From Tsukamurella paurometabola (GTDB taxonomy: Bacteria; Actinomycetota; Actinomycetes; Mycobacteriales; Mycobacteriaceae): a stretch of DNA of 64,000 bases. Positions 1-64,000 of the stretch are shown here, piece by piece (position 1 is the first letter of the stretch; each line of letters starts with the position of its first letter). The notes under the pieces are model-generated. The model was not told where the DNA came from, searched no databases, and saw nothing but the letters and a program-made list of their open reading frames with translations. The stretch is taken from assembly GCF_900631615.1 (NCBI RefSeq), contig NZ_LR131273.1:2574850-2638849 (forward strand), written 5' to 3'. A program made the translations under genes and the position numbers.

Positions 1-2529
1 CGCCAGCCCCAGTGCGCCCGCCTGCTGCCGCAGGTTGGACAGCTGCCCGCCGGGGATCTCGTGGTGGTACACCCGTCCCGTCGGGGCCTTGAGGCCGGAC
101 TCGAACGGTGCGTACGCCCCGCGGACCGCCTCCCAGTACGGCTCCAGCGAGCACACCGCGTCGAGGTCGATCCCGGTGTCCCGGTCGGTGTGCGCGGTGG
201 CCGCCACGATCGACGACAGGGAGGGCTGGCTCGTGGTGCCGGACAGGGGCGCGGCGGCCCCGTCAACGGCGTCCGCGCCGGCGGTCCACGCCGCGAGGTA
301 GGTGGCGAGCTGCCCGCCGGGAGTGTCGTGGGTGTGCACGTGCACCGGCAGGTCGAACTCCTTCCGGAGGGCGGTGACCAGCTTCGTCGCCGCGGCCGGC
401 CGGAGCAGCCCGGCCATGTCCTTGATCGCCAGGATGTGCGCGCCCGCCTTGACGATCCGCTCCGCGACGCCCAGGTAGTAGTCCAGCGTGTACAGGCTCT
501 CGCCCGGATTCGCGAGGTCGCCGGTATAGGAGAGTGCGCCCTCGGCGACGGCGGTGTTCGTGGCGAGCACCGCCTCGATGGCGGGACGCATCTGCTCGAC
601 GTCGTTGAGCGCGTCGAAGATCCGGAAGATCCCCACACCGGTGGCGGCCGCCTCGGCGACGAAGGAGTCCGTGACCTGCTGCGGGTACGGGGTGTAGCCG
701 ACGGTGTTCCGGCCGCGCAGCAGCATCTGCAGGCAGATGTTCGGCATCGCCTCGTGCAGCGTGGCGAGCCGCTCCCACGGGTCCTCGTGCAGGAATCGCA
801 GCGCCACGTCGTACGTCGCGCCGCCCCACGCCTCCACCGAGAACAACTGCGGTGTCAGCCGCGCCTCGTACGGCGCGATGGTGGCGAGCGCCGATGTCCG
901 CACGCGGGTCGCCAGCAGTGACTGGTGCGCGTCGCGGAACGTGGTATCGGTGACCGCGAGCGCCGTCTGCGCGCGCAGGTCCGCGGCGAAGCCGGCCGGC
1001 CCCAGGCGCTCGAGCCGCTGCTGCGAGCCCTCCGGAGCGGGGACGCTCAGGTCGATGTCGGGCAACTTGTCGTTGGCGTACACCTTCGTCGGGCGGGTGC
1101 CGTGCGGCTTGTTGACGGTGACGTCCGCCAGGTAGCGCAGGATCTTCGAGGCGGTGTCCGACGAGCCGCGCGCGGTGAGCAGCTCCGGGCGCTGCTCGAT
1201 GAAGGACGTGGTCACCTTCCCGGCGACGAAGTCGGGATCCGCCAGGACCGCCTGCAGGTACGGGATGTTCGTCGCGACGCCGCGGATCCGGAACTCCGCC
1301 AGGGCGCGCCGCGCGCGGACGATCGCGGTCTCCCGGTCGCGGCCGCGGGTGGTGAGTTTGACCAGCATCGAGTCGAAGTGCGGGCTGATCTCGGCGCCCA
1401 CCGAGGTGCCGCCGTCGAGGCGGATGCCCGCGCCGCCCGGCGTGCGGTAGGCGCTGACCCGCCCGGTGTCCGGCCGGAAGCCGTCGGTGGGGTCCTCCGT
1501 GGTGATGCGGCACTGCAGGGCAGCGCCGTTGAGGCGGATCGCGTCCTGCGTGAGCCCCAGTTCCGGCAGCGTGGAACCGGAGGCGACCCTGAGCTGCGCC
1601 GCCACCAGGTCGACGTCGGTGACCTCCTCGGTCACCGTGTGCTCCACCTGGATCCGCGGGTTCATCTCGATGAAGACGTGCCGGCCCTGCGGGTCGACGA
1701 GGAACTCGACGGTGCCGGCGCAGCTGTAGCCGATCGCCGTGGCGAACTTCACCGCGTCGGTGCACAGCCGCTCCCGCAGCTCGTCCGAGATGTTCGGCGC
1801 GGGAGCCATCTCGATCACCTTCTGGTGGCGCCGCTGCAGCGAGCAGTCCCGCTCGAACAGGTGGATCACGTTGCCCGCGGTGTCGGCGAGGATCTGCACC
1901 TCGATGTGCCGCGGGTCGATCACGGCCTCCTCCAGGAACACCGTCGGATCACCGAACGCCGATTCCGCCTCGCGCGAAGCGATCTCGATCGCATCCCGCA
2001 GGTCCTCGATCGCGGCCACGCGCCGCATGCCGCGCCCGCCGCCACCCGCCACGGCCTTGACGAACACCGGGAAGTGCATGTCCTCGGCCGCGGCCAGAAG
2101 TGCGTCCACGTCCGACGACGGCTCCGAGCTGGCGAGCACCGGCAGCCCCGCCTCGCGGGCCGCCGCGATCGCCCGCGCCTTGTTGCCGGTCAGCTCCAGC
2201 ACCTCCGTGGGCGGCCCCACGAACGTGATCCCGCGCTCCGCGCACGCCGCGGCGAGGTCCGGGTTCTCCGACAGGAACCCGTACCCGGGGTACACGGCGT
2301 CCGCACCGGACTTCACCGCGATCCGCAGGATCTCGTCCACGCTCAGGTACGCGCGGACCGGATGCCCCTCCACACCGATCTGGTAGGCCTCGTCGGCCTT
2401 CTGGCGGTGCGGGGAGTTGCGGTCCTCGTACGGGTACACGGCGACGGTGCGCGCGCCGCTCTCCACCGCGGCGCGGAACCCGCGGATCGCGATCTCGCCG
2501 CGGTTGGCCACCAGGACTTTGTTGAACAT
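1..2529 (-). CDS. pyc: Pyruvate carboxylase, N-terminal 843 residues (C-terminus outside window)
   Basis: Anaplerotic ATP- and biotin-dependent carboxylation of pyruvate to oxaloacetate in the cytosol. The visible part starts MFNKVLVANRGEIAIR, the standard biotin-carboxylase N-terminus, at an ATG (2527-2529). A glycine-rich ATP-grasp loop (GGGGRGMR) lies near residue 160. The carboxyltransferase (HMGL-like) domain begins near residue 525 with TTFRDAHQSLLATR, and VHTHDTPGGQ with the metal-binding HTH lies near residues 730-740. The frame stays open to base 1, ending in HEIPGGQLSNLRQQ. The PYC/OADA region and biotinyl Lys domain of this roughly 1130-residue single-chain enzyme must lie beyond the window. 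A weak -10 candidate (TATCAT) is seen at 2608-2613, about 80 nt upstream. The fused architecture separates it from acyl-CoA carboxylase alpha subunits. Confidence 0.95.
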   Translation of the reverse strand, partial: MFNKVLVANRGEIAIRGFRAAVESGARTVAVYPYEDRNSPHRQKADEAYQIGVEGHPVRAYLSVDEILRIAVKSGADAVYPGYGFLSENPDLAAACAERGITFVGPPTEVLELTGNKARAIAAAREAGLPVLASSEPSSDVDALLAAAEDMHFPVFVKAVAGGGGRGMRRVAAIEDLRDAIEIASREAESAFGDPTVFLEEAVIDPRHIEVQILADTAGNVIHLFERDCSLQRRHQKVIEMAPAPNISDELRERLCTDAVKFATAIGYSCAGTVEFLVDPQGRHVFIEMNPRIQVEHTVTEEVTDVDLVAAQLRVASGSTLPELGLTQDAIRLNGAALQCRITTEDPTDGFRPDTGRVSAYRTPGGAGIRLDGGTSVGAEISPHFDSMLVKLTTRGRDRETAIVRARRALAEFRIRGVATNIPYLQAVLADPDFVAGKVTTSFIEQRPELLTARGSSDTASKILRYLADVTVNKPHGTRPTKVYANDKLPDIDLSVPAPEGSQQRLERLGPAGFAADLRAQTALAVTDTTFRDAHQSLLATRVRTSALATIAPYEARLTPQLFSVEAWGGATYDVALRFLHEDPWERLATLHEAMPNICLQMLLRGRNTVGYTPYPQQVTDSFVAEAAATGVGIFRIFDALNDVEQMRPAIEAVLATNTAVAEGALSYTGDLANPGESLYTLDYYLGVAERIVKAGAHILAIKDMAGLLRPAAATKLVTALRKEFDLPVHVHTHDTPGGQLATYLAAWTAGADAVDGAAAPLSGTTSQPSLSSIVAATAHTDRDTGIDLDAVCSLEPYWEAVRGAYAPFESGLKAPTGRVYHHEIPGGQLSNLRQQAGALGLA

Positions 2530-2728
2530 GTTGGTATTACCACCGGTCTTCGTGGGACGGACGACGTGCGCGGCACGGCCCGGGAGTGCTGGAGCCGCCG
2601 CGTGTCGATGATATTGGCGGTCCGACCCGGGCGCGGCGCATCACCGGATCCGGACGCGCTTTGCGCGCGCAATCCGCGGGAACCGGGCATGATGAGCCGT
2701 CAGGCGTTCTGCAACAGGGGAGACGTGG

Positions 2729-4465
2729 ATGAGTGAGGTAGTCGAGGGCGCGGCCGACGCCGCCACCGAGGGGGCCGGGCACATGCTCGACCGGGTCCGG
2801 GAATGGTGGTCGCACCGGTACACCTTCACCGGGACCGCGGTCGGGCTGGTCTTCCTCTGGCTGTCGCTGACCCCGTCGCTGCTGCCTCGCGGTCCGCTGT
2901 TCCAGAGCCTGGTCAGCGGCGGTTCCGGCGCGCTCGGTTACATGTTCGGGGTCTTCGCGGTGTGGCTCGTGCGATTCATGCGGTCGCAGGACTCGACCCC
3001 GCCCGCGCCGCGCACGGCCTGGTGGTGGTTGCTCGGCATCGGCGTCCTCGGAACCACCGGGATGGTGCTGTTCTTCGACGCCTGGCAGACGCGGCTCCGC
3101 GATCTCATGGACGTGGAGTACCTGCGCTTCATCGACTATCTCGAGATCGGCGTGCTGTCGATCGTGCTGCTGTACGTCTTCGTCGAGGTCGGCAAGGGCG
3201 TGCGCACGCTGGTGCGGTGGATCGCGGGCAAGCTCGGCGGCTACTGCCCGCCCCGCGTCGCGGCGGTGGTCGCCGTGGGCCTCGTACTCCTGCTGTCGGT
3301 CGGCGTCATCAACGGCGTCGTGGTGCGGGGCGCGATGGACGCGATGAACACCACCTTCTCCAAGGTCAATCGGGAGGGCGGCACCGACCGCCCGGCTCCC
3401 ACGAGCGCCTTCAGGTCGGGCGGCCCGGGCTCGCTCGTCGAGTGGTCGTCGCTGGGCAAGCAGGGGCGCGTCTTCGTCTCCAACGCGCAGACCGTCGAGC
3501 ACCTCACCGCCTTCAACGGCACTCCCGCCGTGGAGCCGATCCGCACCTACGCCGGGCTCGGTTCGGTGGATTCGGACGATCCCAACCGGTACCGGGCGAT
3601 CGCGGAGAAGACCGCGCAGGAGCTGGAGCGCACCGGCGGCCTGCGGCGCAAGGTGGTCGCGGTCGCGATGACGACCGGCACCGGCTGGGTCAACGAGGCG
3701 GAGGCCGGCGCACTCGAGTACATGTACAACGGCGACACCGCGATCGTCAGCATGCAGTACTCGTACCTCCCCAGCTGGCTGTCCTTCCTCGTCGACAAGC
3801 AGAACGCGCTGGACGCCGGCCAGGCCCTCTTCGAGGCAGTCGACAAGCGGGTCAAGGCACTGCCCGAGGGGCAGCGGCCCAAGCTCGTGGTCTTCGGTGA
3901 GAGCCTCGGCTCGTTCGGCGGTGAGGCCCCGTTCCTCTCGCTCAACAACCTGCTCGCGCGCACCGACGGCGCCCTCTTCTCCGGCCCCACGTTCAACAAC
4001 GAGATGTGGGTGCGGCTGACGCAGCAGCGCGACGCGGGATCGCCGGAGTGGCTGCCCGTGTACCAGCAGGGCGCCAACGTCCGGTTCGCCGCCCGCGCCG
4101 AGGATCTCTCGAACCCGCCCGGTCCGTGGAACGGTCCGCGCGTCGTCTACCTCCAGCACGCCTCGGACCCGATCGGCCGGTGGACGCCGGACCTCGCCTT
4201 CAGCAAGCCGGACTGGCTGCGGGAGAAGCGCGGAGTCGACGTGCTGTCGTCGGTGTCGTGGGTCCCGATCGTCACCTTCCTGCAGGTCTCGGCCGACATG
4301 GCGGTGGCCGTCAACGTGCCCGACGGGCACGGGCACAGCTACGTCAAGGCCGCCGCGGACGCCTGGGCCGCGATCCTGGAACCGCCCGGCTGGACGCCGG
4401 AGAAGACCGCGAAGCTGCGACCGATCCTCAACAGCCAGACCGGCTACAACGAGCCGACCGGGTAG
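2729..4465 (+). CDS. Integral-membrane alpha/beta-hydrolase (two-domain family)
   Basis: A 578-residue protein with a hydrophobic N-terminal half (several membrane spans between about residues 33 and 210) followed by a soluble domain with the nucleophile elbow FGESLG. The presumed catalytic Ser is residue 392. A His in DGHGHSY near the C-terminus is a candidate catalytic base. This matches the actinobacterial family with an alpha/beta-hydrolase N-terminal membrane domain plus catalytic domain (Rv1069c-like, from memory), whose substrate is unknown to me. The start ATG at 2729 has GGGGAG about 8 nt upstream (2717-2722). It is divergent from pyc with a 199-bp gap. The activity is inferred from the fold only. 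Confidence 0.8.
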   Translation: MSEVVEGAADAATEGAGHMLDRVREWWSHRYTFTGTAVGLVFLWLSLTPSLLPRGPLFQSLVSGGSGALGYMFGVFAVWLVRFMRSQDSTPPAPRTAWWWLLGIGVLGTTGMVLFFDAWQTRLRDLMDVEYLRFIDYLEIGVLSIVLLYVFVEVGKGVRTLVRWIAGKLGGYCPPRVAAVVAVGLVLLLSVGVINGVVVRGAMDAMNTTFSKVNREGGTDRPAPTSAFRSGGPGSLVEWSSLGKQGRVFVSNAQTVEHLTAFNGTPAVEPIRTYAGLGSVDSDDPNRYRAIAEKTAQELERTGGLRRKVVAVAMTTGTGWVNEAEAGALEYMYNGDTAIVSMQYSYLPSWLSFLVDKQNALDAGQALFEAVDKRVKALPEGQRPKLVVFGESLGSFGGEAPFLSLNNLLARTDGALFSGPTFNNEMWVRLTQQRDAGSPEWLPVYQQGANVRFAARAEDLSNPPGPWNGPRVVYLQHASDPIGRWTPDLAFSKPDWLREKRGVDVLSSVSWVPIVTFLQVSADMAVAVNVPDGHGHSYVKAAADAWAAILEPPGWTPEKTAKLRPILNSQTGYNEPTG

Positions 4466-4505
4466 CCGGGCGTCGGCCGCCGAGGCGGGCCGGGCCCCGG
4501 CACGG

Positions 4506-4970
4506 TCAGACGGCCCCGTCGAAGCCGTTCTGCCGCCACGCCTCGTAGGCGACGATCGCGGCGCTGTTGGCGAGATTGAGGGAACGCCGGCCGGCGAGCA
4601 TGGGGATGCGGAGCGCCTCGGTGATGCGCGGGTCCGCGAGCACCTCCGGCGGGAGTCCCGTGGGCTCCGGGCCGAACAGGAGGACGTCACCCGGTGCGTA
4701 CGCCACCTCGTGGTGGTGCCGGGTCGCGTGCGCGGTGTAGGCGTAGACGGTCCGCGGTCGGAGCGCCGCCCACGCGGCGTCCAGGTCGGCGTGGACGCTC
4801 ACGTGCGCGAGGTCGTGATAGTCGAGCCCGGCGCGGCGGAGCTTCGGCTCGGACAGGTCGAAGCCCAACGGTTCGACCAGGTGCAGCTCGCATCCGGTGA
4901 CGGCGGCGATGCGGATCGCGTTGCCCGTGTTGGGAGCGATCCGGGGTTCGAAGAACAGAATGCGGAACAC
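4506..4970 (-). CDS. trmL: tRNA (cytidine/uridine-34 2'-O)-methyltransferase
   Basis: A 154-residue SPOUT-class methyltransferase that would 2'-O-methylate the wobble base of tRNA-Leu isoacceptors. The protein opens (M)FRILFFEPRIAPNTGNAIR and carries the C-terminal knot motifs LLFGPEPTGLP and LNLANSAAIVAYEAWRQ. The start is placed at GTG 4968-4970 because homologues start at this Phe-Arg and because AGGA lies 9 nt upstream. A longer form from GTG 4988 would add six unconserved residues. Both starts lie within a long hairpin (see 4961-5000). The gene is tandem with the DUF308 gene, 49 bp downstream of it. Confidence 0.9.
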   Translation of the reverse strand: MFRILFFEPRIAPNTGNAIRIAAVTGCELHLVEPLGFDLSEPKLRRAGLDYHDLAHVSVHADLDAAWAALRPRTVYAYTAHATRHHHEVAYAPGDVLLFGPEPTGLPPEVLADPRITEALRIPMLAGRRSLNLANSAAIVAYEAWRQNGFDGAV

Positions 4971-5000
4971 GGGTGACGATCCTGTCACCCGTGTCCCGCA
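4961..5000 (-). terminator. Long hairpin covering the trmL start codon; terminator and/or translational control
   Basis: The arms 4961-4977 and 4984-5000 pair at 16 of 17 positions; only 4966/4995 is mismatched. The 6-nt loop reads AGGATC on the minus strand, so the likely trmL Shine-Dalgarno sits in the loop and the GTG start in the 3' arm. The position just after the DUF308 stop (5020) also suits a terminator for that gene. There is no U-tract. Confidence 0.6.
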
Positions 5001-5019
5001 TTCGGGGGAGGAGGGGCGG

Positions 5020-5631
5020 TCAGCCGACCAGGCCGGACACGCGCCGCTGCACCTGCTTGGCGGTGCTGCGCAGCTGGAAGGCGGAGATGACCTGGACGAT
5101 GCCGATGGCGACGGCCCAGATGCCCGCGACCAGCACGAGCACCTCGACGGAGAACGGGTACGCGATGAGCACCGCGCCGCCCGCGAGGCTGAGGATGCCC
5201 AGGATCACGACCCACACCCGGTTGGGGAGCTGCTTGTCGGAGATGCCGATCACGATCGAGGTGACGCCGGAGAAGATCCAGCTGACGCCGATCCAGATGC
5301 CGAGGATCGCCACCGAGTTGACGACGTCGTCACGGAAGCACGAGACGCCCAGGACCAGCGCGAGCGCGCCACTGATCACGGTCAGCACCCGGTGCTGGGT
5401 CTCGCCGAGCAGGCCCGCGATCACCTGGAAGGCGCCCGTCAGTAGGAGGAAGACACCGAAGAGGATGCCGACGACCAGCGTGGTGGGCCCGGGCCACACC
5501 GCGATGATGACGCCGAGGACGATGGACAGGACGCCGAGCGCCAGGATGGCCTGCCACGTGGACTTGACGCCCTGCTGGATGCCCTGGACGCCCTGCTGGA
5601 TGCCCTGCTGGAGGGGATTCTGATCAGTCAT
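5020..5631 (-). CDS. HdeD/DUF308-family membrane protein
   Basis: A 203-residue protein of the DUF308 (HdeD-like) family. The short N-terminus is rich in QQG repeats ([16 protein letters not shown]), encoded by a tandem near-repeat at about 5570-5612. About six membrane helices follow in the typical pattern of repeated two-helix units with WP and GI turns ([37 protein letters not shown]). The HdeD family is linked to acid stress in enterobacteria, but the actinobacterial members have no role known to me. The start is ATG 5629-5631. It is divergent from folD with an 87-bp gap. Confidence 0.8.
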
Positions 5632-5705
5632 GGGTTCAGTATCGGTTGGAATACGAACGAAAGCGACTCGAACCGGTGGAAATCGTCGGCCGGATCCGAG
5701 GGCGA

Positions 5706-5711
5706 TAGGAT
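5706..5711 (+). promoter_or_regulatory. Putative -10 of folD (leaderless)
   Basis: TAGGAT lies 7 nt before the GTG at 5719, which would place transcription initiation at or next to the start codon. The same bases include AGGA, which could instead act as a ribosome-binding site. Confidence 0.45.
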
Positions 5712-5718
5712 GTGCGCC

Positions 5719-6585
5719 GTGACGGCTCTCGTATTGGACGGTAAGAAGACCCGCGACGAACTCTTCGAGAGCTTCCGCGAGCGCGTGACCGCGCTGCGGG
5801 CGCGCGGGGTCGTCCCCGGGCTCGGCACCGTCCTCGTGGGCGACGATCCGGGCTCGCACTCCTACGTCAAGGGCAAGCACGCCGACTGCGCGAAGGTCGG
5901 CATCGAGTCGATCCGCCGTGACCTCCCGGCGGAGATCACGCAACCCGAGCTCGAGGCCGTGATCGACGAGCTCAACGCGGATCCCGCGTGCACCGGCTAC
6001 ATCGTGCAGCTGCCGCTGCCGAAGCACATCGACGAGAACGCGATCCTCGAGCGGATCGATCCGGCCAAGGACGCCGACGGCCTGCACCCGACCAACCTGG
6101 GCCGCCTGGTGCTGGGCGCCGACGGGCCGCTGCCGTGCACCCCGCACGGCATCGTCCACCTGCTGCGCCGCTACGACGTCCCGCTCGACGGCGCGCACGT
6201 CGTGGTGGTGGGGCGCGGCGTCACGGTCGGTCGCCCGATCGGCCTGCTGCTGACCCGCCGGTCCGAGAACGCCACGGTCACCCTGTGCCACACCGGTACC
6301 CGCGACCTGGCCGCCGAGGTGCGGCGCGCCGACATCGTGATCGCCGCGGCCGGCGTGCCCGGCCTCATCACCGCGGACATGGTCAAGCCCGGCGCCGCGG
6401 TGCTGGACGTGGGCGTGAGTCGCACCGCCGACGGCCTGCGGGGCGACGTGGATCCCGGCGTCGCCGAGGTCGCCGGCCACCTCTCGCCCAACCCCGGGGG
6501 CGTCGGCCCCCTGACCCGGGCCTTCCTGCTGGGCAACGTGATCGACGCCGCGGAGCGCGACCTCGCGCGTTCGGGCGGGGCGTAG
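5719..6585 (+). CDS. folD: Bifunctional methylene-THF dehydrogenase / methenyl-THF cyclohydrolase
   Basis: Interconverts 5,10-methylene-, methenyl- and 10-formyl-tetrahydrofolate with NADP, supplying one-carbon units for purine and methionine synthesis. The 288-residue product shows the FolD motifs [13 protein letters not shown] with the catalytic Lys, [32 protein letters not shown], the Rossmann segment [12 protein letters not shown], and the C-terminal [15 protein letters not shown]. The start is set at GTG 5719 rather than the in-frame ATG 5710, because the latter lies inside the promoter/SD sequence and homologues begin about here. The downstream DUF3017 gene overlaps by one base, a pairing conserved in mycobacteria. 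Confidence 0.95.
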
Positions 6586-6899
6586 TGACCGAACCCGCGG
6601 TCGAGCAGTACCGGCGCGCCCGGGTGGTGCGTGCGGTGATCGCGAACGCGGGATACGTGGCGGTCGTGGGTGTCCTGGCGGCCGGGATGGTCCTGGTGGG
6701 CCTGGAGTACTGGCGGCGCGGCCTGTACGTCTTCGGCGCGGGAACCGGCCTCGGCGCCGTGCTCCGCGCCACGCTGCCCGAGCGCAGGCAGGGGCTGCTG
6801 CGCGTGCGGAGCCGGTGGTTCGACGCCACGGTGCTGGCGTTGGCCGCCGTCGCCATCCTCGTCGTCTCCTACGGCATCAGCCCGCTCGGCACCAAGTAA
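6585..6899 (+). CDS. DUF3017 small membrane protein
   Basis: A 104-residue protein starting at GTG 6585, which shares its first base with the folD stop (TAGTG). It has three predicted membrane helices (NAGYVAVVGVLAAGMVLVGL; GLYVFGAGTGLGAVLRATL; ATVLALAAVAILVVSYGI) and a basic cytosolic loop (PERRQGLLRVRSRW). It matches the DUF3017 family found directly after folD in mycobacteria (Rv3355c position, from memory). The function is unknown; tight translational coupling suggests co-expression with folD. Confidence 0.75.
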   Translation: MTEPAVEQYRRARVVRAVIANAGYVAVVGVLAAGMVLVGLEYWRRGLYVFGAGTGLGAVLRATLPERRQGLLRVRSRWFDATVLALAAVAILVVSYGISPLGTK

Positions 6900-7004
6900 C
6901 CCGCATACTCGAAACAGCAGATTTCTATTCCTGTATGTAACGTTTCGGCATCGGGTACGATGTGGGCAGATAACGGCTCGGTGAGCGACCCGATCGGAGG
7001 TGCC

Positions 7005-8411
7005 ATGAGGATCTCGTCCTTCGGCGCGTCCGTGGGCTCCGGTCCCGTGCACTGCGTGCTCCTCGACATCGAGGACGGGCACGTCGTCGGCCGCCAGGCG
7101 CGCACCATCGATCCGGGGCCGTACCGGCTCGGGCGCCGCGGCAACCTGCTGTCCTCGGGTTTCGACCTGCTCGCGAGCCATGCGGAGGGCGACGTCGACG
7201 CCTCCGCGGTGACGGTCCGCTCGCGGCGCGACCTGCTCTCCGTCCGCCTGGGTGCGCGCGGCGGGGTCCGCGCCGCGGGGATCGTGCGCGACGCCGACGC
7301 CGTCCTGCGGGGCCTCGGTGAGCGCGGCTCCATCGCCCGGTACGACGCGGCGCTGGTCGCCGACCTCGGTGTCGACGGGACGCGCCTCTACACGGTGCGC
7401 GACGGTGCGATCACGGCCGAGCGGCGCACGCGGGCCGTCGTCTCCGACGGTGCCGGTTCCGCTGCCGCGGATCACGTCGCAGCGCTCGTCCGTTCGGCCC
7501 TCGCCGGGGCGTCCGCCGCACCCGAGGCGATGGCGCTCGTCGGCGCCGGGGCTCTGAACACCGTTGTCCGGGAAGCGGTTTCCGGGGTCGCGCGCGACGC
7601 CGGGATCGAGCCGGTCCTCGTCGACGAGCCGGAGACGATCACCGCCTCCGGCGCCGCGCTCATCGCGGCGGACCGCCGGGCCGCGGGGACGGCACCGTCG
7701 TCACTGGTGGACAGCGGGATCGGCGTCCTGGGCGGGCACAGCGTGCGGCTCACCGCGGCCATCCTGCCGCTCCTGGTGGTCGCCGCGTTGACCGGCGCGG
7801 TGCTCGCCACGGGATACGCCACCGGGATCATCGGGCCGGCCGCGCGGAGCACCGAGGAGGTCGTCCCCACGTCCTCCGATTCGGTGACCCCCGAGGACCT
7901 CAGCACCACCACGGAGCCGCGGATCACCAGCGTGACGTCGACGCTGCCGCCCGCCAAGCCGGTCGCGCCCACGCCGGTGCCGCCCGAGCACGGCGACGGC
8001 GACCCGATCACGCCCACGATGACGACCTTCGCCCCGCCGCCCGTGATCCCCACCACGACGCGGCCGCCGGTGCCGTCGACACCGACCGTCCCGCCGACAT
8101 CGCCGACGGGCACGCTGCCGACCACGATCCTCCCGACGATCCCCACCGGAAGCCCGACGGGGACGCCGTCCGGGACCACCGCGCCCAGCACCCCCACCGA
8201 GGGCACCGGCACGCCCACACCGGAATCACCGGCGCCGAGGCCGGGCAACGGCCTCGTGGCCCCCGCGACCGGCGCCGCGCAGGGGACGGGGAGCTCCAGT
8301 TCGAATCCGGTGAACACCGGAGCGGCGCAGTCGGACGCGACGGCGGAGGTGGTCACGGGAGAGCCGCCGGCTCCGTCCTCCGCGCCGACGGTGACGGAAC
8401 CCGCGCCCTGA
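7005..8411 (+). CDS. Anchored protein: actin-like N-domain, one TM helix, Pro/Thr-rich outer tail
   Basis: A 468-residue protein starting at ATG 7005 with GGAGG 6 nt upstream (6996-7000). Residues 1-225 form a globular domain with alternating strand/Gly patterns (DAALVADLGVDGTRLYTVRDG; MALVGAGALNTVVREAV) that resemble a sugar-kinase/actin-type ATPase fold. I see no convincing phosphate loops, so this assignment is tentative. One membrane helix (about 254-276, LLPLLVVAALTGAVLATGYA) is followed by some 190 residues dominated by Pro, Thr, Ser and Gly. The tail would lie outside the membrane and could span the cell wall. The layout resembles anchored mycobacterial cell-envelope proteins of unknown role. 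A possible -10 (TACGAT) lies at 6957-6962. Confidence 0.6.
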   Translation: MRISSFGASVGSGPVHCVLLDIEDGHVVGRQARTIDPGPYRLGRRGNLLSSGFDLLASHAEGDVDASAVTVRSRRDLLSVRLGARGGVRAAGIVRDADAVLRGLGERGSIARYDAALVADLGVDGTRLYTVRDGAITAERRTRAVVSDGAGSAAADHVAALVRSALAGASAAPEAMALVGAGALNTVVREAVSGVARDAGIEPVLVDEPETITASGAALIAADRRAAGTAPSSLVDSGIGVLGGHSVRLTAAILPLLVVAALTGAVLATGYATGIIGPAARSTEEVVPTSSDSVTPEDLSTTTEPRITSVTSTLPPAKPVAPTPVPPEHGDGDPITPTMTTFAPPPVIPTTTRPPVPSTPTVPPTSPTGTLPTTILPTIPTGSPTGTPSGTTAPSTPTEGTGTPTPESPAPRPGNGLVAPATGAAQGTGSSSSNPVNTGAAQSDATAEVVTGEPPAPSSAPTVTEPAP

Positions 8412-8432
8412 CGCGGCGCTCTCGCGGACCGA

Positions 8433-9581
8433 TCAGCGGCGCGCGAACTCGAGGGTCCGGCGGAGCAGGGAGTCCACGGCGTCCTTCTCGGTGAGGAAGC
8501 CGTCGTGTCCGTCGCGGGAGTGCACGATCACCGGATCCCCACTGCCGGGCAGCAGCTCGGCGAGCTCGCGCTGCAGCCGCACCGGGTAGAGACGATCGGA
8601 GTCGATGCCGCCCACCACGACCGGGACCCGGCACGCGCGCAGGGCCGCGTCCACGCCGCCCCGGCCGCGGCCGACGTCGTGATGATTGAGCACCTCAGTG
8701 AGAACCACGTAGCTCCCGGCGTCGAACCGGTTCACCAGCTTCGCGGCCTGGTGTTCCAGGTACGAGGTCACCGCGTACCGGCCACCCGCGCGCGGTTCCT
8801 CGCGGCCCTGCGGGCGGTTCTCGAACCTGCTGTCCAGCTCGATCTCCGTGCGATAGGTCAGGTGCGCGATGCGCCGCGCGACGCCGAGCCCGGCGTCCGG
8901 GGTGCGTCCGGTGCCGTAGTAGTCGCCGCCCTGCCAGTGCGGGTCGGCCCGGATCGCGGCGATCTGCGTGGTCTGCGTGCCGATCTGATCGGCGGTGGCG
9001 CGGGCGCCCACCGCGAGGACCAGGGCCGAGCGGACGAAGTCCCCGTACATGAGGGCCCACTCGAGGGCCCGCGCGCCGCCCATCGACCCGCCGACGACCG
9101 AGGCGATGTCGTGCACGTCGAGGGCCCGCAGGAGAGCGGCTTCGGCCTCCACCTGGTCGCGCACGGTGATCACGGGGAAGCGGGAACCGTAGGGACGTCC
9201 GTCGGGGGCGATGGATCCGGGCCCCGTCGACCCCGAGCAGCCGCCCAGGACGTTCGCGGAGACCACGCACCACTCGTCCGTGTCGACGGCGGCGCCGGGG
9301 CCGATCAGCCCGTCCCACCAGCCGGCCGAGCGGTGATCGGCGTCCGCGGGCCCGGTGACGTGGGAGTCTCCCGTGAGCGCGTGCAAGGCCACCACGACGT
9401 TGTCGCGGGCAGCGTTGGGGGTACCCCAGCGCTGGAACGACATCGTCACGTCCTCGAGGACCGCACCGGACTCCAGCACCAGCGGGCCCAGCGCCACCGT
9501 CTGCACCGCGCCGTCGGGGACGCGTGCCCAATCGCCCAGCGGGCTGTCGACCGGCCGGCCTGTGCGGGTGCTGATGGTCAC
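8433..9581 (-). CDS. metX: Homoserine O-acetyltransferase
   Basis: Transfers acetyl from acetyl-CoA to L-homoserine in methionine synthesis. The 382-residue alpha/beta-hydrolase-fold protein has the nucleophile in [14 protein letters not shown] (Ser166) and the C-terminal acid/His in [10 protein letters not shown] and SRDGHDGFL. The substrate-pocket block [15 protein letters not shown] is typical of MetX. The start is GTG 9579-9581 with GAGGAGAGG about 5 nt upstream; a longer reading from 9647 would run through the riboswitch. No O-acetylhomoserine sulfhydrylase gene is adjacent, unlike in many actinobacteria. Expression is likely shut down by SAM through the upstream riboswitch. Confidence 0.95.
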
Positions 9582-9625
9582 CGAACCTCTCCTCGCGCTT
9601 GCCACCCGGCGGCGACCGCCGGGAA

Positions 9626-9708
9626 ACCGGGTCATCACCCGGGGCACCCCACCGCGGTGGAGGGTTGCCGGTCAGCAAGCCGGGGCTGCGCACTGACACT
9701 CATGACCA
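9626..9708 (-). promoter_or_regulatory. SAM-IV-type riboswitch upstream of metX
   Basis: On the minus strand the leader opens GGTCATGAGTGTCAG and closes with GGGTGATGACC. P1 pairs 9702-9707 with 9630-9635. Between them lie the conserved GCCCCGGCTTGCTGACCGG and CAACCCTCC blocks and a CCGCGGTGGGGTGCCCCGGG pseudoknot region. This matches my memory of the actinobacterial SAM-IV (S-adenosylmethionine) consensus, which is associated with metX/metY genes. Because the helix ends only about 45 nt before the metX ribosome-binding site, control by termination or by SD occlusion are both possible. Confidence 0.85.
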
Positions 9709-9716
9709 CTCCCCGC

Positions 9717-9722
9717 AGCATA
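9717..9722 (-). promoter_or_regulatory. Putative -10 for the metX riboswitch transcript
   Basis: TATGCT on the minus strand places initiation about 8-10 nt downstream, exactly at the 5' edge of the riboswitch P1 helix. Confidence 0.5.
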
Positions 9723-9784
9723 ACCGACGCGGAAGGCCGTGAACGAGGTCACAGGCAGGGGCGGGAAGCACGGAAGGCGGGGCG

Positions 9785-10984
9785 GTGTTGCACCGTTGCG
9801 TGGAATCTTCTGCCCGGACCAGACTCGCGGTCGGCGCCATGGCGCTCGGCGGCTTCGGCATCGGCACGACCGAGTTCGCGGCGATGGGCCTCCTGCCCGA
9901 CATCGCCACCGACCTCGGCGTCACCGAGCCGGTGGCGGGCCACGTCATCTCGGCCTACGCGCTGGGCGTCGTGGTCGGGGCGCCGCTCATCGCGGCGGCC
10001 TTCGCGCGCGTGCCGCGCCGGGCGCTCCTCATCGCGCTGATGGTGGCCTTCACGGTCGGCAACGCGTTGTCGGTCTTCGCGCCGACCTACGGCACGCTGA
10101 TGGCGGCGCGGTTCATCGCAGGCCTCCCGCACGGCGCCTTCTTCGGCGTGGCCGCGCTGGTCGCGGCCCACCTAGCCGGGCCCGCGGAGCGCGGGCGCGC
10201 GGTGGGGCAGGTGCTGATGGGGCTGTCGGTGGCGAACGTGATCGGAGTGCCGCTGGTGACCTGGCTCGGGACCGCGCTGAGCTGGCGGTACGCCATGGGC
10301 GTCGTGGTCCTGATCGGCGCGGTCACCGTCGGGGCGCTCCTCGCCTTCCTCCCGTCGGTGCAGATCCCGGTGACCAATCCGCTCACCGAGCTCGGCGCGC
10401 TGGCCCGCCCCCAGGTGTGGTTCGCGCTGCTCACCGGTGTCGTCGGCTTCGGCGGCATGTTCGCCGTGTACACCTACATCTCGACGACCCTGACCTCCGT
10501 GTCGGGGCTCAGCGCGGCGTCGGTGCCGGCGGTCCTGGCGGCGTACGGCGTGGGCATGGTGATCGGCAACGCGGTGGGCGGGCGCGCCGCCGACGGCTCG
10601 GTGACCCGGTCGATCGCGGTCGCGCTGCTCGCGCTCGTCGTGCTGCAGGCGCTGTTCTCGCTGTGCGCGCCGCAGCCCTTCGCGGCCGTGACGCTGTTCT
10701 TCCTGATCGGCCTCACCGCCTCGGCGCTCGTGCCCGCGCTGCAGACCCGGCTGATGGACGTCGCGGGCGAGGCGCAGACCCTGGCCGCGACCCTGAATCA
10801 CTCGGCGCTCAACATCGCCAACGCGCTCGGCGCCCTGCTCGGCGGCGCCGTCATCGCGGCGGGTGGCGGGTACACCGCTCCCGCCCTGGCCGGCAGCGCG
10901 CTGGCCCTCGCCGGGCTGGCGGTGTTCGGCACGGGGATGCTGGTCGCGCGGCGGTCGGCGGAACCTGTCGGAGCCGCTCGGTAG
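9785..10984 (+). CDS. MFS transporter, AraJ/Cmx-like (12-TM, DHA1-type efflux)
   Basis: A 399-residue major-facilitator protein with about 12 membrane helices. The first helix has the GIGTTEFAAMGLLPDIATDLG signature of the AraJ/CmlA-Cmx branch, followed by the motif-A-like RVPRRALLIALM and GLPHGAFFGVAALVAAHLA. Members export chloramphenicol, sugars or unknown compounds with proton antiport, so the substrate here cannot be assigned. The start is GTG 9785 with GGAAGG about 9 nt upstream; GTG 9800 is an alternative. The gene runs away from metX and ends 11 bp before the RNase gene. Confidence 0.8.
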   Translation: MLHRCVESSARTRLAVGAMALGGFGIGTTEFAAMGLLPDIATDLGVTEPVAGHVISAYALGVVVGAPLIAAAFARVPRRALLIALMVAFTVGNALSVFAPTYGTLMAARFIAGLPHGAFFGVAALVAAHLAGPAERGRAVGQVLMGLSVANVIGVPLVTWLGTALSWRYAMGVVVLIGAVTVGALLAFLPSVQIPVTNPLTELGALARPQVWFALLTGVVGFGGMFAVYTYISTTLTSVSGLSAASVPAVLAAYGVGMVIGNAVGGRAADGSVTRSIAVALLALVVLQALFSLCAPQPFAAVTLFFLIGLTASALVPALQTRLMDVAGEAQTLAATLNHSALNIANALGALLGGAVIAAGGGYTAPALAGSALALAGLAVFGTGMLVARRSAEPVGAAR

Positions 10985-10987
10985 GGT
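10982..10987 (+). promoter_or_regulatory. Putative -10 of the lipoprotein RNase gene (leaderless)
   Basis: TAGGGT lies 8 nt before the ATG at 10996 and overlaps the stop codon of the upstream MFS gene. This would uncouple the RNase-barstar pair from the transporter. Confidence 0.4.
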
Positions 10988-10995
10988 CGTGGACC

Positions 10996-11442
10996 ATGCG
11001 AAGGATTCTCGCGCTGTGCGCGATCGCCCTGCTCGCCGTCGTCGGCCTCGTGGCGTGCGGGAAGTCGGCATCCGGGCCGTCCGCCACGGCGAAGCCGGCC
11101 GTCGGCTCCTCGGCCGGCGTCCCGTCGGCAGCGTCCGCGTCGGCCACCGCGCCGTCGAACTCCGCCGTGCCGGAACGCGTCCGTGCGACCCTGGCCCGGA
11201 TCGACGCCGGCACCTGGCCGCCGAACGACGGCTCGGGCACGCAGGGCGGCCGCAACTTCGGGAACTTCGAGGGACGCCTGCCGAAGACCGACAAGCAGGG
11301 CAGGCGCGCGAAGTACACGGAGTGGGACGTGAACGTCAAGAAGCCCGGCCGCGGCCGCGACGCCGAGCGCATCATCACCGGGGCCGACGGCGGCGCCTGG
11401 TACACCCTGGACCACTACGAGACCTTCACGAGGATCCGATGA
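10996..11442 (+). CDS. Secreted lipoprotein ribonuclease, barnase/RNase N1-T1 family
   Basis: A 148-residue protein. Residues 1-20 are a signal peptide ending in a lipobox (LVAC, Cys21), then an Ala/Ser/Pro linker and a C-terminal microbial RNase domain (about 62-148). The three catalytic residues expected in this family are visible: Glu109 (YTEWDV), Arg125 (RDAERIITG) and His140 (TLDHYETF). Their 16/15-residue spacing is close to that of barnase. It should hydrolyse RNA after guanine outside the membrane, anchored by a lipid. The next gene, overlapping by ATGA, is a barstar homologue, so the pair is an RNase-inhibitor module. The roles could be nutrient scavenging or attack on competitors. 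Confidence 0.88.
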   Translation: MRRILALCAIALLAVVGLVACGKSASGPSATAKPAVGSSAGVPSAASASATAPSNSAVPERVRATLARIDAGTWPPNDGSGTQGGRNFGNFEGRLPKTDKQGRRAKYTEWDVNVKKPGRGRDAERIITGADGGAWYTLDHYETFTRIR

Positions 11443-11866
11443 GCACCCTCCCGCAGTTCCTGACGTCCGGCGCCGGCGCAGCTCTGACCCGTGCCGATCT
11501 CGACTCCCTCAAACGGCGCGAGCGCCCGCGCGTGCTCGTCGCCCGCGGCAGCCGCATGCGTACGAAGGCCGCCCTGCTCGACGAGGTGTCCGCCGCGCTG
11601 CAGTTCCCGCTCGACTTCGGTGGCAACTGGGACGCCCTCGCCGACTGCCTGGGCGATCTCGACTGGCTCGGCGGTCCCGCGCTCGTCGTACTCGGGGTCG
11701 CCGAGGCCGAGCAGGTGCTCGCCGACGACGCCGGCGCGCTCGCGACGTTCGTCGCGGTGCTCGCGGACCGGGAGGTGCAGGTACTGCTGTCCGTGTCCGA
11801 CGACGCCGACGGGCCCCGGGTGCGCTCCGCCTGGGCCGCGGCGGGCCTGACCGTGGAGGCGCTCGC

Positions 11867-11870
<4 letters not shown>
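11439..11870 (+). CDS. Barstar-family ribonuclease inhibitor
   Basis: A 143-residue cytosolic protein whose C-terminal 90 residues have the barstar pattern: KAALLDEVSAALQFPLDFGGNWDALADCLGDLDWLGGPALVVL, with the acidic helix (NWDALADCL) that plugs the RNase active site. The N-terminal 45 residues extend the roughly 90-residue barstar core. The ATG overlaps the RNase stop by four bases (ATGA), so the two are translationally coupled, and the xthA start overlaps in the same way. It most likely protects the cell from the lipoprotein RNase before export or after re-entry. I cannot confirm specificity from sequence. Confidence 0.88.
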
Positions 11871-13781
<1,911 letters not shown>

Positions 13782-13813
13782 CCAACTGTGCAGTTGCAGG
13801 AGGACGTCCAACC

Positions 13814-14812
13814 ATGCTCCAGAAGTACCGTGACAAATGGCCGTGGTTCGACCACATCGTCGCGGCCGCCATGCGGTACCAGGACAAGAAGGGCGACTAC
13901 TTCGGCGCGGGCATCACGTACTTCAGCGTGTTCGCGTTGTTCCCGCTGATCATGGTGGCGTTCGCCATCGGCGGCTACATCCTCATCAACGACGCCGACC
14001 TGCTCGCGGAGATCAAGGACCAGATCAACTCCGTGATCAGCGATCCGAGCCTGCGGACCTCGGTGAGCGACCTGGTGGACCAGGCGATCGCCTCCCGCGG
14101 CACGGTCGGCATCGTCGGCCTCGCCGGAGGCCTCTGGGCCGGCCTCGGCTGGATGTCCAACGTGCGCGCCGGGCTCACGGAGATGTGGGACAGCGAGGTG
14201 CCGGAGCAGAACTTCGTCAAGACCAAGCTGGCCGACCTCGGCGCGCTCGCCGGCCTGTTCGTCGCCCTCGTCGCGTGCATCGCGCTCATGGCGGCGGGCA
14301 GCAGCCCGCTCACCGCCAAGCTCCTCGACGCCGCGGGGCTGGGCGACACCCCCGGCCTGCACTTCGTCATCTCCGGCGCCACCCTGCTGGTCACGCTGCT
14401 CGCGCTCTGGGTGCTGTGGACCTTCGTGATCGCGCGCCTGCCGCGAGTCCAGTTCCCGTGGCGCAACGCCACCCGCGCGGGCCTCATGGCGGCGATCGCG
14501 TTCATGATCCTCACCCAGCTCGCGACGCTGCTCATCGGCAACGCGATGAAGGGCCCGGCCGGCGCGACGTTCGGCCCGATCCTCGGCATCATGCTGTTCA
14601 TCTACTTCACGGCGCGGATCGTGCTGTTCGCCACCGCCTGGGCGGCGACCGACCCGCGCAATCAGCGCTACGTGATCCCGGCGGCCCCGGAGCCCGTGGT
14701 GATCTCGCCCGTCGTCCGCACGGAACCCGGTGGCGGCCGGACCGCGCTGGCGGGCGCCGCCGGACTCGCGGCCGGCCTCGGTCTCGGGTCGCTGCTGCGG
14801 CGCAAGCGCTGA
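13814..14812 (+). CDS. YihY/BrkB-family inner-membrane protein (YhjD-like)
   Basis: A 332-residue protein with about six membrane helices. The family hallmark is the N-terminal YQDKKGDYFGAGITYFSVFALFPLIMVAFAI, followed by GGLWAGLGWMSNVRAGLTEMW and a C-terminal FGPILGIMLFIYFTARIVLFATAWAAT. The last 50 residues are a basic tail ending in LLRRKR. Once called ribonuclease BN, the family is now regarded as membrane proteins with possible roles in lipid or solute export; no activity can be assigned. The ATG has GCAGGAGG 9 nt upstream. Synteny with trpS matches Rv3335c-Rv3336c (from memory). Confidence 0.85.
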   Translation: MLQKYRDKWPWFDHIVAAAMRYQDKKGDYFGAGITYFSVFALFPLIMVAFAIGGYILINDADLLAEIKDQINSVISDPSLRTSVSDLVDQAIASRGTVGIVGLAGGLWAGLGWMSNVRAGLTEMWDSEVPEQNFVKTKLADLGALAGLFVALVACIALMAAGSSPLTAKLLDAAGLGDTPGLHFVISGATLLVTLLALWVLWTFVIARLPRVQFPWRNATRAGLMAAIAFMILTQLATLLIGNAMKGPAGATFGPILGIMLFIYFTARIVLFATAWAATDPRNQRYVIPAAPEPVVISPVVRTEPGGGRTALAGAAGLAAGLGLGSLLRRKR

Positions 14813-14821
14813 CCGGGCCGC

Positions 14822-16318
14822 TCAGGCGTCCTCGGGGGCGGTGGCCCGGGGCAGCGTGCGGCCGCGGAAGAAGGCGGGGCGCGTGACCGCGCACGCGACC
14901 ATGAGCGGGACGCCGAGCACCAGCATGCCGACACCGATCACGAAGACGCCGCCGATGCCGCCGATCACGGTCTGCCCGTAGTCCGGTGCGATCATGTCGA
15001 TCGCGCTCTGGGCGAACGCCCAGATCATCGCCACCCCGCCGAGAACCGGGAAGATCAAGCGCAGCACCAGGTTCCGCACCGACCGGCGCAGCGTACGGCG
15101 GAAGTACCACGCGCACGCGAAGGCCGTGATCGCGTAGTAGAAGGCCACCGCCAGCCCCAGGGAGCTGATCGAATCCTCGAGTGTGTTGCGGCTGAGCAGT
15201 GCGAGCGTGAGGTAGAAGGCCAACGCGGAACCGCCCATCACGAGGGTGCCGAACGACGGCGTGAGGTACTTCGGCTGCACCCGCGCGAAGCGCTCCGGGA
15301 CCGCCTGGTAGATCGCCATGGCGAGGGTGCCGCGCGCGGTGGGCAGCACCGTCGACTGGGTCGACGAGAGGGCCGACAGTGCGACCGTGAGCACCAGCAG
15401 GCCGGCGAGGACGGCGCCCCCGACGGGGCGGCCGAGCACGGTGAGCACGTCGTCGTGGTTGTCGGTGTTGCCGAGCCCGAGACCCGTGTCGCCGAATCCC
15501 GAATAGGACTGCACGGCAACGGCGACGAGCACGTAGGTCCCCATGAGCACGACCGTCGCGAGCACCGCGGCCCGGCCGGGCGTCGACGAGGAGTCCTTCG
15601 TCTCCTCCCCGACGGCGAGGCAGGCATCCCAGCCCCAGTACAGGAAGATGCAGAGGATCACCGCGGCGGCGACCTGCGAGGCGCTGAGCCCGGTCGGGTC
15701 GAGCCAGTCCCAGCTCGGCCGCACGGCCTGGGGACCCGCGGTGCCCCGGTACACGGCCCACAGGGCGGCCGCCGCGGCAACGCCGAGCACGGCGAACTGG
15801 ATCGACATGAGCACGTTCTGCATCCGCTCCGAGACGACGATCCCGCGGTACGACACCCAGGTCATCGCGACGATGAGCGCGCAGCCGAAGCCGACCACCG
15901 CCAGGCGGTCGTCGGCGAGCGAGCTCAGCCCGACGAACCGCAGGAGGTACGTCGCGGAGATCTCCGCGACGTTCGCCAGGCAGATGATCGCCGAGACCGC
16001 GAGGCCCCAGCCGCCCATCCAGCCGATCCACGGACCGAACGCCCGGCTACCCCAGGTGAACGTGGTCCCGGCGTCCGGGGTGTCGGCCGCCAGCTCCTTG
16101 TACGCGAAGGCGACCATGAGCATGGGCAGGAAGGCGACGACGAACATCGCCGGAGCCTTGCCCTGCACGTGTCCGACGACGCCGCCGAGCGTCGCCGCGA
16201 GGCTGTAGGCCGGCGCGGTGGACGACAGGCCGATCGCCATGTTGCTCAGCAGGCCCAGGGAGTTCGAGCGCAGCCCCTTGTCCGGGACGGACGTGGCGCC
16301 GACGGGTGCGGCGACCAT
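14822..16318 (-). CDS. APC-superfamily amino-acid permease
   Basis: A 498-residue secondary transporter with about 12 membrane helices. The first helix has the AIGLSSTAPAYSLAATLG motif and the second segment PAMFVVAFLPMLMVAFAYKELAADTPDAGTTFTWG, both typical of the amino acid-polyamine-organocation family. The substrate is unknown; the actinobacterial branch includes glutamate, GABA and aromatic amino-acid carriers. The ATG (16316-16318) follows the dacB stop with no gap (TGAATG), so the two are co-transcribed and probably coupled. It faces the YihY gene, with 9 bp between the stops. Confidence 0.85.
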   Translation of the reverse strand: MVAAPVGATSVPDKGLRSNSLGLLSNMAIGLSSTAPAYSLAATLGGVVGHVQGKAPAMFVVAFLPMLMVAFAYKELAADTPDAGTTFTWGSRAFGPWIGWMGGWGLAVSAIICLANVAEISATYLLRFVGLSSLADDRLAVVGFGCALIVAMTWVSYRGIVVSERMQNVLMSIQFAVLGVAAAAALWAVYRGTAGPQAVRPSWDWLDPTGLSASQVAAAVILCIFLYWGWDACLAVGEETKDSSSTPGRAAVLATVVLMGTYVLVAVAVQSYSGFGDTGLGLGNTDNHDDVLTVLGRPVGGAVLAGLLVLTVALSALSSTQSTVLPTARGTLAMAIYQAVPERFARVQPKYLTPSFGTLVMGGSALAFYLTLALLSRNTLEDSISSLGLAVAFYYAITAFACAWYFRRTLRRSVRNLVLRLIFPVLGGVAMIWAFAQSAIDMIAPDYGQTVIGGIGGVFVIGVGMLVLGVPLMVACAVTRPAFFRGRTLPRATAPEDA

Positions 16319-17638
16319 TCAGCGGCCCCGGTTCGTGCGCATCGCGGCACCCACCAGGACGGCGATGAGTGCGAGGCCGCCGAGGCCGATGAGGAGCCGG
16401 GTGCCGTTGCCCATGCCCGACGGTCCGCTCTCGACGACGACGTCCTTCTCGCCGCGCTCGGGGCCCGGCGCGGCGCCGTCGGCGGTGACCAGCGTGCCCA
16501 CGGACTTCCCGCGCAGCGCCACGCCGTAGTCGAGCAGCCGGCGGTACTGGTCCCAGTACGTGTTGCCGGCCTGCGAGAGGCCGAACATCTGCACGATCAC
16601 GTAGCGGCGGCCGTCCCGGTCGACCGCACCGACGAATGTCTTCTTCGCGTCGTCCGTATAGCCGTTCTTGCCGGCGACCGCACCGGGGAAGTCGGTGAGC
16701 AGGCGGTTCTCGTTGACGATCGGATACGGCGCCACCGAGGTCGGTGCCGGCGGCGGGCTCTGCCCCGGCGGGGGCGGCGTCGGCGGCGCGGTGGTCGGCA
16801 CGGGCGGATGCCCGGGGAAGGTGACCTGCGGCGTCGCGGCGATGCGTACGAACCGATCGTCGCGCAGGGCGGCGCGCAGGATGAGTGCCATGTCGTACGG
16901 GCTCGAGCTCATGCCGGGCCCGTCGAGGCCGGACGGCGATGCGGTCCGCGTATCGCGTGCGCCCAGCGATGCGGCGAGCTCGTTCATCTTCGTCACCGCG
17001 GCGTCCACCCCGCCGAGTTGCCGGGCGAGCGCGTGCGCGGCGTCGTTGCCGGAGGCGAGCAGGAGCCCCTCGAGCAACTGCTCGACGGTGTAGCGGCCGC
17101 CCACGTTGACGCCCGCGCCGTTGCCCTCCTGCGCGGCGTCCTCCGCCGTGCCCTCGACGACGGTGTTCAGGTCGAGGTCGCGCAGCACGACCTGCGCCAG
17201 CAGCACCTTGATGGTGCTCGCCGGCCGGTACCGCCCGTGCGGGTCCTTCGCGGCGAGCACGACGGGGTCGGTGCCGGCCGTGATGTCGGCGATGAGCCAG
17301 CCGGCGGAGTCGATGCCGGGCGGGGCCGGCGGCGCACCGTCGGGCACGACGAGCCCGCACCCGCCCAGCTTCTCCCCGCCGACGGGAGGGTTCGGCACCG
17401 GGAGCGGCGCCGGAGCGGGCTGCCCGGGCTTGGGTACCTCGGACTCGTCGACGGCGGGTGGCGGGACCTGCTTGTGCGGGCAGCCGTCGGTCACGAGGGT
17501 CTTCACCGCGGGGCCGGGTGTCGGCGACGGTGCGGGGCCCGGCGTCGCGGCGGCCGGGGCGGCGAGGGCGCCCAGCAGGCCGACGGTGGCGAGGACCCGG
17601 CCCGCGATGGTGGGGGTGCGCGCGATCATCGCGCTCAT
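16319..17638 (-). CDS. dacB: D-alanyl-D-alanine carboxypeptidase (PBP5-type, DacB1-like)
   Basis: Trims the terminal D-Ala of peptidoglycan stem peptides on the outer membrane face. Of 439 residues, 1-32 are a signal peptide, 33-110 a Pro-rich linker, then the serine-hydrolase domain: SxxK at Ser141-Lys144 (PASTIK), SxN at Ser196-Asn198 (LASGND) and the KTG box at 324-326, here KNG (AGKNGYTDDA). A Pro-rich insert of about 25 residues (275-300) sits between the SxN and KNG motifs, which is unusual. One C-terminal membrane helix (about 409-431) ends in RTNRGR. The start ATG is 17636-17638. It is divergent from the next gene with a 22-bp gap. Confidence 0.88.
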   Translation of the reverse strand: MSAMIARTPTIAGRVLATVGLLGALAAPAAATPGPAPSPTPGPAVKTLVTDGCPHKQVPPPAVDESEVPKPGQPAPAPLPVPNPPVGGEKLGGCGLVVPDGAPPAPPGIDSAGWLIADITAGTDPVVLAAKDPHGRYRPASTIKVLLAQVVLRDLDLNTVVEGTAEDAAQEGNGAGVNVGGRYTVEQLLEGLLLASGNDAAHALARQLGGVDAAVTKMNELAASLGARDTRTASPSGLDGPGMSSSPYDMALILRAALRDDRFVRIAATPQVTFPGHPPVPTTAPPTPPPPGQSPPPAPTSVAPYPIVNENRLLTDFPGAVAGKNGYTDDAKKTFVGAVDRDGRRYVIVQMFGLSQAGNTYWDQYRRLLDYGVALRGKSVGTLVTADGAAPGPERGEKDVVVESGPSGMGNGTRLLIGLGGLALIAVLVGAAMRTNRGR

Positions 17639-17648
17639 CGTAGTCGGC

Positions 17649-17654
17649 TACGGT
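17649..17654 (+). promoter_or_regulatory. Putative -10 of the sucrase/ferredoxin-like gene (leaderless)
   Basis: TACGGT lies 6 nt before ATG 17661, inside the 22-bp gap that separates it from the divergent dacB gene. Confidence 0.4.
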
Positions 17655-17660
17655 GGCGGA

Positions 17661-18521
17661 ATGACGGAGCGTTGTTCGAGTTTCACCGATGAGCCGCTCC
17701 CCGGTACCGCGACCACCGAGACCGGCTGGCTGTGCATCGAGAACGAGTCCGGCTGGGGCCGCGACCCGTTCTCGGGGGAGACCTTCGCGCCGGAGGTGGG
17801 TGCGGCGGTGGAGCGCTTCGCCGAATCCCGGGGCCTGCGCGTGCTGCTGATCCGGCGGCCGGGCCGCGCCGGGGGCTTCCGTGACAGGATGCGGGTGTTC
17901 GTCGCCGACTCCGTGCCGGGGGAGACGGCGCTGCGGGCGTTCACCGTCGCCGACTACGCCGAGATCCCGGATCTTCCCCTCGACGATCCGTCCGCGGGGG
18001 AGTCGGCGGGACCGATCGCCCTGGTGTGCACCAACGGCAAGCGGGACGTCTGCTGCGCCGTCCTCGGGCGGCCGATCGCTGCGTCCCTCGCCGGCTGCTA
18101 CTCCGACCCGGTCGTGTGGGAGTGCTCGCATACGGGCGGCCACCGGTTCGCGCCCGTGCTCATCGTGTTGCCCACGGGCCACACGTACGGGCGGGTCACG
18201 GGTGCGCAGGCGAAGGAGGCGCTCGACGCCGCGCGCGCCGGCGTCGTCGCCACCACGGGGCTCCGCGGCCGGTCGTCGATCCCGCCCGCCGAGCAGGCCG
18301 CGGAGGTCGCGGTCCGGGAACTCCTCGGCCCCGTCGGGCCCGACGTCCTGCGCACCGCGTCCGACGGTGCCGGCACCGTCACCGTCCGGCACGAGGACGG
18401 ACGTGCGTGGACCATGGCCGTGAGCGCGGAGGACCTGCCGCCGCGGATCATGTCGTGCGGCAAGAAGCCCTCCCCGGCGCGCGCCTGGCGCGTGTCGGGT
18501 CTCCAAGCGGACGGAAACTGA
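17661..18521 (+). CDS. Sucrase/ferredoxin-like (Aim32-type thioredoxin-fold) protein
   Basis: A 286-residue protein of the sucraseferredoxin-like family. The diagnostic C-terminal-half motifs are ALVCTNGKRDVCCAVLGRP and VWECSHTGGHRFAPVLIVLPTGHTYGRV: a Cys cluster plus Cys and His ligands that in related proteins hold a [2Fe-2S] centre in a thioredoxin fold. A further Cys pair lies near the N-terminus (TERCSSF, WLCIENE), and one Cys near the end (IMSCGKK). Mycobacterial homologues have no defined role; electron transfer is inferred. The ATG is 22 bp from the divergent dacB start. Confidence 0.75.
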   Translation: MTERCSSFTDEPLPGTATTETGWLCIENESGWGRDPFSGETFAPEVGAAVERFAESRGLRVLLIRRPGRAGGFRDRMRVFVADSVPGETALRAFTVADYAEIPDLPLDDPSAGESAGPIALVCTNGKRDVCCAVLGRPIAASLAGCYSDPVVWECSHTGGHRFAPVLIVLPTGHTYGRVTGAQAKEALDAARAGVVATTGLRGRSSIPPAEQAAEVAVRELLGPVGPDVLRTASDGAGTVTVRHEDGRAWTMAVSAEDLPPRIMSCGKKPSPARAWRVSGLQADGN

Positions 18522-18526
18522 CACCA

Positions 18527-18549
18527 ATACCCACGAGACTCGTGGGTAT
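18527..18549 (+). promoter_or_regulatory. Perfect 10-bp inverted repeat overlapping a start codon
   Basis: ATACCCACGA, a GAC spacer, then TCGTGGGTAT. The last two bases are the A and T of the next gene's ATG. As DNA it is a plausible operator; as RNA a hairpin would bury the start codon. It could also terminate transcription of the upstream gene, which ends at 18521. Confidence 0.6.
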
Positions 18550-19021
18550 GACTGAGACGACACCGGAACCGGGCTCCTACGGCGACCCGGAGATGCCCTG
18601 GAACACGCTGACCGAGGAGACCATCGGCGACTGGAACCGGAACGTGATCGCCGAGTTCCGGGCGAACGACGGGGTCGTCGGCGGCGCCTACGAGGGCGGC
18701 GCGATGATCCTGCTCACCACGACCGGGGCGCGCTCCGGCCGACCGCACACGGTCCCGCTGGGCCCGCTGTACCGCGGCGAGCAGATGTACGTCAGCTCGT
18801 TCATCGAGAAGGCCTATCCGGCGTGGTGGCACAACGTCCGGAAGAACCCGGCCGTCACGATCGAGATCGGTGCGCGGACCGTCGCGGCGATCGCGCGGGC
18901 GCTCGAGGGCGACGAGTACGCGGAGTTCGCCGCCCGGGCGCTCGCGGACAACCCCGACCTCGCGGCCTTCCAAGCCACCGTCGACCGGCCGATCCCGTTG
19001 GTGACCCTCACGCCCCGGTGA
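18548..19021 (+). CDS. Deazaflavin (F420)-dependent nitroreductase family protein
   Basis: A 157-residue split-beta-barrel protein of the DDN/Rv3547 family. Motifs: WNRNVIAEFRANDGVVGG, MILLTTTGARSGRPHTVPLGPLYRG (the TTxGxxSGxxRxxPL-like F420-phosphate loop), and AWWHNVRKNPAVTIEIGARTVAAIA. Members reduce quinones, nitroimidazoles or other substrates with F420H2 and often sit at the membrane. The substrate is unknown here. The start ATG 18548 lies in the right arm of a perfect inverted repeat and lacks a clear ribosome-binding site, so leaderless or structured initiation is likely. Confidence 0.85.
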   Translation: MTETTPEPGSYGDPEMPWNTLTEETIGDWNRNVIAEFRANDGVVGGAYEGGAMILLTTTGARSGRPHTVPLGPLYRGEQMYVSSFIEKAYPAWWHNVRKNPAVTIEIGARTVAAIARALEGDEYAEFAARALADNPDLAAFQATVDRPIPLVTLTPR

Positions 19022-19064
19022 TGTGGGTGGCATCACAGGGCGGTTCGTCCGGGTTCGGGCGGAT

Positions 19065-19102
19065 TCCCCCGATCCGAATATTCCGCATGGAGTAATCGGG
19101 GA
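19065..19102 (+). promoter_or_regulatory. Inverted repeat and promoter region of the padR-MFS pair
   Basis: CCCCGAT (19067-19073) and ATCGGGG (19095-19101) form a 7-bp interrupted palindrome around an AT-rich core (CGAATATTCCG). It lies about 40 nt before padR and is a candidate autoregulatory site for PadR. Confidence 0.4.
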
Positions 19103-19139
19103 GTAGCGTGACCGCCGGGCACGACGATCGGAGGTGGGC

Positions 19140-19721
19140 ATGGCCGTGGAACGGGCGTTGACCCCGCTGGCGATCGCGGCGCTGGCCCTGCTCACCGAGC
19201 GGGACATGCACCCCTACGAGATGTTCACGACGATGACGGAGCGGCGCGCCGACATCGTGGTCAAGCTCCGCGCCGGCTCGCTGTATCACACGGTCAAGCG
19301 GCTCGCCGACGACGGACTCGTCGTCGAGCGGGGCACGGGCCGCGACGGCAATCGCCCCGAGCGGACCACCTACGCCATCACCGCGACGGGCCGGGAACGG
19401 TTGCAGGACACGGTCGCGGACCTGCTCGCCGAGCCCGCCGAGGAGTACCCGAGCTTCCCGCTCGCGGTCTCCGAGGCGCACAACCTCGACCGCGACCGGG
19501 TGCGCGAGCTCCTGGCCGCGCGGCTCCGCCGCCTCGACGCCGACGTGACGGCGATGCGCGCGGGCCACGCCCGGGCGCTGGGCCACGCCGCAGAGGTGTA
19601 CCTGCTCGACCTGGACTACCTGATCGCCATGCGCACCGCCGAGGCCGACTGGCTCCGGCGCACCGTCGAACGACTCGACGACGAGACTCTGGAATGGAAG
19701 GCGACCTGCCATGACGAATGA
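19140..19721 (+). CDS. PadR-family transcriptional regulator
   Basis: A 193-residue protein. The N-terminal winged helix (about 1-85) has the PadR pattern LTPLAIAALALLTERDMHPYEMFTTMTERR, KLRAGSLYHTVKRLADDGLVVER and TTYAITATGRERL. A C-terminal alpha-helical dimerisation region follows (about 90-190). PadR proteins typically repress a linked efflux pump and are released by the pump's substrates. The MFS gene directly downstream overlaps by 11 bases, supporting that role. The start is ATG 19140 because GGAGG (19130-19134) is spaced 5 nt before it; GTG 19134 would overlap the SD. Confidence 0.9.
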   Translation: MAVERALTPLAIAALALLTERDMHPYEMFTTMTERRADIVVKLRAGSLYHTVKRLADDGLVVERGTGRDGNRPERTTYAITATGRERLQDTVADLLAEPAEEYPSFPLAVSEAHNLDRDRVRELLAARLRRLDADVTAMRAGHARALGHAAEVYLLDLDYLIAMRTAEADWLRRTVERLDDETLEWKATCHDE

Positions 19722-21228
19722 CGCCACCACGGCGAAGCAGTACGACCCCGGTGCCCTGCCCGGCCTGCCGTCCGGCTACCGGCCCTGGCCGGCGCTCTGG
19801 GCGCTGGTCGTGGGCTTCTTCATGATCCTCGTGGACTCGACGATCGTCTCCGTCGCGACCGACGCGATCTGGATCGATCTCACGAACGGCACCGACCTCA
19901 ACGGCGTCATCTGGGTGACGAGCGGCTACCTTCTCGCCTACGTCGTGCCGCTGCTGCTCGCCGGCCGGCTCGGCGACATGTACGGACCCAAGCGGCTCTA
20001 CCTGGTGGGATTGACCGTCTTCACGCTGGCCTCCGCCTGGTGCGGCCTCTCCGGCACCATCGGCATGCTCATCGCGGCCCGCGTGGTGCAGGGCCTGGGC
20101 GCCGCCCTCATGACCCCGCAGACGATGGCCGTCATCACCCGCACCTTCCCGCCGAACAAGCGCGGCACCGCGATGGCCCTGTGGGGTTCGGTGGCCGGCG
20201 TCGCGATCCTCGTCGGCCCGCTGGCCGGCGGCGTGCTCGTCGACCGGCTCGGCTGGGAGTGGGTCTTCTTCGTCAACGTGCCCGTCGGTGTCGCGGCCTT
20301 CATCGCCGCCGTGATCCTCGTGCCGAACCTGCCCACCCACAAGCACAAGCTCGACATCCCCGGCATCGTGCTCAGCGCGCTCGGGCTGTTCCTGCTGACC
20401 TTCGGCCTGCAGGAGGGGCAGAAGGAGGATTGGTCGGCCGGGATCTGGACGATGATCGCGGGCGGCGTCGCGCTGCTCGTCGTCTTCGTGTGGTGGCAGT
20501 CGAGGGCCGCCGAGCCGCTGATGTCGCTGACGCTGTTCAAGGACAGGAACTTCTCGCTCGCCAACGCCGCGATCGCGTGCATGGGCTTCTCCGTGACCGG
20601 CATGTCGATCCCGCTGATGCTGTTCGCGCAGAAGTCCATGGGGCTCACGCCCACTCGCTCGGCGCTGCTGCTCATCCCGTTGGCTGTGATCTCGGGTGCG
20701 CTGGCGGCACCGTCGGGCAAGCTCGCCGACAAGGTGCACCCGAAGTACCTCACCGGCTTCGGCTTCGCCGCGAACGCGGCGGCGCTGTTCTGGCTGGCCT
20801 TCGTCGCGCACGACACGACCCCGGTGATCGGGGTCCTCGCCCCGATCGGCCTGATGGGCGTGGGCAACGCGTTCATCTGGGGCCCGCTCGCCGCCACCGC
20901 GAACCGGAACCTGCCGCTGCCGCTGGCGGGTGCCGGATCGGGCGTCTACAACATGACCCGGCAGGTGGGCGCCGTGCTCGGCAGCGCCGCCGTCGGCGTG
21001 CTCATGCAGCACGAGATCGAGCAGAAGTTCGGCGCCGCCACCGGCCATGCGCAGGGTGGCGGCGCGATGGCCACCGGCGCCCTGCCGCAATTCCTGCGCG
21101 GCCCGTTCGCCGACGCCATGGGATCCACGATCCTGTTGCCCGCCGCCGCGCTCGTGGTCGCGTTCGTCGTGGTGCAGTTCTTCGCGACGCCGACGCACCA
21201 GAAGGCGCCCGCGGCCGTCGACGCCTGA
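19711..21228 (+). CDS. MFS drug-efflux transporter, EmrB/QacA (DHA2, 14-TM) type
   Basis: A 505-residue proton-drug antiporter. The motifs are those of the DHA2 family: FMILVDSTIVSVATDAIW (motif D1), VTSGYLLAYVVPLLLAGRLGDMYGPKRLYLVGL (motif A), ARVVQGLGAALMTPQTMAVI (motif B) and WGSVAGVAILVGPLAGGVLVDRLGWEWVFFVNVPVG (motif C). Fourteen membrane helices are expected. It is co-transcribed with padR (11-bp overlap), so expression is probably induced by a toxic compound. A hairpin terminator lies 9 bp after the stop. Confidence 0.9.
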   Translation: MTNDATTAKQYDPGALPGLPSGYRPWPALWALVVGFFMILVDSTIVSVATDAIWIDLTNGTDLNGVIWVTSGYLLAYVVPLLLAGRLGDMYGPKRLYLVGLTVFTLASAWCGLSGTIGMLIAARVVQGLGAALMTPQTMAVITRTFPPNKRGTAMALWGSVAGVAILVGPLAGGVLVDRLGWEWVFFVNVPVGVAAFIAAVILVPNLPTHKHKLDIPGIVLSALGLFLLTFGLQEGQKEDWSAGIWTMIAGGVALLVVFVWWQSRAAEPLMSLTLFKDRNFSLANAAIACMGFSVTGMSIPLMLFAQKSMGLTPTRSALLLIPLAVISGALAAPSGKLADKVHPKYLTGFGFAANAAALFWLAFVAHDTTPVIGVLAPIGLMGVGNAFIWGPLAATANRNLPLPLAGAGSGVYNMTRQVGAVLGSAAVGVLMQHEIEQKFGAATGHAQGGGAMATGALPQFLRGPFADAMGSTILLPAAALVVAFVVVQFFATPTHQKAPAAVDA

Positions 21229-21236
21229 CGCCGTGC

Positions 21237-21263
21237 ACCGCCGGCCCCCGAAGGGCCGGCGGT
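21237..21263. terminator. Convergent (bidirectional) hairpin terminator
   Basis: A perfect 11-bp stem (ACCGCCGGCCC with GGGCCGGCGGT) and a 5-nt loop lie between the stops of the MFS gene (21228) and the ABC permease (21281). Confidence 0.7.
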
Positions 21264-21280
21264 GACGGAGGCCGTGCGGC

Positions 21281-22047
21281 TCAGCTGATCCGACGGCGGT
21301 AGGCGAGCATCGCGGCGCCGTAGGCGACGACCAGGATGCCGCCGCACCAGGCGAGCGCGGAGACGAGATCCCCGGTGTCCACGGGGCGCTCGGCCAGCAG
21401 CGCGGAGATCGTGTTCACGATCGACGTGACCGGCTGGTTCTCCGCGAACGCGCGCACCGGCCCCGGCATGGTGTCGGTGGGCACGAAGGCGGAGCTGATG
21501 AACGGCAGGAAGATCAGCGGGTAGGAGAAGCCGGTCGCGCCGTCCACCGACTTCGCGGTGAGGCCGACGGCCACGGCGATCCACGTGAGCGCCAGGGTGA
21601 ACAAAGCCAGGATCCCGGCGACACCGAGCCAGGCGAGCGGGCCGGCGGACGAGCGGAAGCCCATGACGAGCCCCACGCCGATGATGATCACCACGGTGAT
21701 CGCGTTCGCCACCATCGACGTGAGCACGTGGGCCCACAGCACGGAGGAGCGCGCGATCGGCATCGACTGGAAGCGCTCGAAGATGCCGCCCTGCATGTCG
21801 TTGAAAAGGCGCAGCGCGGTGTACGCGATGCCGGAGGCGATGGCCATCAGCAGGATTCCGGGGAGCAGGTAGTTCACGTAGTTCGTGCCGCCCGTGCTGC
21901 CCTTGATCGCCCCGCCGAAGACGTAGACGAACAGCAGCATCATGGCGATCGGCGTGATCGCCGTGGTGATGATCGTGTCGGCGCTGCGGGTGATGTGCTT
22001 GAGCGAGCGGCCCAGCAGCGCGCTGGTGTCGGAGACGGCGTAGGTGG

Positions 22048-22051
<4 letters not shown>
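21281..22051 (-). CDS. ABC-2 type exporter permease (DrrB-like)
   Basis: A 256-residue membrane protein with six predicted helices. It has the ABC-2 signature near the C-terminus (GFSYPLIFLPFISSAFVPTDTMPGPVRAFAENQPVTSIVNTISALL). This daunorubicin-resistance-type permease would pair as a dimer with the ATPase encoded just upstream. The ATG overlaps the ATPase stop by four bases. Substrates of the family include antibiotics and lipids; none can be assigned. Confidence 0.9.
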
Positions 22052-22839
<788 letters not shown>

Positions 22840-22866
22840 GATGTTCTCCTGGTGAGGGGTGCGCGC

Positions 22867-23721
22867 TCAGCGGGCGCGCCGGATATCGATGTCGCCGAAC
22901 TTGGCCCGGGCGCGGACGGTGACGTGGTCGCCGGTGAAGTCGGGGAGGGGATTCTCGTCGAGGTGGTTGCGGACGCGCCCCTCCTTGGAGGACACGTCGA
23001 GCCAGGCCGGAACGCCCTCCGCCACACCGACGGTGAGCTTGCCGTAGCTGCTCTCGAGGTCGATGACGCCGTCGCGGACGCCGTTCACCGTGATCGCGCC
23101 GTAGGCGGTCTTCGCGGCCACGGACGAGGTGGCCCGGTCGATGTCGAGGTCGCCGTAGGACAGGTTCGCCTCGACGGCGCCGTTCGTCTCGCCGATGCGG
23201 ATGCTGCCGTGCGAGGCCTTGAGCAGCGCGTCCCCGGCGACGGATCCGAGGCGGATCTGGCCGTGGTCGGCGGTGATCTCGGCGGAGCCGCCCACCGCTC
23301 CGGCGGTGGCGTTGCCGTGCCCGGCGCGCAGCCACAGGTCCCCCGTCGAATCCAGTTCGACGGTGCCCGTGCTCGCCTTGATCCGGGTCGCGGCGAGGCG
23401 CCCCTCGGTGCGGACGCTCCCGACCGCGCTCTCCGCCGTGAACCGGGAGCCTGCGGGCAGTTCGACGGTGACGTCGACGGACTCGGTGGCGCCGATGAAG
23501 CTCATGAGGCCGAGTTTCGGCTTGGGGCCGACGATCGTGAGCCGGCCGCCGTCGAACTCGACCCGTGTGGCCTCCGCCCCGCGCCGGTCGGCGGCCTTGC
23601 TCGCCGAGCTCGGCGTCACGGTGACGACGGTGTCGGTGCGGTCGGTCGCGATCACGTCGATGTCGCCGACCTGCAGGTTGATCGCGAGGTCGATGGGTTC
23701 GGGGGTGGGGAAGACAGGCAT
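22867..23721 (-). CDS. DUF4097-family beta-strand repeat protein
   Basis: A 284-residue protein built from repeated short strands (INLQVGDIDVIATDR, GSVRTEGRLAATRIKASTGTVELDS, GSIRIGETNGAVEANLSYGDLDIDRATSS, YGAITVNGVRDGVIDLESSYGKLTVG). It predicts a right-handed beta-solenoid, as in DUF4097/DUF4098 proteins. There is no signal peptide or membrane helix, so it appears cytosolic. It sits between an RHH regulator and an ABC exporter, 85 bp after the first and 27 bp before the second. The function is unknown; a scaffold or sensor role for the exporter is a guess. Confidence 0.75.
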   Translation of the reverse strand: MPVFPTPEPIDLAINLQVGDIDVIATDRTDTVVTVTPSSASKAADRRGAEATRVEFDGGRLTIVGPKPKLGLMSFIGATESVDVTVELPAGSRFTAESAVGSVRTEGRLAATRIKASTGTVELDSTGDLWLRAGHGNATAGAVGGSAEITADHGQIRLGSVAGDALLKASHGSIRIGETNGAVEANLSYGDLDIDRATSSVAAKTAYGAITVNGVRDGVIDLESSYGKLTVGVAEGVPAWLDVSSKEGRVRNHLDENPLPDFTGDHVTVRARAKFGDIDIRRAR

Positions 23722-23750
23722 GGTGGGACCTTTCGGAGGGTGTGTTCGGC

Positions 23751-23773
23751 CGACCCCGCGAGTCGCGGGGTTG
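23751..23773 (-). terminator. Hairpin between RHH gene and DUF4097 gene (possible attenuator)
   Basis: ACCCCGCG (23753-23760), loop AGT, CGCGGGGT (23764-23771): a perfect 8-bp stem within the 85-bp operon-internal gap. It may lower expression of the exporter genes relative to the regulator. Confidence 0.35.
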
Positions 23774-23806
23774 TTCCGGTCTGTTCGGTTGTCGGCGGGG
23801 GGAGGT

Positions 23807-24319
23807 TCAGCGCGCCCAGCCGGCGAAGTCGTCGCCGGTCCGGAGGGCGCGCTGCGCGGATCGTCGCTTGCGGGGCGCGAGCGCGGCCGCGACCGCTCGT
23901 ACCAGCCAGGTGTTCACCGAGACGCCCTCGGCAGCGGCGGCCTCGTCGACCTGTGCCTTGAGCGCATCCGGAAGCCGGAGCGTGGTCCGCGACGTGCTGG
24001 TGTCGTCGAAGTCGACGCCGGCCGCGGTCGCCTCGTCGTCCTCGTGCTCGGTGCGTGCGGCCGCGACGACGAACTCCACGTCCCGGCCACGCAGGCGCAG
24101 GTCGACGGAGCCGGGCACCAGGTCGCGGGTGATCTCGCCGGTCGCGGCCGACAGGGCGTCGAGCAGGACCAGCCGGGTGGCGGCGTCGAGGCTGGACGCG
24201 AGGCGTTCCGCGGAGGCGCGGGCGTCGTCGACGCCGTTGTCGCCGGCGTCGACGAAGTCCCGCTCGGCGGCGGCGATGAGCTGGCGCTGGAGGTCGCTGA
24301 CGAAGGGCGTGATGTCCAT
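23807..24319 (-). CDS. Ribbon-helix-helix (HicB/Arc-like) regulator of the DUF4097-ABC operon
   Basis: A 170-residue protein. The N-terminal 100 residues are helical with no recognised domain. The C-terminal part has an Arc/MetJ-type ribbon-helix-helix: TSRTTLRLPDALKAQVDEAAAAEGVSVNTWLVRAVAAAL, where the TTLRL strand would contact DNA. Homologues are often annotated as HicB antitoxins, but no HicA toxin gene is adjacent. Instead the gene leads an operon with a DUF4097 protein and an ABC exporter, and a palindrome fills its own promoter spacer. I infer an autorepressor. The start is ATG 24317-24319, which would be leaderless. Confidence 0.7.
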   Translation of the reverse strand: MDITPFVSDLQRQLIAAAERDFVDAGDNGVDDARASAERLASSLDAATRLVLLDALSAATGEITRDLVPGSVDLRLRGRDVEFVVAAARTEHEDDEATAAGVDFDDTSTSRTTLRLPDALKAQVDEAAAAEGVSVNTWLVRAVAAALAPRKRRSAQRALRTGDDFAGWAR

Positions 24320-24326
24320 GGCGTCA

Positions 24327-24355
24327 ACTATGACACCACTATGGTGTCGCGTCAA
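24327..24355 (-). promoter_or_regulatory. Promoter with embedded palindromic operator for the RHH-ABC operon
   Basis: On the minus strand: -35 TTGACG (24355-24350), a 17-nt spacer, -10 CATAGT (24332-24327), then 7 nt to the ATG. The palindrome GACACC-ATAGT-GGTGTC (24332-24348) fills the spacer, so a bound dimer would block RNA polymerase. Confidence 0.7.
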
Positions 24356-24444
24356 GACCGTTCGCGGGAATCGACTCGAAAGTGCAGGTCAGCAGTGGTG
24401 TCACGGTGGTGCATCGAGGGTGGTGAACCTCATGCGGATAGGAG

Positions 24445-24478
24445 AACGCCCCGGACCTCGGGTGAGGTCCGGGGCGTT
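24445..24478 (-). terminator. Strong hairpin terminator of the sdh operon
   Basis: A perfect 15-bp stem (24445-24459 with 24464-24478) and a 4-nt loop lie 20 bp after the sdhB stop. The sequence is GC-rich and ends in TT, without a long U-tract. Confidence 0.85.
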
Positions 24479-24497
24479 TCCGGGCTGCAGTCGAGTT

Positions 24498-25265
24498 CTA
24501 GCGGCTGAACAGGAGGGCGCGCTTGACCTCCTGGATGGCCTTGGTCACCTGGATGCCGCGGGGGCACGCGTCGGTGCAGTTGAAGGTGGTGCGGCAGCGC
24601 CACACGCCGTCGACGCCGTTGAGGATCTCCAGGCGCTCGGCGGCGCCCTCGTCGCGGCTGTCGAAGATGAAGCGGTGCGCGTTCACGATGGCCGCGGGGC
24701 CGAAGTACGAGCCGTCCATCCAGTACACCGGGCAGCTGGTGGTGCAGCACGCGCAGAGGATGCACTTGGTGGTGTCGTCGAAACGCTCACGGTCCGTGGG
24801 GGACTGGATGCGCTCGCGGGTCGGCTCGTTGCCCGAGGTCATCAGGAAGGGCTTCACGGCGCGGAACGCGTCGAAGAACGGCTCCATGTCGACGACGAGG
24901 TCCTTCTCCACCGGCAGGCCGCGGATCGGCTCCACCGTGATGGTGATGTCCTTGCCCTCCTGCAGGAAGTCCTTCATCAGCATCTTGCACGCCAGGCGGT
25001 TCACGCCGTTGATGCGCATGGCATCGCTGCCGCACACGCCGTGGGCGCACGAGCGGCGGAACGTCAGCGTTCCGTCGAGGTAGCCCTTGATGTACAGGAG
25101 CAGGTTCAGGAAGCGGTCCGAGGGGAGCGCGGGGACCCGGTAGCTCTGCCAGCCGGCCGCGTCGGGGTCCTCCGGGTTGAACCGGTAGACCTTGATCGTG
25201 ACCATCGTGGAGCCGGGCGGGACCGGCGGCTGCACGGACGCGGGGGTGTCAACTGCGGCGGTCAT
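24498..25265 (-). CDS. sdhB: Succinate dehydrogenase iron-sulfur subunit
   Basis: Carries electrons from SdhA FAD to quinone through three Fe-S clusters. The 255-residue product shows the [2Fe-2S] ligands CAHGVCGSD...C, the [4Fe-4S] block CILCACCTTSCP, and the [3Fe-4S]/[4Fe-4S] block CRTTFNCTDACPRGI. The N-terminal extension (MTAAVDTPASVQPPVPPGST) is typical of actinobacteria. It is the last gene of sdhCDAB and overlaps sdhA by one base. Confidence 0.96.
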   Translation of the reverse strand: MTAAVDTPASVQPPVPPGSTMVTIKVYRFNPEDPDAAGWQSYRVPALPSDRFLNLLLYIKGYLDGTLTFRRSCAHGVCGSDAMRINGVNRLACKMLMKDFLQEGKDITITVEPIRGLPVEKDLVVDMEPFFDAFRAVKPFLMTSGNEPTRERIQSPTDRERFDDTTKCILCACCTTSCPVYWMDGSYFGPAAIVNAHRFIFDSRDEGAAERLEILNGVDGVWRCRTTFNCTDACPRGIQVTKAIQEVKRALLFSR

Positions 25266-27016
25266 CAGTACTTACGCTCCATCGGCTCGTAGCGGGTCTG
25301 CACGACGGGCTTGGTGTCGAGACGGATCCCGGACTCCAGGCCCTCGCCCTCCTTGTACGCCATGGTGTGCACCATGTAGTTCTCGTCGTCGCGGTTCGGG
25401 TAGTCCTCGCGGGCGTGGCCGCCGCGGGTCTCCTTGCGGTTGAGGGCGCCGACGACGGTGACCTCGGCCAGCTCGAGCAGGAAGCCGAGCTCGATGGCCT
25501 CGAGCAGGTCGCTGTTGAAGCGCTTGCCCTTGTCGGTGACGGTGACGTGCTCGTAACGCTTCTTGAGGGCGCGGACGTCCTCGAGGGCCTGCGTGAGCGT
25601 CTTCTCGGTGCGGAAGACGGCGGCGTTGTTGTCCATCGTCTGCTGCAGCTCGGTGCGGATCGCCATGACGTTCTCGTTGCCGTGGTCGCTGAGCATCGCG
25701 GCGACCCAGTTCTCGACCATCTCGGCCGGGTTCTCGGGCAGTGGCACGAAGTCGTGCGTCTTGGCGTACTCCGCCGCGGCGATGCCGGAGCGGCGGCCGA
25801 AGACGTTGATGTCGAGCAGCGAGTTGGTGCCGAGGCGGTTGGCGCCGTGCACCGACACGCAGGCGCATTCGCCCGCGGCGTACAGCCCGGGGACGATGTG
25901 GTCGTTGTCGCGCAGGACCTCGCCGTGGACGTTGGTGGGGATGCCGCCCATGACGTAGTGACAGGTCGGGTACACGGGCACCAGCTCGGTGACGGGGTCG
26001 ACGCCGAGGTAGGTGCGCGAGAACTCCATGATGTCCGGCAGCTTGGCCATCAGGGTCTCCTCGGGGATGTGCGTGACATCCAGGAGCACGTAGTCCTTGT
26101 TCGGGCCCGCGCCGCGGCCCTCGAGCACCTCGAGCACCATCGAGCGGGCGACGATGTCGCGCGGCGCGAGGTCCTTGATGGTGGGGGCGTAGCGCTCCAT
26201 GAAGCGCTCGCCGTCGACGTTGCGGAGGATGCCGCCCTCGCCGCGGACGCCCTCGGTGATGAGGATGCCAAGGCCCGCGAGGCCCGTCGGGTGGAACTGG
26301 TGGAACTCCATGTCCTCCAGGGGCAGGCCCTTGCGGAAGACGATGCCCATGCCGTCACCGGTGAGGGTGTGGGCGTTGGACGTGGTCTTGTACATCCGGC
26401 CCGAGCCGCCGGTGGCGAAGATGATCGCCTTCGCGTGGAAGACGTGGATCTCACCGGTCGCGAGCTCGTAGGCGACGGCACCCGTCGCGACGGGGCCCTC
26501 CTCGGTCTCCGTGAGCGCGATGTCGAGGACGTAGAACTCGTTGAAGAACTCCACGTCGTGCTTGACGCAGTTCTGGTACAGCGTCTGCAGGATCATGTGG
26601 CCGGTGCGGTCCGCGGCGTAACATGCGCGGCGAACCGGGGCCTTGCCGTGATCGCGGGTGTGGCCGCCGAAGCGGCGCTGGTCGATCTTGCCCTCCGGCG
26701 TGCGGTTGAAGGGCAGGCCCATCTTCTCCAGGTCGAGCACCGCGTCGATGGCCTCCTTGGCCATGATCTCCGCGGCGTCCTGGTCGACGATGTAGTCGCC
26801 GCCCTTGACCGTGTCGAAGGTGTGCCACTCCCAGTTGTCCTCCTCGACGTTGGCGAGGGAGGCGCACATGCCGCCCTGCGCCGCGCCGGTGTGGGAGCGG
26901 GTGGGGTAGAGCTTGGTGAGCACCGCGGTGCGGGCGCGCGGCCCGGCCTCGATGGCCGCGCGCATACCGGCGCCGCCGGCGCCGATGATCACCACGTCGT
27001 AACGATGTTCCTGCAT
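25265..27016 (-). CDS. sdhA: Succinate dehydrogenase flavoprotein subunit
   Basis: Oxidises succinate to fumarate with covalently bound FAD. The 583-residue protein has the FAD Rossmann motif IIGAGGAGMRAAIEA, the FAD-linking His in TRSHTGAAQGGMCASL, the active-site region HQFHPTGLAGLGILITEGVRGEGG with HTRDHGKAPVRR, and the C-terminal GGHAREDYPNRDD. It is 25 bp downstream of sdhD and contacts sdhB without a gap. Confidence 0.97.
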   Translation of the reverse strand: MQEHRYDVVIIGAGGAGMRAAIEAGPRARTAVLTKLYPTRSHTGAAQGGMCASLANVEEDNWEWHTFDTVKGGDYIVDQDAAEIMAKEAIDAVLDLEKMGLPFNRTPEGKIDQRRFGGHTRDHGKAPVRRACYAADRTGHMILQTLYQNCVKHDVEFFNEFYVLDIALTETEEGPVATGAVAYELATGEIHVFHAKAIIFATGGSGRMYKTTSNAHTLTGDGMGIVFRKGLPLEDMEFHQFHPTGLAGLGILITEGVRGEGGILRNVDGERFMERYAPTIKDLAPRDIVARSMVLEVLEGRGAGPNKDYVLLDVTHIPEETLMAKLPDIMEFSRTYLGVDPVTELVPVYPTCHYVMGGIPTNVHGEVLRDNDHIVPGLYAAGECACVSVHGANRLGTNSLLDINVFGRRSGIAAAEYAKTHDFVPLPENPAEMVENWVAAMLSDHGNENVMAIRTELQQTMDNNAAVFRTEKTLTQALEDVRALKKRYEHVTVTDKGKRFNSDLLEAIELGFLLELAEVTVVGALNRKETRGGHAREDYPNRDDENYMVHTMAYKEGEGLESGIRLDTKPVVQTRYEPMERKY

Positions 27017-27041
27017 GATGCGGGTGAGTCCTTCCTGGCCG

Positions 27042-27509
27042 TTACTGGGCGGTGGGCACGGAGGCCGGATCGAACGAGAGGAGCGCGTACGAGCCGAGGC
27101 CGACCACGAGGATCATCGACAGCACGAGCAGGGTCTTGAGCCAGAACCGCGTGCGGTCCTTGCGGGCGTAGTCGTCGATGATCACGCGCAGGCCGTTGCC
27201 GCCGTGCAGCTGGGCGAGCCACAGCATCGTGATGTCCCAGATCTGCCAGAACGGGCTGGCCCAGCGCTGCGCGACGAAGGCGGCGCTGATCCGGTGCACG
27301 CCCTGGCTGTCCAGCGCGAGCATGATGAAGACGTGCCCGAACACGAGCACGAGCAGGGCGATGCCCGAGAAGCGCATGAACAGCCAGGCGTACTTCTCGA
27401 AGTTGCCGGCCGCCGGGCGGTGCGGCGAGCGCGGGTTGTCGAGCGAGGCGGGGCGGTCGTACTGCTTGAGCAGCGTCTTGGCGAGCTTGGGTTCGTTCGC
27501 GGTGGTCAT
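27042..27509 (-). CDS. sdhD: Succinate dehydrogenase membrane anchor subunit D
   Basis: A 155-residue membrane subunit with three helices (WLFMRFSGIALLVLVFGHVFIMLAL; ITMLWLAQLHGGNGLRVIIDDYA; LLVLSMILVVGLGSYALLSF). The heme-ligand His lies in LVFGHVFIM, and the quinone-site LHGGNGLRVIIDDY follows. The start is ATG 27507-27509 (MTTANEPKLAKTLLKQYDRPAS), as in mycobacterial SdhD; the upstream extension is shadow sequence overlapping sdhC. Confidence 0.93.
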   Translation of the reverse strand: MTTANEPKLAKTLLKQYDRPASLDNPRSPHRPAAGNFEKYAWLFMRFSGIALLVLVFGHVFIMLALDSQGVHRISAAFVAQRWASPFWQIWDITMLWLAQLHGGNGLRVIIDDYARKDRTRFWLKTLLVLSMILVVGLGSYALLSFDPASVPTAQ

Positions 27510-27523
27510 GTTCTTCGTCCCCC

Positions 27524-27934
27524 TCAGCCTGCGTGCGAGATCATGATGTAGAGCAGGCGCGCGGCCATCCCGGCGCCGGTGATGAGGAAGACGGTCCACA
27601 CGGCGATGGACATCGCCTTCTGGTACTGCACGCCCTTGCTCCAGAAGTCCACGAGGATGACGCGGACGCCGTTGAGGGCGTGGAACAGGATGGCCATGAC
27701 GAGGCCGATCTCGAGCAGGCCGATGATCGGCGTCTTGTACGTCTTGATGATCGCGTCGTACGCCTCGGGGTCGATGCGGATGACCGCGGTGTCGAGAACG
27801 TGGACGAACAGGAAGAAGAAGATGGTGACGCCGCTGATGCGGTGCAGCACCCAGTTCAACATGCCCGGATCGCCCTTGTAGAGGGAGACGCGGCGCGGCT
27901 CCTCGGCGGCCGCCACCTCGGTACTACTGGTCAT
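27524..27934 (-). CDS. sdhC: Succinate dehydrogenase cytochrome b556 subunit C
   Basis: A 136-residue membrane anchor with the SdhC motif YKGDPGMLNWVLHRISGVTIFFFLFVHVLDTAVI (heme/quinone-site Ser-Gly and His) and FHALNGVRVILVDFW. Three helices are predicted. The start is ATG 27932-27934, with AGGA about 6 nt upstream. It is the first gene of the operon. The 241-bp divergent region before cdd holds a possible -10 TATACG at about 28023 and an iron-box-like sequence. Confidence 0.94.
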   Translation of the reverse strand: MTSSTEVAAAEEPRRVSLYKGDPGMLNWVLHRISGVTIFFFLFVHVLDTAVIRIDPEAYDAIIKTYKTPIIGLLEIGLVMAILFHALNGVRVILVDFWSKGVQYQKAMSIAVWTVFLITGAGMAARLLYIMISHAG

Positions 27935-28108
27935 CGAGTCCTGCCTTCGACATCGTTTCTTGGATACGGCCGGACATCGGTCGACGGAGGGACTCTGAGC
28001 CCTCGCGCCGGCGTCGATCGCGACGTATACCTGAACCCACGCCTTGACCTTAAACCCACCGGAATGTGGAATCGAAACCACGGTCCCGATCCATTGGGGC
28101 CGAACAGA

Positions 28109-28127
28109 TTTAGTTAGGTATGCCTGA
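28109..28127. promoter_or_regulatory. Iron-box-like (DtxR/IdeR) partial match between sdhC and cdd
   Basis: TTAGG-TATG-CCTGA matches the TTAGG-N4-CCTAA part of the IdeR/DtxR consensus at 9 of 10 positions; the outer left arm does not match. It lies about 50 nt before cdd and 175 nt before sdhC. By eye it scores 12 of 19 over the full site. Confidence 0.3.
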
Positions 28128-28175
28128 CCGAAATTGACCCGGAATCAACAAGCCTCCGGAAGGGAGTGATCGGCT

Positions 28176-28577
28176 GTGTCCGATATCGACTGGGAGGCAT
28201 TGCGGCGCACCGCCGTCGACGCCATGGGGCGCGCCTACGCCCCCTATTCGAACTACCCCGTGGGGGCGGCCGCCGTGACCGGCGACGGCCGCGTCGTGTC
28301 GGGTTGCAATGTGGAGAATGTCTCATACGGACTGACCCTGTGCGCGGAATGCGGGCTCGTGAGCGCGCTCCATTCCACGGGAGGCGGGCGACTGCTCGCA
28401 TTCACGTGCACGAACGCCAACGGGGACGTCCTGTTGCCCTGCGGCCGGTGCCGGCAACTGCTCTACGAGCACGGCGGAGGGGACCTCCTGATCGACCACC
28501 GCTCCGGACCGATGCCGCTGAGCCGGCTCCTGCCCGACGCCTTCGGGCCCGACGACATGGATGAGGTAATCCGATGA
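28176..28577 (+). CDS. cdd: Cytidine deaminase
   Basis: Deaminates cytidine and deoxycytidine to uridine/deoxyuridine in pyrimidine salvage. The 133-residue homotetrameric-type enzyme has the zinc motifs TLCAECGLVSAL (Cys ligand and catalytic Glu) and PCGRCRQLL (two Cys ligands), plus the substrate-binding YSNYPVGAAAVTGDGRVVSGCNVENVSYG. The start is GTG 28176 with GGAAGGGAG 9 nt upstream. deoA follows with an ATGA overlap. Confidence 0.95.
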   Translation: MSDIDWEALRRTAVDAMGRAYAPYSNYPVGAAAVTGDGRVVSGCNVENVSYGLTLCAECGLVSALHSTGGGRLLAFTCTNANGDVLLPCGRCRQLLYEHGGGDLLIDHRSGPMPLSRLLPDAFGPDDMDEVIR

Positions 28578-29872
28578 CCGAAGTGTTCGACGCCGTCTCC
28601 GTGATCGCCGCCAAGCGCGACGGCAAGGCCCTCACCGACGGCCAGATCGATTGGGTGATCGACCGGTTCACCGCCGGAGAGGTGGCGGACTACCAGATGT
28701 CCGCGCTGGCGATGGCGATCTTCCTCAACGGCATGGACCGCCGCGAGATCGCGCGCTGGACCGCCGCGATGATCGCCAGCGGTGAGCGGATGGACTTCTC
28801 GGGACTGCGCCGCGACGGCCGTCCCCTCGCCACCACCGATAAGCACTCGACGGGCGGTGTGGGGGACAAGATCACCCTGCCGCTGACCCCGCTCGTCGCG
28901 TCCTACGGCGTGGCCGTACCGCAACTCTCGGGTCGCGGGCTCGGCCACACCGGCGGCACCCTCGACAAGCTCGAGGCCGTCCCGGGCTGGCGCGCCGAGC
29001 TGACCAACGAGGAGATGTTCGACCAGCTGGAGAAGGTGGGCGGCGTGATCTGCGCCGCCGGCTCCGGCCTCGCCCCGGCCGATAAGAAGCTCTACGCGCT
29101 CCGCGACGTCACCAGCACCGTCGAGGCCATCCCGCTCATCGCCAGCTCGATCATGAGTAAGAAGATCGCCGAGGGCACCGACTCGCTCGTGCTCGACGTC
29201 AAGGTCGGCAAGGGCGCCTTCATGAAGACCGCGGCGCAGGCCCGCGAGCTCGCCGAGACCATGGTCGCGCTCGGCCACGACTCCGGCGTGAACACCGTCG
29301 CGCTGCTCACCGACATGTCCACCCCGCTGGGCCGCACTGCGGGCAACGGCCTCGAGGTCGCCGAATCCCTCGAGGTTCTCGCCGGCGGCGGACCGTCGGA
29401 CGTGGTGGAGCTGACGCTCGCGCTCGCACGGGAGATGCTCGCCCTCGCGGGCGTCGACGCCGATCCGGCCGAGCACCTCGCCAACGGCAGGGCGATGGAC
29501 AGCTGGCGGGCGATGATCGCGGCCCAGGGCGGAGACCCCGACGCCCCGCTGCCCGTCGCGCGGCACACGCGCACCGTCGCCGCGCCCGCCTCGGGTGTCG
29601 TCACCGAGCTCGACGCGATGGGTGTCGGCGTCGCCGCCTGGCGCCTGGGCGCCGGCCGGGAGCGGCAGGGCGAGCCCGTGCAGGCGGGCGCGGGCGTCAC
29701 CTGGCACGCGACCGTCGGCGATCGGGTGACCGCGGGGGAGCCGCTGTTCACGCTGCACACCGATACCCCGGAGAAGTTCGACGGTGCCGTCGCCGCGCTC
29801 GACGGCGCGGTGACGATCGGCGAATCCGCGGCGCCGCGCGGTTCTCTGGTGCTGGACCGGGTGACCGTCTAG
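28574..29872 (+). CDS. deoA: Thymidine phosphorylase
   Basis: Phosphorolysis of thymidine/deoxyuridine to base plus 2-deoxyribose-1-phosphate. The 432-residue protein has the family motifs MSALAMAIFLNGM, TDKHSTGGVGDKITLPL (phosphate loop), LSGRGLGHTGGTLDKLEAVPG (signature), ASSIMSKKIAEGTDSLVLDVKVGKGAFMK, and a C-terminal PYNP-type domain. It is coupled to cdd by ATGA, as in mycobacteria, and ends in a 4-bp overlap with the convergent dehydrogenase gene. Confidence 0.96.
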   Translation: MTEVFDAVSVIAAKRDGKALTDGQIDWVIDRFTAGEVADYQMSALAMAIFLNGMDRREIARWTAAMIASGERMDFSGLRRDGRPLATTDKHSTGGVGDKITLPLTPLVASYGVAVPQLSGRGLGHTGGTLDKLEAVPGWRAELTNEEMFDQLEKVGGVICAAGSGLAPADKKLYALRDVTSTVEAIPLIASSIMSKKIAEGTDSLVLDVKVGKGAFMKTAAQARELAETMVALGHDSGVNTVALLTDMSTPLGRTAGNGLEVAESLEVLAGGGPSDVVELTLALAREMLALAGVDADPAEHLANGRAMDSWRAMIAAQGGDPDAPLPVARHTRTVAAPASGVVTELDAMGVGVAAWRLGAGRERQGEPVQAGAGVTWHATVGDRVTAGEPLFTLHTDTPEKFDGAVAALDGAVTIGESAAPRGSLVLDRVTV

Positions 29873-30795
29873 GGATTCATGACGCGGACGGGGGCGCCCG
29901 CGAGATACGCGCGGACGTCCTCGGCCGCGTCGGCGTAGAAGGTGCGGTACTGCTGCTCGGTGACGTAGCCGACGTGCCCCGTGAGGACCGAGTTCGGCAC
30001 CGCGCGGATCGGGTCGTCCGCGGGCAACGGCTCGGCGTCGAAGACGTCGAGTGCGAGCCGGATGTCGCCGCGGCGGGCCGCGTCGGCGGCGGCCGGCGTG
30101 TCCAGCACGCCCGCACGGGAGGTGTTGACCAGGAGTGCACCGGGCTTCATCCGGGCGATGTCGGCGGCGCCCACGATGCCGCGCGAGCGCGCGGACAGCA
30201 CGTAGTGGATGGTGACCACGTCGGCCCGCTCGAACAGCTCCTGCTTCGACACCGCGGTCACGCCCGCCTCGGCGGCGCGCTCGGCGTCGAGGTTCGACGA
30301 CCAGGCGATCACGTCCATGCCGAACGCCGCGCCGACCCGCGCGACCCGGCGGCCGAGGTTCCCGAGCCCCACCAGGCCGAGCACGGAGCCCTCGAGCTCG
30401 GTCCCGACGGTGCTCTGCCACCGTCCGGCCCGGATGTTCGCGTCCTCGGTGGGGACGTGGCGCAGCGCGGCCAGGATCAGCGCCCAGGTGTGTTCGGCGG
30501 CGGCTGCGGGTCGGTACCCGGTGTGGCACACCGTGATCCCCAGCTCCGATGCCGCGGCCAGATCGATCGCGGCGTTGCGGCGGCCCGTCGTGACGAGCAG
30601 CCGCAGCCGGGGGAGCGAGCGGAGGACGTCCGCGGGGAATCGCGTGCGCTCACGCATCGCCACCACCCCGTCGAACTCCGCCAGCTGGGCGGCGACGTCG
30701 GTGAGCGGCTCGGTGAAAACGGTGACGTCGAGCCCGGAGAAGTCGCCGTACGTGCGGGAGACGTCCTGGAAGTCGTCGAGGATCGCGATGCGCAT
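29869..30795 (-). CDS. D-isomer-specific 2-hydroxyacid dehydrogenase family protein
   Basis: A 308-residue NAD(P)-dependent dehydrogenase. The Rossmann motif GLVGLGNLGRRVARVGAAFGMDVIAW lies near residues 140-165, the catalytic Arg in NTSRAGVLD, a Glu in DVFDAEPLP, and the acid-base His in LTGHVGYVT. The N-terminal domain (MRIAILDDFQDVSRTYGDFSGLDVTVF) resembles phosphoglycerate-dehydrogenase relatives. The exact substrate is unknown. The start is ATG 30793-30795, with a TAGCGT -10 7 nt upstream (30803-30808), so it is probably leaderless. Confidence 0.8.
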   Translation of the reverse strand: MRIAILDDFQDVSRTYGDFSGLDVTVFTEPLTDVAAQLAEFDGVVAMRERTRFPADVLRSLPRLRLLVTTGRRNAAIDLAAASELGITVCHTGYRPAAAAEHTWALILAALRHVPTEDANIRAGRWQSTVGTELEGSVLGLVGLGNLGRRVARVGAAFGMDVIAWSSNLDAERAAEAGVTAVSKQELFERADVVTIHYVLSARSRGIVGAADIARMKPGALLVNTSRAGVLDTPAAADAARRGDIRLALDVFDAEPLPADDPIRAVPNSVLTGHVGYVTEQQYRTFYADAAEDVRAYLAGAPVRVMNP

Positions 30796-30880
30796 GGCAT
30801 CCACGCTAGCCGCCGGCGGTAGTGCTGGCACCACCCCGGATTCTCCCGCTGGGGCCAGGGACTCGCCCGGGCCACGGCCC

Positions 30881-30886
30881 TAGCGT
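30881..30886 (+). promoter_or_regulatory. Putative -10 of the sensor-kinase operon (leaderless)
   Basis: TAGCGT lies 7 nt before ATG 30894. A mirror TAGCGT for the divergent dehydrogenase lies at 30803-30808 on the other strand. Confidence 0.5.
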
Positions 30887-30893
30887 CTACGGC

Positions 30894-32150
30894 ATGATCG
30901 ACTACGTGACCCCGTCCCCGGTGCTGCGCGAGCCCGAGCGCGGCGCGCTCGCCGCGCCGCTCCGCGAGCCCCTGCGCTTCCTCACCACACCCGCGCCGTG
31001 GCGCGGCCTGGCCTACTTCGCCGGATCGATGATCGTCGGCTGGGTGCTCTTCTTCCTCTACGTCGTGGTCGTGCTCCTGCCCTTCGCGCCGGCGTGGTCG
31101 TTCGCGCTCGCGAAGCTCGAGCGGGTCCGCGTCACGTGGCTCGGAGCACCGGCGATCGGCGACCCGCATCCGCCGGTGTCCGGCGACCTGTCCACCCGCG
31201 CCGGGGCCCGGCTCGGCGAACGCGCGACGTGGCGAGAGGTCGCCTACTCGCTGCTGCTGGCCGTACTCACCCCGGTGCTGTTCCTCGGGGCGGTGGTCGG
31301 GTGGACCGTCGGCCTGGGGCTCGTGCTGGGCCCGATCGTCTCCGACGAGGTCAACGTCATGGGCACGGCGGTCGACGGTGTCGTGAGCCGGGCGGTCTGG
31401 GGCGCGATCGGCGCCGTGATCTGCGCGGTGGGCCTGTACATCACCTACGCGGTGGCGGTGGCGCAGGCCGCCACCGCGCGCCTGCTGCTCGGCCCGACCG
31501 AGGAGGAGCTCCGCCGCCGGGTCACCACGCTCGAGGCGTCCCGCGGCGTGCTGGTGCACTCCTTCGAGGGCGAGCGGCGCCGGATCGAGCGCAATCTGCA
31601 CGACGGCCCGCAGCAGGATCTCGCGAGCCTGTCGCTGCAACTCGGCGAGCTGCAGCAGAGCCTGCCCGAGACCGCCGACGAATCGCTGCGCGGTCAGGTC
31701 GCCGACGCCCAGGCGCGGCTGGAGCGGGCCATGGCGGGCCTGCGGGACACCGTGCGCGGCGTGCACCCGCAGGTGCTCGACGACGCCGGGGTCGAGGCCG
31801 CGTGCGCCGAGCTCGGCGGGGCGATCCGCGTGGACGTGAGCGCCGGCGACGGTTGGACGCCGGGCCGCCGCCTGCCCGCCGAGATCGAGCAGGCCATGTA
31901 CTACACCGCCAGCGAGGCGGTGACCAACGCGATCAAGCACGGCGGCGCGAGCACCGTGCGGATCACGTTCGCCGCGGGCGCGCTCGGGGTGTCGATGACG
32001 GTGATGGACGACGGCACGGGCGGTGCCGACCCCGCCGGCGGCACCGGCCTCGCCGGGCTGATCGAGCGCGCGGAGTCGATCGGCGCGACACTGACGGTGC
32101 TCAGCCCGCCCGGCGGGCCGACCACCCTCTACTGGGCCAAGGCGGTGTAG
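30894..32150 (+). CDS. Two-component sensor histidine kinase (HisKA_3, NarL/DesK type)
   Basis: A 418-residue membrane kinase. Two pairs of membrane helices lie at about 40-65 and 115-195 (the region before them reads like a DUF/sensor domain with RFLTTPAPWRGLAYFAGSMIVGWVLFFLYV). The dimerisation/phosphoacceptor segment is GERRRIERNLHDGPQQDLASLSLQLGEL, phospho-His about 236. The HATPase domain has EAVTNAIKHGGAST, VMDDGTGGADPAGGTGLAGLIERAESIG. The response-regulator GTG overlaps the stop by one base. The signal is unknown; the hydrophobic sensor suggests membrane or cell-wall stress. Confidence 0.9.
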   Translation: MIDYVTPSPVLREPERGALAAPLREPLRFLTTPAPWRGLAYFAGSMIVGWVLFFLYVVVVLLPFAPAWSFALAKLERVRVTWLGAPAIGDPHPPVSGDLSTRAGARLGERATWREVAYSLLLAVLTPVLFLGAVVGWTVGLGLVLGPIVSDEVNVMGTAVDGVVSRAVWGAIGAVICAVGLYITYAVAVAQAATARLLLGPTEEELRRRVTTLEASRGVLVHSFEGERRRIERNLHDGPQQDLASLSLQLGELQQSLPETADESLRGQVADAQARLERAMAGLRDTVRGVHPQVLDDAGVEAACAELGGAIRVDVSAGDGWTPGRRLPAEIEQAMYYTASEAVTNAIKHGGASTVRITFAAGALGVSMTVMDDGTGGADPAGGTGLAGLIERAESIGATLTVLSPPGGPTTLYWAKAV

Positions 32151-32776
32151 TGCGGATCGCGATCGCGGAGGACTCCGTCCTGCTGGCCGAGGGCCTGCAG
32201 CGGATCGTCGAACGGGCCGGCCACGACGTGGTCGGCCTGCTCGGCGACGCCGATGCGCTCCGAGCGCTCGACCCCGGCACCGTCGACCTCGTGGTGACCG
32301 ACGTGCGGATGCCCCCGGGCCACGGCGACGACGGCCTGCGCGCCGCCCTCGACCTGCGCGCCGGACGCTCGGGCCTGCCGGTGCTCGTCCTGTCCCAGTA
32401 CGTCGCCGCGGCGTACGCCCGGCGGCTGTTGGATTCGGGCGGCGGCGTGGGGTACCTGCTCAAGGAGCGGGTGGGTCGCGTGGGCGACTTCCTCCGCGCG
32501 CTCGAGACCGTGGCCGGCGGCGGTGTGGTGGTAGACCCCGAGGTGGTGTCCAAGATGTTCACCCCGACGGTGCTCGACCGGCTCACGCCCCGCGAGGGCG
32601 AGGTCCTCGCGCTCATGGCGGACGGCCGCAGCAACGCGGACATCGCTGCGGCGCTGGTCGTCTCGGACGCGGCGGTGGCCAAGCACGTCGCGAACATCTT
32701 CGCGAAGCTGGACCTTCCCCCGGAGGAGGGGAATCGGCGGGTCCGTGCGATCCTCACCTACCTCACGGACCGATAG
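32150..32776 (+). CDS. Response regulator, NarL/LuxR family
   Basis: A 208-residue DNA-binding response regulator. The receiver domain (1-120) has the acidic pair in IAEDS, phospho-acceptor Asp51 in [10 protein letters not shown], and the Lys in YLLKERVG. The C-terminal LuxR-type helix-turn-helix is [45 protein letters not shown]. The start is GTG 32150, sharing its first base with the kinase stop (TAGTG). It pairs with the upstream kinase. Confidence 0.93.
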
Positions 32777-32807
32777 CGTGCCGGCGGCGTTACGCACCGG
32801 TAGCCGG

Positions 32808-32813
32808 TACGTT
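32808..32813 (+). promoter_or_regulatory. Putative -10 of add (leaderless)
   Basis: TACGTT lies 6 nt before ATG 32820, without a Shine-Dalgarno. Confidence 0.5.
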
Positions 32814-32819
32814 GACCCT

Positions 32820-33938
32820 ATGGCGAATCCCGTTGGCCCCACCCCCATCGACCTGCACGCCCTGCGCCGCGCGCCCAAGGTCCTGCTCCACGACCACCTG
32901 GACGGCGGGCTCCGGCCCGCCACGGTCCTCGAGCTCGCCGCCGAGACGGGCTACGACGCGCTGCCCGCCGCCACTGAGCCGGAGCTCGCCGCGTGGTTCC
33001 GTGACGCCGCGGACTCGGGGTCGCTCGTGCAGTACCTCGAGACGTTCGAGCACACCGTCGGCGTGATGCAGACGCCCGAGGCGCTGGCCCGGGTGGCGCG
33101 CGAGTGCGCCGAGGACCTCGCGGCGGACGGGGTGGTCTACGCCGAGGTGCGGTTCGCGCCCGAACAGCACCTGCAGGGCGGCCTGTCGCTCGACGAGGTG
33201 ATGGAGGCGGTGCTCGCCGGCTTCGCGTCGGGTGAGTCCGCGGCACGGACCGCCGGCCGCCCGATCGTGGTGCGCTGCCTGGTGACCGCGATGCGGCACG
33301 CCGCCCGCTCCCGGGAGATCGCGGAGCTGACGGTGCGCTGGCGCGACCGGGGTGCCGTCGGATTCGACATCGCCGGCGCGGAGGCCGGATTCCCGCCCAG
33401 CCGCCACCTCGACGCCTTCGAGTACATGCGGGATCACTCCGCGCCCTTCACCATTCACGCGGGCGAGGCCTTCGGTCTGCCGTCGATCCACGAGGCGCTG
33501 GCCTTCTGCGGCTGCGACCGGCTGGGGCACGGTGTGCGGATCGTCGACGACATCTCCGGCGTCGAGCCCGGCGCCACCGACGTCTCCGGCGCGGTCCTGG
33601 GCCGGGTCGCGGCGCGGGTGCGGGACGCGCGCATCCCGTTGGAGCTGTGCCCCAGCTCCAACGTCCAGACCGGTGCGGTCGCGTCGTTGCAGGAGCACCC
33701 GTTCAACCTGCTGGCGCAGCTCCGTTTCCGCGTCACGGTGAACACGGACAACCGGCTGATGAGCGACACGACGATGAGCGCGGAGATGCTCAAGCTGGTG
33801 GAGACCTTCGGCTACGGCTGGACGGACCTGCAGCGCTTCACCATCAACGCGATGAAGTCGGCGTTCCTGCCCTTCGACGAGCGGCTCGCGATCATCGACG
33901 ACGTGATCAAGCCCGGATTCGCGGTGCTGATCGGCTGA
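32820..33938 (+). CDS. add: Adenosine deaminase
   Basis: Converts adenosine and deoxyadenosine to inosine/deoxyinosine in purine salvage. The 372-residue TIM-barrel metalloenzyme has the zinc ligands [14 protein letters not shown] (HxH), [10 protein letters not shown] (His plus catalytic Glu region), the SHxxH-like DRLGHGVRI, and the metal Asp in [14 protein letters not shown]. The usual KAELHxHLDG is here [10 protein letters not shown]. It lies in the salvage cluster with cdd, deoA, upp and punA. Confidence 0.95.
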
Positions 33939-33948
33939 TCCCGGCGCG

Positions 33949-33971
33949 CCCCGCGGCGGTCCGCCGCGGGG
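33949..33971. terminator. Convergent hairpin terminator after add
   Basis: CCCCGCGG and CCGCGGGG enclose CGGTCCG, which can extend the stem. It lies between the add stop (33938) and the stop of the opposing gene (33975). Confidence 0.65.
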
Positions 33972-33974
33972 TCG

Positions 33975-35285
33975 TCACTTGGAGGTCAGCCGGTCCTCGA
34001 AGTCGTGCTCGAGCGCCCGCCAGGCCTCGGCCTCGTTGTCGAACGGGCCCGACGGGGCCAGCCGGCGCGGCTGCGGGTCGAGCGCGTAGGAGACGAAGAA
34101 GCCGAGCGGGGTGGTGGGGCGCAGGGCCTCCCGCACCGACGAGTCGTCCGCGAAGTCGGCCGAGTCGAGCAGCAGCTCCACGGCGAGGTCGAGCTGGTCG
34201 CGGTCGATGCGGCGCGGGCCGTCGGCGATGTCCTCGCCGATCCCGGGCAGCACGTACACGTTGTCGTCGTAGACCTCGATGTCCAGCGAACCGTCGGTGG
34301 CGGCGACCCGCACCTCGTCGTACGTGGAGACGGCGGAGAGGTCGGTGTCGTCGTCGTCCGCGAGGTAGCGCGCCAGCGCGCCCTCGGAATCGAAGACGAA
34401 GATCTTGCCCTTGCGCCCCAGGAAGATCGGGTTGTCGTCCAGGTAGCAGCGCAGCGTGTAGTACTCGCCCGTCGAGGTGATGATCTTGATCGGGTCGATG
34501 CCGACCTGGCCCCAGAAGGAGTCGTCCTCCTCGTACTCGTCCTCGTCGTCCTCCGCCGCGGGGGCGTCGTCGGCCTCGTCGTCGGTGTCCTCGGCGTCCG
34601 CGTCCAGATCGTCGTCGAGGTCGTCAAGGTCGGTGTCGAGCTCGTCCTCGTCGTCCTCGTCCGCCGCGAGCGCCGCGGCCCGCTCCGCCGCGGCGGCCAG
34701 CTCCTCCTCCGCGGTCGCGGTGGCGGCGGCGGCGACCTTCGGGGTGCTGACGACGCCCTCGATCGCGTCGATCACGTCGTCCCACTTGCGGCTGATGATC
34801 TGGCCCACCTTGTGCCACATGTCCGCGCCCTCGCGGCCCTCGAAGTTGCGGGTGCCGATGCGCACGGTGCCGAGCACGGGGTTGCCGTTGAAGAACTTGG
34901 TGACGTCGATCAGCTCGCAGACCTCGCCGATGAGGCCGACGATCTCGAGGGTGTCCTCGAGCTCGGCGATCACCTCGGGCGTGGGGTCCTCGGCGGCCAG
35001 CTCGGGCACCGAGATCAGGTCGAAGCTGCGGTCGTCGCGCGGGACGAAGGCCTCGGCGGGCAGGGTGGTCAGCGCCTCCCAGGCGGGGTGGTCGTCCAGG
35101 TCGTTCGGCTTGCCGCTCCGGGCGAAGGCGACGAGCTCGGCGACCGATGAGAAGCCGTACAGATCCTCGTCGAGGCCCAGGAAGGCCTCCCATTCGTCCT
35201 CCCCGTCACGCCACCGCGGTGCCCACAGGGTGTACACCGGGCCGTCGGTGAGGCCGAGTTCGATCGGGACGATGTCAGACGCCAT
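33975..35285 (-). CDS. Rv3311-like conserved protein with long acidic linker
   Basis: A 436-residue soluble protein of unknown function, located as Rv3311 is in M. tuberculosis (from memory). The N-terminal 210 residues (PIELGLTDGPVYTLWAPRWRDGEDEWEAFLGLDEDLYGF...WHKVGQIISRKWDDVIDAIE) and the C-terminal 160 residues (SFWGQVGIDPIKIITSTGEYYTLRCYLDDNPIFLGRKGKIFVF...) look globular. They are joined by an Ala/Glu helix and about 50 residues that are nearly all Asp/Glu (nucleotides 34515-34665). The tryptophan-rich ends are conserved among mycobacterial homologues as I recall. The start is ATG 35283-35285, with TACGCT (35293-35298) 7 nt upstream, probably leaderless. Confidence 0.75.
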   Translation of the reverse strand: MASDIVPIELGLTDGPVYTLWAPRWRDGEDEWEAFLGLDEDLYGFSSVAELVAFARSGKPNDLDDHPAWEALTTLPAEAFVPRDDRSFDLISVPELAAEDPTPEVIAELEDTLEIVGLIGEVCELIDVTKFFNGNPVLGTVRIGTRNFEGREGADMWHKVGQIISRKWDDVIDAIEGVVSTPKVAAAATATAEEELAAAAERAAALAADEDDEDELDTDLDDLDDDLDADAEDTDDEADDAPAAEDDEDEYEEDDSFWGQVGIDPIKIITSTGEYYTLRCYLDDNPIFLGRKGKIFVFDSEGALARYLADDDDTDLSAVSTYDEVRVAATDGSLDIEVYDDNVYVLPGIGEDIADGPRRIDRDQLDLAVELLLDSADFADDSSVREALRPTTPLGFFVSYALDPQPRRLAPSGPFDNEAEAWRALEHDFEDRLTSK

Positions 35286-35347
35286 GGCGCCCAGCGTAGT
35301 GCACCGGACCGGGTCGGCGTCGGCTGGAGGATCGGACAGCCCCGGCC

Positions 35348-36529
35348 TCAGCCCGTCGGGCGGAAGAAGCCGTAGAACTGCTGCCCGATGTTGTCCGTGC
35401 GGACGGCCGAGATCTGCACGGGATCGCCCGCTTCGATCATGCGGCCGTCGCCGAGGACCATCGCGACGTGTCCGCTCCACACGGCCAGGTCGCCGGGCTG
35501 CAGGTCCCCGGAACTCACGGACGCGCCGACGGCCTGCTGGTCCGCCAGGCGGGGCAGTTCGATGCCCGCCTGCCGGTACGCCCACTGCGTGAATCCGCTG
35601 CAGTCGAGGCCCACACCGGGGGTCGTGCCGCCCCACGCGTAGGGCACGCCCAGCTGGGTGAGCGCGGCCTGCACCGCGGCGGCGGCCTTCGCGTTCGGTG
35701 CCTTGACCACTGTGCCGTCGGGCAGCCGCACGTCGTAGCCGCCCTTGCCGTCGGCGGTCACCGTCGTCCGGCCCGACCCGCGGGACGCGGACACCGTCTG
35801 CGCGCCGGAACCGCGGCCGGAACCGCGGCCGGAACCGCCCCGGGTCGCGGACGTGAGAGCGGATCCCAGACCGCTCACGGGCGACGCCCCGCCCCCGCCC
35901 GTACCGCCGCCGGAGCCGGAGCCGGAACCGGTGCCGGCGGGCGAGGCGGCGGCGGGAGCCGACGTGGCGGTGGTCGAGGCGGGCGTCGTCGCGGCGCCTC
36001 CGTCGACGGTGCCGGGCGCCGTCGGGGTGGACTCGGCCAGTCCGGCGACGGTCCCGGTCTCGCCGTCGAGTCGCTCGCGGATCGAGCGCAGCACGTCCAG
36101 CGCCTGCTGCAGGTGCTCGGCCGCCAGGGTCAGCACGGCGATCAGGCCGGTGGGATTGAGCAGTGTCGGGTTCGCGGCCTCGGCCTTGGCGACGAAGGAG
36201 TCGAGGATCGCCTGCAGCCGGGCGCGGCCCGTGCCGACGACCTCTGCGGCCGTGGTCACGGATGTGCGGATCGCGCCGGCGTGCTGCGAGAGGGCGCCCG
36301 CGGCGGAGCCGCCGTCGCCGATACTGCGCTGTGCCGACGTCGCGTCGACTCCCGTCCACGCCCGCCCCACCGTGACCCGGGTGGTGTCCGTCCGGGCGCT
36401 GACGCGTGCGAGCTCGGCCTCGATCGCCCGGATGGCGCCGTCGACGCCGGCGACGGAGAGGTCGCCGGTGCCGAACGTGTCCAGCAGGGCGCGCAGCGGC
36501 GCGGCCAGCGCCGCGACGATGCCGTTCAC
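35348..36529 (-). CDS. NlpC/P60 peptidoglycan endopeptidase with ESX-substrate-like N-domain
   Basis: A 393-residue protein. The N-terminal 170 residues are helical, Ala-rich and Trp-poor ([40 protein letters not shown]), like type VII secretion substrates. A Gly/Ser/Thr/Pro linker (about 175-250) leads to a C-terminal NlpC/P60 domain (about 270-393). Catalytic Cys310 lies in [18 protein letters not shown] and His354 in [12 protein letters not shown]. It should cleave the D-Glu-mDAP bond in peptidoglycan. There is no Sec signal peptide, so export with the upstream small protein through an ESX-type system is inferred. The start is GTG 36527-36529, overlapping the upstream stop by GTGA. Confidence 0.82.
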
Positions 36530-36840
36530 GGCGCGCCCAGGAGCCCGAGCAGCGCGCCCGCGCCGCCCGCATCCGCGGCGACCGCGGAGGCCACCGTCCG
36601 CGCCGCGCCCGCGGACGCGGAGGTGTAGAACGCGGCGAGGCGGGCCACCTCGGCGTCGGCGGCGGTCACCGCGCCCAGGAGTTCGGCCAGGTAGTCGCCG
36701 CCGACCAGACCGAACACCGGTGTCAGCGCCGACGCCGAGACCGCACCCGCCCCCGCGGCCCCCGCCACGGCGGTCGCCAGCGACCCCAGCTCGCTCCCCG
36801 CCGCGGTGACCGCGCCCGTCGCCATCAGAAACGGTTCCAT
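36526..36840 (-). CDS. Small EspC/WXG100-like protein, predicted type VII secretion substrate
   Basis: A 104-residue Ala/Gly-rich helical protein: [30 protein letters not shown]...[42 protein letters not shown]. The length, helix-turn-helix pattern and central Gly-Gly-x-Tyr resemble ESX-secretion-associated EspC-type proteins, without a clear WXG motif. It is encoded directly before, and overlapping, the NlpC/P60 hydrolase, suggesting a co-secreted pair. The start is ATG 36838-36840 with GAGGGGG 8 nt upstream. No ESX core genes are in the window. Confidence 0.6.
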
Positions 36841-36891
36841 CGCAATACCCCCTCATTGATTGGACGCCTCAGGGCGCCGCGCGGTTCCCGA

Positions 36892-36897
36892 TACGCT
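36892..36897 (+). promoter_or_regulatory. Putative -10 of upp (leaderless)
   Basis: TACGCT lies 6 nt before ATG 36904. Confidence 0.5.
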
Positions 36898-36903
36898 GAC
36901 CGC

Positions 36904-37533
36904 ATGCAGATCACCGTGGTCGACCACCCCCTGGCCGCCGTCCGTCTCACCGCGCTGCGCGCCGAGGCCACCGACAACGCCTCCTTCCGCGCGGCGCTCA
37001 AGGAGCTCACCCAGATGCTGGTCTACGAGGCCATGCGCGAGGCCGCCGTCGCGCCGGTGACGGTCACCACGCCGCTCGAGGACACCGACGGTGCCGCGCT
37101 CGCCTCCCCGCCGCTCCTGGTGCCCGTGCTCCGCGCCGGCCTGGGGATGGTCGACCAGGCGCACGCGATGCTCCCGGAATCCCAGGTGGGCTTCGTCGGC
37201 ATGGGCCGCAACGAGGAGACCCACGTCCCCGAGCCCTACTTCCAGTCGCTGCCCGCCGATCTCGCGGGCCGCCCGGTGTTCGTGCTCGACCCGATGCTCG
37301 CGACCGGCGGCTCGATGGTCGAGACGCTGGGCCTGCTCGCGCAGCGCGGTGCGACCGACGTCACGGCCGTGTGCGTCGTCGCCGCGCCCGAGGGCGTGCA
37401 GGCGCTCGCCGACTGCGGCCATCCCGTGCGGCTGGTCACGGCCACCGTCGACCGGGGGCTGAACGAGAACGCCTACATCGTGCCCGGTCTCGGCGACGCC
37501 GGCGACCGCCAGTTCGGCCCGCGCTGGACCTGA
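36904..37533 (+). CDS. upp: Uracil phosphoribosyltransferase
   Basis: Converts uracil and PRPP to UMP. The 209-residue protein has the PRPP loop [18 protein letters not shown], the uracil-binding C-terminus [20 protein letters not shown], and the conserved N-terminal [15 protein letters not shown] and [13 protein letters not shown]. The length is standard. It is divergent from the ESX-like pair with a 63-bp gap, and its neighbours belong to nucleoside salvage. Confidence 0.96.
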
Positions 37534-37551
37534 TCCGCCGACCCCGGGGCG

Positions 37552-38097
37552 CTACGGCGCCGCCCAGAATCCGGTCGCGGGCTCGGTGAAGTCGCCGGAC
37601 GCCGTACTGATCACCAGGCCGCTGGGAGTGATGTTGATCGTCGCGTCCGGGGCGCGGGCGACCCACCCGGGACCCGCCGGCAGGACGCCCTCGATGCGGG
37701 TGCCGGATCCGGTGTCGGTGCGCCAGCCCGCGTAGTACAGGGAGCCCGCGCGGTCGCAGACCACGGCCTGCGAGGTGGCCGTGAGGACCATCATCTTCGC
37801 GGCGTCGCCGTCCGTGCAGCGCGCCTGCGTCCCGAGGAAGCCGAGCGCATCGGTGCCGGGGATCGACGGTGCGGGCGCGGGACCGTCGTGTCGCTCGGGC
37901 GGCGGCGCCGTCGAAGAGGAGGGGCTCGACGTTCCCGACGGCGGTGCCGCGGCCGTCGCGGGCTCGGTGGAGCGCTTACCGCTGACGTACGCCGTGGCCC
38001 CCGCCGCGGCGGCGACCACGATGAGTACCCCCACGAGTACGGACACGGCGATCACCCGGCCGCGCGCAGGGCCGGCCGGACGGGCTGGGCGGGTCAC
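37552..38097 (-). CDS. Membrane-anchored protein with extracytoplasmic domain, unknown function
   Basis: A 181-residue protein: a short basic N-terminus, one membrane helix (about 16-42, VIAVSVLVGVLIVVAAAAGATAYVSG), a Pro/Ser/Thr linker and a C-terminal beta-rich domain of about 100 residues (ARCTDGDAAKMMVLTATSQAVVCDRAGSLYYAGWRTDTGSGTRIEGVLPAGPGWVARAPDATINITPSGLVISTASGDF). Two Cys could form a disulfide outside the cell. The start GTG 38095-38097 overlaps the mutase stop by GTGA, so it is expressed with that gene. No function is recognised. Confidence 0.65.
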   Translation of the reverse strand: MTRPARPAGPARGRVIAVSVLVGVLIVVAAAAGATAYVSGKRSTEPATAAAPPSGTSSPSSSTAPPPERHDGPAPAPSIPGTDALGFLGTQARCTDGDAAKMMVLTATSQAVVCDRAGSLYYAGWRTDTGSGTRIEGVLPAGPGWVARAPDATINITPSGLVISTASGDFTEPATGFWAAP

Positions 38098-39728
38098 CCG
38101 AAGGCCGCCCACTTACGCACCGTGTCGGTCACCGCGGCGAGCCGCTGTCGGGCGCGCGCCTCGGCGCCGTTCGTGTCGCTGTCGGCCGTCACGGGCTCGA
38201 TCACCTCCAGGTAGAACTTCGCCTTCGGCTCCGTTCCGGAGGGCCGCACGGTGACCCGCACGCCATCGCCGCGGAACACCAGCGCGTCCGTCGCGGGACG
38301 GGCCGTCAGAAGATCCTCACAGCCGACGGCGGTGTTTGCAACTTCAACAGGCGGGGAGGCGCGGAGGGCGGCCATGATCGCCGCGATCCGCGCGACGTCG
38401 TCCACGCGCAGCGCGTACTGGCCCGAGAGGTACACGCCGTGCCGCCGGTACAGGGCGTCGAGCGCGTCCGGCAGGCCGCTGCCCTGCGCCTTCAGTGCCG
38501 CGGCGTAGCCCGCGGCGACGACCGCGGCGGAGATCCCGTCCTTGTCGCGCACCGTCGCGGGGTCGACGCAGAGGCCGAGTGCCTCCTCGTAGGCGAACAC
38601 GAGGCCGTCGCCCGCGCGGACGAGGTTCTTGAACCCGGTGAGGGTGCGTGCGTAGCGCGCGCCGCGGCTCTCCGCGATGGCGCCGAGCAGCTCCGAGCTC
38701 ACGATGGTCGTCGCGACCAAGGGGCTGGCCCCGGCCGACGGCGCGCCGGCCAGCGGGTCGTCGAGCAGGTGCGCGCCGAGGAGCGAGCCGGCTTCGTCGC
38801 CGGTGAGCATCCGCCAGCCGTCGGGGAACCGGGCCCCGAGGGCGCACCGGTCTGCGTCGGGGTCGAGCGCGATCGCGAGGTCGGCGTCGACGCGCTCGGC
38901 GAGGGCGAGTAGCAGGTCGGAGGCGCCCGGCTCCTCGGGATTGGGGAACGTCACCGTCGGGAACTCGCCGTCGGGGGCGAACTGCTGTTCCACGACGTGG
39001 ACATCGTCGAAGCCGCTGCGCCGCAGGGCCTCCACCGCGACCTTCCCGCCGACGCCGTGCATCGGCGTGAGCGCGATCCGCAGGGGCACGGCGGGCGCCG
39101 CGCGCAGGGAGGAGACGCGATCCAGGTACGCCGCGACGACCTCCGTCGCGCGGGGATCGGCGGGCACCGGCGTCCGGTCGATCGCGACGGCGGCGGGCGC
39201 CGCGGCGATGAGCTTCTCGATCTCGGCGTCCGCGGGGGAGACCAATTGGGCGCCGCCGCTGAGGTAGACCTTGTAGCCGTTGTCGGCGGGCGGGTTGTGC
39301 GACGCGGTGATCTGCACGCCGGCGACGGCGCCGAGCGCCCTGGTCGCGAACGACACCCACGGCGTGGGGCCGGGCTCGGGGAGCGCGACCACGGCGAAGC
39401 CCTGCGCGGCGAGCACCTCGGTCGCGGCGGCGAAGAAGGCCTCGGACCCGCGCCGCGCATCCCGTCCGACGACGACGGTGCCGCCGCCCAGGCACGTGGC
39501 CTTGAGCCACTCGCCGAGCGCCCAGGTCGCGCGGGTCACGACGGCCACGTTCATGCCCGACGGTCCGCCGCGCACCGGGCCCCGCAGGCCCGCGGTACCG
39601 AAGGACAGCGGTGCCGCGAAGCGTTCGGCCAACTGGTCGCCGTCGAGCGCCTCGAGCTCGGCGCGCGTCGCGGGATCGGGGTCGCCCTCGATCCAGGCCA
39701 GGACCTCGGCTGCGAGTTCGGCGCCCAT
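38094..39728 (-). CDS. Phosphosugar mutase (phosphoglucomutase/phosphomannomutase family, PmmB-like)
   Basis: A 544-residue alpha-D-phosphohexomutase. The visible signatures are the phosphoserine loop ITASHNPPADNGYK, the metal loop ALDPDADRCALG, the sugar-binding loop with YEEALG, and the phosphate loop VRPSGTEPKAKFYLEV. The opening SFGTAGLRGPVRGG is typical of the long PGM/PMM branch that may act on phosphopentoses, glucose or mannose phosphates. Next to purine nucleoside phosphorylase it could interconvert ribose-1- and ribose-5-phosphate (inference). It follows punA directly (TAGATG). Confidence 0.9.
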   Translation of the reverse strand: MGAELAAEVLAWIEGDPDPATRAELEALDGDQLAERFAAPLSFGTAGLRGPVRGGPSGMNVAVVTRATWALGEWLKATCLGGGTVVVGRDARRGSEAFFAAATEVLAAQGFAVVALPEPGPTPWVSFATRALGAVAGVQITASHNPPADNGYKVYLSGGAQLVSPADAEIEKLIAAAPAAVAIDRTPVPADPRATEVVAAYLDRVSSLRAAPAVPLRIALTPMHGVGGKVAVEALRRSGFDDVHVVEQQFAPDGEFPTVTFPNPEEPGASDLLLALAERVDADLAIALDPDADRCALGARFPDGWRMLTGDEAGSLLGAHLLDDPLAGAPSAGASPLVATTIVSSELLGAIAESRGARYARTLTGFKNLVRAGDGLVFAYEEALGLCVDPATVRDKDGISAAVVAAGYAAALKAQGSGLPDALDALYRRHGVYLSGQYALRVDDVARIAAIMAALRASPPVEVANTAVGCEDLLTARPATDALVFRGDGVRVTVRPSGTEPKAKFYLEVIEPVTADSDTNGAEARARQRLAAVTDTVRKWAAFG

Positions 39729-40559
39729 CTACATCGCCTCGATCACGTCGGCGAGCAGGCCGCCCATCCGCGCGGCCGCCTCGCGCCCGGCCTCGAGGAC
39801 CTCCTCGTGGTTGAGCGGTTCGCCGGTGATGCCGGCGGCCAGGTTCGTGACCAGCGAGATCCCCAGCACCGCGGCATCCTCGGCGCGGGCGGCGATGGTC
39901 TCGTGCACCGTCGACATGCCCACCAGGTCCGCGCCCAGCGTGCGCAGCATGCGGATCTCGGCGGGAGTCTCGTAGTGCGGGCCGGGCAGGCCGGCGTAGA
40001 CGCCCTCGTTCAGGGACGGGTCCACCTGCTGCGCCAGGGCCCGCAGTGCGGGGGAGTAGGCGTCGACCAGGTTGACGAACTGCGCGCCCACCAGTGGGGA
40101 GCGCGCGGTGAGGTTGAGGTGGTCGGCGATCAGCACCGGCTCGCCGACGAACATGCCCTCACGCAGGCCGCCCGCGGCGTTCGTGAGGATCACGGTCGAT
40201 GCGCCCGCGGCGCACGCGGTGCGCACCGGATGGACGACGCGCGAGAGGTCGTGGCCCTCGTACGCGTGGGTGCGCCCCAGCAGTACCAGCACCCGCTTGC
40301 CGCCGACGACGACCGCGGACGCGGTGCCCTTGTGGCCCGCCGCGCTCGGAGGTGCGAAGTGGGGCAGGTCCGCCATCGGGATCGATCCGACGGCGCTGCC
40401 GCGCGCCGTGAGCGCCTCGGCGGCGGGCGCCCAGCCGGAGCCGAGCACGACCGCCACGTCGAAGCGTTCACGGCCGGTCGCCGCGATGAGCGCGTCGGCC
40501 GCCTCCCGGGCCGCCGTGGTGGGATCGTCGATGCCGGTGTCGCGTGCAGTCTGCGCCAT
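39729..40559 (-). CDS. punA: Purine nucleoside phosphorylase
   Basis: Phosphorolysis of inosine and guanosine (trimeric, class II PNP). The 276-residue product has [14 protein letters not shown], the phosphate/Glu region in [36 protein letters not shown], and the active-site NxVAAGI segment [24 protein letters not shown]. The start is ATG 40557-40559, with a TAGCAT -10 8 nt upstream (40568-40573). It forms an operon with the phosphosugar mutase. Confidence 0.95.
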
Positions 40560-40567
40560 GTGCTCCG

Positions 40568-40584
40568 ATGCTAGCGGCTATCGT
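40568..40584. promoter_or_regulatory. Back-to-back -10 boxes of punA and the enoyl-CoA isomerase gene
   Basis: TAGCAT (minus strand, 40568-40573) and TATCGT (plus strand, 40579-40584) are 5 bp apart in a 32-bp gap. Each promoter's -35 region would fall inside the other gene's start. Confidence 0.6.
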
Positions 40585-40591
40585 GATCGCC

Positions 40592-41302
40592 ATGCCTTAC
40601 GTCACGCGCACCGACGACGTCTTCACTCTCTTCCTGGGCGATGAGGGCGTCGAGCTCTCGGAGACCAACCCGGAGAACCGCTTCTCGCCGGACTGGGTCG
40701 ACGCGGTGCACGCCCGCCTCGACGAGATCGAGGCGCAGGCCGCCGGATCGCCCGCCGCGCTGGTGGTCACCGCGACCGGCAAGTTCTTCTCGAACGGCCT
40801 CGACGTGATGTACATCCTCGCGAACACCGGCGAGCTGCCGACCTACCTGGATCGCGTGCACACGGTCTTCAGCCGCCTGCTGACCTTCCCGATGACCACG
40901 GTGGCCGCGATCAACGGGCACGCCTTCGGCGCCGGCGCCATGCTGGCACTGTCGTGCGACTTCGCGGTGATGCGTGAGGACCGCGGCTTCTTCTGCCTGC
41001 CCGAGGTCAGCCTCAAGATGGGCTTCACCGTGGGCATGGCCACTCTGCTGCGCTCGCGGCTGCCGTACCAGACCGCCATCGAGGCCATGACCACCGGACG
41101 TCGCTACGGCGGCGCCGACGCGGTGGCCGCGGGCATCGTGCAGTCCACCGCGTCCGAGACCGGACTGCTCCCCGCCGCGACCGCCCTCGCCGCGGCGAAC
41201 GCGGCCGCCGACGGCCCCACGTTGAACAAGATCAAGAACGATCTGCACGCGCCGCTCATCGCGGACCTCGCCGTCCCGACGACCGAAGTCAAGTTCGGCT
41301 GA
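40592..41302 (+). CDS. Crotonase-fold protein, probable delta3,delta2-enoyl-CoA isomerase
   Basis: A 236-residue crotonase. The oxyanion-hole segments are KFFSNGLDVMYI and INGHAFGAGAMLALSCDFAVMRED. The Glu that activates water in hydratases (position after GxG) is Met here, while the second Glu (FFCLPEVSLKMGF) is kept. That single-Glu pattern, and the KFFSNGLD block, fit enoyl-CoA isomerases (ECI) that shift double bonds in unsaturated fatty-acid oxidation. The assignment as isomerase is inference from these residues. The start is ATG 40592, leaderless. Confidence 0.75.
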   Translation: MPYVTRTDDVFTLFLGDEGVELSETNPENRFSPDWVDAVHARLDEIEAQAAGSPAALVVTATGKFFSNGLDVMYILANTGELPTYLDRVHTVFSRLLTFPMTTVAAINGHAFGAGAMLALSCDFAVMREDRGFFCLPEVSLKMGFTVGMATLLRSRLPYQTAIEAMTTGRRYGGADAVAAGIVQSTASETGLLPAATALAAANAAADGPTLNKIKNDLHAPLIADLAVPTTEVKFG

Positions 41303-41304
41303 CG

Positions 41305-42507
41305 GTGACCGGCCGCGTCACCTCCGTCCTGGAGGCGCTCACCGGCACCGTCGACCGCGCGCGGGACGACCTGGTCGCGGTCAGCCACGACATCCACGCC
41401 CGTCCCGAGCTGGCCTTCGAGGAGCGGTTCGCCTCTGGCCTGGTCGCCGACGCCCTGGCGGGGCACGGATTCGCGGTCGAGCGCGGCATCGCCGGCCTCG
41501 AGACCGCCTTCGTCGGGCGGGCCGGTTCGGGCCCGCTGCGCGTCGCCGTCTTCGCCGAGTACGACGCCCTGCCCGGGATCGGGCACGCCTGCGGGCACAA
41601 CATCATCGCCGCGGCGGGCCTCGGCGCGGGCATCGCGCTCGCGGCCGTCGCCGACGAGCTGGGGCTGACCGTCGAGGTGTTCGGGACCCCCGCGGAGGAG
41701 TCCGGGGGCGGCAAGGTGCTCATGCTGCAGCGCGGTGCGTTCGACGGTGTCGCGTGCGCGGGCATGGTGCACCCGGCCCCGTTCGACGTGGTGCGCACCC
41801 GCACCCTGGCCCTCGCCGACCTCGCGATCCGGTACACCGGTCGCGAGGCGCACGCCTCCGCCGCCCCGTGGGCCGGCCGGAACGCGGGCGACGCCGCCAC
41901 CGTCGCGCAGGTCGCGCTCGGCCTGCTGCGGCAGCACCTCGAGCCGGGGCAGCAACTCCACGGCATCGTCAGCGAGGGTGGGGCTGCGCCCAACGTCGTC
42001 CCGGCCGCCGCGGAACTGCTGTACTACCTGCGCGCCGACGACGCCGAGTCGCTGGAGCGGCTCACCGCTCGCGCCGGCGACTGCTTCGCCGCGGGCGCGG
42101 TGGCGGCCGGGTGCAGCCACGAGGTCACGGAGCTCGCGCCCGCGTACACCGAGCTGCGCAGCGACGACGGGCTCGCCGCCGCGTACCGCGCCGCGGCGGT
42201 CGCGATCGGCCGTGATCCGGTGGCGCCGGAGTACGAGAGGTTGGTGCCGCTGGGGAGTACCGACATGGGCAATGTGAGCCACGCTGTACCGTCGATCCAT
42301 CCGCTGATCGGCCTGGAGACCGACGGGGCCGTGACCCATCAGCCGGAGTTCACGGCAGCCGCCGGTGGTCAGTCCGCCGATCGGGCCGTGCGCGACGGCG
42401 CGCTGGCCCTGGCCGCAGCCTTCGCTGCGGTCGCGGAGGACGAGGACGAGCGCGCGCGGCTGCTGACCGGGGCCGGGCGCCGCGGGCGAGAGGGAGGCGG
42501 ACGGTGA
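41305..42507 (+). CDS. M20-family amidohydrolase (AmiA1-like)
   Basis: A 400-residue metallopeptidase of the M20D/aminoacylase group. The di-metal motifs are GIGHACGHNIIAAAGL (Cys/His ligands) and GTPAEESGGGKVLM (catalytic Glu pair). The dimerisation domain has RYTGREAHASAAPWAGRNAGD. A late GSTDMGNVSHAVPSIHPLIGLE supplies the last ligand. It would hydrolyse N-acyl or N-carbamoyl amino acids or indole-acetyl conjugates. The start is GTG 41305, 2 nt after the isomerase stop, and the next paralogue overlaps by GTGA. The tandem pair matches amiA1-amiB1 of M. tuberculosis (from memory). Confidence 0.85.
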   Translation: MTGRVTSVLEALTGTVDRARDDLVAVSHDIHARPELAFEERFASGLVADALAGHGFAVERGIAGLETAFVGRAGSGPLRVAVFAEYDALPGIGHACGHNIIAAAGLGAGIALAAVADELGLTVEVFGTPAEESGGGKVLMLQRGAFDGVACAGMVHPAPFDVVRTRTLALADLAIRYTGREAHASAAPWAGRNAGDAATVAQVALGLLRQHLEPGQQLHGIVSEGGAAPNVVPAAAELLYYLRADDAESLERLTARAGDCFAAGAVAAGCSHEVTELAPAYTELRSDDGLAAAYRAAAVAIGRDPVAPEYERLVPLGSTDMGNVSHAVPSIHPLIGLETDGAVTHQPEFTAAAGGQSADRAVRDGALALAAAFAAVAEDEDERARLLTGAGRRGREGGGR

Positions 42508-43709
42508 CGGGCACGGCGAGCGGGACTGCGGGCGAGGGCCTTTCGAGGGCCGCGTACGTCGACCAGTGGCTGCAGCGCAAGGGCGACTGGCTCCGCGAAT
42601 TCCGCCGCGACCTGCACGCCCACCCCGAGCTGTCGTGGCGTGAGCAGCGCACGACGAACGCCGTGTTCGAGGCACTGGCCGCCGCGGGGCTGCACCCGCG
42701 CAAGCTGTCGACCACCGGCCTGGTGTGCGACCTCGGGCCGGCCACGGCCGAGCGCGTCGCGCTCCGCGCCGATATGGACGCACTGCCGATCCACGAGGCC
42801 ACCGGTCTCGAGTACCAGTCGACCACGCCGGGCGTCTCGCACGCGTGCGGCCACGACGCGCATACGTCCATCCTCCTGGGCACCGGCCTCGCGCTGGCCG
42901 AGCTGGACCGCGCCGGCCGCCTGCCGGTCGGCGTGCGGCTGGTGTTCCAGCCCGCCGAGGAGGTCATGCCCGGCGGCGCGCTGTCGGCGGTGCGCGACGA
43001 GGTGATGCAGGGCGTCTCCCGCATCTACGCGCTGCACTGCGACCCGCGCGTCGAGGTGGGGAGGATCGGCGTCCGCTCCGGTGCCATCACCTCCGCGGCC
43101 GATCACGTCGAGGTCATCCTGCACTCGCCGGGCGGGCACACGTCGCGGCCGCACCTGACCAGTGACCTCATCTACGCCATGGGCACCGTCATCACCGGGT
43201 TGCCCGGCGTCCTCTCGCGCCGCGTGGACCCGCGCTCCGGAACGATCATGGTCTGGGGCGCCGCCAATGCCGGCTCCGCGCCGAACGCGATCCCGCAGAT
43301 CGGCGCTCTGCACGGCACCGTCCGCACCGGCGAGCATCACATCTGGGAGTCGCTGGAGCCGCTCGTGCGCGAGATCATCGCCGAGTTGCTCTCGCCGCTG
43401 CGGATCAAGCACGAGGTCAACTACACCCGCGGCGTGCCGCCGGTCATCAACGACCACCTGGCGGCCACCCGCCTCGCCGACGCCGCGCGCGCCGTCTCGC
43501 TCGACGGGGTGGTCGACACCCCGCAGTCCGGTGGCGGTGAGGACTTCTCCTGGTACCTCGAGGAGTCGCCCGGCGCCATGGCTCGTCTCGGCGTGTGGTC
43601 CGGCGAGGGGCGCCAGTACGACCTGCACCAGCCCGACTTCGTCCTCGATGAGCGCGCGCTGGAGATGGGTGTGAAGGTCTTCACGAACGTGGTCTTCGCC
43701 TCCATCTAG
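42504..43709 (+). CDS. M20-family amidohydrolase (AmiB1-like)
   Basis: A 401-residue paralogue of the preceding gene. Motifs: HAHPELSWREQRT, RADMDALPIHEATG, SHACGHDAHTSILLGTGLAL (metal ligands), VFQPAEEVMPGGALSAV (catalytic Glu pair), HSPGGHTSRPHLT and GGGEDFSWYLEESPGAMARLG. It resembles N-acetyl-diaminopimelate deacetylase/hippurate-hydrolase-type enzymes. GTG 42504 overlaps the first amidohydrolase by 4 bases. Substrate not assignable. Confidence 0.85.
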   Translation: MTGTASGTAGEGLSRAAYVDQWLQRKGDWLREFRRDLHAHPELSWREQRTTNAVFEALAAAGLHPRKLSTTGLVCDLGPATAERVALRADMDALPIHEATGLEYQSTTPGVSHACGHDAHTSILLGTGLALAELDRAGRLPVGVRLVFQPAEEVMPGGALSAVRDEVMQGVSRIYALHCDPRVEVGRIGVRSGAITSAADHVEVILHSPGGHTSRPHLTSDLIYAMGTVITGLPGVLSRRVDPRSGTIMVWGAANAGSAPNAIPQIGALHGTVRTGEHHIWESLEPLVREIIAELLSPLRIKHEVNYTRGVPPVINDHLAATRLADAARAVSLDGVVDTPQSGGGEDFSWYLEESPGAMARLGVWSGEGRQYDLHQPDFVLDERALEMGVKVFTNVVFASI

Positions 43710-43758
43710 CGGCTGCGCCCGATAAGCGCGAGTTCAGCGTCGGAGCCGAAGGTGGTGC

Positions 43759-43869
43759 CATGACCGCCATTCGTCTGATCCGGCACGGCTCGCCCCTCAC
43801 CCGGAGTGGGTCCCTCCGACGGTCATCGTGGATGGGCGGATGTGCCCGGTCAATGATGGCGATGCCCTG
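43759..43869 (+). pseudogene. Possible remnant of a histidine-phosphatase gene
   Basis: A 36-codon frame begins MTAIRLIRHGSPLTRSG, where LIRHG is the N-terminal active-site motif of phosphoglycerate-mutase-like phosphatases. It has a GGTGG sequence just before the ATG. The frame then stops at 43867-43869 with no recognisable continuation in the other frames before the convergent SDR gene. It is weak evidence for a decayed or truncated gene in the 207-bp gap 43710-43916; otherwise I see nothing there. Confidence 0.2.
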
Positions 43870-43916
43870 ATCCCGGTCCTGCCCGGGATGCGGACGGTCG
43901 GCCTCCGACCACGGTG

Positions 43917-44696
43917 TCAGGTGCGCCCGTCCAGGCCGCCGGAGACATCGATGGAGGTGCCGGTCGTGTACGAGGAGCGGTCGGAGAGGAGGAAGGCGAT
44001 GGTGTCGCCGACCTCGTCCGGGCGGCCCATGCGCTGCAGCGGAATCGACCGCCGTCGGGCCTCCTCGTGGCACCAGTCGGCGTAGGTGCTCGTGGTGCCG
44101 GACCGCTCGTACCTCTCCCGCTGCCGGGCGGTCTCGATGACGCCGACGTTGACCACGACGACGCGCACGCCGTCGGGCGCCAGATCGGTGCCGAGGGTCG
44201 CCGCGTAGTTCGCGAGGGCGGCCCGGGCGGCACCGACCGGCGCCAGCTCGGACGCCGGGTGGTGGGCGCTCACACCGTTCACCAGTACGATCGCTCCGCG
44301 TGCGGCGATGAGGTGCGGGCGGGCGGCATGGACGAGCGCCATCGCGGCGCCGACCTTCGTGGTGAACTGCTCCGCCCATACCCCGGGTGCGGCGTCGACG
44401 CCGGCGGCCACACCGGTACCCGCGTTCGCGACCACGCCGTGAACGCCGCCGAAAGCGCGCACTGCGGCGTCGACGACGGCCTCGACGTCCTCGGGGAGGC
44501 GGGCATCACCCCTCATCAGGAGCAGCCGATCCGGCGCGGCGTGAACATCGGCGAACGCCGCCGTGAGGCGATCGTGGTCGCGGGCGAAGCCGCAGACCCG
44601 CGCCCCTTCGCGCAGCAGCCGGAGCGCCGTGGCGAGCCCGATGCCGCTGCCCGCGCCGGACACGACGAACGCGCGGTCGCGCAGGTCAAGCTCCAT
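43917..44696 (-). CDS. Short-chain dehydrogenase/reductase family protein with degenerate active site
   Basis: A 259-residue SDR. The cofactor motif GAGSGIG (residues about 13-19), the DVHAAPDRLLLMRGDAR region, the structural NAG in VVANAGTG and the C-terminal VGDTIAFLLSDRSSYTTGTSIDVSGG are intact. The catalytic YxxxK is replaced: after VNGVSAHHPASELAP the sequence reads VGAARAAL, with Val for Tyr and Arg for Lys. It may therefore lack standard SDR activity. The start is ATG 44694-44696, overlapping the upstream regulator gene by 11 bases. Confidence 0.8.
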   Translation of the reverse strand: MELDLRDRAFVVSGAGSGIGLATALRLLREGARVCGFARDHDRLTAAFADVHAAPDRLLLMRGDARLPEDVEAVVDAAVRAFGGVHGVVANAGTGVAAGVDAAPGVWAEQFTTKVGAAMALVHAARPHLIAARGAIVLVNGVSAHHPASELAPVGAARAALANYAATLGTDLAPDGVRVVVVNVGVIETARQRERYERSGTTSTYADWCHEEARRRSIPLQRMGRPDEVGDTIAFLLSDRSSYTTGTSIDVSGGLDGRT

Positions 44697-45696
44697 GGGG
44701 GCCTTCCTTCCTCCCGTCGACGAGCGCATCGCCGAGTGCGGTGCGGCGGTAGAGGACCCGGCGGCCGTACCGTGAACTCTCCACGATCCCGCAGGCGGCC
44801 AACACCTTCAGGCTCTGGGACACCGCGGACGGCGAGATCCCCAGCGCGGTCGCCAGATCCACGACGGCCGCCGGCTCCGCGAGCGCCGCGAGCAGGTCGG
44901 CCTTCGCCGTGCCGATGAGCTTGCGGAGCGTGTCGTCGGCGACCGGCGGATTCGACTCTGCGAGCGTCGCCGCACCGCGGGCCGGGTACCCGATGTGCGG
45001 TGCGGTGCGCGTCGGGTCGTGGGCGGTGGTGATGCGGGTCGTGAAGACGCTCGGCATCAGCGTGAGGCCGAGGCCGGGCGAGCGGACCTCGCCGGAGACG
45101 ACGGAGCACGACATGTCCACACTCAGCTCGCCGCTGCGGCGCCACTCGACGCGCGGGCTCAGCGATTCGAAGAGCCGGCTGGGGCCGCCGACGGCGAGCT
45201 CGCGGCCCCGGAAGACGACGTCGGATTCCAGGATCCGTTGCACCGCCGGCCAGACGGGTGCGACCGCCGCCGCGTGGTAGGCGGCGAGGGCGTCGGCGAT
45301 CTCCGCCGCGGGGTCGTCCCGCGCGATCAGGTCCGCCAGCGCCGCAGACGGTGCGCCGCCCTCCGCGAGCTCGGTCAATTCCGTGCGCGCGGTGGCCGCG
45401 TCGGTGCCGCGGACGACGTCGAGGTGCGCCTCGAACGTCGGCCGGACGCCGGCCTGCGCCGTCACCGGTGTGAGGAAGTCGGGGATCTGCTTCCCGGACG
45501 GTGAGACCAGCGCGTCGATCAGTGCGCCGTCGTACTCTCCGCGGCGGGCGTTCGCCTCGCACCGCCACCCCGCGAGGTGGTGCGCCGTGTCGTACACCCG
45601 ATTCAGGTGGAACAGACTCAGCACGGTCTCGTTGAGCGGTGACACCACGAAGCGGGCGTCGGCCAGATCGCCGACGTCCAGTAGGTAGGTCAACAT
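44686..45696 (-). CDS. ArsR-type winged-helix regulator with large N-terminal domain
   Basis: A 336-residue protein. The C-terminal 80 residues are an ArsR-like winged helix (DDTLRKLIGTAKADLLAALAEPAAVVDLATALGISPSAVSQSLKVLAACGIVESSRYGRRVLYRRTALG). The N-terminal 250 residues (MLTYLLDVGDLADARFVVSPLNETVLSLFHL...) match the DUF5937-type N-domain seen in actinobacterial regulators. The start is ATG 45694-45696. It is co-directional and overlapping with the SDR gene, which it probably controls. The ligand is unknown. Confidence 0.75.
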   Translation of the reverse strand: MLTYLLDVGDLADARFVVSPLNETVLSLFHLNRVYDTAHHLAGWRCEANARRGEYDGALIDALVSPSGKQIPDFLTPVTAQAGVRPTFEAHLDVVRGTDAATARTELTELAEGGAPSAALADLIARDDPAAEIADALAAYHAAAVAPVWPAVQRILESDVVFRGRELAVGGPSRLFESLSPRVEWRRSGELSVDMSCSVVSGEVRSPGLGLTLMPSVFTTRITTAHDPTRTAPHIGYPARGAATLAESNPPVADDTLRKLIGTAKADLLAALAEPAAVVDLATALGISPSAVSQSLKVLAACGIVESSRYGRRVLYRRTALGDALVDGRKEGPHGA

Positions 45697-45751
45697 GTAG
45701 GCGCCACCTAATTCATTGGAACCCGCGGCGGGGTTCGTGTGTGCTCGGAGC

Positions 45752-45988
45752 ATGAGCGAACATCGAGAGCACTGGAACCTGGCGGCGGATCCTCCGACGG
45801 CAGCAGTCTACGCCCGCCTCGCGGACGCGCACGACCGATCGGAGCGGGACCGGGTGCGCCGGAACCGAGCGGGCCGCACCGTCGCACCCGGGCGACGGGG
45901 CGTGCGTCCCGGACTGGCCCGCGCGCTGCGCCGGCTGGCGGCGGCCGTCGAGCCCGCACCGGCGAACTGCGGTCCTGAAGCGGTGTGA
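45752..45988 (+). CDS. Small basic hypothetical protein
   Basis: A 78-residue frame from ATG 45752 with GGAG 3 nt upstream: MSEHREHWNLAADPPTAAVYARLADAHDRSERDRVRRNRAGRTV, then an Arg/Ala-rich remainder. It is divergent from the ArsR-like gene with a 55-bp gap. No domain is recognised. Coding status is uncertain in this GC-rich context; the non-repetitive N-terminus and the ribosome-binding site favour a real gene. Confidence 0.4.
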   Translation: MSEHREHWNLAADPPTAAVYARLADAHDRSERDRVRRNRAGRTVAPGRRGVRPGLARALRRLAAAVEPAPANCGPEAV

Positions 45989-46067
45989 GCCCGGACCGAA
46001 AGTCGACTCCAGCAGCGCGGGGCGGCGGTATCGGCCGTCCCGGCCATCCGGAGTGAAGTTTCGGGGA

Positions 46068-46562
46068 CTACTCCGCGCCGTCGGCGGATGCGCCCGGCCC
46101 GGGTCCGACGTTGCGGGACTCGCGGGTGCGGATGTCGAGGACGTACTCCTCGGGCGCACCGGCGATGTACGCGGCGTCGGCCATGACGCCGAGGTAGCGG
46201 GCGGACGGCAGGCCGCCCTCGAAGGCGTCGACGACGTACAGCCAGGCCAGGGTGGACCCGCCGCCGATGAGGTCGACGCGGACCTTGAGTTTGACGTGGA
46301 TGCCCAGCTCGGAGCCCTCCCACCGGTCGAGGGAGGCCTCGTCGTCGGGCGTCACGTCGTACAGCACCACGAAGACCTTCGCGTCCGGATCGGACGGATC
46401 CTCGGTCACGGTCGCGAGGGCGCCCTCCCAGCCGATGTCCTCGCCGGAGAAGGTCAGGCGCCACCCGTGCAGCCACCCCGTACCTGCCATCGGCGAGTGC
46501 GGGGCGCGCTCGGCCATCTGGTCGGGGTGCATGTTGGAGCCGTAGGCGGCGTAGATCGGCAC
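46068..46562 (-). CDS. Gamma-glutamylcyclotransferase-like (AIG2 fold) protein
   Basis: A 164-residue protein starting at GTG 46560-46562: (M)PIYAAYGSNMHPDQM, the diagnostic YGSN phosphate/substrate loop of the gamma-glutamylcyclotransferase fold. It continues HGWRLTFSG, VFVVLYDVTPDDEASLDRWEG with the conserved Glu, and YVVDAFEGGLPSARYLGVM. It may release 5-oxoproline from gamma-glutamyl compounds. TAGAGT lies 7 nt upstream (46570-46575), so the transcript is probably leaderless with a GTG start. It is divergent from lpdA, as in Rv3304-Rv3303c (from memory). Confidence 0.85.
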   Translation of the reverse strand: MPIYAAYGSNMHPDQMAERAPHSPMAGTGWLHGWRLTFSGEDIGWEGALATVTEDPSDPDAKVFVVLYDVTPDDEASLDRWEGSELGIHVKLKVRVDLIGGGSTLAWLYVVDAFEGGLPSARYLGVMADAAYIAGAPEEYVLDIRTRESRNVGPGPGASADGAE

Positions 46563-46637
46563 AGACTGAACTCTAGCGCGCCCGGCCACCCGCACGGCTC
46601 GCCCGACGGTGCCCGCACGCGGCGGCGCGGCGGGCGC

Positions 46638-46643
46638 TAGCGT
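46638..46643 (+). promoter_or_regulatory. Putative -10 of lpdA (leaderless)
   Basis: TAGCGT lies 7 nt before ATG 46651. Confidence 0.5.
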
Positions 46644-46650
46644 TGCAGCC

Positions 46651-48054
46651 ATGACGAACATCGTGATCATCGGCGGCGGTCCGGCGGGGTACGAAGCAGC
46701 ACTGGTGGCGGTGGCGCACGGCGGCGACGTCACGGTGGTCGAGTCCGACGGGATCGGCGGCGCCTGCGTTCTCTACGACTGCGTACCGTCGAAGACCTTC
46801 ATCGCCTCGACCGGCATTCGCACGGAGACCCGGCGCGCCGTCGACCTGGGTATCGAGCTGCACTTCGAGCGCGTCGAGATCGACGTCGAGCGGATCAACA
46901 CGCGCGTCAAGGACCTCGCCGCGGCGCAGTCGGCCGACATCCGCGCGCGCCTCGTCGGCGAGGGCGTGCGCATCATCCGCGGCAGTGCCTCGCTCGCGCC
47001 GAGCAACCCCGGCATGGCGCAGCACGTGGTGAACGTGGTCACCCCGACCGGCGGCGAGCAGACCCTCGAGGCCGACGTGGTGCTGGTCGCGACGGGCGCC
47101 TCGCCCCGCGTCCTGGAGTCCGCGCAGCCCGACGGCGAGCGGATCGTCACCTGGCGCCAGCTGTACGACCTCGAGGAGCTCCCGACGCACCTGGTGGTCG
47201 TCGGCTCCGGCGTCACGGGGGCGGAGTTCGTGCACGCCTACACCGAGCTCGGCATCAAGGTGACGCTCGTCAGCTCCCGCGACCGTGTGCTGCCGCACGA
47301 GGACGAGGACGCCGCGCTGGTCCTCGAGGACGCGCTGGTCGACCGCGGTGTCTCGCTGGTCAAGCGCGCCTACGCCGACAAGGTGGAGCGCACCGAGGAC
47401 GGCATCGTCGTCCGGCTCACCGACGGTCGCACCGTGGAGGGCTCGCACTGCCTCATGACCGTCGGATCCATTCCCAACACCGCCGGGATCGGTCTCGAAG
47501 ACGTGGGCATCGAGCTGGACAAGGGCGGCTACATCCCCGTCGACCGGGTCTCGCGGACCAAGGTGCCCGGCATCTACGCGGCCGGCGACTGCACGGGGGT
47601 GCTGCCGCTGGCCTCCGTGGCCGCGATGCAGGGCCGCGTCGCGATGTACCACGCCCTCGGCGAGGGCGTCTCGCCCGTGAAGCTCAAGACCGTCTCGTCG
47701 GCGATCTTCACCCGCCCGGAGATCGCCACCGTCGGCGTCTCCCAGGCCGCGATCGACGACGGCACGTACCAGGCGCGCACCGTCATGCTGCCGCTCGCCA
47801 CGAACCCGCGGGCCAAGATGTCCGGCCTGCGGCGCGGTTTCGTCAAGGTCTTCTGCCGGCCCAACACGGGTCTCGTCATCGGCGGTGTGGTGGTGGCGCC
47901 GAACGCCTCCGAGCTGATCCTCCCGCTGACCATCGCGGTGCAGAACGGTCTCTCCGTCGACGACGTGGCGCAGACGTTCTCCGTCTACCCGTCGCTCGCC
48001 GGATCCGTCACCGAAGCGGCCCGGCAGTTGATGCGCCAGGACGACCTGGCGTAG
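46651..48054 (+). CDS. lpdA: LpdA-type flavoprotein disulfide reductase / NAD(P)H quinone reductase
   Basis: A 467-residue FAD protein of the pyridine-nucleotide-disulfide family, closest by context to LpdA (Rv3303c), which reduces quinones rather than lipoamide. FAD motif IIGGGPAGYEA (residues 5-15), NAD motif VVVGSGVTGAEF, and GIYAAGDCTGVLPL. Cys39 and Cys44 (GGACVLYDCVPSK) keep the CxxxxC redox-pair spacing. The C-terminal His-Glu pair of lipoamide dehydrogenases is missing (FSVYPSLAGSVTEAARQ). The sigma-factor gene starts 13 bp downstream. Confidence 0.88.
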   Translation: MTNIVIIGGGPAGYEAALVAVAHGGDVTVVESDGIGGACVLYDCVPSKTFIASTGIRTETRRAVDLGIELHFERVEIDVERINTRVKDLAAAQSADIRARLVGEGVRIIRGSASLAPSNPGMAQHVVNVVTPTGGEQTLEADVVLVATGASPRVLESAQPDGERIVTWRQLYDLEELPTHLVVVGSGVTGAEFVHAYTELGIKVTLVSSRDRVLPHEDEDAALVLEDALVDRGVSLVKRAYADKVERTEDGIVVRLTDGRTVEGSHCLMTVGSIPNTAGIGLEDVGIELDKGGYIPVDRVSRTKVPGIYAAGDCTGVLPLASVAAMQGRVAMYHALGEGVSPVKLKTVSSAIFTRPEIATVGVSQAAIDDGTYQARTVMLPLATNPRAKMSGLRRGFVKVFCRPNTGLVIGGVVVAPNASELILPLTIAVQNGLSVDDVAQTFSVYPSLAGSVTEAARQLMRQDDLA

Positions 48055-48066
48055 CCCGCCCCGCCC

Positions 48067-48921
48067 GTGAGCGATCACGACGGCGTCTTCGAGACGCTGC
48101 GGCCGCGGCTGTTCGGCGTGGCGTACCGGGTCCTGGGCTCGGCGCCCGACGCGGAGGACGTCGTGCAGGACGCGTGGCTGCGGTGGCGCGGCGTCGATCA
48201 CGCCACCGTCCGCGACCCCGAGGCGTTCCTGGTAGTGACGGTGACCCGGCTGGCGCTGAACCTGGCGCAGTCGGCGCGGGTGCGCCGTGAGCAGTACGTG
48301 GGGGAGTGGTTCCCGACGCCCGTCGACACCGCCGCGGATCCCGCGCTCGGTGCCGAACGGTCCGCGGCGCTCGAACTGGCCGTGGTGCACGTACTGCAGC
48401 GGCTGTCGCCCGAGGCGCGGGCCGCGTACGTGCTCCGCGAGGCGTTCGACCATCCCTACGACCGGATCGCGGAGATCCTGCAGGTGCGGGAGGCCACCGC
48501 GCGGAAGCTCGTCAGCCGGGCCCGGACCCGGGTGGCCGGGGAGCGCCGTACGACGGTCAGCCGCGAGCGGGTGCGCACGTTGCTCGACGCCTTCCTGGCC
48601 GCGGCGCGGGACGGCGACGTCGCGGGGCTCGAGGCGGTGCTGGTGGCCGACGTGGTCAGCGAGACGGACGGTGGTGGTGCCCGGCGTGCGGGACGCCGCC
48701 CGGTGGTGGGGGCGAACGCGGTGGCGCGGTTCGTCGCAGGCTTCTCGGTGCGTTTCATGGCCGACGCGTCCGCACGGACCGTCGAGGTCAACGGGTTGCC
48801 GGGGGCGGTCTTCCTCGTGGACGGTGCGCCCGTCGCCCTGCTGTGCCCGACGGCGTCCGAAGCGGGGATCACCCGGTTGATGTGGGTCATGAACCCCGCG
48901 AAGCTGGCCGGTTTCGCCTGA
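48067..48921 (+). CDS. ECF41-type RNA polymerase sigma factor (SigJ-like) with SnoaL-like C-domain
   Basis: A 284-residue sigma factor. Region 2 is FETLRPRLFGVAYRVLGSAPDAEDVVQDAWLRWRGVD. Region 4 is VHVLQRLSPEARAAYVLREAFDHPYDRIAEILQVREATARKLVSRARTRV. A C-terminal extension of about 110 residues (LLDAFLAAARDGDVAGLEAVLVADVVSETDGGG...) is a SnoaL-like domain, which in ECF41 proteins replaces an anti-sigma factor. The next gene is an epimerase-like protein, the usual ECF41 partner class. The start is GTG 48067. Confidence 0.9.
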   Translation: MSDHDGVFETLRPRLFGVAYRVLGSAPDAEDVVQDAWLRWRGVDHATVRDPEAFLVVTVTRLALNLAQSARVRREQYVGEWFPTPVDTAADPALGAERSAALELAVVHVLQRLSPEARAAYVLREAFDHPYDRIAEILQVREATARKLVSRARTRVAGERRTTVSRERVRTLLDAFLAAARDGDVAGLEAVLVADVVSETDGGGARRAGRRPVVGANAVARFVAGFSVRFMADASARTVEVNGLPGAVFLVDGAPVALLCPTASEAGITRLMWVMNPAKLAGFA

Positions 48922-48997
48922 CGGTCACGGATCGGCGTGCCGTCCGGTCCTCGATGTGGAGGCCCGAACCGTTCGGGCCGGATCGAGAGGACGGAAC

Positions 48998-49729
48998 ATG
49001 GCGAGGTTCGTGGTGATCGGCGGCACCGGGCTGATCGGATCGAAGGTGGTGGCGGGGCTCTCCGCGTCGGGGCACGACGCCCTCGCGGGCGCCCCCAGCA
49101 CCGGCGTGAACGCGGTGACCGGCGAGGGACTGGCGGAAGCTCTCGCGGGCGCCGACGGCGTGGTGGACGTCGCCAACTCGCCGTCGTTCGAGGACGCGGC
49201 GGTGCTGGAGTTCTTCACCTCGGCCACCACCAACCTCCTCACCGCGGCCCGATCCGCCGGGGTCGCGCGCTACATCGCGTTGTCCGTGGTGGGCACCGAC
49301 CGGCTCGCGGCGAGCGGCTACTTCCGCGGCAAGATCGCCCAGGAGGGCCTGATCGAGGACGGCGGCGTGCCCTACACGATCGTCCGTGCGACGCAGTTCT
49401 TCGAGTTCGTCCCCGGCATCGCCGCCGCGTCGGAGGTCGACGGGGCGGTGCGGCTGCCGGGCGCGAGCATCCAGCCCATCTCCTCCGACGACGCGGCCGC
49501 GGCGGTCGTGCGCGCCGCGCTCGGGGCCCCGGTCGACGATCGCATCGAGGTCGCGGGACCGGACGTCTTCGCCCTCGATGACCTGGTCCGGAGGGCGCTC
49601 GCCGGTGCCGGGGACGGGCGTCCCGTCGTGCGCGATCCGGAGGCGACGTACTTCGGAGCGCGCCTGCGCGAGGACACGCTGCTGCCGGGTCCGGACGCGG
49701 AGATCGCGGCGACGAGGTTCTTCGGCTGA
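48998..49729 (+). CDS. NAD(P)-binding epimerase-like (NmrA/atypical SDR) protein
   Basis: A 243-residue protein with the N-terminal Rossmann motif VVIGGTGLIGSKVV, ARYIALSVVGTDRLAASGYFRGKIAQEGLIEDGGVPYTIVRATQFFEFV and ISSDDAAAAVVRAALG, typical of NmrA-like/atypical SDRs. The start is ATG 48998 with GAGAGGACG about 7 nt upstream. It probably belongs to the regulon of the adjacent ECF41 sigma factor, since such genes (carboxymuconolactone decarboxylase, oxidoreductase, epimerase) are its known neighbours. Substrate unknown. Confidence 0.8.
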   Translation: MARFVVIGGTGLIGSKVVAGLSASGHDALAGAPSTGVNAVTGEGLAEALAGADGVVDVANSPSFEDAAVLEFFTSATTNLLTAARSAGVARYIALSVVGTDRLAASGYFRGKIAQEGLIEDGGVPYTIVRATQFFEFVPGIAAASEVDGAVRLPGASIQPISSDDAAAAVVRAALGAPVDDRIEVAGPDVFALDDLVRRALAGAGDGRPVVRDPEATYFGARLREDTLLPGPDAEIAATRFFG

Positions 49730-49769
49730 TCGCCGGCGCGGGACCATCGCGCCTCGGAATCTCACGACA

Positions 49770-49809
49770 TGTCACAGAAACGATCAGAGATGATGTTCAT
49801 GTCTGTTAC
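49770..49809 (+). promoter_or_regulatory. Candidate operator region of the galactose operon
   Basis: TGTCAC (49770), TGTTCA (49794) and TGTTAC (49804) are similar hexamers, the last two repeated with a 10-bp period. They lie in an AT-rich stretch 40-80 nt before the symporter gene. Direct repeats at one helical turn are common for DeoR-type regulators such as the one encoded in this operon. Confidence 0.35.
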
Positions 49810-49847
49810 CTTTCGTGAGGTTTGGTTCCTGCGATCCTGGAGGCGCG

Positions 49848-51548
49848 ATGCTCCTCGCCGACAATGCACTCCGACTCAACGTCGGACTGCTCGACTACAC
49901 GCTGGTCGCGATCTACTTCGTGTTCGTCCTGGGCATCGGGTACCTCGCTCGTACTCAGGTCGCGTCCAGCCTCGACTTCTTCCTCTCCGGTAGGCGGCTC
50001 CCCGCCTGGGTGACCGGCGTGGCCTTCGTGTCCGCGAACCTCGGTGCCGTCGAGATCATGGGCATGTCCGCCAACGGCGCCCAGATCGGCATGTCGACGT
50101 TCCACTACTACTGGATCGGCGCCGTCCCGGCGATGGTCTTCCTCGGCATCGTGATGATGCCGTTCTACTACGGCTCGAAGGTGCGCAGCGTCCCCGAGTT
50201 CATGCGCAAGCGCTTCGGTACCGGTGCGCACCTGGTGAACTCGCTGAGCTTCGCGGTGGCCCAGGTGCTCATCGCGGGTGTCAACCTGTTCCTGCTCGGC
50301 ACGGTGATCAACGTGGTCCTCGGTTGGCCGCACTGGGTCTCGTTGCTGGTCGCCGCGGCGGTGGTGCTCACCTACACCGTGCTGGGCGGTCTCTCCGCCG
50401 CGATCTACAACGAGGTCCTGCAGTTCTTCGTGATCCTCGCCGCGCTGGTCCCGCTCACGGTCATCGGCCTGATCAAGGTCGGCGGCTGGAGCGGCCTCAA
50501 GGAGAAGGTGATCGAGACCCGCTCCGACAAGGGCGTCACCGCCACCGTCGCGGACCAACTGCACACCTGGCCCGGACAGGCGCTGAGCGGCTTCGAGTCG
50601 CCGGTCTGGTCGGTCGTGGGCATCGTCTTCGGGCTCGGCTTCGTCCTGTCCTTCGGCTACTGGACCACGAACTTCGTCGAGGTGCAGCGGGCCATGGCCT
50701 CCGATTCGATGTCCGCGGCGCGGCGCGCCCCGATCATCGGTGCGATTCCGAAGATGTTCATCCCCTTCGTCGTGGTCGTGCCCGGCATGATCTGCGCGGC
50801 GGCGGTCGGCGACATGATCAATCTCAAGAACAACGGTGCGCCGGAGGGGATCACGTACAACGACGCCCTGCTGCTCATGATGCGCGACATCCTGCCGAAC
50901 GGTCTGCTGGGCGTGGCCGTCGCGGGCCTCATCGCCTCGTTCATGGCGGGGATGGCGGCCAACGTCTCGGCCTTCAACACGGTCTTCAGCTACGACCTCT
51001 GGCAGCAGTACGTGGTCAAGGACCGCGAGGACTCGTACTACATCCGCGTGGGCCAGATCGCGACCGTCGCCGCCGTGATCCTCGCGATCGGCACCGCGAC
51101 GATCGCCGCCGGCTACTCCAACCTGATGGACTACCTCCAGACGCTGTTCGGCTTCTTCAACGCGCCGCTGTTCGCCACCTTCCTGCTCGGCATGTTCTGG
51201 AAGCGGATGACGCCCACCGCCGGTTGGGCGGGCCTGGTGTCCGGCACACTCGCCGCGATCGTCGTCTTCGTGATGCAGCAGACCGGTGTCATCGACCTGC
51301 CCGGTCAGGGCATGGCGTTCGTGGCCGCCTCCGCGGCCTTCGTGGTCGACATCCTGGTGTCGGTCCTCGTCTCCGCGGTGACCGAACCCAAGCCCGAGTC
51401 CGAGTTGGCGGGGTACGTCTACTCGCTCACCGACAAGGCCACTCTGCGCGGCGAGGACGACAGCGCCGCACCCTGGTACTCGCGCCCGGTGCCCCTCGGC
51501 GCCGCGGTACTCACCACGACCGTCGTACTCGGCGTGATCTTCCACTGA
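49848..51548 (+). CDS. Sodium:solute symporter (SSS family), probable galactose/glucose uptake
   Basis: A 566-residue protein with 13-14 membrane helices. SSS-family features: YTLVAIYFVFVLGIGYLARTQVASSLDFFLSGRRLPAWVTGVAFVSANLGAVEIMGMSANGAQ, the signature-like GLIASFMAGMAANVSAFNTVFSYDLWQQYV, and an overall match to vSGLT-type carriers. The operon with DeoR, galT and galK indicates galactose as substrate (inference). The start is ATG 49848 with GGAGG about 4 nt upstream. It is the first gene of the operon. Confidence 0.85.
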   Translation: MLLADNALRLNVGLLDYTLVAIYFVFVLGIGYLARTQVASSLDFFLSGRRLPAWVTGVAFVSANLGAVEIMGMSANGAQIGMSTFHYYWIGAVPAMVFLGIVMMPFYYGSKVRSVPEFMRKRFGTGAHLVNSLSFAVAQVLIAGVNLFLLGTVINVVLGWPHWVSLLVAAAVVLTYTVLGGLSAAIYNEVLQFFVILAALVPLTVIGLIKVGGWSGLKEKVIETRSDKGVTATVADQLHTWPGQALSGFESPVWSVVGIVFGLGFVLSFGYWTTNFVEVQRAMASDSMSAARRAPIIGAIPKMFIPFVVVVPGMICAAAVGDMINLKNNGAPEGITYNDALLLMMRDILPNGLLGVAVAGLIASFMAGMAANVSAFNTVFSYDLWQQYVVKDREDSYYIRVGQIATVAAVILAIGTATIAAGYSNLMDYLQTLFGFFNAPLFATFLLGMFWKRMTPTAGWAGLVSGTLAAIVVFVMQQTGVIDLPGQGMAFVAASAAFVVDILVSVLVSAVTEPKPESELAGYVYSLTDKATLRGEDDSAAPWYSRPVPLGAAVLTTTVVLGVIFH

Positions 51549-51560
51549 GGAGTCTGAACC

Positions 51561-51860
51561 ATGACCAACGACAACGTCACCGCGTCCGCCCCGGCACCGA
51601 AGTCCGTGACACTGGCGCTCCTGTCGGACATCCGCACCGTCATCGCGGCCCTCCTCGGCATCTACGGCGTCCTGCTCCTGATCGCGGGGCTCGTGCCGTC
51701 GTTCGCGGAGTTCGGCGCCCGCGAGTTCGAGCACACCCCGGACCGCGTCGAGCTGGCCGCGGGCAGTGCCGGGAACCTCTGGGTGGGCGGCGCGCTCGTC
51801 CTCGTGGCCATCGCCTTCGAGGCGTGGGCCGTGGTGGGGGTCAAGCGTGCTGGCAGCTGA
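51561..51860 (+). CDS. Small two-helix membrane protein of the galactose operon
   Basis: A 99-residue protein with two membrane helices (IAALLGIYGVLLLIAGLV and GNLWVGGALVLVAIAFEAWAVVGV) joined by a charged loop (FAEFGAREFEHTPDRVELAAG). It lies 12 bp after the symporter and overlaps the DeoR gene by 14 bases, so it is translated with them. It may be an accessory subunit of the symporter; no function is known to me. Confidence 0.7.
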   Translation: MTNDNVTASAPAPKSVTLALLSDIRTVIAALLGIYGVLLLIAGLVPSFAEFGAREFEHTPDRVELAAGSAGNLWVGGALVLVAIAFEAWAVVGVKRAGS

Positions 51861-52647
51861 CCGACGTCGGATCATCCTCGAGGAGGTGACGGCCCGCGGC
51901 TCCGTCCGGGTGATCGACCTGGCGGCCGATCTCGGCGTCTCCGAGATGACCATTCGCCGTGACCTGGACCGGCTCGCCGATGCTGGGGAGCTCGCCAAGG
52001 TCCACGGCGGGGCGGTCCTCTCCAACAGCGGGGCCGGTCGGGGTGTGGAGCCCCTGTCCGCGCAGAAGGCCGTCCGCGACACGGCGGAGAAGCGTGCCAT
52101 CGCCGCCGTCGCCGCGGGACTGGTCGACGAGGGGATGACGGTGGCGGTCGGCGCCGGCACCACCACGCTCGAACTCGCCCGCCTGCTGCGCGGACGGCGC
52201 GTCTCGGTCGTGACGAACTCCATCTCGATCTTCCACGTCCTCACGGACCCCGACGAGGCCGCCGCTGATCCGACGAGCGCGTCCGCCGTCCAACTCACGG
52301 GCGGACAGCGGACCCCGTCGGACGCCCTCGTGGGGCCCGTGGCGAACGCGATGCTCGAGCGCGTGCGCTGCGACGTCGCCCTCCTGGGCTGCCACGGCAT
52401 CGACCCGGGCGCCGGCTTCACCTCGCCCAACATCGGTGAGGCCGAGACGAACCGCAGGCTCATCGGCAGCGCCCGCTCGACCGTGCTGCTCGCGGATCAC
52501 ACCAAGTACGGCGAGATCGGCGCGCACCTGTTCGCCCGCTTCGCCGATGTGGACGCCCTGATCGTGGACGACGGGCTGGGCCGCACCGCCCGGGATTCGC
52601 TGGCCTCGGCGGTTCCGCTGACGATCGCGGAGGGAGTCGCGCGGTGA
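51847..52647 (+). CDS. DeoR-family transcriptional regulator of galactose use
   Basis: A 266-residue repressor-type protein. The N-terminal HTH is ADRRRIILEEVTARGSVRVIDLAADLGVSEMTIRRDLDRLADAGELAKVHGGAV. The DeoR sensor domain follows with GMTVAVGAGTTTLELARLLRG, VVTNSI and LLADHTKYGEIG; it normally binds phosphorylated sugars. The operon position suggests galactose-1-phosphate or a downstream sugar phosphate as inducer (inference). The start GTG 51847 lies within the preceding gene; galT follows with a GTGA overlap. Confidence 0.88.
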   Translation: MLAADRRRIILEEVTARGSVRVIDLAADLGVSEMTIRRDLDRLADAGELAKVHGGAVLSNSGAGRGVEPLSAQKAVRDTAEKRAIAAVAAGLVDEGMTVAVGAGTTTLELARLLRGRRVSVVTNSISIFHVLTDPDEAAADPTSASAVQLTGGQRTPSDALVGPVANAMLERVRCDVALLGCHGIDPGAGFTSPNIGEAETNRRLIGSARSTVLLADHTKYGEIGAHLFARFADVDALIVDDGLGRTARDSLASAVPLTIAEGVAR

Positions 52648-53744
52648 CACGAGACATCGCCGCCCCCACCGCATCGCGGCTCGCGGACGGCCGCGAGATC
52701 CTCTTCTTCTCGTCCGACGGTCCGCCGGCCATCGGCGTCGACCGCCGGGACCTGCCCGATCGCCCGACGGTGCCCGTCACCACCGTCCGGCGCGATCCGA
52801 CGACCGGCGACAACATCATCGTGGCGCCCGCCCGGCAGGAACGCACCTACAAGCCGCCGCGCACGATGTGTCCGTTGTGTCCCGACCCGTCGGGGCTGTC
52901 GAGTGAGATCCCCGCCGCGGACTACGAGGTCGTGGTCTTCGAGAACCGCTTCCCCTCGCTGGCGACGCCGGCGGGCTTCGAACCCCCCACCGGCGCGGGG
53001 GCCGACCCGCTCCGCGTCGAGCGGCCCGGGCTGGGCCGGTGCGAGGTGGTGTGCTTCGCGAGCGACCACGACGGGTCGTTCGCCCGGCTCTCCCGGCGTC
53101 ACGCCCGGCTGGTGATCGACGCCTGGAGTCATCGGACCTCGGAGCTGCTGGCGCGCGGCGACATCGAGGAGGTGTACTGCTTCGAGAACCGGGGCGAGGA
53201 GATCGGGGTGACGCTGCCGCACCCCCACGGCCAGATCTACGGCTACCCGTTCCGCACCCGCCGCACGGCGTCGCTGCTGCGCACCGCGGCGCAGTACCGT
53301 GCCGAGAACGGCGCGGACCTGTTCGAGGCCGTGCTGGCCGCCGAGGTCGCCGACGGTGCCCGGATCCTCGTGCGCACCGAACACGTCACGGCGTTCGTGC
53401 CCTACGCGGCGAAATGGCCCGTGGAGGTGCACGTGTACCCCAACCGGCACGTGCGCAACCTCGCCGAGCTCACCGAGGCCGAGGCCGACGACCTCGCGGC
53501 GGTCTACCTCCTGCTGCTCCGCGCCTTCGACGCGATGTACGACGCGCCGCTGCCGTACATCGCCTCGTGGCACCAGTACCGGGCCGACGCCGCCGAGGGC
53601 TACCTCCACGCGGAGATGTTCTCCATCCGGCGCAGCGCCGACAAACTCAAGTACCTGGCCGGATCGGAATCCGGCCGCGACGCCTTCGTGACCGATAAGA
53701 CCCCGGAGGCGATCGCCGACGAGGTGCGGCGGGTGATCGGATGA
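52644..53744 (+). CDS. galT: Galactose-1-phosphate uridylyltransferase
   Basis: Leloir-pathway transfer of UMP from UDP-glucose to galactose-1-phosphate. The 366-residue HIT-superfamily protein has the nucleotidylated-His motif LPHPHGQIYGYPF (His193-Pro-His195), zinc Cys pair CPLCPDP, and C-terminal SWHQYRADAAEGYLHAEMF. The N-terminal 65 residues are somewhat variable. It is coupled to deoR (GTGA) and to galK (ATGA). Confidence 0.95.
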   Translation: MTRDIAAPTASRLADGREILFFSSDGPPAIGVDRRDLPDRPTVPVTTVRRDPTTGDNIIVAPARQERTYKPPRTMCPLCPDPSGLSSEIPAADYEVVVFENRFPSLATPAGFEPPTGAGADPLRVERPGLGRCEVVCFASDHDGSFARLSRRHARLVIDAWSHRTSELLARGDIEEVYCFENRGEEIGVTLPHPHGQIYGYPFRTRRTASLLRTAAQYRAENGADLFEAVLAAEVADGARILVRTEHVTAFVPYAAKWPVEVHVYPNRHVRNLAELTEAEADDLAAVYLLLLRAFDAMYDAPLPYIASWHQYRADAAEGYLHAEMFSIRRSADKLKYLAGSESGRDAFVTDKTPEAIADEVRRVIG

Positions 53745-54829
53745 CGGTGCGCGCGTACGCCCCCGGCCGGGTGAACCTGATCGGGGAGCATACGGACTAC
53801 AACGACGGCTTCGCGTTGCCCATCGCCCTCCAGGTGGGGGTGACCGCCGAGTTCGACACGGCGGGCGAGGGTTCCGCGATCGAAGTCTCCTCCGCGCAGG
53901 AGGACGGCGTTGTGACGATCCCGTTGCGGACCGGCCCGGGTGAGGTTCGGGGCTGGGCGGGATACGTCGCGGGGTGTGTGTGGGCCCTCCGCGAGCACGG
54001 CGTCGACGTCCCCGCCGGCACGCTCCGATTGACGTCGGACGTGCCGGTGGGGGCGGGGCTCTCGTCCTCGGCGGCCCTCGAGTGTGCGGTGTTGCTGGCC
54101 TTGGCCGGCGCGGCGCCGGACGCGCCGCAGGACCGGACCGTGTTGGCCCGGATCGCGCAGCGCGCGGAGAACGACTACGTCGGCGCACCGACCGGCCTGC
54201 TCGACCAGATGAGCAGCCTGTACGGCGCTGAGGACACCGCGCTGCTGCTCGACTTCCGATCGGTGTCGGTGGACCCCGTGCCGCTGCGCCTGGGCGACGA
54301 CGTCCTGGTGGCCATCGACTCGCGGACGCCGCATCAGCACGCGGCCGGCGAGTACCGCGCGCGACGCGAGGCGTGTGAGGCGGCGGCCGCCCGGCTCGGC
54401 GTCGCGGCCCTCCGGGACGCGGCGGACGACGCCTGGGAATCGCTGCAGGCCGGGGAGATCCGCCGCCGCGCCCGGCACGTGCTCACCGAGAACCGTCGGG
54501 TGCTCGACGCCGCCGCGGCGCTGCGCCGTTCGGACCACGCCGCATTCGGTGCGCTGATGAACGCCTCGCAGGCCTCGATGCGGGACGACTTCGAGATCAC
54601 CGTGCCCGCGATCGATCTCATCGCGGACATCGCGGTCGAGCTCGGCGCCCACGGTGCCCGCATGACCGGTGGTGGGTTCGGCGGCACCGTCATCGCACTG
54701 GCACCGGCTCCGGTGGCGCGCCGGATCACGGAATCACTGCCGGACCGCGTCGTCCGCGCCGGGCATCCCGCGCCGACCGTCTCCGCCGTGCGGCCGGGAC
54801 GTGGCGCCCACCTCCTCCCCGGTGGGTGA
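53741..54829 (+). CDS. galK: Galactokinase
   Basis: Phosphorylates galactose at C1. The 362-residue GHMP kinase has the galactokinase signature GRVNLIGEHTDYNDGFALP (residues 6-24), the ATP loop PVGAGLSSSAALE, and the C-terminal GHMP motif GARMTGGGFGGTVIAL. The last gene of the operon. galE and a UDP-glucose-forming enzyme are not in the window. Confidence 0.96.
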   Translation: MTVRAYAPGRVNLIGEHTDYNDGFALPIALQVGVTAEFDTAGEGSAIEVSSAQEDGVVTIPLRTGPGEVRGWAGYVAGCVWALREHGVDVPAGTLRLTSDVPVGAGLSSSAALECAVLLALAGAAPDAPQDRTVLARIAQRAENDYVGAPTGLLDQMSSLYGAEDTALLLDFRSVSVDPVPLRLGDDVLVAIDSRTPHQHAAGEYRARREACEAAAARLGVAALRDAADDAWESLQAGEIRRRARHVLTENRRVLDAAAALRRSDHAAFGALMNASQASMRDDFEITVPAIDLIADIAVELGAHGARMTGGGFGGTVIALAPAPVARRITESLPDRVVRAGHPAPTVSAVRPGRGAHLLPGG

Positions 54830-54876
54830 TCACGTTCGGGACCCGGTGATCTCGCCCCGGCCGGGGCCGCACGCGC

Positions 54877-55908
54877 TCAGCCGAAGAACGCCGCGGCGTC
54901 GTCGTAGCGCTCGCGCGGGACGCGCTTGAGTTGCTGGACGGCGTCGGCGAGGGGGACGAGGCTGATCTGGGTGCCGCGGAGGGAGACCATCTGTCCGGTC
55001 TTGCCTGCGTGGGCGGCGTCGGCGGCGTTGACGCCGTAGCGGGTGGCGAGGACGCGGTCGGCGGGGGTCGGGGTTCCACCGCGCTGGACGTGCCCGAGGA
55101 CCGTCGTGCGGACCTCCTTGTTGATCCGCTTCTCGATCTCCACGCCGAGTTGGTGGGCGACGCCGGTGAAGCGTTCGTGGCCGAACTCGTCGGTGCCCCC
55201 GACGCGCAGTTCCATCGTGCCCTCGGCGGGTTTGGCGCCCTCCGCGACGACGACGATGAAGCTGGAGTGACCGCGCTGGAAGCGGCGCTTGATCATGGTG
55301 CACAGGTCGTCGACGTCGAACGGGACCTCGGGGATGAGGACGGCGTGGGCGCCGGACGCGAGGCCGGAGTTGAGTGCGATCCAGCCGGCGTGGCGGCCCA
55401 TCACCTCGACGATCATGACGCGTTGGTGGGATTCGGCGGTTGAGTGGAGCCGGTCGATCGCGTCGGTCGCGATGGTGAGCGCGGTGTCGAAGCCGAACGT
55501 GACGTCGGTGCAGTCGATGTCGTTGTCGATGGTCTTCGGCACGCCGATGACCGGGACGCCCTCGTCGGCGAGCCAGGAGGCGGCGGTCAGGGTGCCCTCG
55601 CCGCCGATGGGGATGAGGACGTCGATGCCGTTGTCGTCGAGGGTCTGCTTGATCCGGTCCAGGCCCGCCCGCAGCACGTCGGGGTGGGTGCGGGCGGTGC
55701 CCAGCATCGTGCCGCCCTTGGTGAGGAGCCGGTCGTTGCGATCGTCGTTGGACAACTGCACGCGCCGGTCCTCGAGGAGGCCGCGCCATCCGTCCTGGAA
55801 TCCGACGACCGCCGATCCGTAGCGGGAATCGCTCGTGCGGACCACCGCCCGGATCACCGCGTTCAGGCCCGGGCAGTCGCCACCGCCGGTCAACACTCCG
55901 ATCCGCAC
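54877..55908 (-). CDS. pfkA: 6-phosphofructokinase
   Basis: Commits fructose-6-phosphate to glycolysis. The 343-residue product has [18 protein letters not shown] at the N-terminus, the nucleotide loop [10 protein letters not shown] (Gly rather than Asp at the position that distinguishes PPi-dependent enzymes), the catalytic [20 protein letters not shown], and [12 protein letters not shown]. This is the actinobacterial type. The start is GTG 55906-55908 with AAAGGGA 6 nt upstream; the ATG at 56004 falls inside an operator palindrome. Third codon positions are almost all C, unlike the neighbouring pyk. Divergent from the SorC-type regulator, and probably controlled by it. Confidence 0.95.
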
Positions 55909-55962
55909 TTCGTCCCTTTCGTCCGTGGGAACGCGGCCGTCGGGCCGTCGTCGTACCGTCCC

Positions 55963-56014
55963 ATCACACGCCGATCGGAACGTTTCGACAACGGTCGCGC
56001 CCATATGGGCGCGA
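55963..56014 (-). promoter_or_regulatory. pfkA promoter with 20-bp palindromic operator
   Basis: A perfect palindrome TCGCGCCCAT/ATGGGCGCGA (55995-56014). Reading toward pfkA, the core GCCCATATGGGC (56010-55999) is followed by 7 nt, -35 TTGTCG (55991-55986), a 17-nt spacer and -10 TGTGAT (55968-55963). The same core, spacing and -35 occur upstream of pyk. The palindrome also overlaps the -35 position of the divergent regulator gene. Confidence 0.8.
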
Positions 56015-56032
56015 ATCGATGCGGTCCGGCTC

Positions 56033-56038
56033 TACGCT
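56033..56038 (+). promoter_or_regulatory. Putative -10 of the sorC-type regulator gene
   Basis: TACGCT would start transcription near 56045, about 40 nt before the GTG. Its -35 position (about 56010-56015) lies inside the palindrome, suggesting autorepression. Confidence 0.45.
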
Positions 56039-56084
56039 GAGGGGGGCGCGGTCGCCCGACCGCGGCGTCCCGAGGAGGTGTCGA

Positions 56085-57047
56085 GTGGGTTCCATGGGGC
56101 CGGCCGAAGTGGTCCGGGCAGCAGCCATCGCGCGGAGGTTCTACTTCGACGGGAAGTCGAAGATGGAGATCGGCGCCGAGTACGGGCTGTCGCGCTACAA
56201 GGTGGCCAGGATTCTGGACGCGTGCCTCGAATCGGGCCTGGTCCGCATCGAGATCAACACCGATTCGGCGATCGACGCCGACCTGTCCGAGCGGCTGCGC
56301 CGCGCCTACGGGCTGCGGCGCGCGCTGGTCGCGACGGGCTCGTTCACCGATTTCGACGGCCTGCGCCACGGGTTGGGCCGCGTCGCCGCCGACCTGCTCA
56401 GTGAGGTCGTGACCGAGACCGACGTGCTGGGCGTCGGCTGGGGACGAACCCTCGACGCGATGGCGCAGCACGTCCGCGACCTGCCGCCGTGCACGATCGT
56501 CCAGATGTCCGGCGTCGTCGGCGATGTGCAGGCCAGCTCCGTCGACCTGGTGCGCCAGCTGACATCGGTCTCGCACGGGCCGCAGTACCCGATCTACGCC
56601 CCGCTGATCATGTCGGACCAGCGGATGAAGGCCGCGCTCGCCCGGCAGCCGAACATCGCCGCCGCGATGGCGTTGTGGCAGCGGATCACCGTGGCCGTCG
56701 TGGCCGTCGGGAGTCTGGACCTCACGGGTTCGCAGGTCTACGCCATGCTGTCGGATCAGGGCCGGGCGGAACTGGATTCACTCAACGTCGCCGCCGAGCT
56801 GTGCGCCATCCAGTTCGACGCCGCAGGGCGCCCCGTGCGCACCACCTACAGCGGCCGCACACTCGCCATCTCGTACCGCGAACTGAGCGCCGTCGACGAG
56901 GTCATCGCCATCGCCGGCGGTCACCAGAAGGTGGAGGCCATCCGCGCCAGCCTGATCAGCGGCGTGGTCACGTCCTTGGTGACCGACCGCGAGACCGCCA
57001 TCTCGCTACTGCGCGTCGCACCGGCGGAGTCCGCCGATCACGCATAG
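56085..57047 (+). CDS. SorC/CggR-family sugar-responsive regulator, predicted to control pfkA and pyk
   Basis: A 320-residue protein. The N-terminal HTH is VVRAAAIARRFYFDGKSKMEIGAEYGLSRYKVARILDACLESGLVRIEI. The rest is the SorC-type sugar-phosphate-binding domain (GLGRVAADLLSEVVTETDVLGVGWGRTLDAMAQHV; TYSGRTLAISYRELSAVDEVIAIAGGHQKVEAIRASLISGVVTSLVTD). The start is taken as GTG 56085, 6 nt after AGGAGG; ATG 56094 is too far from it. Identical palindromes lie in the divergent region with pfkA and one base after the stop, before pyk. By analogy with CggR the effector could be a glycolytic phosphosugar (inference). Confidence 0.85.
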   Translation: MGSMGPAEVVRAAAIARRFYFDGKSKMEIGAEYGLSRYKVARILDACLESGLVRIEINTDSAIDADLSERLRRAYGLRRALVATGSFTDFDGLRHGLGRVAADLLSEVVTETDVLGVGWGRTLDAMAQHVRDLPPCTIVQMSGVVGDVQASSVDLVRQLTSVSHGPQYPIYAPLIMSDQRMKAALARQPNIAAAMALWQRITVAVVAVGSLDLTGSQVYAMLSDQGRAELDSLNVAAELCAIQFDAAGRPVRTTYSGRTLAISYRELSAVDEVIAIAGGHQKVEAIRASLISGVVTSLVTDRETAISLLRVAPAESADHA

Positions 57048-57048
57048 T

Positions 57049-57096
57049 GCCCATATGGGCGTGACGGTTGTCACTCCGATCGCGGGTGCATACGTT
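57049..57096 (+). promoter_or_regulatory. pyk promoter with CCCATATGGG operator
   Basis: Palindrome GCCCATATGGGC (57049-57060), 7 nt, -35 TTGTCA (57068-57073), 17-nt spacer, -10 TACGTT (57091-57096), 7 nt, then the GTG start (leaderless). The block from palindrome to -35 matches the pfkA promoter at 22 of 25 positions. Confidence 0.82.
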
Positions 57097-57103
57097 CCGT
57101 CCT

Positions 57104-58534
57104 GTGACTCGTCGAACCAAGATCGTCTGCACCCTGGGCCCTGCTGTCGGAACGGATGAGAAGGTGCTCGCTCTCGTTGAGGAGGGCATGGATGTTGCGC
57201 GCCTGAATTTCAGCCATGGCGAACACGCCGACCATGCGGTGAACTACAACCGCGTGCGTGCCGCGTCGGATAGGACCGGCCGGGCTGTCGGGATCCTCGC
57301 TGATCTGCAGGGCCCGAAGATCCGGCTGGGTCGGTTCGCCGGCGACGGTCGGACCGTGTGGGAGACGGGTGAGACGGTGCGGATCACCGTCGAGGATGTG
57401 GTCGGTACGCATGATCGGGTGTCGACCACGTACAAGGAGTTGGCGCAGGACGCGCGTCCGGGTGATCGGTTGTTGGTCGATGACGGGAAGGTCGGCCTGA
57501 AGGTCGTCTCTGTCGACGGCAATGATGTGGTGTGTGAGGTCACTGAGGGTGGCCCCGTTTCCAACAACAAGGGTGTGTCCCTGCCGGGGATGAACGTGTC
57601 GGTGCCGGCGCTCAGTGAGAAGGACATCGAGGATCTGGAGTTCGCGCTCGGGTTGGGTGTGGATTTCATTGCGCTGTCGTTCGTGCGGTCGCCGGCGGAT
57701 ATCGAGCGGGTGCATGCGGTGATGGACCGGGTGGGTCGGCGGATTCCGGTGATCGCGAAGTTGGAGAAGCCGGAGGCGATCGAGAATCTGGAGGCGGTGA
57801 TTCTGGCGTTCGATGCGGTGATGGTCGCGCGTGGTGATCTGGGCGTGGAGTTGCCGCTGGAGGAGGTGCCGCTGGTGCAGAAGCGGGCGATTCAGATCGC
57901 GCGGGAGAACGCCAAGCCGGTGATCGTGGCGACGCAGATGTTGGAGTCGATGATCGAGAACAGCCGTCCGACGCGGGCGGAGGCCTCGGATGTGGCGAAT
58001 GCGGTGCTCGACGGTGCGGACGCGGTGATGCTCTCGGGTGAGGTGTCGGTGGGCAAGTACCCGATCGAGACGGTGCGCACGATGGGCAAGATCGTGCAGG
58101 CCGTCGAGAACGTCGACGACGGAGCGCCGTCCATTCCTCCCCTCAATCACGTGCCGCGCACCAGGCCGGGCGTCTTGTCGTACGCGGCCCGCGATATCGG
58201 GGAGCGGCTCAACGCCAAGGCCCTCGTCGCGTTCACCCAGTCCGGTGACACGGTGCGCCGGCTGGCGCGCCTGCACACGCGGCTGCCGCTGCTGGCGTTC
58301 ACGCCGCTGCCCGAGGTCCGCAGCCAGCTCGCCCTGTCCTGGGGTACGGAGACCTTCCTCGTCGACGGTGCCGACAGCACCGACGCGATGATCCGGCAGG
58401 TCGACCACTCGCTCGAGGGCATCGGTGACTATTCCCGCGGGGATCAGGTCGTGATCGTCGCCGGCGCGCCCCCCGGGACCGTCGGTTCCACCAACCTCGT
58501 CCACGTGCACCGCATCGGCGAAGACGACCACTGA
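57104..58534 (+). CDS. pyk: Pyruvate kinase
   Basis: Makes pyruvate and ATP from phosphoenolpyruvate. The 476-residue enzyme has the N-terminal RRTKIVCTLGPA, ARLNFSHG, the active-site MVARGDLGVELPLEEV with IPVIAKLEKPEAI (catalytic Lys), ATQMLESMIENSRPTRAEASDVANAVLDGADAVMLSGE and the C-terminal Asn/allosteric domain. The start is GTG 57104 (VTRRTK), 7 nt from the -10. Codons in the middle (about 57160-58090) favour G/T third bases (GGT, GAT, TTG, GTG), while the 3' 440 bases return to the local C/G pattern. Confidence 0.96.
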   Translation: MTRRTKIVCTLGPAVGTDEKVLALVEEGMDVARLNFSHGEHADHAVNYNRVRAASDRTGRAVGILADLQGPKIRLGRFAGDGRTVWETGETVRITVEDVVGTHDRVSTTYKELAQDARPGDRLLVDDGKVGLKVVSVDGNDVVCEVTEGGPVSNNKGVSLPGMNVSVPALSEKDIEDLEFALGLGVDFIALSFVRSPADIERVHAVMDRVGRRIPVIAKLEKPEAIENLEAVILAFDAVMVARGDLGVELPLEEVPLVQKRAIQIARENAKPVIVATQMLESMIENSRPTRAEASDVANAVLDGADAVMLSGEVSVGKYPIETVRTMGKIVQAVENVDDGAPSIPPLNHVPRTRPGVLSYAARDIGERLNAKALVAFTQSGDTVRRLARLHTRLPLLAFTPLPEVRSQLALSWGTETFLVDGADSTDAMIRQVDHSLEGIGDYSRGDQVVIVAGAPPGTVGSTNLVHVHRIGEDDH

Positions 58535-58598
58535 GGGCCCACGGCCCCAACGACATCGAAACCCAATCGGATGCCGAGCATCCACGGAGAGGACAGAC

Positions 58599-62012
<3,414 letters not shown>

Positions 62013-62025
62013 CAAGCCCGACTGA

Positions 62026-63183
62026 TCACAGCACCGTCGACAGTCGCCGGACGGCCTCGCGGAGGTCGTCCGGCGATCCGGTCGTGAAGCACAACCGCAG
62101 GGCGTGGCCGAGATCGCGCCGCACCGCGAAGGCCGAGCCGGGAACGTAGGCGACACCCGCCTCGACGGCCGCGGTGAGCGGCGCGGACGTCGCTGTGCCG
62201 TCGGTGAACTCACCCCAGAGGAACATGCCGCCCTCGGGCTTCGTCAGGCGCAGGCGATCACCGAAGGCGTCGACCAGCGCGGCGTGCAGGGCCAACGCGC
62301 GCTCGGCGTAGACGGCGCGGATGCCGGCGACATGCCGGTCGAGCCACGCGGTATCGGCGAGCAGCTCCGCGGCGATCGCCTGCGTGAGACTCGAGCCGCA
62401 CAGGTCGGCGCCCTGCTTGAGCCGCTCCACGAGGGCCAACACCCTGGCGTCACCGTGCATCCACCCCACGCGCAGCGACGGCGCCACGATCTTCGACGCG
62501 CTCGACAGACGCAGCACCCGGTCGGAGAACGCGGCGACGGGAGGCACCGTCGAACCCGCGAACCGCAGGCCGCCGTACGGGTCGTCCTCGATGATCCAGA
62601 AGCCGAATTCGTCCGCGAGGCCGGCGAGCTCGCGCCGCCGCTCCTCGGACAGCGTGGCACCGCCGGGGTTGTGGAAGTTCGAGACGGTGTGGACGATGCG
62701 GACCCCTCCGCGCTCGAGCAGCGGACGCAGCTCGTCGACGCGCATCCCTTCGGCGTCCATCGGCACGCCGACGACGCGGGCTCGCGTGGTGTCGAAGGCC
62801 TGCAGAGCGCCGATGTAGCCGGGGTCCTCGACGATCACCGTGTCGCCGGGGTCGAGCAGCGCCTGCGCGAGGAGCGAGAGCGCCTGCTGCGAGCCGTGCG
62901 TCACGACCACCGCGCCGGGATCCCGGCCCACGATCGCGGTCTCGCGCGCGTGCACCACCTCACGGAGCGCCGGCACCCCGGTGGTCACGCCGTACTGCAG
63001 CGCCGCCGGGGACCGCAGGGCCGCCTCCGCCGCCGCGGAGACCCGATCGGTGGGCAACAGCTCCGGAGCCGGAAGGCCGCCCGCGAGCGAGATCACCCCG
63101 GGACGCTCGGTCACCGCGAGCAGGTCACGGATCGCCGAGCCGCGCACGGCCCGGACGGACAGGGAACCGGATTCCTCGGACAT
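62026..63183 (-). CDS. PLP-dependent aminotransferase (class I/II, 2-aminoadipate-transaminase-like)
   Basis: A 385-residue fold-type I aminotransferase. Features: GVISLAGGLPAPELLPTD at the N-terminus, LQYGVTTGVPALREVV, VVVTHGSQQALSLLAQALLDPGDTVIVEDPGYIGAL, the Asn-His-Pro-like VSNFHNPGGATLS, EDDPYGGLRF (PLP-ring Asp region), the internal-aldimine Lys in LRLSSASKIVAPSLRVGW, and an Arg near the C-terminus (ALRLCFTTG). The family includes LysN/ArAT enzymes and MocR C-domains, but no GntR domain is present. It is convergent with eno (13 bp apart); the start ATG is 63181-63183. Confidence 0.85.
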   Translation of the reverse strand: MSEESGSLSVRAVRGSAIRDLLAVTERPGVISLAGGLPAPELLPTDRVSAAAEAALRSPAALQYGVTTGVPALREVVHARETAIVGRDPGAVVVTHGSQQALSLLAQALLDPGDTVIVEDPGYIGALQAFDTTRARVVGVPMDAEGMRVDELRPLLERGGVRIVHTVSNFHNPGGATLSEERRRELAGLADEFGFWIIEDDPYGGLRFAGSTVPPVAAFSDRVLRLSSASKIVAPSLRVGWMHGDARVLALVERLKQGADLCGSSLTQAIAAELLADTAWLDRHVAGIRAVYAERALALHAALVDAFGDRLRLTKPEGGMFLWGEFTDGTATSAPLTAAVEAGVAYVPGSAFAVRRDLGHALRLCFTTGSPDDLREAVRRLSTVL

Positions 63184-63226
63184 GCGAGCACTCTCTCAGC
63201 GCAGCTCCCAATTGTCGAGACGAATA

Positions 63227-63241
63227 TCTCAATATATGAGA
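63227..63241 (-). promoter_or_regulatory. AT-rich inverted repeat upstream of the aminotransferase gene
   Basis: TCTCA-ATATA-TGAGA, a perfect 5-bp inverted repeat in an AT-rich island about 45 nt before the ATG. It could contain the -10 (TATATT on the minus strand) and an operator. Confidence 0.4.
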
Positions 63242-63250
63242 AATGCTGAT

Positions 63251-64000
63251 TCAGGCCCAGTTCAGGGTGCGCTCCACTGCGCGGTTCCACTCGGCGTACA
63301 GGTGCTCACGCTGCTCCGCGGGCATCGTCGGCAGCCACCGCGCGTCCTCCGCCCAGTTGGTGCGGATCTCGTCCAGCGTCCACACCCCGGTCGCGTAGCC
63401 CGCGGCGTAGGCGGCGCCGAGCGCGGTGGTCTCGATGACCCGCGGGCGGATCACCGGCACGTCGAGCACGTCGGCCTGGAACTGCATCAGCGTGTCGTTG
63501 ACGACCATGCCCCCGTCCACGCGCAGTTCGGTCAGCGGAATACCGCTGTCGCCGTTCATCGCCTCGATCACCTCGCGCGACTGGTACGCGGTGGCCTCCA
63601 GCGCGGCCCGCGCGATGTGCCGCTTGTCGGAGAAGCGGGTCAGGCCCACGATCACCCCGCGGGCGTCCGGCCGCCAGCGCGGCGCGAACAGGCCCGAGAA
63701 CGCCGGCACCACGTAGACGCCGCCGTTGTCGGGCACCCCGGTCGCGAGGTCCTCGACCTCCGGCGCCGTCGAGATGATGCCCAGGTTGTCGCGCAGCCAC
63801 TGCACCAGCGAGCCGCTCACCGCGACCGAGCCCTCCAGTGCGTACACGGTCGCCTCGTCGCCGAGCTTGTAGCAGACCGTCGTCAGGAGGCCGTGCTCGC
63901 TGAAGATCGGCCGCTCGCCCGTGTTCAGGAGGAGGAAGTTACCGGTGCCGTACGTGTTCTTCGCCGAACCCTCGTCGAGGGCCGCCTGCCCGAACATCGC
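63251..64000 (-). CDS. glpK: Glycerol kinase, C-terminal 249 residues (N-terminus outside window)
   Basis: Phosphorylates glycerol to glycerol-3-phosphate. The visible part has the FGGY-kinase motifs [102 protein letters not shown] and [24 protein letters not shown], ending ERTLNWA. It reads in from beyond base 64000. It lies 67 bp upstream of the aminotransferase gene on the same strand. Confidence 0.95.

Follow-up and report, generated by a model that had tools for sequence, protein, structure and literature searches.

Tsukamurella very likely possesses a SorC regulon that is confined to the genus and comprises three promoters, those of pfkA2, of the pyk2-fba2-gap2-eno operon and of ppc, as judged from shared sequence elements and their conservation. 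A second set of glycolysis genes and ppc appear to stand under one dedicated regulator. To our knowledge, two nearly identical sets of glycolysis genes are rarely kept by bacteria.

Palindromes and the genes beside them

The window, that is the whole stretch of 64,000 nucleotides of Tsukamurella paurometabola that was analysed, contains the palindrome GCCCATATGGGC in two exact copies. They lie upstream of pfkA2 and of pyk2, as the initial annotation had described, and on either side of sorC:

54877..55908, minus strand: pfkA2, 6-phosphofructokinase, second copy (TIGR02483 above cutoff)
55999..56010, unstranded: palindrome GCCCATATGGGC, predicted SorC operator common to the divergent pfkA2 and sorC promoters; exact in 7/7 sorC-bearing genomes
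56085..57047, plus strand: sorC, SorC-family regulator, SorC/DeoR subfamily (Pfam PF04198, 1.7e-57); predicted start codon, a conserved GTG/ATG that follows GGAGG
57049..57060, unstranded: palindrome GCCCATATGGGC, predicted SorC operator upstream of pyk2-fba2-gap2-eno, 1 nt past the sorC stop codon; exact in 7/7 sorC-bearing genomes, including two where the local pyk is lost
57104..58534, plus strand: pyk2, pyruvate kinase, second copy (NF004886 and TIGR01064 above cutoff)
58599..59627, plus strand: fba2, class II fructose-bisphosphate aldolase (NF006628 above cutoff)
59710..60729, plus strand: gap2, type I glyceraldehyde-3-phosphate dehydrogenase, second copy (TIGR01534 above cutoff)
60726..62012, plus strand: eno, enolase, end of the gene run (assigned from reading frame and sequence)

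The gene after eno is convergent, and eno has 97-98% matches within the same gene run at two further loci, L120 and L164.

Within the window alone, four places match the palindrome with at most two mismatches, which is chance level (20 of 100 shuffles reach at least four); these statistics were dropped as uninformative and the whole genome was used instead. The chromosome (4.70 Mb) holds three exact copies of GCCCATATGGGC, against none of the reversed pattern. The third copy lies upstream of ppc and had been missed in the initial annotation. One further copy has a single mismatch (C1:1445474); it falls within a reading frame and was rejected as a chance occurrence. Allowing up to two mismatches, the genome has 129 matches, compared with 173 for the reversed pattern, so nothing points to further members of the regulon. 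A regulon with just three chromosomal sites could be tested in full.

Across 16 Tsukamurella genomes we counted 23 copies of GCYCATATGRGC: 14 bracket sorC, seven precede ppc and the other two (G013 and G007) fall within reading frames in genomes that lack sorC; these two were discarded as targets. An orthologue of sorC was found in seven of the 16 genomes, and all seven carry both bracketing copies, so that the expected conservation upstream of pfkA and pyk is borne out; in these genomes, 19/19 copies sit in pfkA2, sorC-operon or ppc promoters. Outside the genus, seven exact copies are spread over 5 of 85 genomes. As the genomes, like the homologue loci considered below, are related, none of these counts represents independent events.

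The gene ppc was found in 13 of the 16 genomes (not in G001, G011 and G015). Its palindrome, with no or one mismatch, is present in 5/5 of these with sorC and in 2/8 for which no sorC was found (P = 0.02, kinship ignored). The latter two, G002 and G003, lack sorC in their assemblies, where pfkA, beside deoR-galT-galK, is cut by a contig end. If they are counted as sorC carriers, the ppc site occurs in 7/7 carriers against 0/6 (P = 0.0006, kinship again ignored).

Paralogues elsewhere in the genome were identified for pfkA2 (C1:2956784, protein 96% identical), pyk2 (C1:3501007, 97%) and gap2 (C1:3447126, 92% at the amino-acid level). The pfkA and pyk copies elsewhere in the genome have no such site upstream. 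In the upstream regions of 14 other pfkA and 15 other pyk genes, after loci without a start codon were dropped, the best match to the palindrome has at least three mismatches. Since the enzymes are duplicates and the promoters of pfkA1 and pyk1 are without the site, the most likely role of the second set is in the control of expression, not in any new chemistry. The proposal of a pfkA and pyk regulon stands in that the sites at pfkA and at the pyk operon are conserved in 7/7 genomes in which the regulator was found, but it concerns the second copies only.

The operon downstream of sorC is pyk-fba-gap-eno, and pyk is gone in two of the seven genomes (two species) with the palindrome kept. A reading centred on pyk was rejected, as the palindrome outlives the gene. 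Control of both irreversible steps of glycolysis, suggested earlier as the theme of the regulon, does not fit this operon, the loss of pyk or the inclusion of ppc.

The regulator and its homologues

The sorC product carries the C-terminal sugar-binding effector domain of the SorC family (PF04198, residues 63-307). Its best full-length solved match is DeoR (8r7y, residues 10-307), just ahead of LsrR; these alignments start at query residue 10 or 5 and run to the end, and thus take in a short HTH. The chains of CggR match profile positions 66-308 only, i.e. the effector domain. According to the accessible part of PMC11229326, the SorC/DeoR subfamily has a short HTH (50-60 residues) and not the winged HTH of about 100 residues. 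The latter, typical of the SorC/CggR subfamily, was not found in the sorC product. By its DNA-binding domain, as read from the alignments, the regulator belongs to the SorC/DeoR subfamily. The initial annotation was right about the family; the CggR type that it proposed was rejected on domain coverage. For CggR, the effector is fructose-1,6-bisphosphate or DHAP. The score with the NCBIfam DeoR equivalog (NF053881), 146.8 bits, is below the cutoff of 420.

In the recognition helix of DeoR, R34 and R39 are described as contacting bases (PMC11229326, accessible part). The two arginines of an SR...R motif, unchanged in 28/28 rows, align with those in SRPTVSR of DeoR; from their spacing, we infer that they are equivalent to R34 and R39. 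Another helix residue is Tyr in 6/6 Tsukamurella rows and Phe in the 22 others (22/22).

From other actinobacteria we collected 23 homologues, 39-49% identical, and found no pfkA, pyk, fba, gap, eno or ppc near their loci in the flanking DNA covered, up to 7 kb on each side. Of the 23, 13 have GCYCANNTGRGC within 200 bp upstream, from which the palindrome is very probably SorC's own operator. The motif is concentrated near the homologues (17 copies in 4.6 kb, compared with 11 in 327 kb elsewhere), and CATATG ranks first of 64 palindromic hexamers upstream of them (12/23 loci; the next reaches 6). The ten loci without an exact copy within 200 bp comprise five with a copy 616-854 bp upstream, four with a one-mismatch form and one with a two-mismatch form.

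That the palindrome is read by another regulator, its place around sorC being incidental, is most improbable. The ppc site of G002 and G003, whose assemblies lack sorC, would fit such a reading; however, SorC homologues from other families, with different genes beside them, also have sites of this pattern upstream. Moreover, of the eight genomes with ppc for which no sorC was found, six have no palindrome at ppc; in the other two, contigs end where sorC would lie.

Promoter architecture and the sign of control

The following promoter elements surround the two palindromes:

55963..55991, minus strand: putative pfkA2 core promoter, TTGTCG (55991-55986), 17-nt spacer, TGTGAT (55968-55963); layout kept in 7/7
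55975..55988, unstranded: near-palindrome TCGGAACGTTTCGA, 14 nt, in the pfkA2 promoter; possible binding site of a LacI-family repressor whose gene lies elsewhere
56033..56038, plus strand: putative sorC -10, TACGCT, 22 nt past the palindrome in 7/7
57061..57074, unstranded: GTGACGGTTGTCAC, GTGA-N6-TCAC, inverted repeat over the pyk2 -35
57068..57096, plus strand: putative pyk2 core promoter, TTGTCA (57068-57073), 17-nt spacer, TACGTT (57091-57096); layout kept in 7/7

The 7-nt gap, TTGTC(G/A), 17-nt spacer and -10-like hexamer are present at both promoters as first annotated. The match of 22 in 25 positions between them (12 + 5 + 5) is correct here, but at pfkA2 it is not shared by other species: the gap to TTGTC is 7 nt long in 14/14 sites, whereas its sequence at pfkA2 varies between species. 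At sorC, we found no recognisable -35, and the -10 hexamer differs between genomes (TACGCT, TAGTGT, TACCCT). The GTG start of pyk2 lies 7 nt downstream of the putative -10, so pyk2 is probably leaderless.

With -10 hexamers picked by eye, 30 nt separate the palindrome from the putative -10 at pfkA2 (7/7) and at the sorC operon promoter (7/7); at ppc, where the -35 is poor, the distance is 30 nt in 4/7, 31 in 1/7 and 40 in 2/7. Altogether, 18 of the 21 target promoters have 30 nt, one has 31 and two, those of ppc in G000 and G002, have 40, about one helical turn more. Relative to inferred transcription starts, the palindrome is centred at about -49.5 for the 30-nt gap, -59.5 for the 40-nt gap at ppc and -41.5 at sorC.

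Two further sites share these promoters. TCGGAACGTTTCGA is found in 7/7 pfkA2 promoters and has two copies with at most one mismatch in the genome; the other lies in a lacI/MFS divergent promoter, in 16/16 genomes of the genus. We considered TCGAAACGTTCCGA as a second SorC half-site; this is disfavoured by its centre, about 23 bp from that of the palindrome (about 20 in relatives), and by the recurrence of the same 14-mer at the lacI/MFS promoter. At pyk2, GTGA[CT]GGTTGTCAC occurs in 7/7 promoters; the GTGACGGTTGTCAC repeat is presumably CRP/GlxR-like, making it a candidate site.

In the mechanism that we propose, the SorC/DeoR-type protein encoded between the palindromes would bind GCCCATATGGGC, with a phosphorylated sugar as the effector expected from the family. 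It would control pfkA2, pyk2-fba2-gap2-eno and ppc and, through the first site, sorC itself, by autorepression or in a class II-like manner; self-repression of sorC is plausible. At the targets, we lean towards activation, in which the protein would touch RNA polymerase from a position immediately upstream of the -35, and give it roughly an even chance. In its favour we count a spacing that stays constant although no second half-site is present, the shift by 10 nt and the poor -35 at ppc, and the separate repressor-like site in the pfkA2 promoter. The ppc site without sorC in the G002 and G003 assemblies counts against the regulon as such. Against activation we count the positions in Amycolatopsis and Streptomyces, where the sites lie at or past the apparent -10 as for repressors, and DeoR itself. 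As described in the accessible part of PMC11229326, DeoR of Bacillus subtilis is a repressor whose operator covers -60 to -21, the palindrome being located upstream of the -35, and repression is often the role of the SorC family. An upstream position, taken initially as activator-like, is thus compatible with activation without proving it.

A DeoR-like repressor of the same regulon has a chance somewhat short of even: a tetramer would be anchored on the palindrome at about -50, with its second dimer weakly over the -35/-10, and released by a sugar phosphate, the genes being on in plentiful sugar. Parallels come from relatives, several of which have a second half-site about 20 bp away. At three Arthrobacter loci (L125, L127 and L144) and one of Hoyosella (L130), the palindrome is followed after 30/31 nt by CATACT towards the divergent gene, with the second half-site TTGCACATATG at the -35; the TTG kept 8-10 nt past the palindrome at Tsukamurella pfkA2 and pyk2 is also found in Hoyosella and Nocardia. 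In the Tsukamurella promoters, however, there is one palindrome each and no conserved CATATG-like second half-site, the ppc site of G000 and G002 lies 10 nt further out, and the spacing is nearly constant, which an upstream repressor would not need. As the second half-site is gone yet the spacing is kept, there is room for activation.

Looping, in which one tetramer bridges the two palindromes around sorC and represses both promoters with sorC in the loop, appears improbable. SorC proteins do bind DNA as dimers of dimers (PMC11229326, accessible part), and the palindromes are 1048-1051 bp apart in 7/7 genomes, but this distance is set by the length of sorC; no partner lies near the ppc site, and the chromosome offers only three exact sites. 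Species that keep or lose pyk, together with the ppc site moved by about one helical turn, provide a natural experiment on activation versus repression.

Comparison with known systems

We found no description of a SorC regulon of Tsukamurella glycolysis genes or ppc in the open-access library searched, which takes in only a minority of subscription papers. In enterobacteria, Cra/FruR also responds to phosphosugars and has several targets in central carbon metabolism, pfkA and pykF among them; it is an unrelated protein of the LacI family, and its targets are single-copy genes.

CggR of Bacillus subtilis resembles the Tsukamurella protein as a SorC-family regulator of glycolytic genes, its glycolytic operon including its own gene (PMC11229326, accessible part). 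Its DNA-binding domain is different, only the effector domains align, and its operator is placed downstream of the start, at +32 to +77, in the same source, whereas the Tsukamurella palindrome is 30-40 nt upstream of the putative -10. DeoR of B. subtilis, as far as the accessible account goes, shares the short HTH, the palindrome upstream of the -35 and a gene adjoining its target operon. Unlike the Tsukamurella regulator, it represses deoxyribonucleoside use from a two-part operator. Two half-operators, as for DeoR and CggR, were not found in the Tsukamurella promoters, which have one palindrome each and serve glycolysis and ppc.

A further comparison is with SorC-clade regulators of Arthrobacter, Nocardia, Amycolatopsis, Streptomyces, Streptomonospora and Hoyosella, 39-49% identical, with an operator-like GCTCANNTGAGC near the gene. 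Their recognition helix reads SRF[KR][VI][AG]R, compared with SRYKVAR in Tsukamurella. ABC uptake genes adjoin them at five of six loci examined, some of which also have a zinc dehydrogenase or an FGGY kinase; the one neighbour examined in Hoyosella (L130) encodes an AidB-like protein. In Tsukamurella, a regulator with relatives beside sugar/polyol uptake genes appears, from these comparisons, to have been rewired to a second glycolysis copy and PEP carboxylase. Tentatively, the repressor of a local sugar/polyol locus may have become, within one genus, an activator of the whole duplicated glycolysis set and ppc. In this joint reading the operator would have changed from GCTCAT to GCCCAT together with Phe to Tyr, and gene conversion would, in some species, keep the coding sequences of the pfkA copies almost the same without merging their promoters, leaving a single enzyme under two control systems. 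The comparison with these relatives, which involves a single base in each operator half-site and a single residue of the recognition helix, makes the rewiring of a local regulator concretely testable.

The predicted operator and its three promoters

The 12-nt palindrome predicted as the operator of the SorC-family regulator occurs twice beside its gene sorC, at the divergent pfkA2 and at the pyk2-fba2-gap2-eno operon.

Exact palindromes in the window
55999-56010: palindrome GCCCATATGGGC, exact match
57049-57060: palindrome GCCCATATGGGC, exact match

The layout proposed in the initial annotation is confirmed on the pfkA and pyk sides: 7 nt separate the palindrome from TTGTC(G/A), which is followed by a 17-nt spacer and then a -10-like hexamer. 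Exact copies number three in the whole 4.70 Mb chromosome, the third lying directly 5' of ppc (PEP carboxylase), after tpi and secG-like frames; we take these three names from recognition of the translated frames. The pfkA and pyk sites first annotated thus stand, in a set that was incomplete without the ppc copy. The single chromosomal copy with one mismatch falls within a reading frame. Loose matches inside the window are no more numerous than expected by chance, and with up to two mismatches the whole chromosome shows no excess (129 palindrome matches versus 173 with the reversed pattern).

An orthologue of sorC (95-96% identical) was found in seven of 16 Tsukamurella genomes, our own counted. 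The palindrome is conserved alongside it, a point raised by the initial annotation: both flanking sites are exact in 7/7. The 16 genomes hold 23 copies of GCYCATATGRGC, of which 14 flank sorC, 7 precede ppc and 2 lie within reading frames of G007 and G013, genomes without sorC; where sorC is present, 19 of 19 copies sit in pfkA2, sorC-operon or ppc promoters. Outside the genus, 7 exact palindromes are spread over 5 of 85 genomes.

Searching the 16 genomes for ppc gave a match in 13, and none at E 1e-50 in G001, G011 and G015, all listed as 100% complete. Upstream of ppc, the palindrome has no mismatch in G000 (the window's genome), G002 and G014, one in G003, G004, G005 and G010, and at least three at best in G006, G007, G008, G009, G012 and G013. 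Counted strictly, the ppc site occurs in 5/5 genomes with sorC versus 2/8 in which sorC was not found (p 0.02, kinship ignored). In G002 and G003 the contig breaks off at a pfkA gene neighbouring deoR-galT-galK, which is what near-identical repeats would do to an assembly. The lack of sorC in these two may therefore be an assembly gap; with both taken as carriers, the counts become 7/7 versus 0/6 (p 0.0006, kinship ignored). In the ppc promoter of our own genome (L003:1501-1566), additional CCCATA/GGGCATA repeats lie in the stretch from the palindrome to the start.

Duplicated glycolysis genes

Second copies were sought for pfkA, pyk and gap, and our own genome contains a further one of each elsewhere (96%, 97% and 92% amino acid identity, respectively). 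Across the genus, the upstream regions of the other copies (14 pfkA and 15 pyk, fragments without a start codon left out) have at least three mismatches to the palindrome. Because similarity between the window copies and the others begins at the start codon, their promoters are, judged from these alignments, separate. Five of the seven genomes have pyk 3' of sorC; G014 has fba there and G015 has gap. In the last two (loci L120 and L025, and L024, respectively) pyk is gone after sorC, with promoter and palindrome retained. The G014 locus keeps apparent first codons of the lost pyk. The second pyk of G014 (L112/L117, G014:C1:1027573-1028990) is probably frameshifted, since its match splits into two overlapping pieces in different frames. 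G008, without sorC, has an extra pyk-pfkA tandem (L090/L111, G008:C1:141113-143576; 85% and 79% identical; palindrome absent), a separate glycolysis duplication.

Nucleotide identity between pfkA1 and pfkA2 of one genome reaches 99.5% in G005, 98.7% in G010 and 98.6% in G014, and is lower elsewhere (G000 92.7%, G004 92.1%, G001 88.6%); between species, pfkA averages about 84%. In the tree, same-genome copies cluster in 3/6 genomes for pfkA and 3/3 for pyk. Gene conversion is the simplest reading of this within-genome likeness of paralogues (L069-L112); repeated duplication is a tenable alternative.

Additional sites at pfkA2 and pyk2

A second conserved element occurs in the pfkA2 promoter of 7/7 genomes. 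With up to one mismatch, our own genome has two copies.

Copies of the second element
55975-55988: candidate 14-nt site TCGAAACGTTCCGA (TCGRAACGTTYCGA), over the pfkA2 promoter spacer
C1:336985-336998 (L176:1501-1514): other own-genome copy of TCGRAACGTTYCGA, between lacI and MFS genes

The regulator beside the latter belongs to the LacI family (Pfam), its divergent partner is an MFS transporter gene, and this copy is present in 16/16 genomes. The genus total of 24 comprises 16 at lacI/MFS, 7 at pfkA2 and one elsewhere in G012. From the site common to both promoters, pfkA2 is probably an additional target of that LacI protein. Over the pyk2 -35, a GTGA-N6-TCAC inverted repeat (window 57061-57074), present in 7/7 genomes, resembles CRP/GlxR sites.

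The regulator and its mode of action

Pfam finds a SorC-family effector domain in the regulator. Because the solved structures of DeoR (8r7y) and LsrR align over almost the entire protein and that of CggR over the effector domain only, we class it by alignment as SorC/DeoR-like, with a score under the NCBIfam DeoR cutoff. Of the SorC/CggR-type assignment made initially, the SorC family holds and the CggR type does not.

Homologues were collected from 28 loci in named genomes, 5 of Tsukamurella and 23 others (39-49% identical), several of the latter from closely related species. None of pfkA, pyk, fba, gap, eno and ppc was found in the DNA covered around these 23, at most 7 kb on either side. 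CATATG occurs within 150 bp upstream in 12/23, where it is 68-fold more frequent than elsewhere, and it ranks top among 64 palindromic hexamers; GCYCANNTGRGC occurs within 200 bp in 13/23 (17 copies in 4.6 kb versus 11 in 327 kb elsewhere). Among the other ten loci, five have a copy 616-854 bp upstream, four a one-mismatch form and one a two-mismatch form. One operator base differs, GCCCA in Tsukamurella versus GCTCA in relatives, as does a recognition-helix residue, Tyr in 6/6 versus Phe in 22/22. Six neighbourhoods of relatives were tested, and ABC uptake genes were found in five, in some cases accompanied by an FGGY kinase or a zinc dehydrogenase. At a Streptomyces locus, a HATPase_c_2 (anti-sigma-like) gene (L131:6461-6943) lies directly 5' of the sorC homologue, with GCTCATATGAGC farther upstream, at -618.

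Putative -10 hexamers were picked by eye, and distances to transcription starts derive from them. The palindrome lies 30 nt from the putative -10 in 7/7 pfkA2 and 7/7 operon promoters; at ppc the distance is 30 nt in 4/7, 31 in one (G010) and 40 in two (G000, G002). The putative -10 is 7 nt from the ATG of ppc (NATACT, 7/7) and from the GTG of the window's pyk2 (TACGTT), so both transcripts are probably leaderless; palindrome centres there would probably fall near -49.5, and near -59.5 in two species. For sorC itself the distance is 22 nt in 7/7, with the centre near -41.5 from the inferred start.

The initial annotation read a site upstream of -35 as activator-like. This position does not by itself establish activation since, according to an account of DeoR (PMC11229326), that protein represses from a comparable place: its operator spans -60 to -21 and combines a palindrome located upstream of -35 with a downstream direct repeat. 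Three Arthrobacter loci and one of Hoyosella (L130) similarly show palindrome-30/31-CATACT facing a divergent gene, and carry TTGCACATATG as a second half-site at the -35; the Amycolatopsis and Streptomyces sites coincide with the apparent -10 or follow it. From DeoR and these layouts the ancestral mode looks repressive, and repression by the Tsukamurella protein is a serious contender, at somewhat less than an even chance. It sits poorly, however, with promoters in which the second half-site is not conserved and the distance to -10 is kept, with a ppc promoter that has no good -35, and with the shift of the ppc palindrome by about one helical turn in two species. We give activation, slightly favoured as the mode in Tsukamurella, about an even chance; DNA looping seems improbable.

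In open-access papers, whose coverage is incomplete, we found no description of a SorC-glycolysis/ppc system. SorC regulators and glycolytic regulons are both already known kinds; what appears new is that a regulator of the DeoR type serves both ppc and a duplicated set of glycolysis genes through a single palindrome at each promoter.
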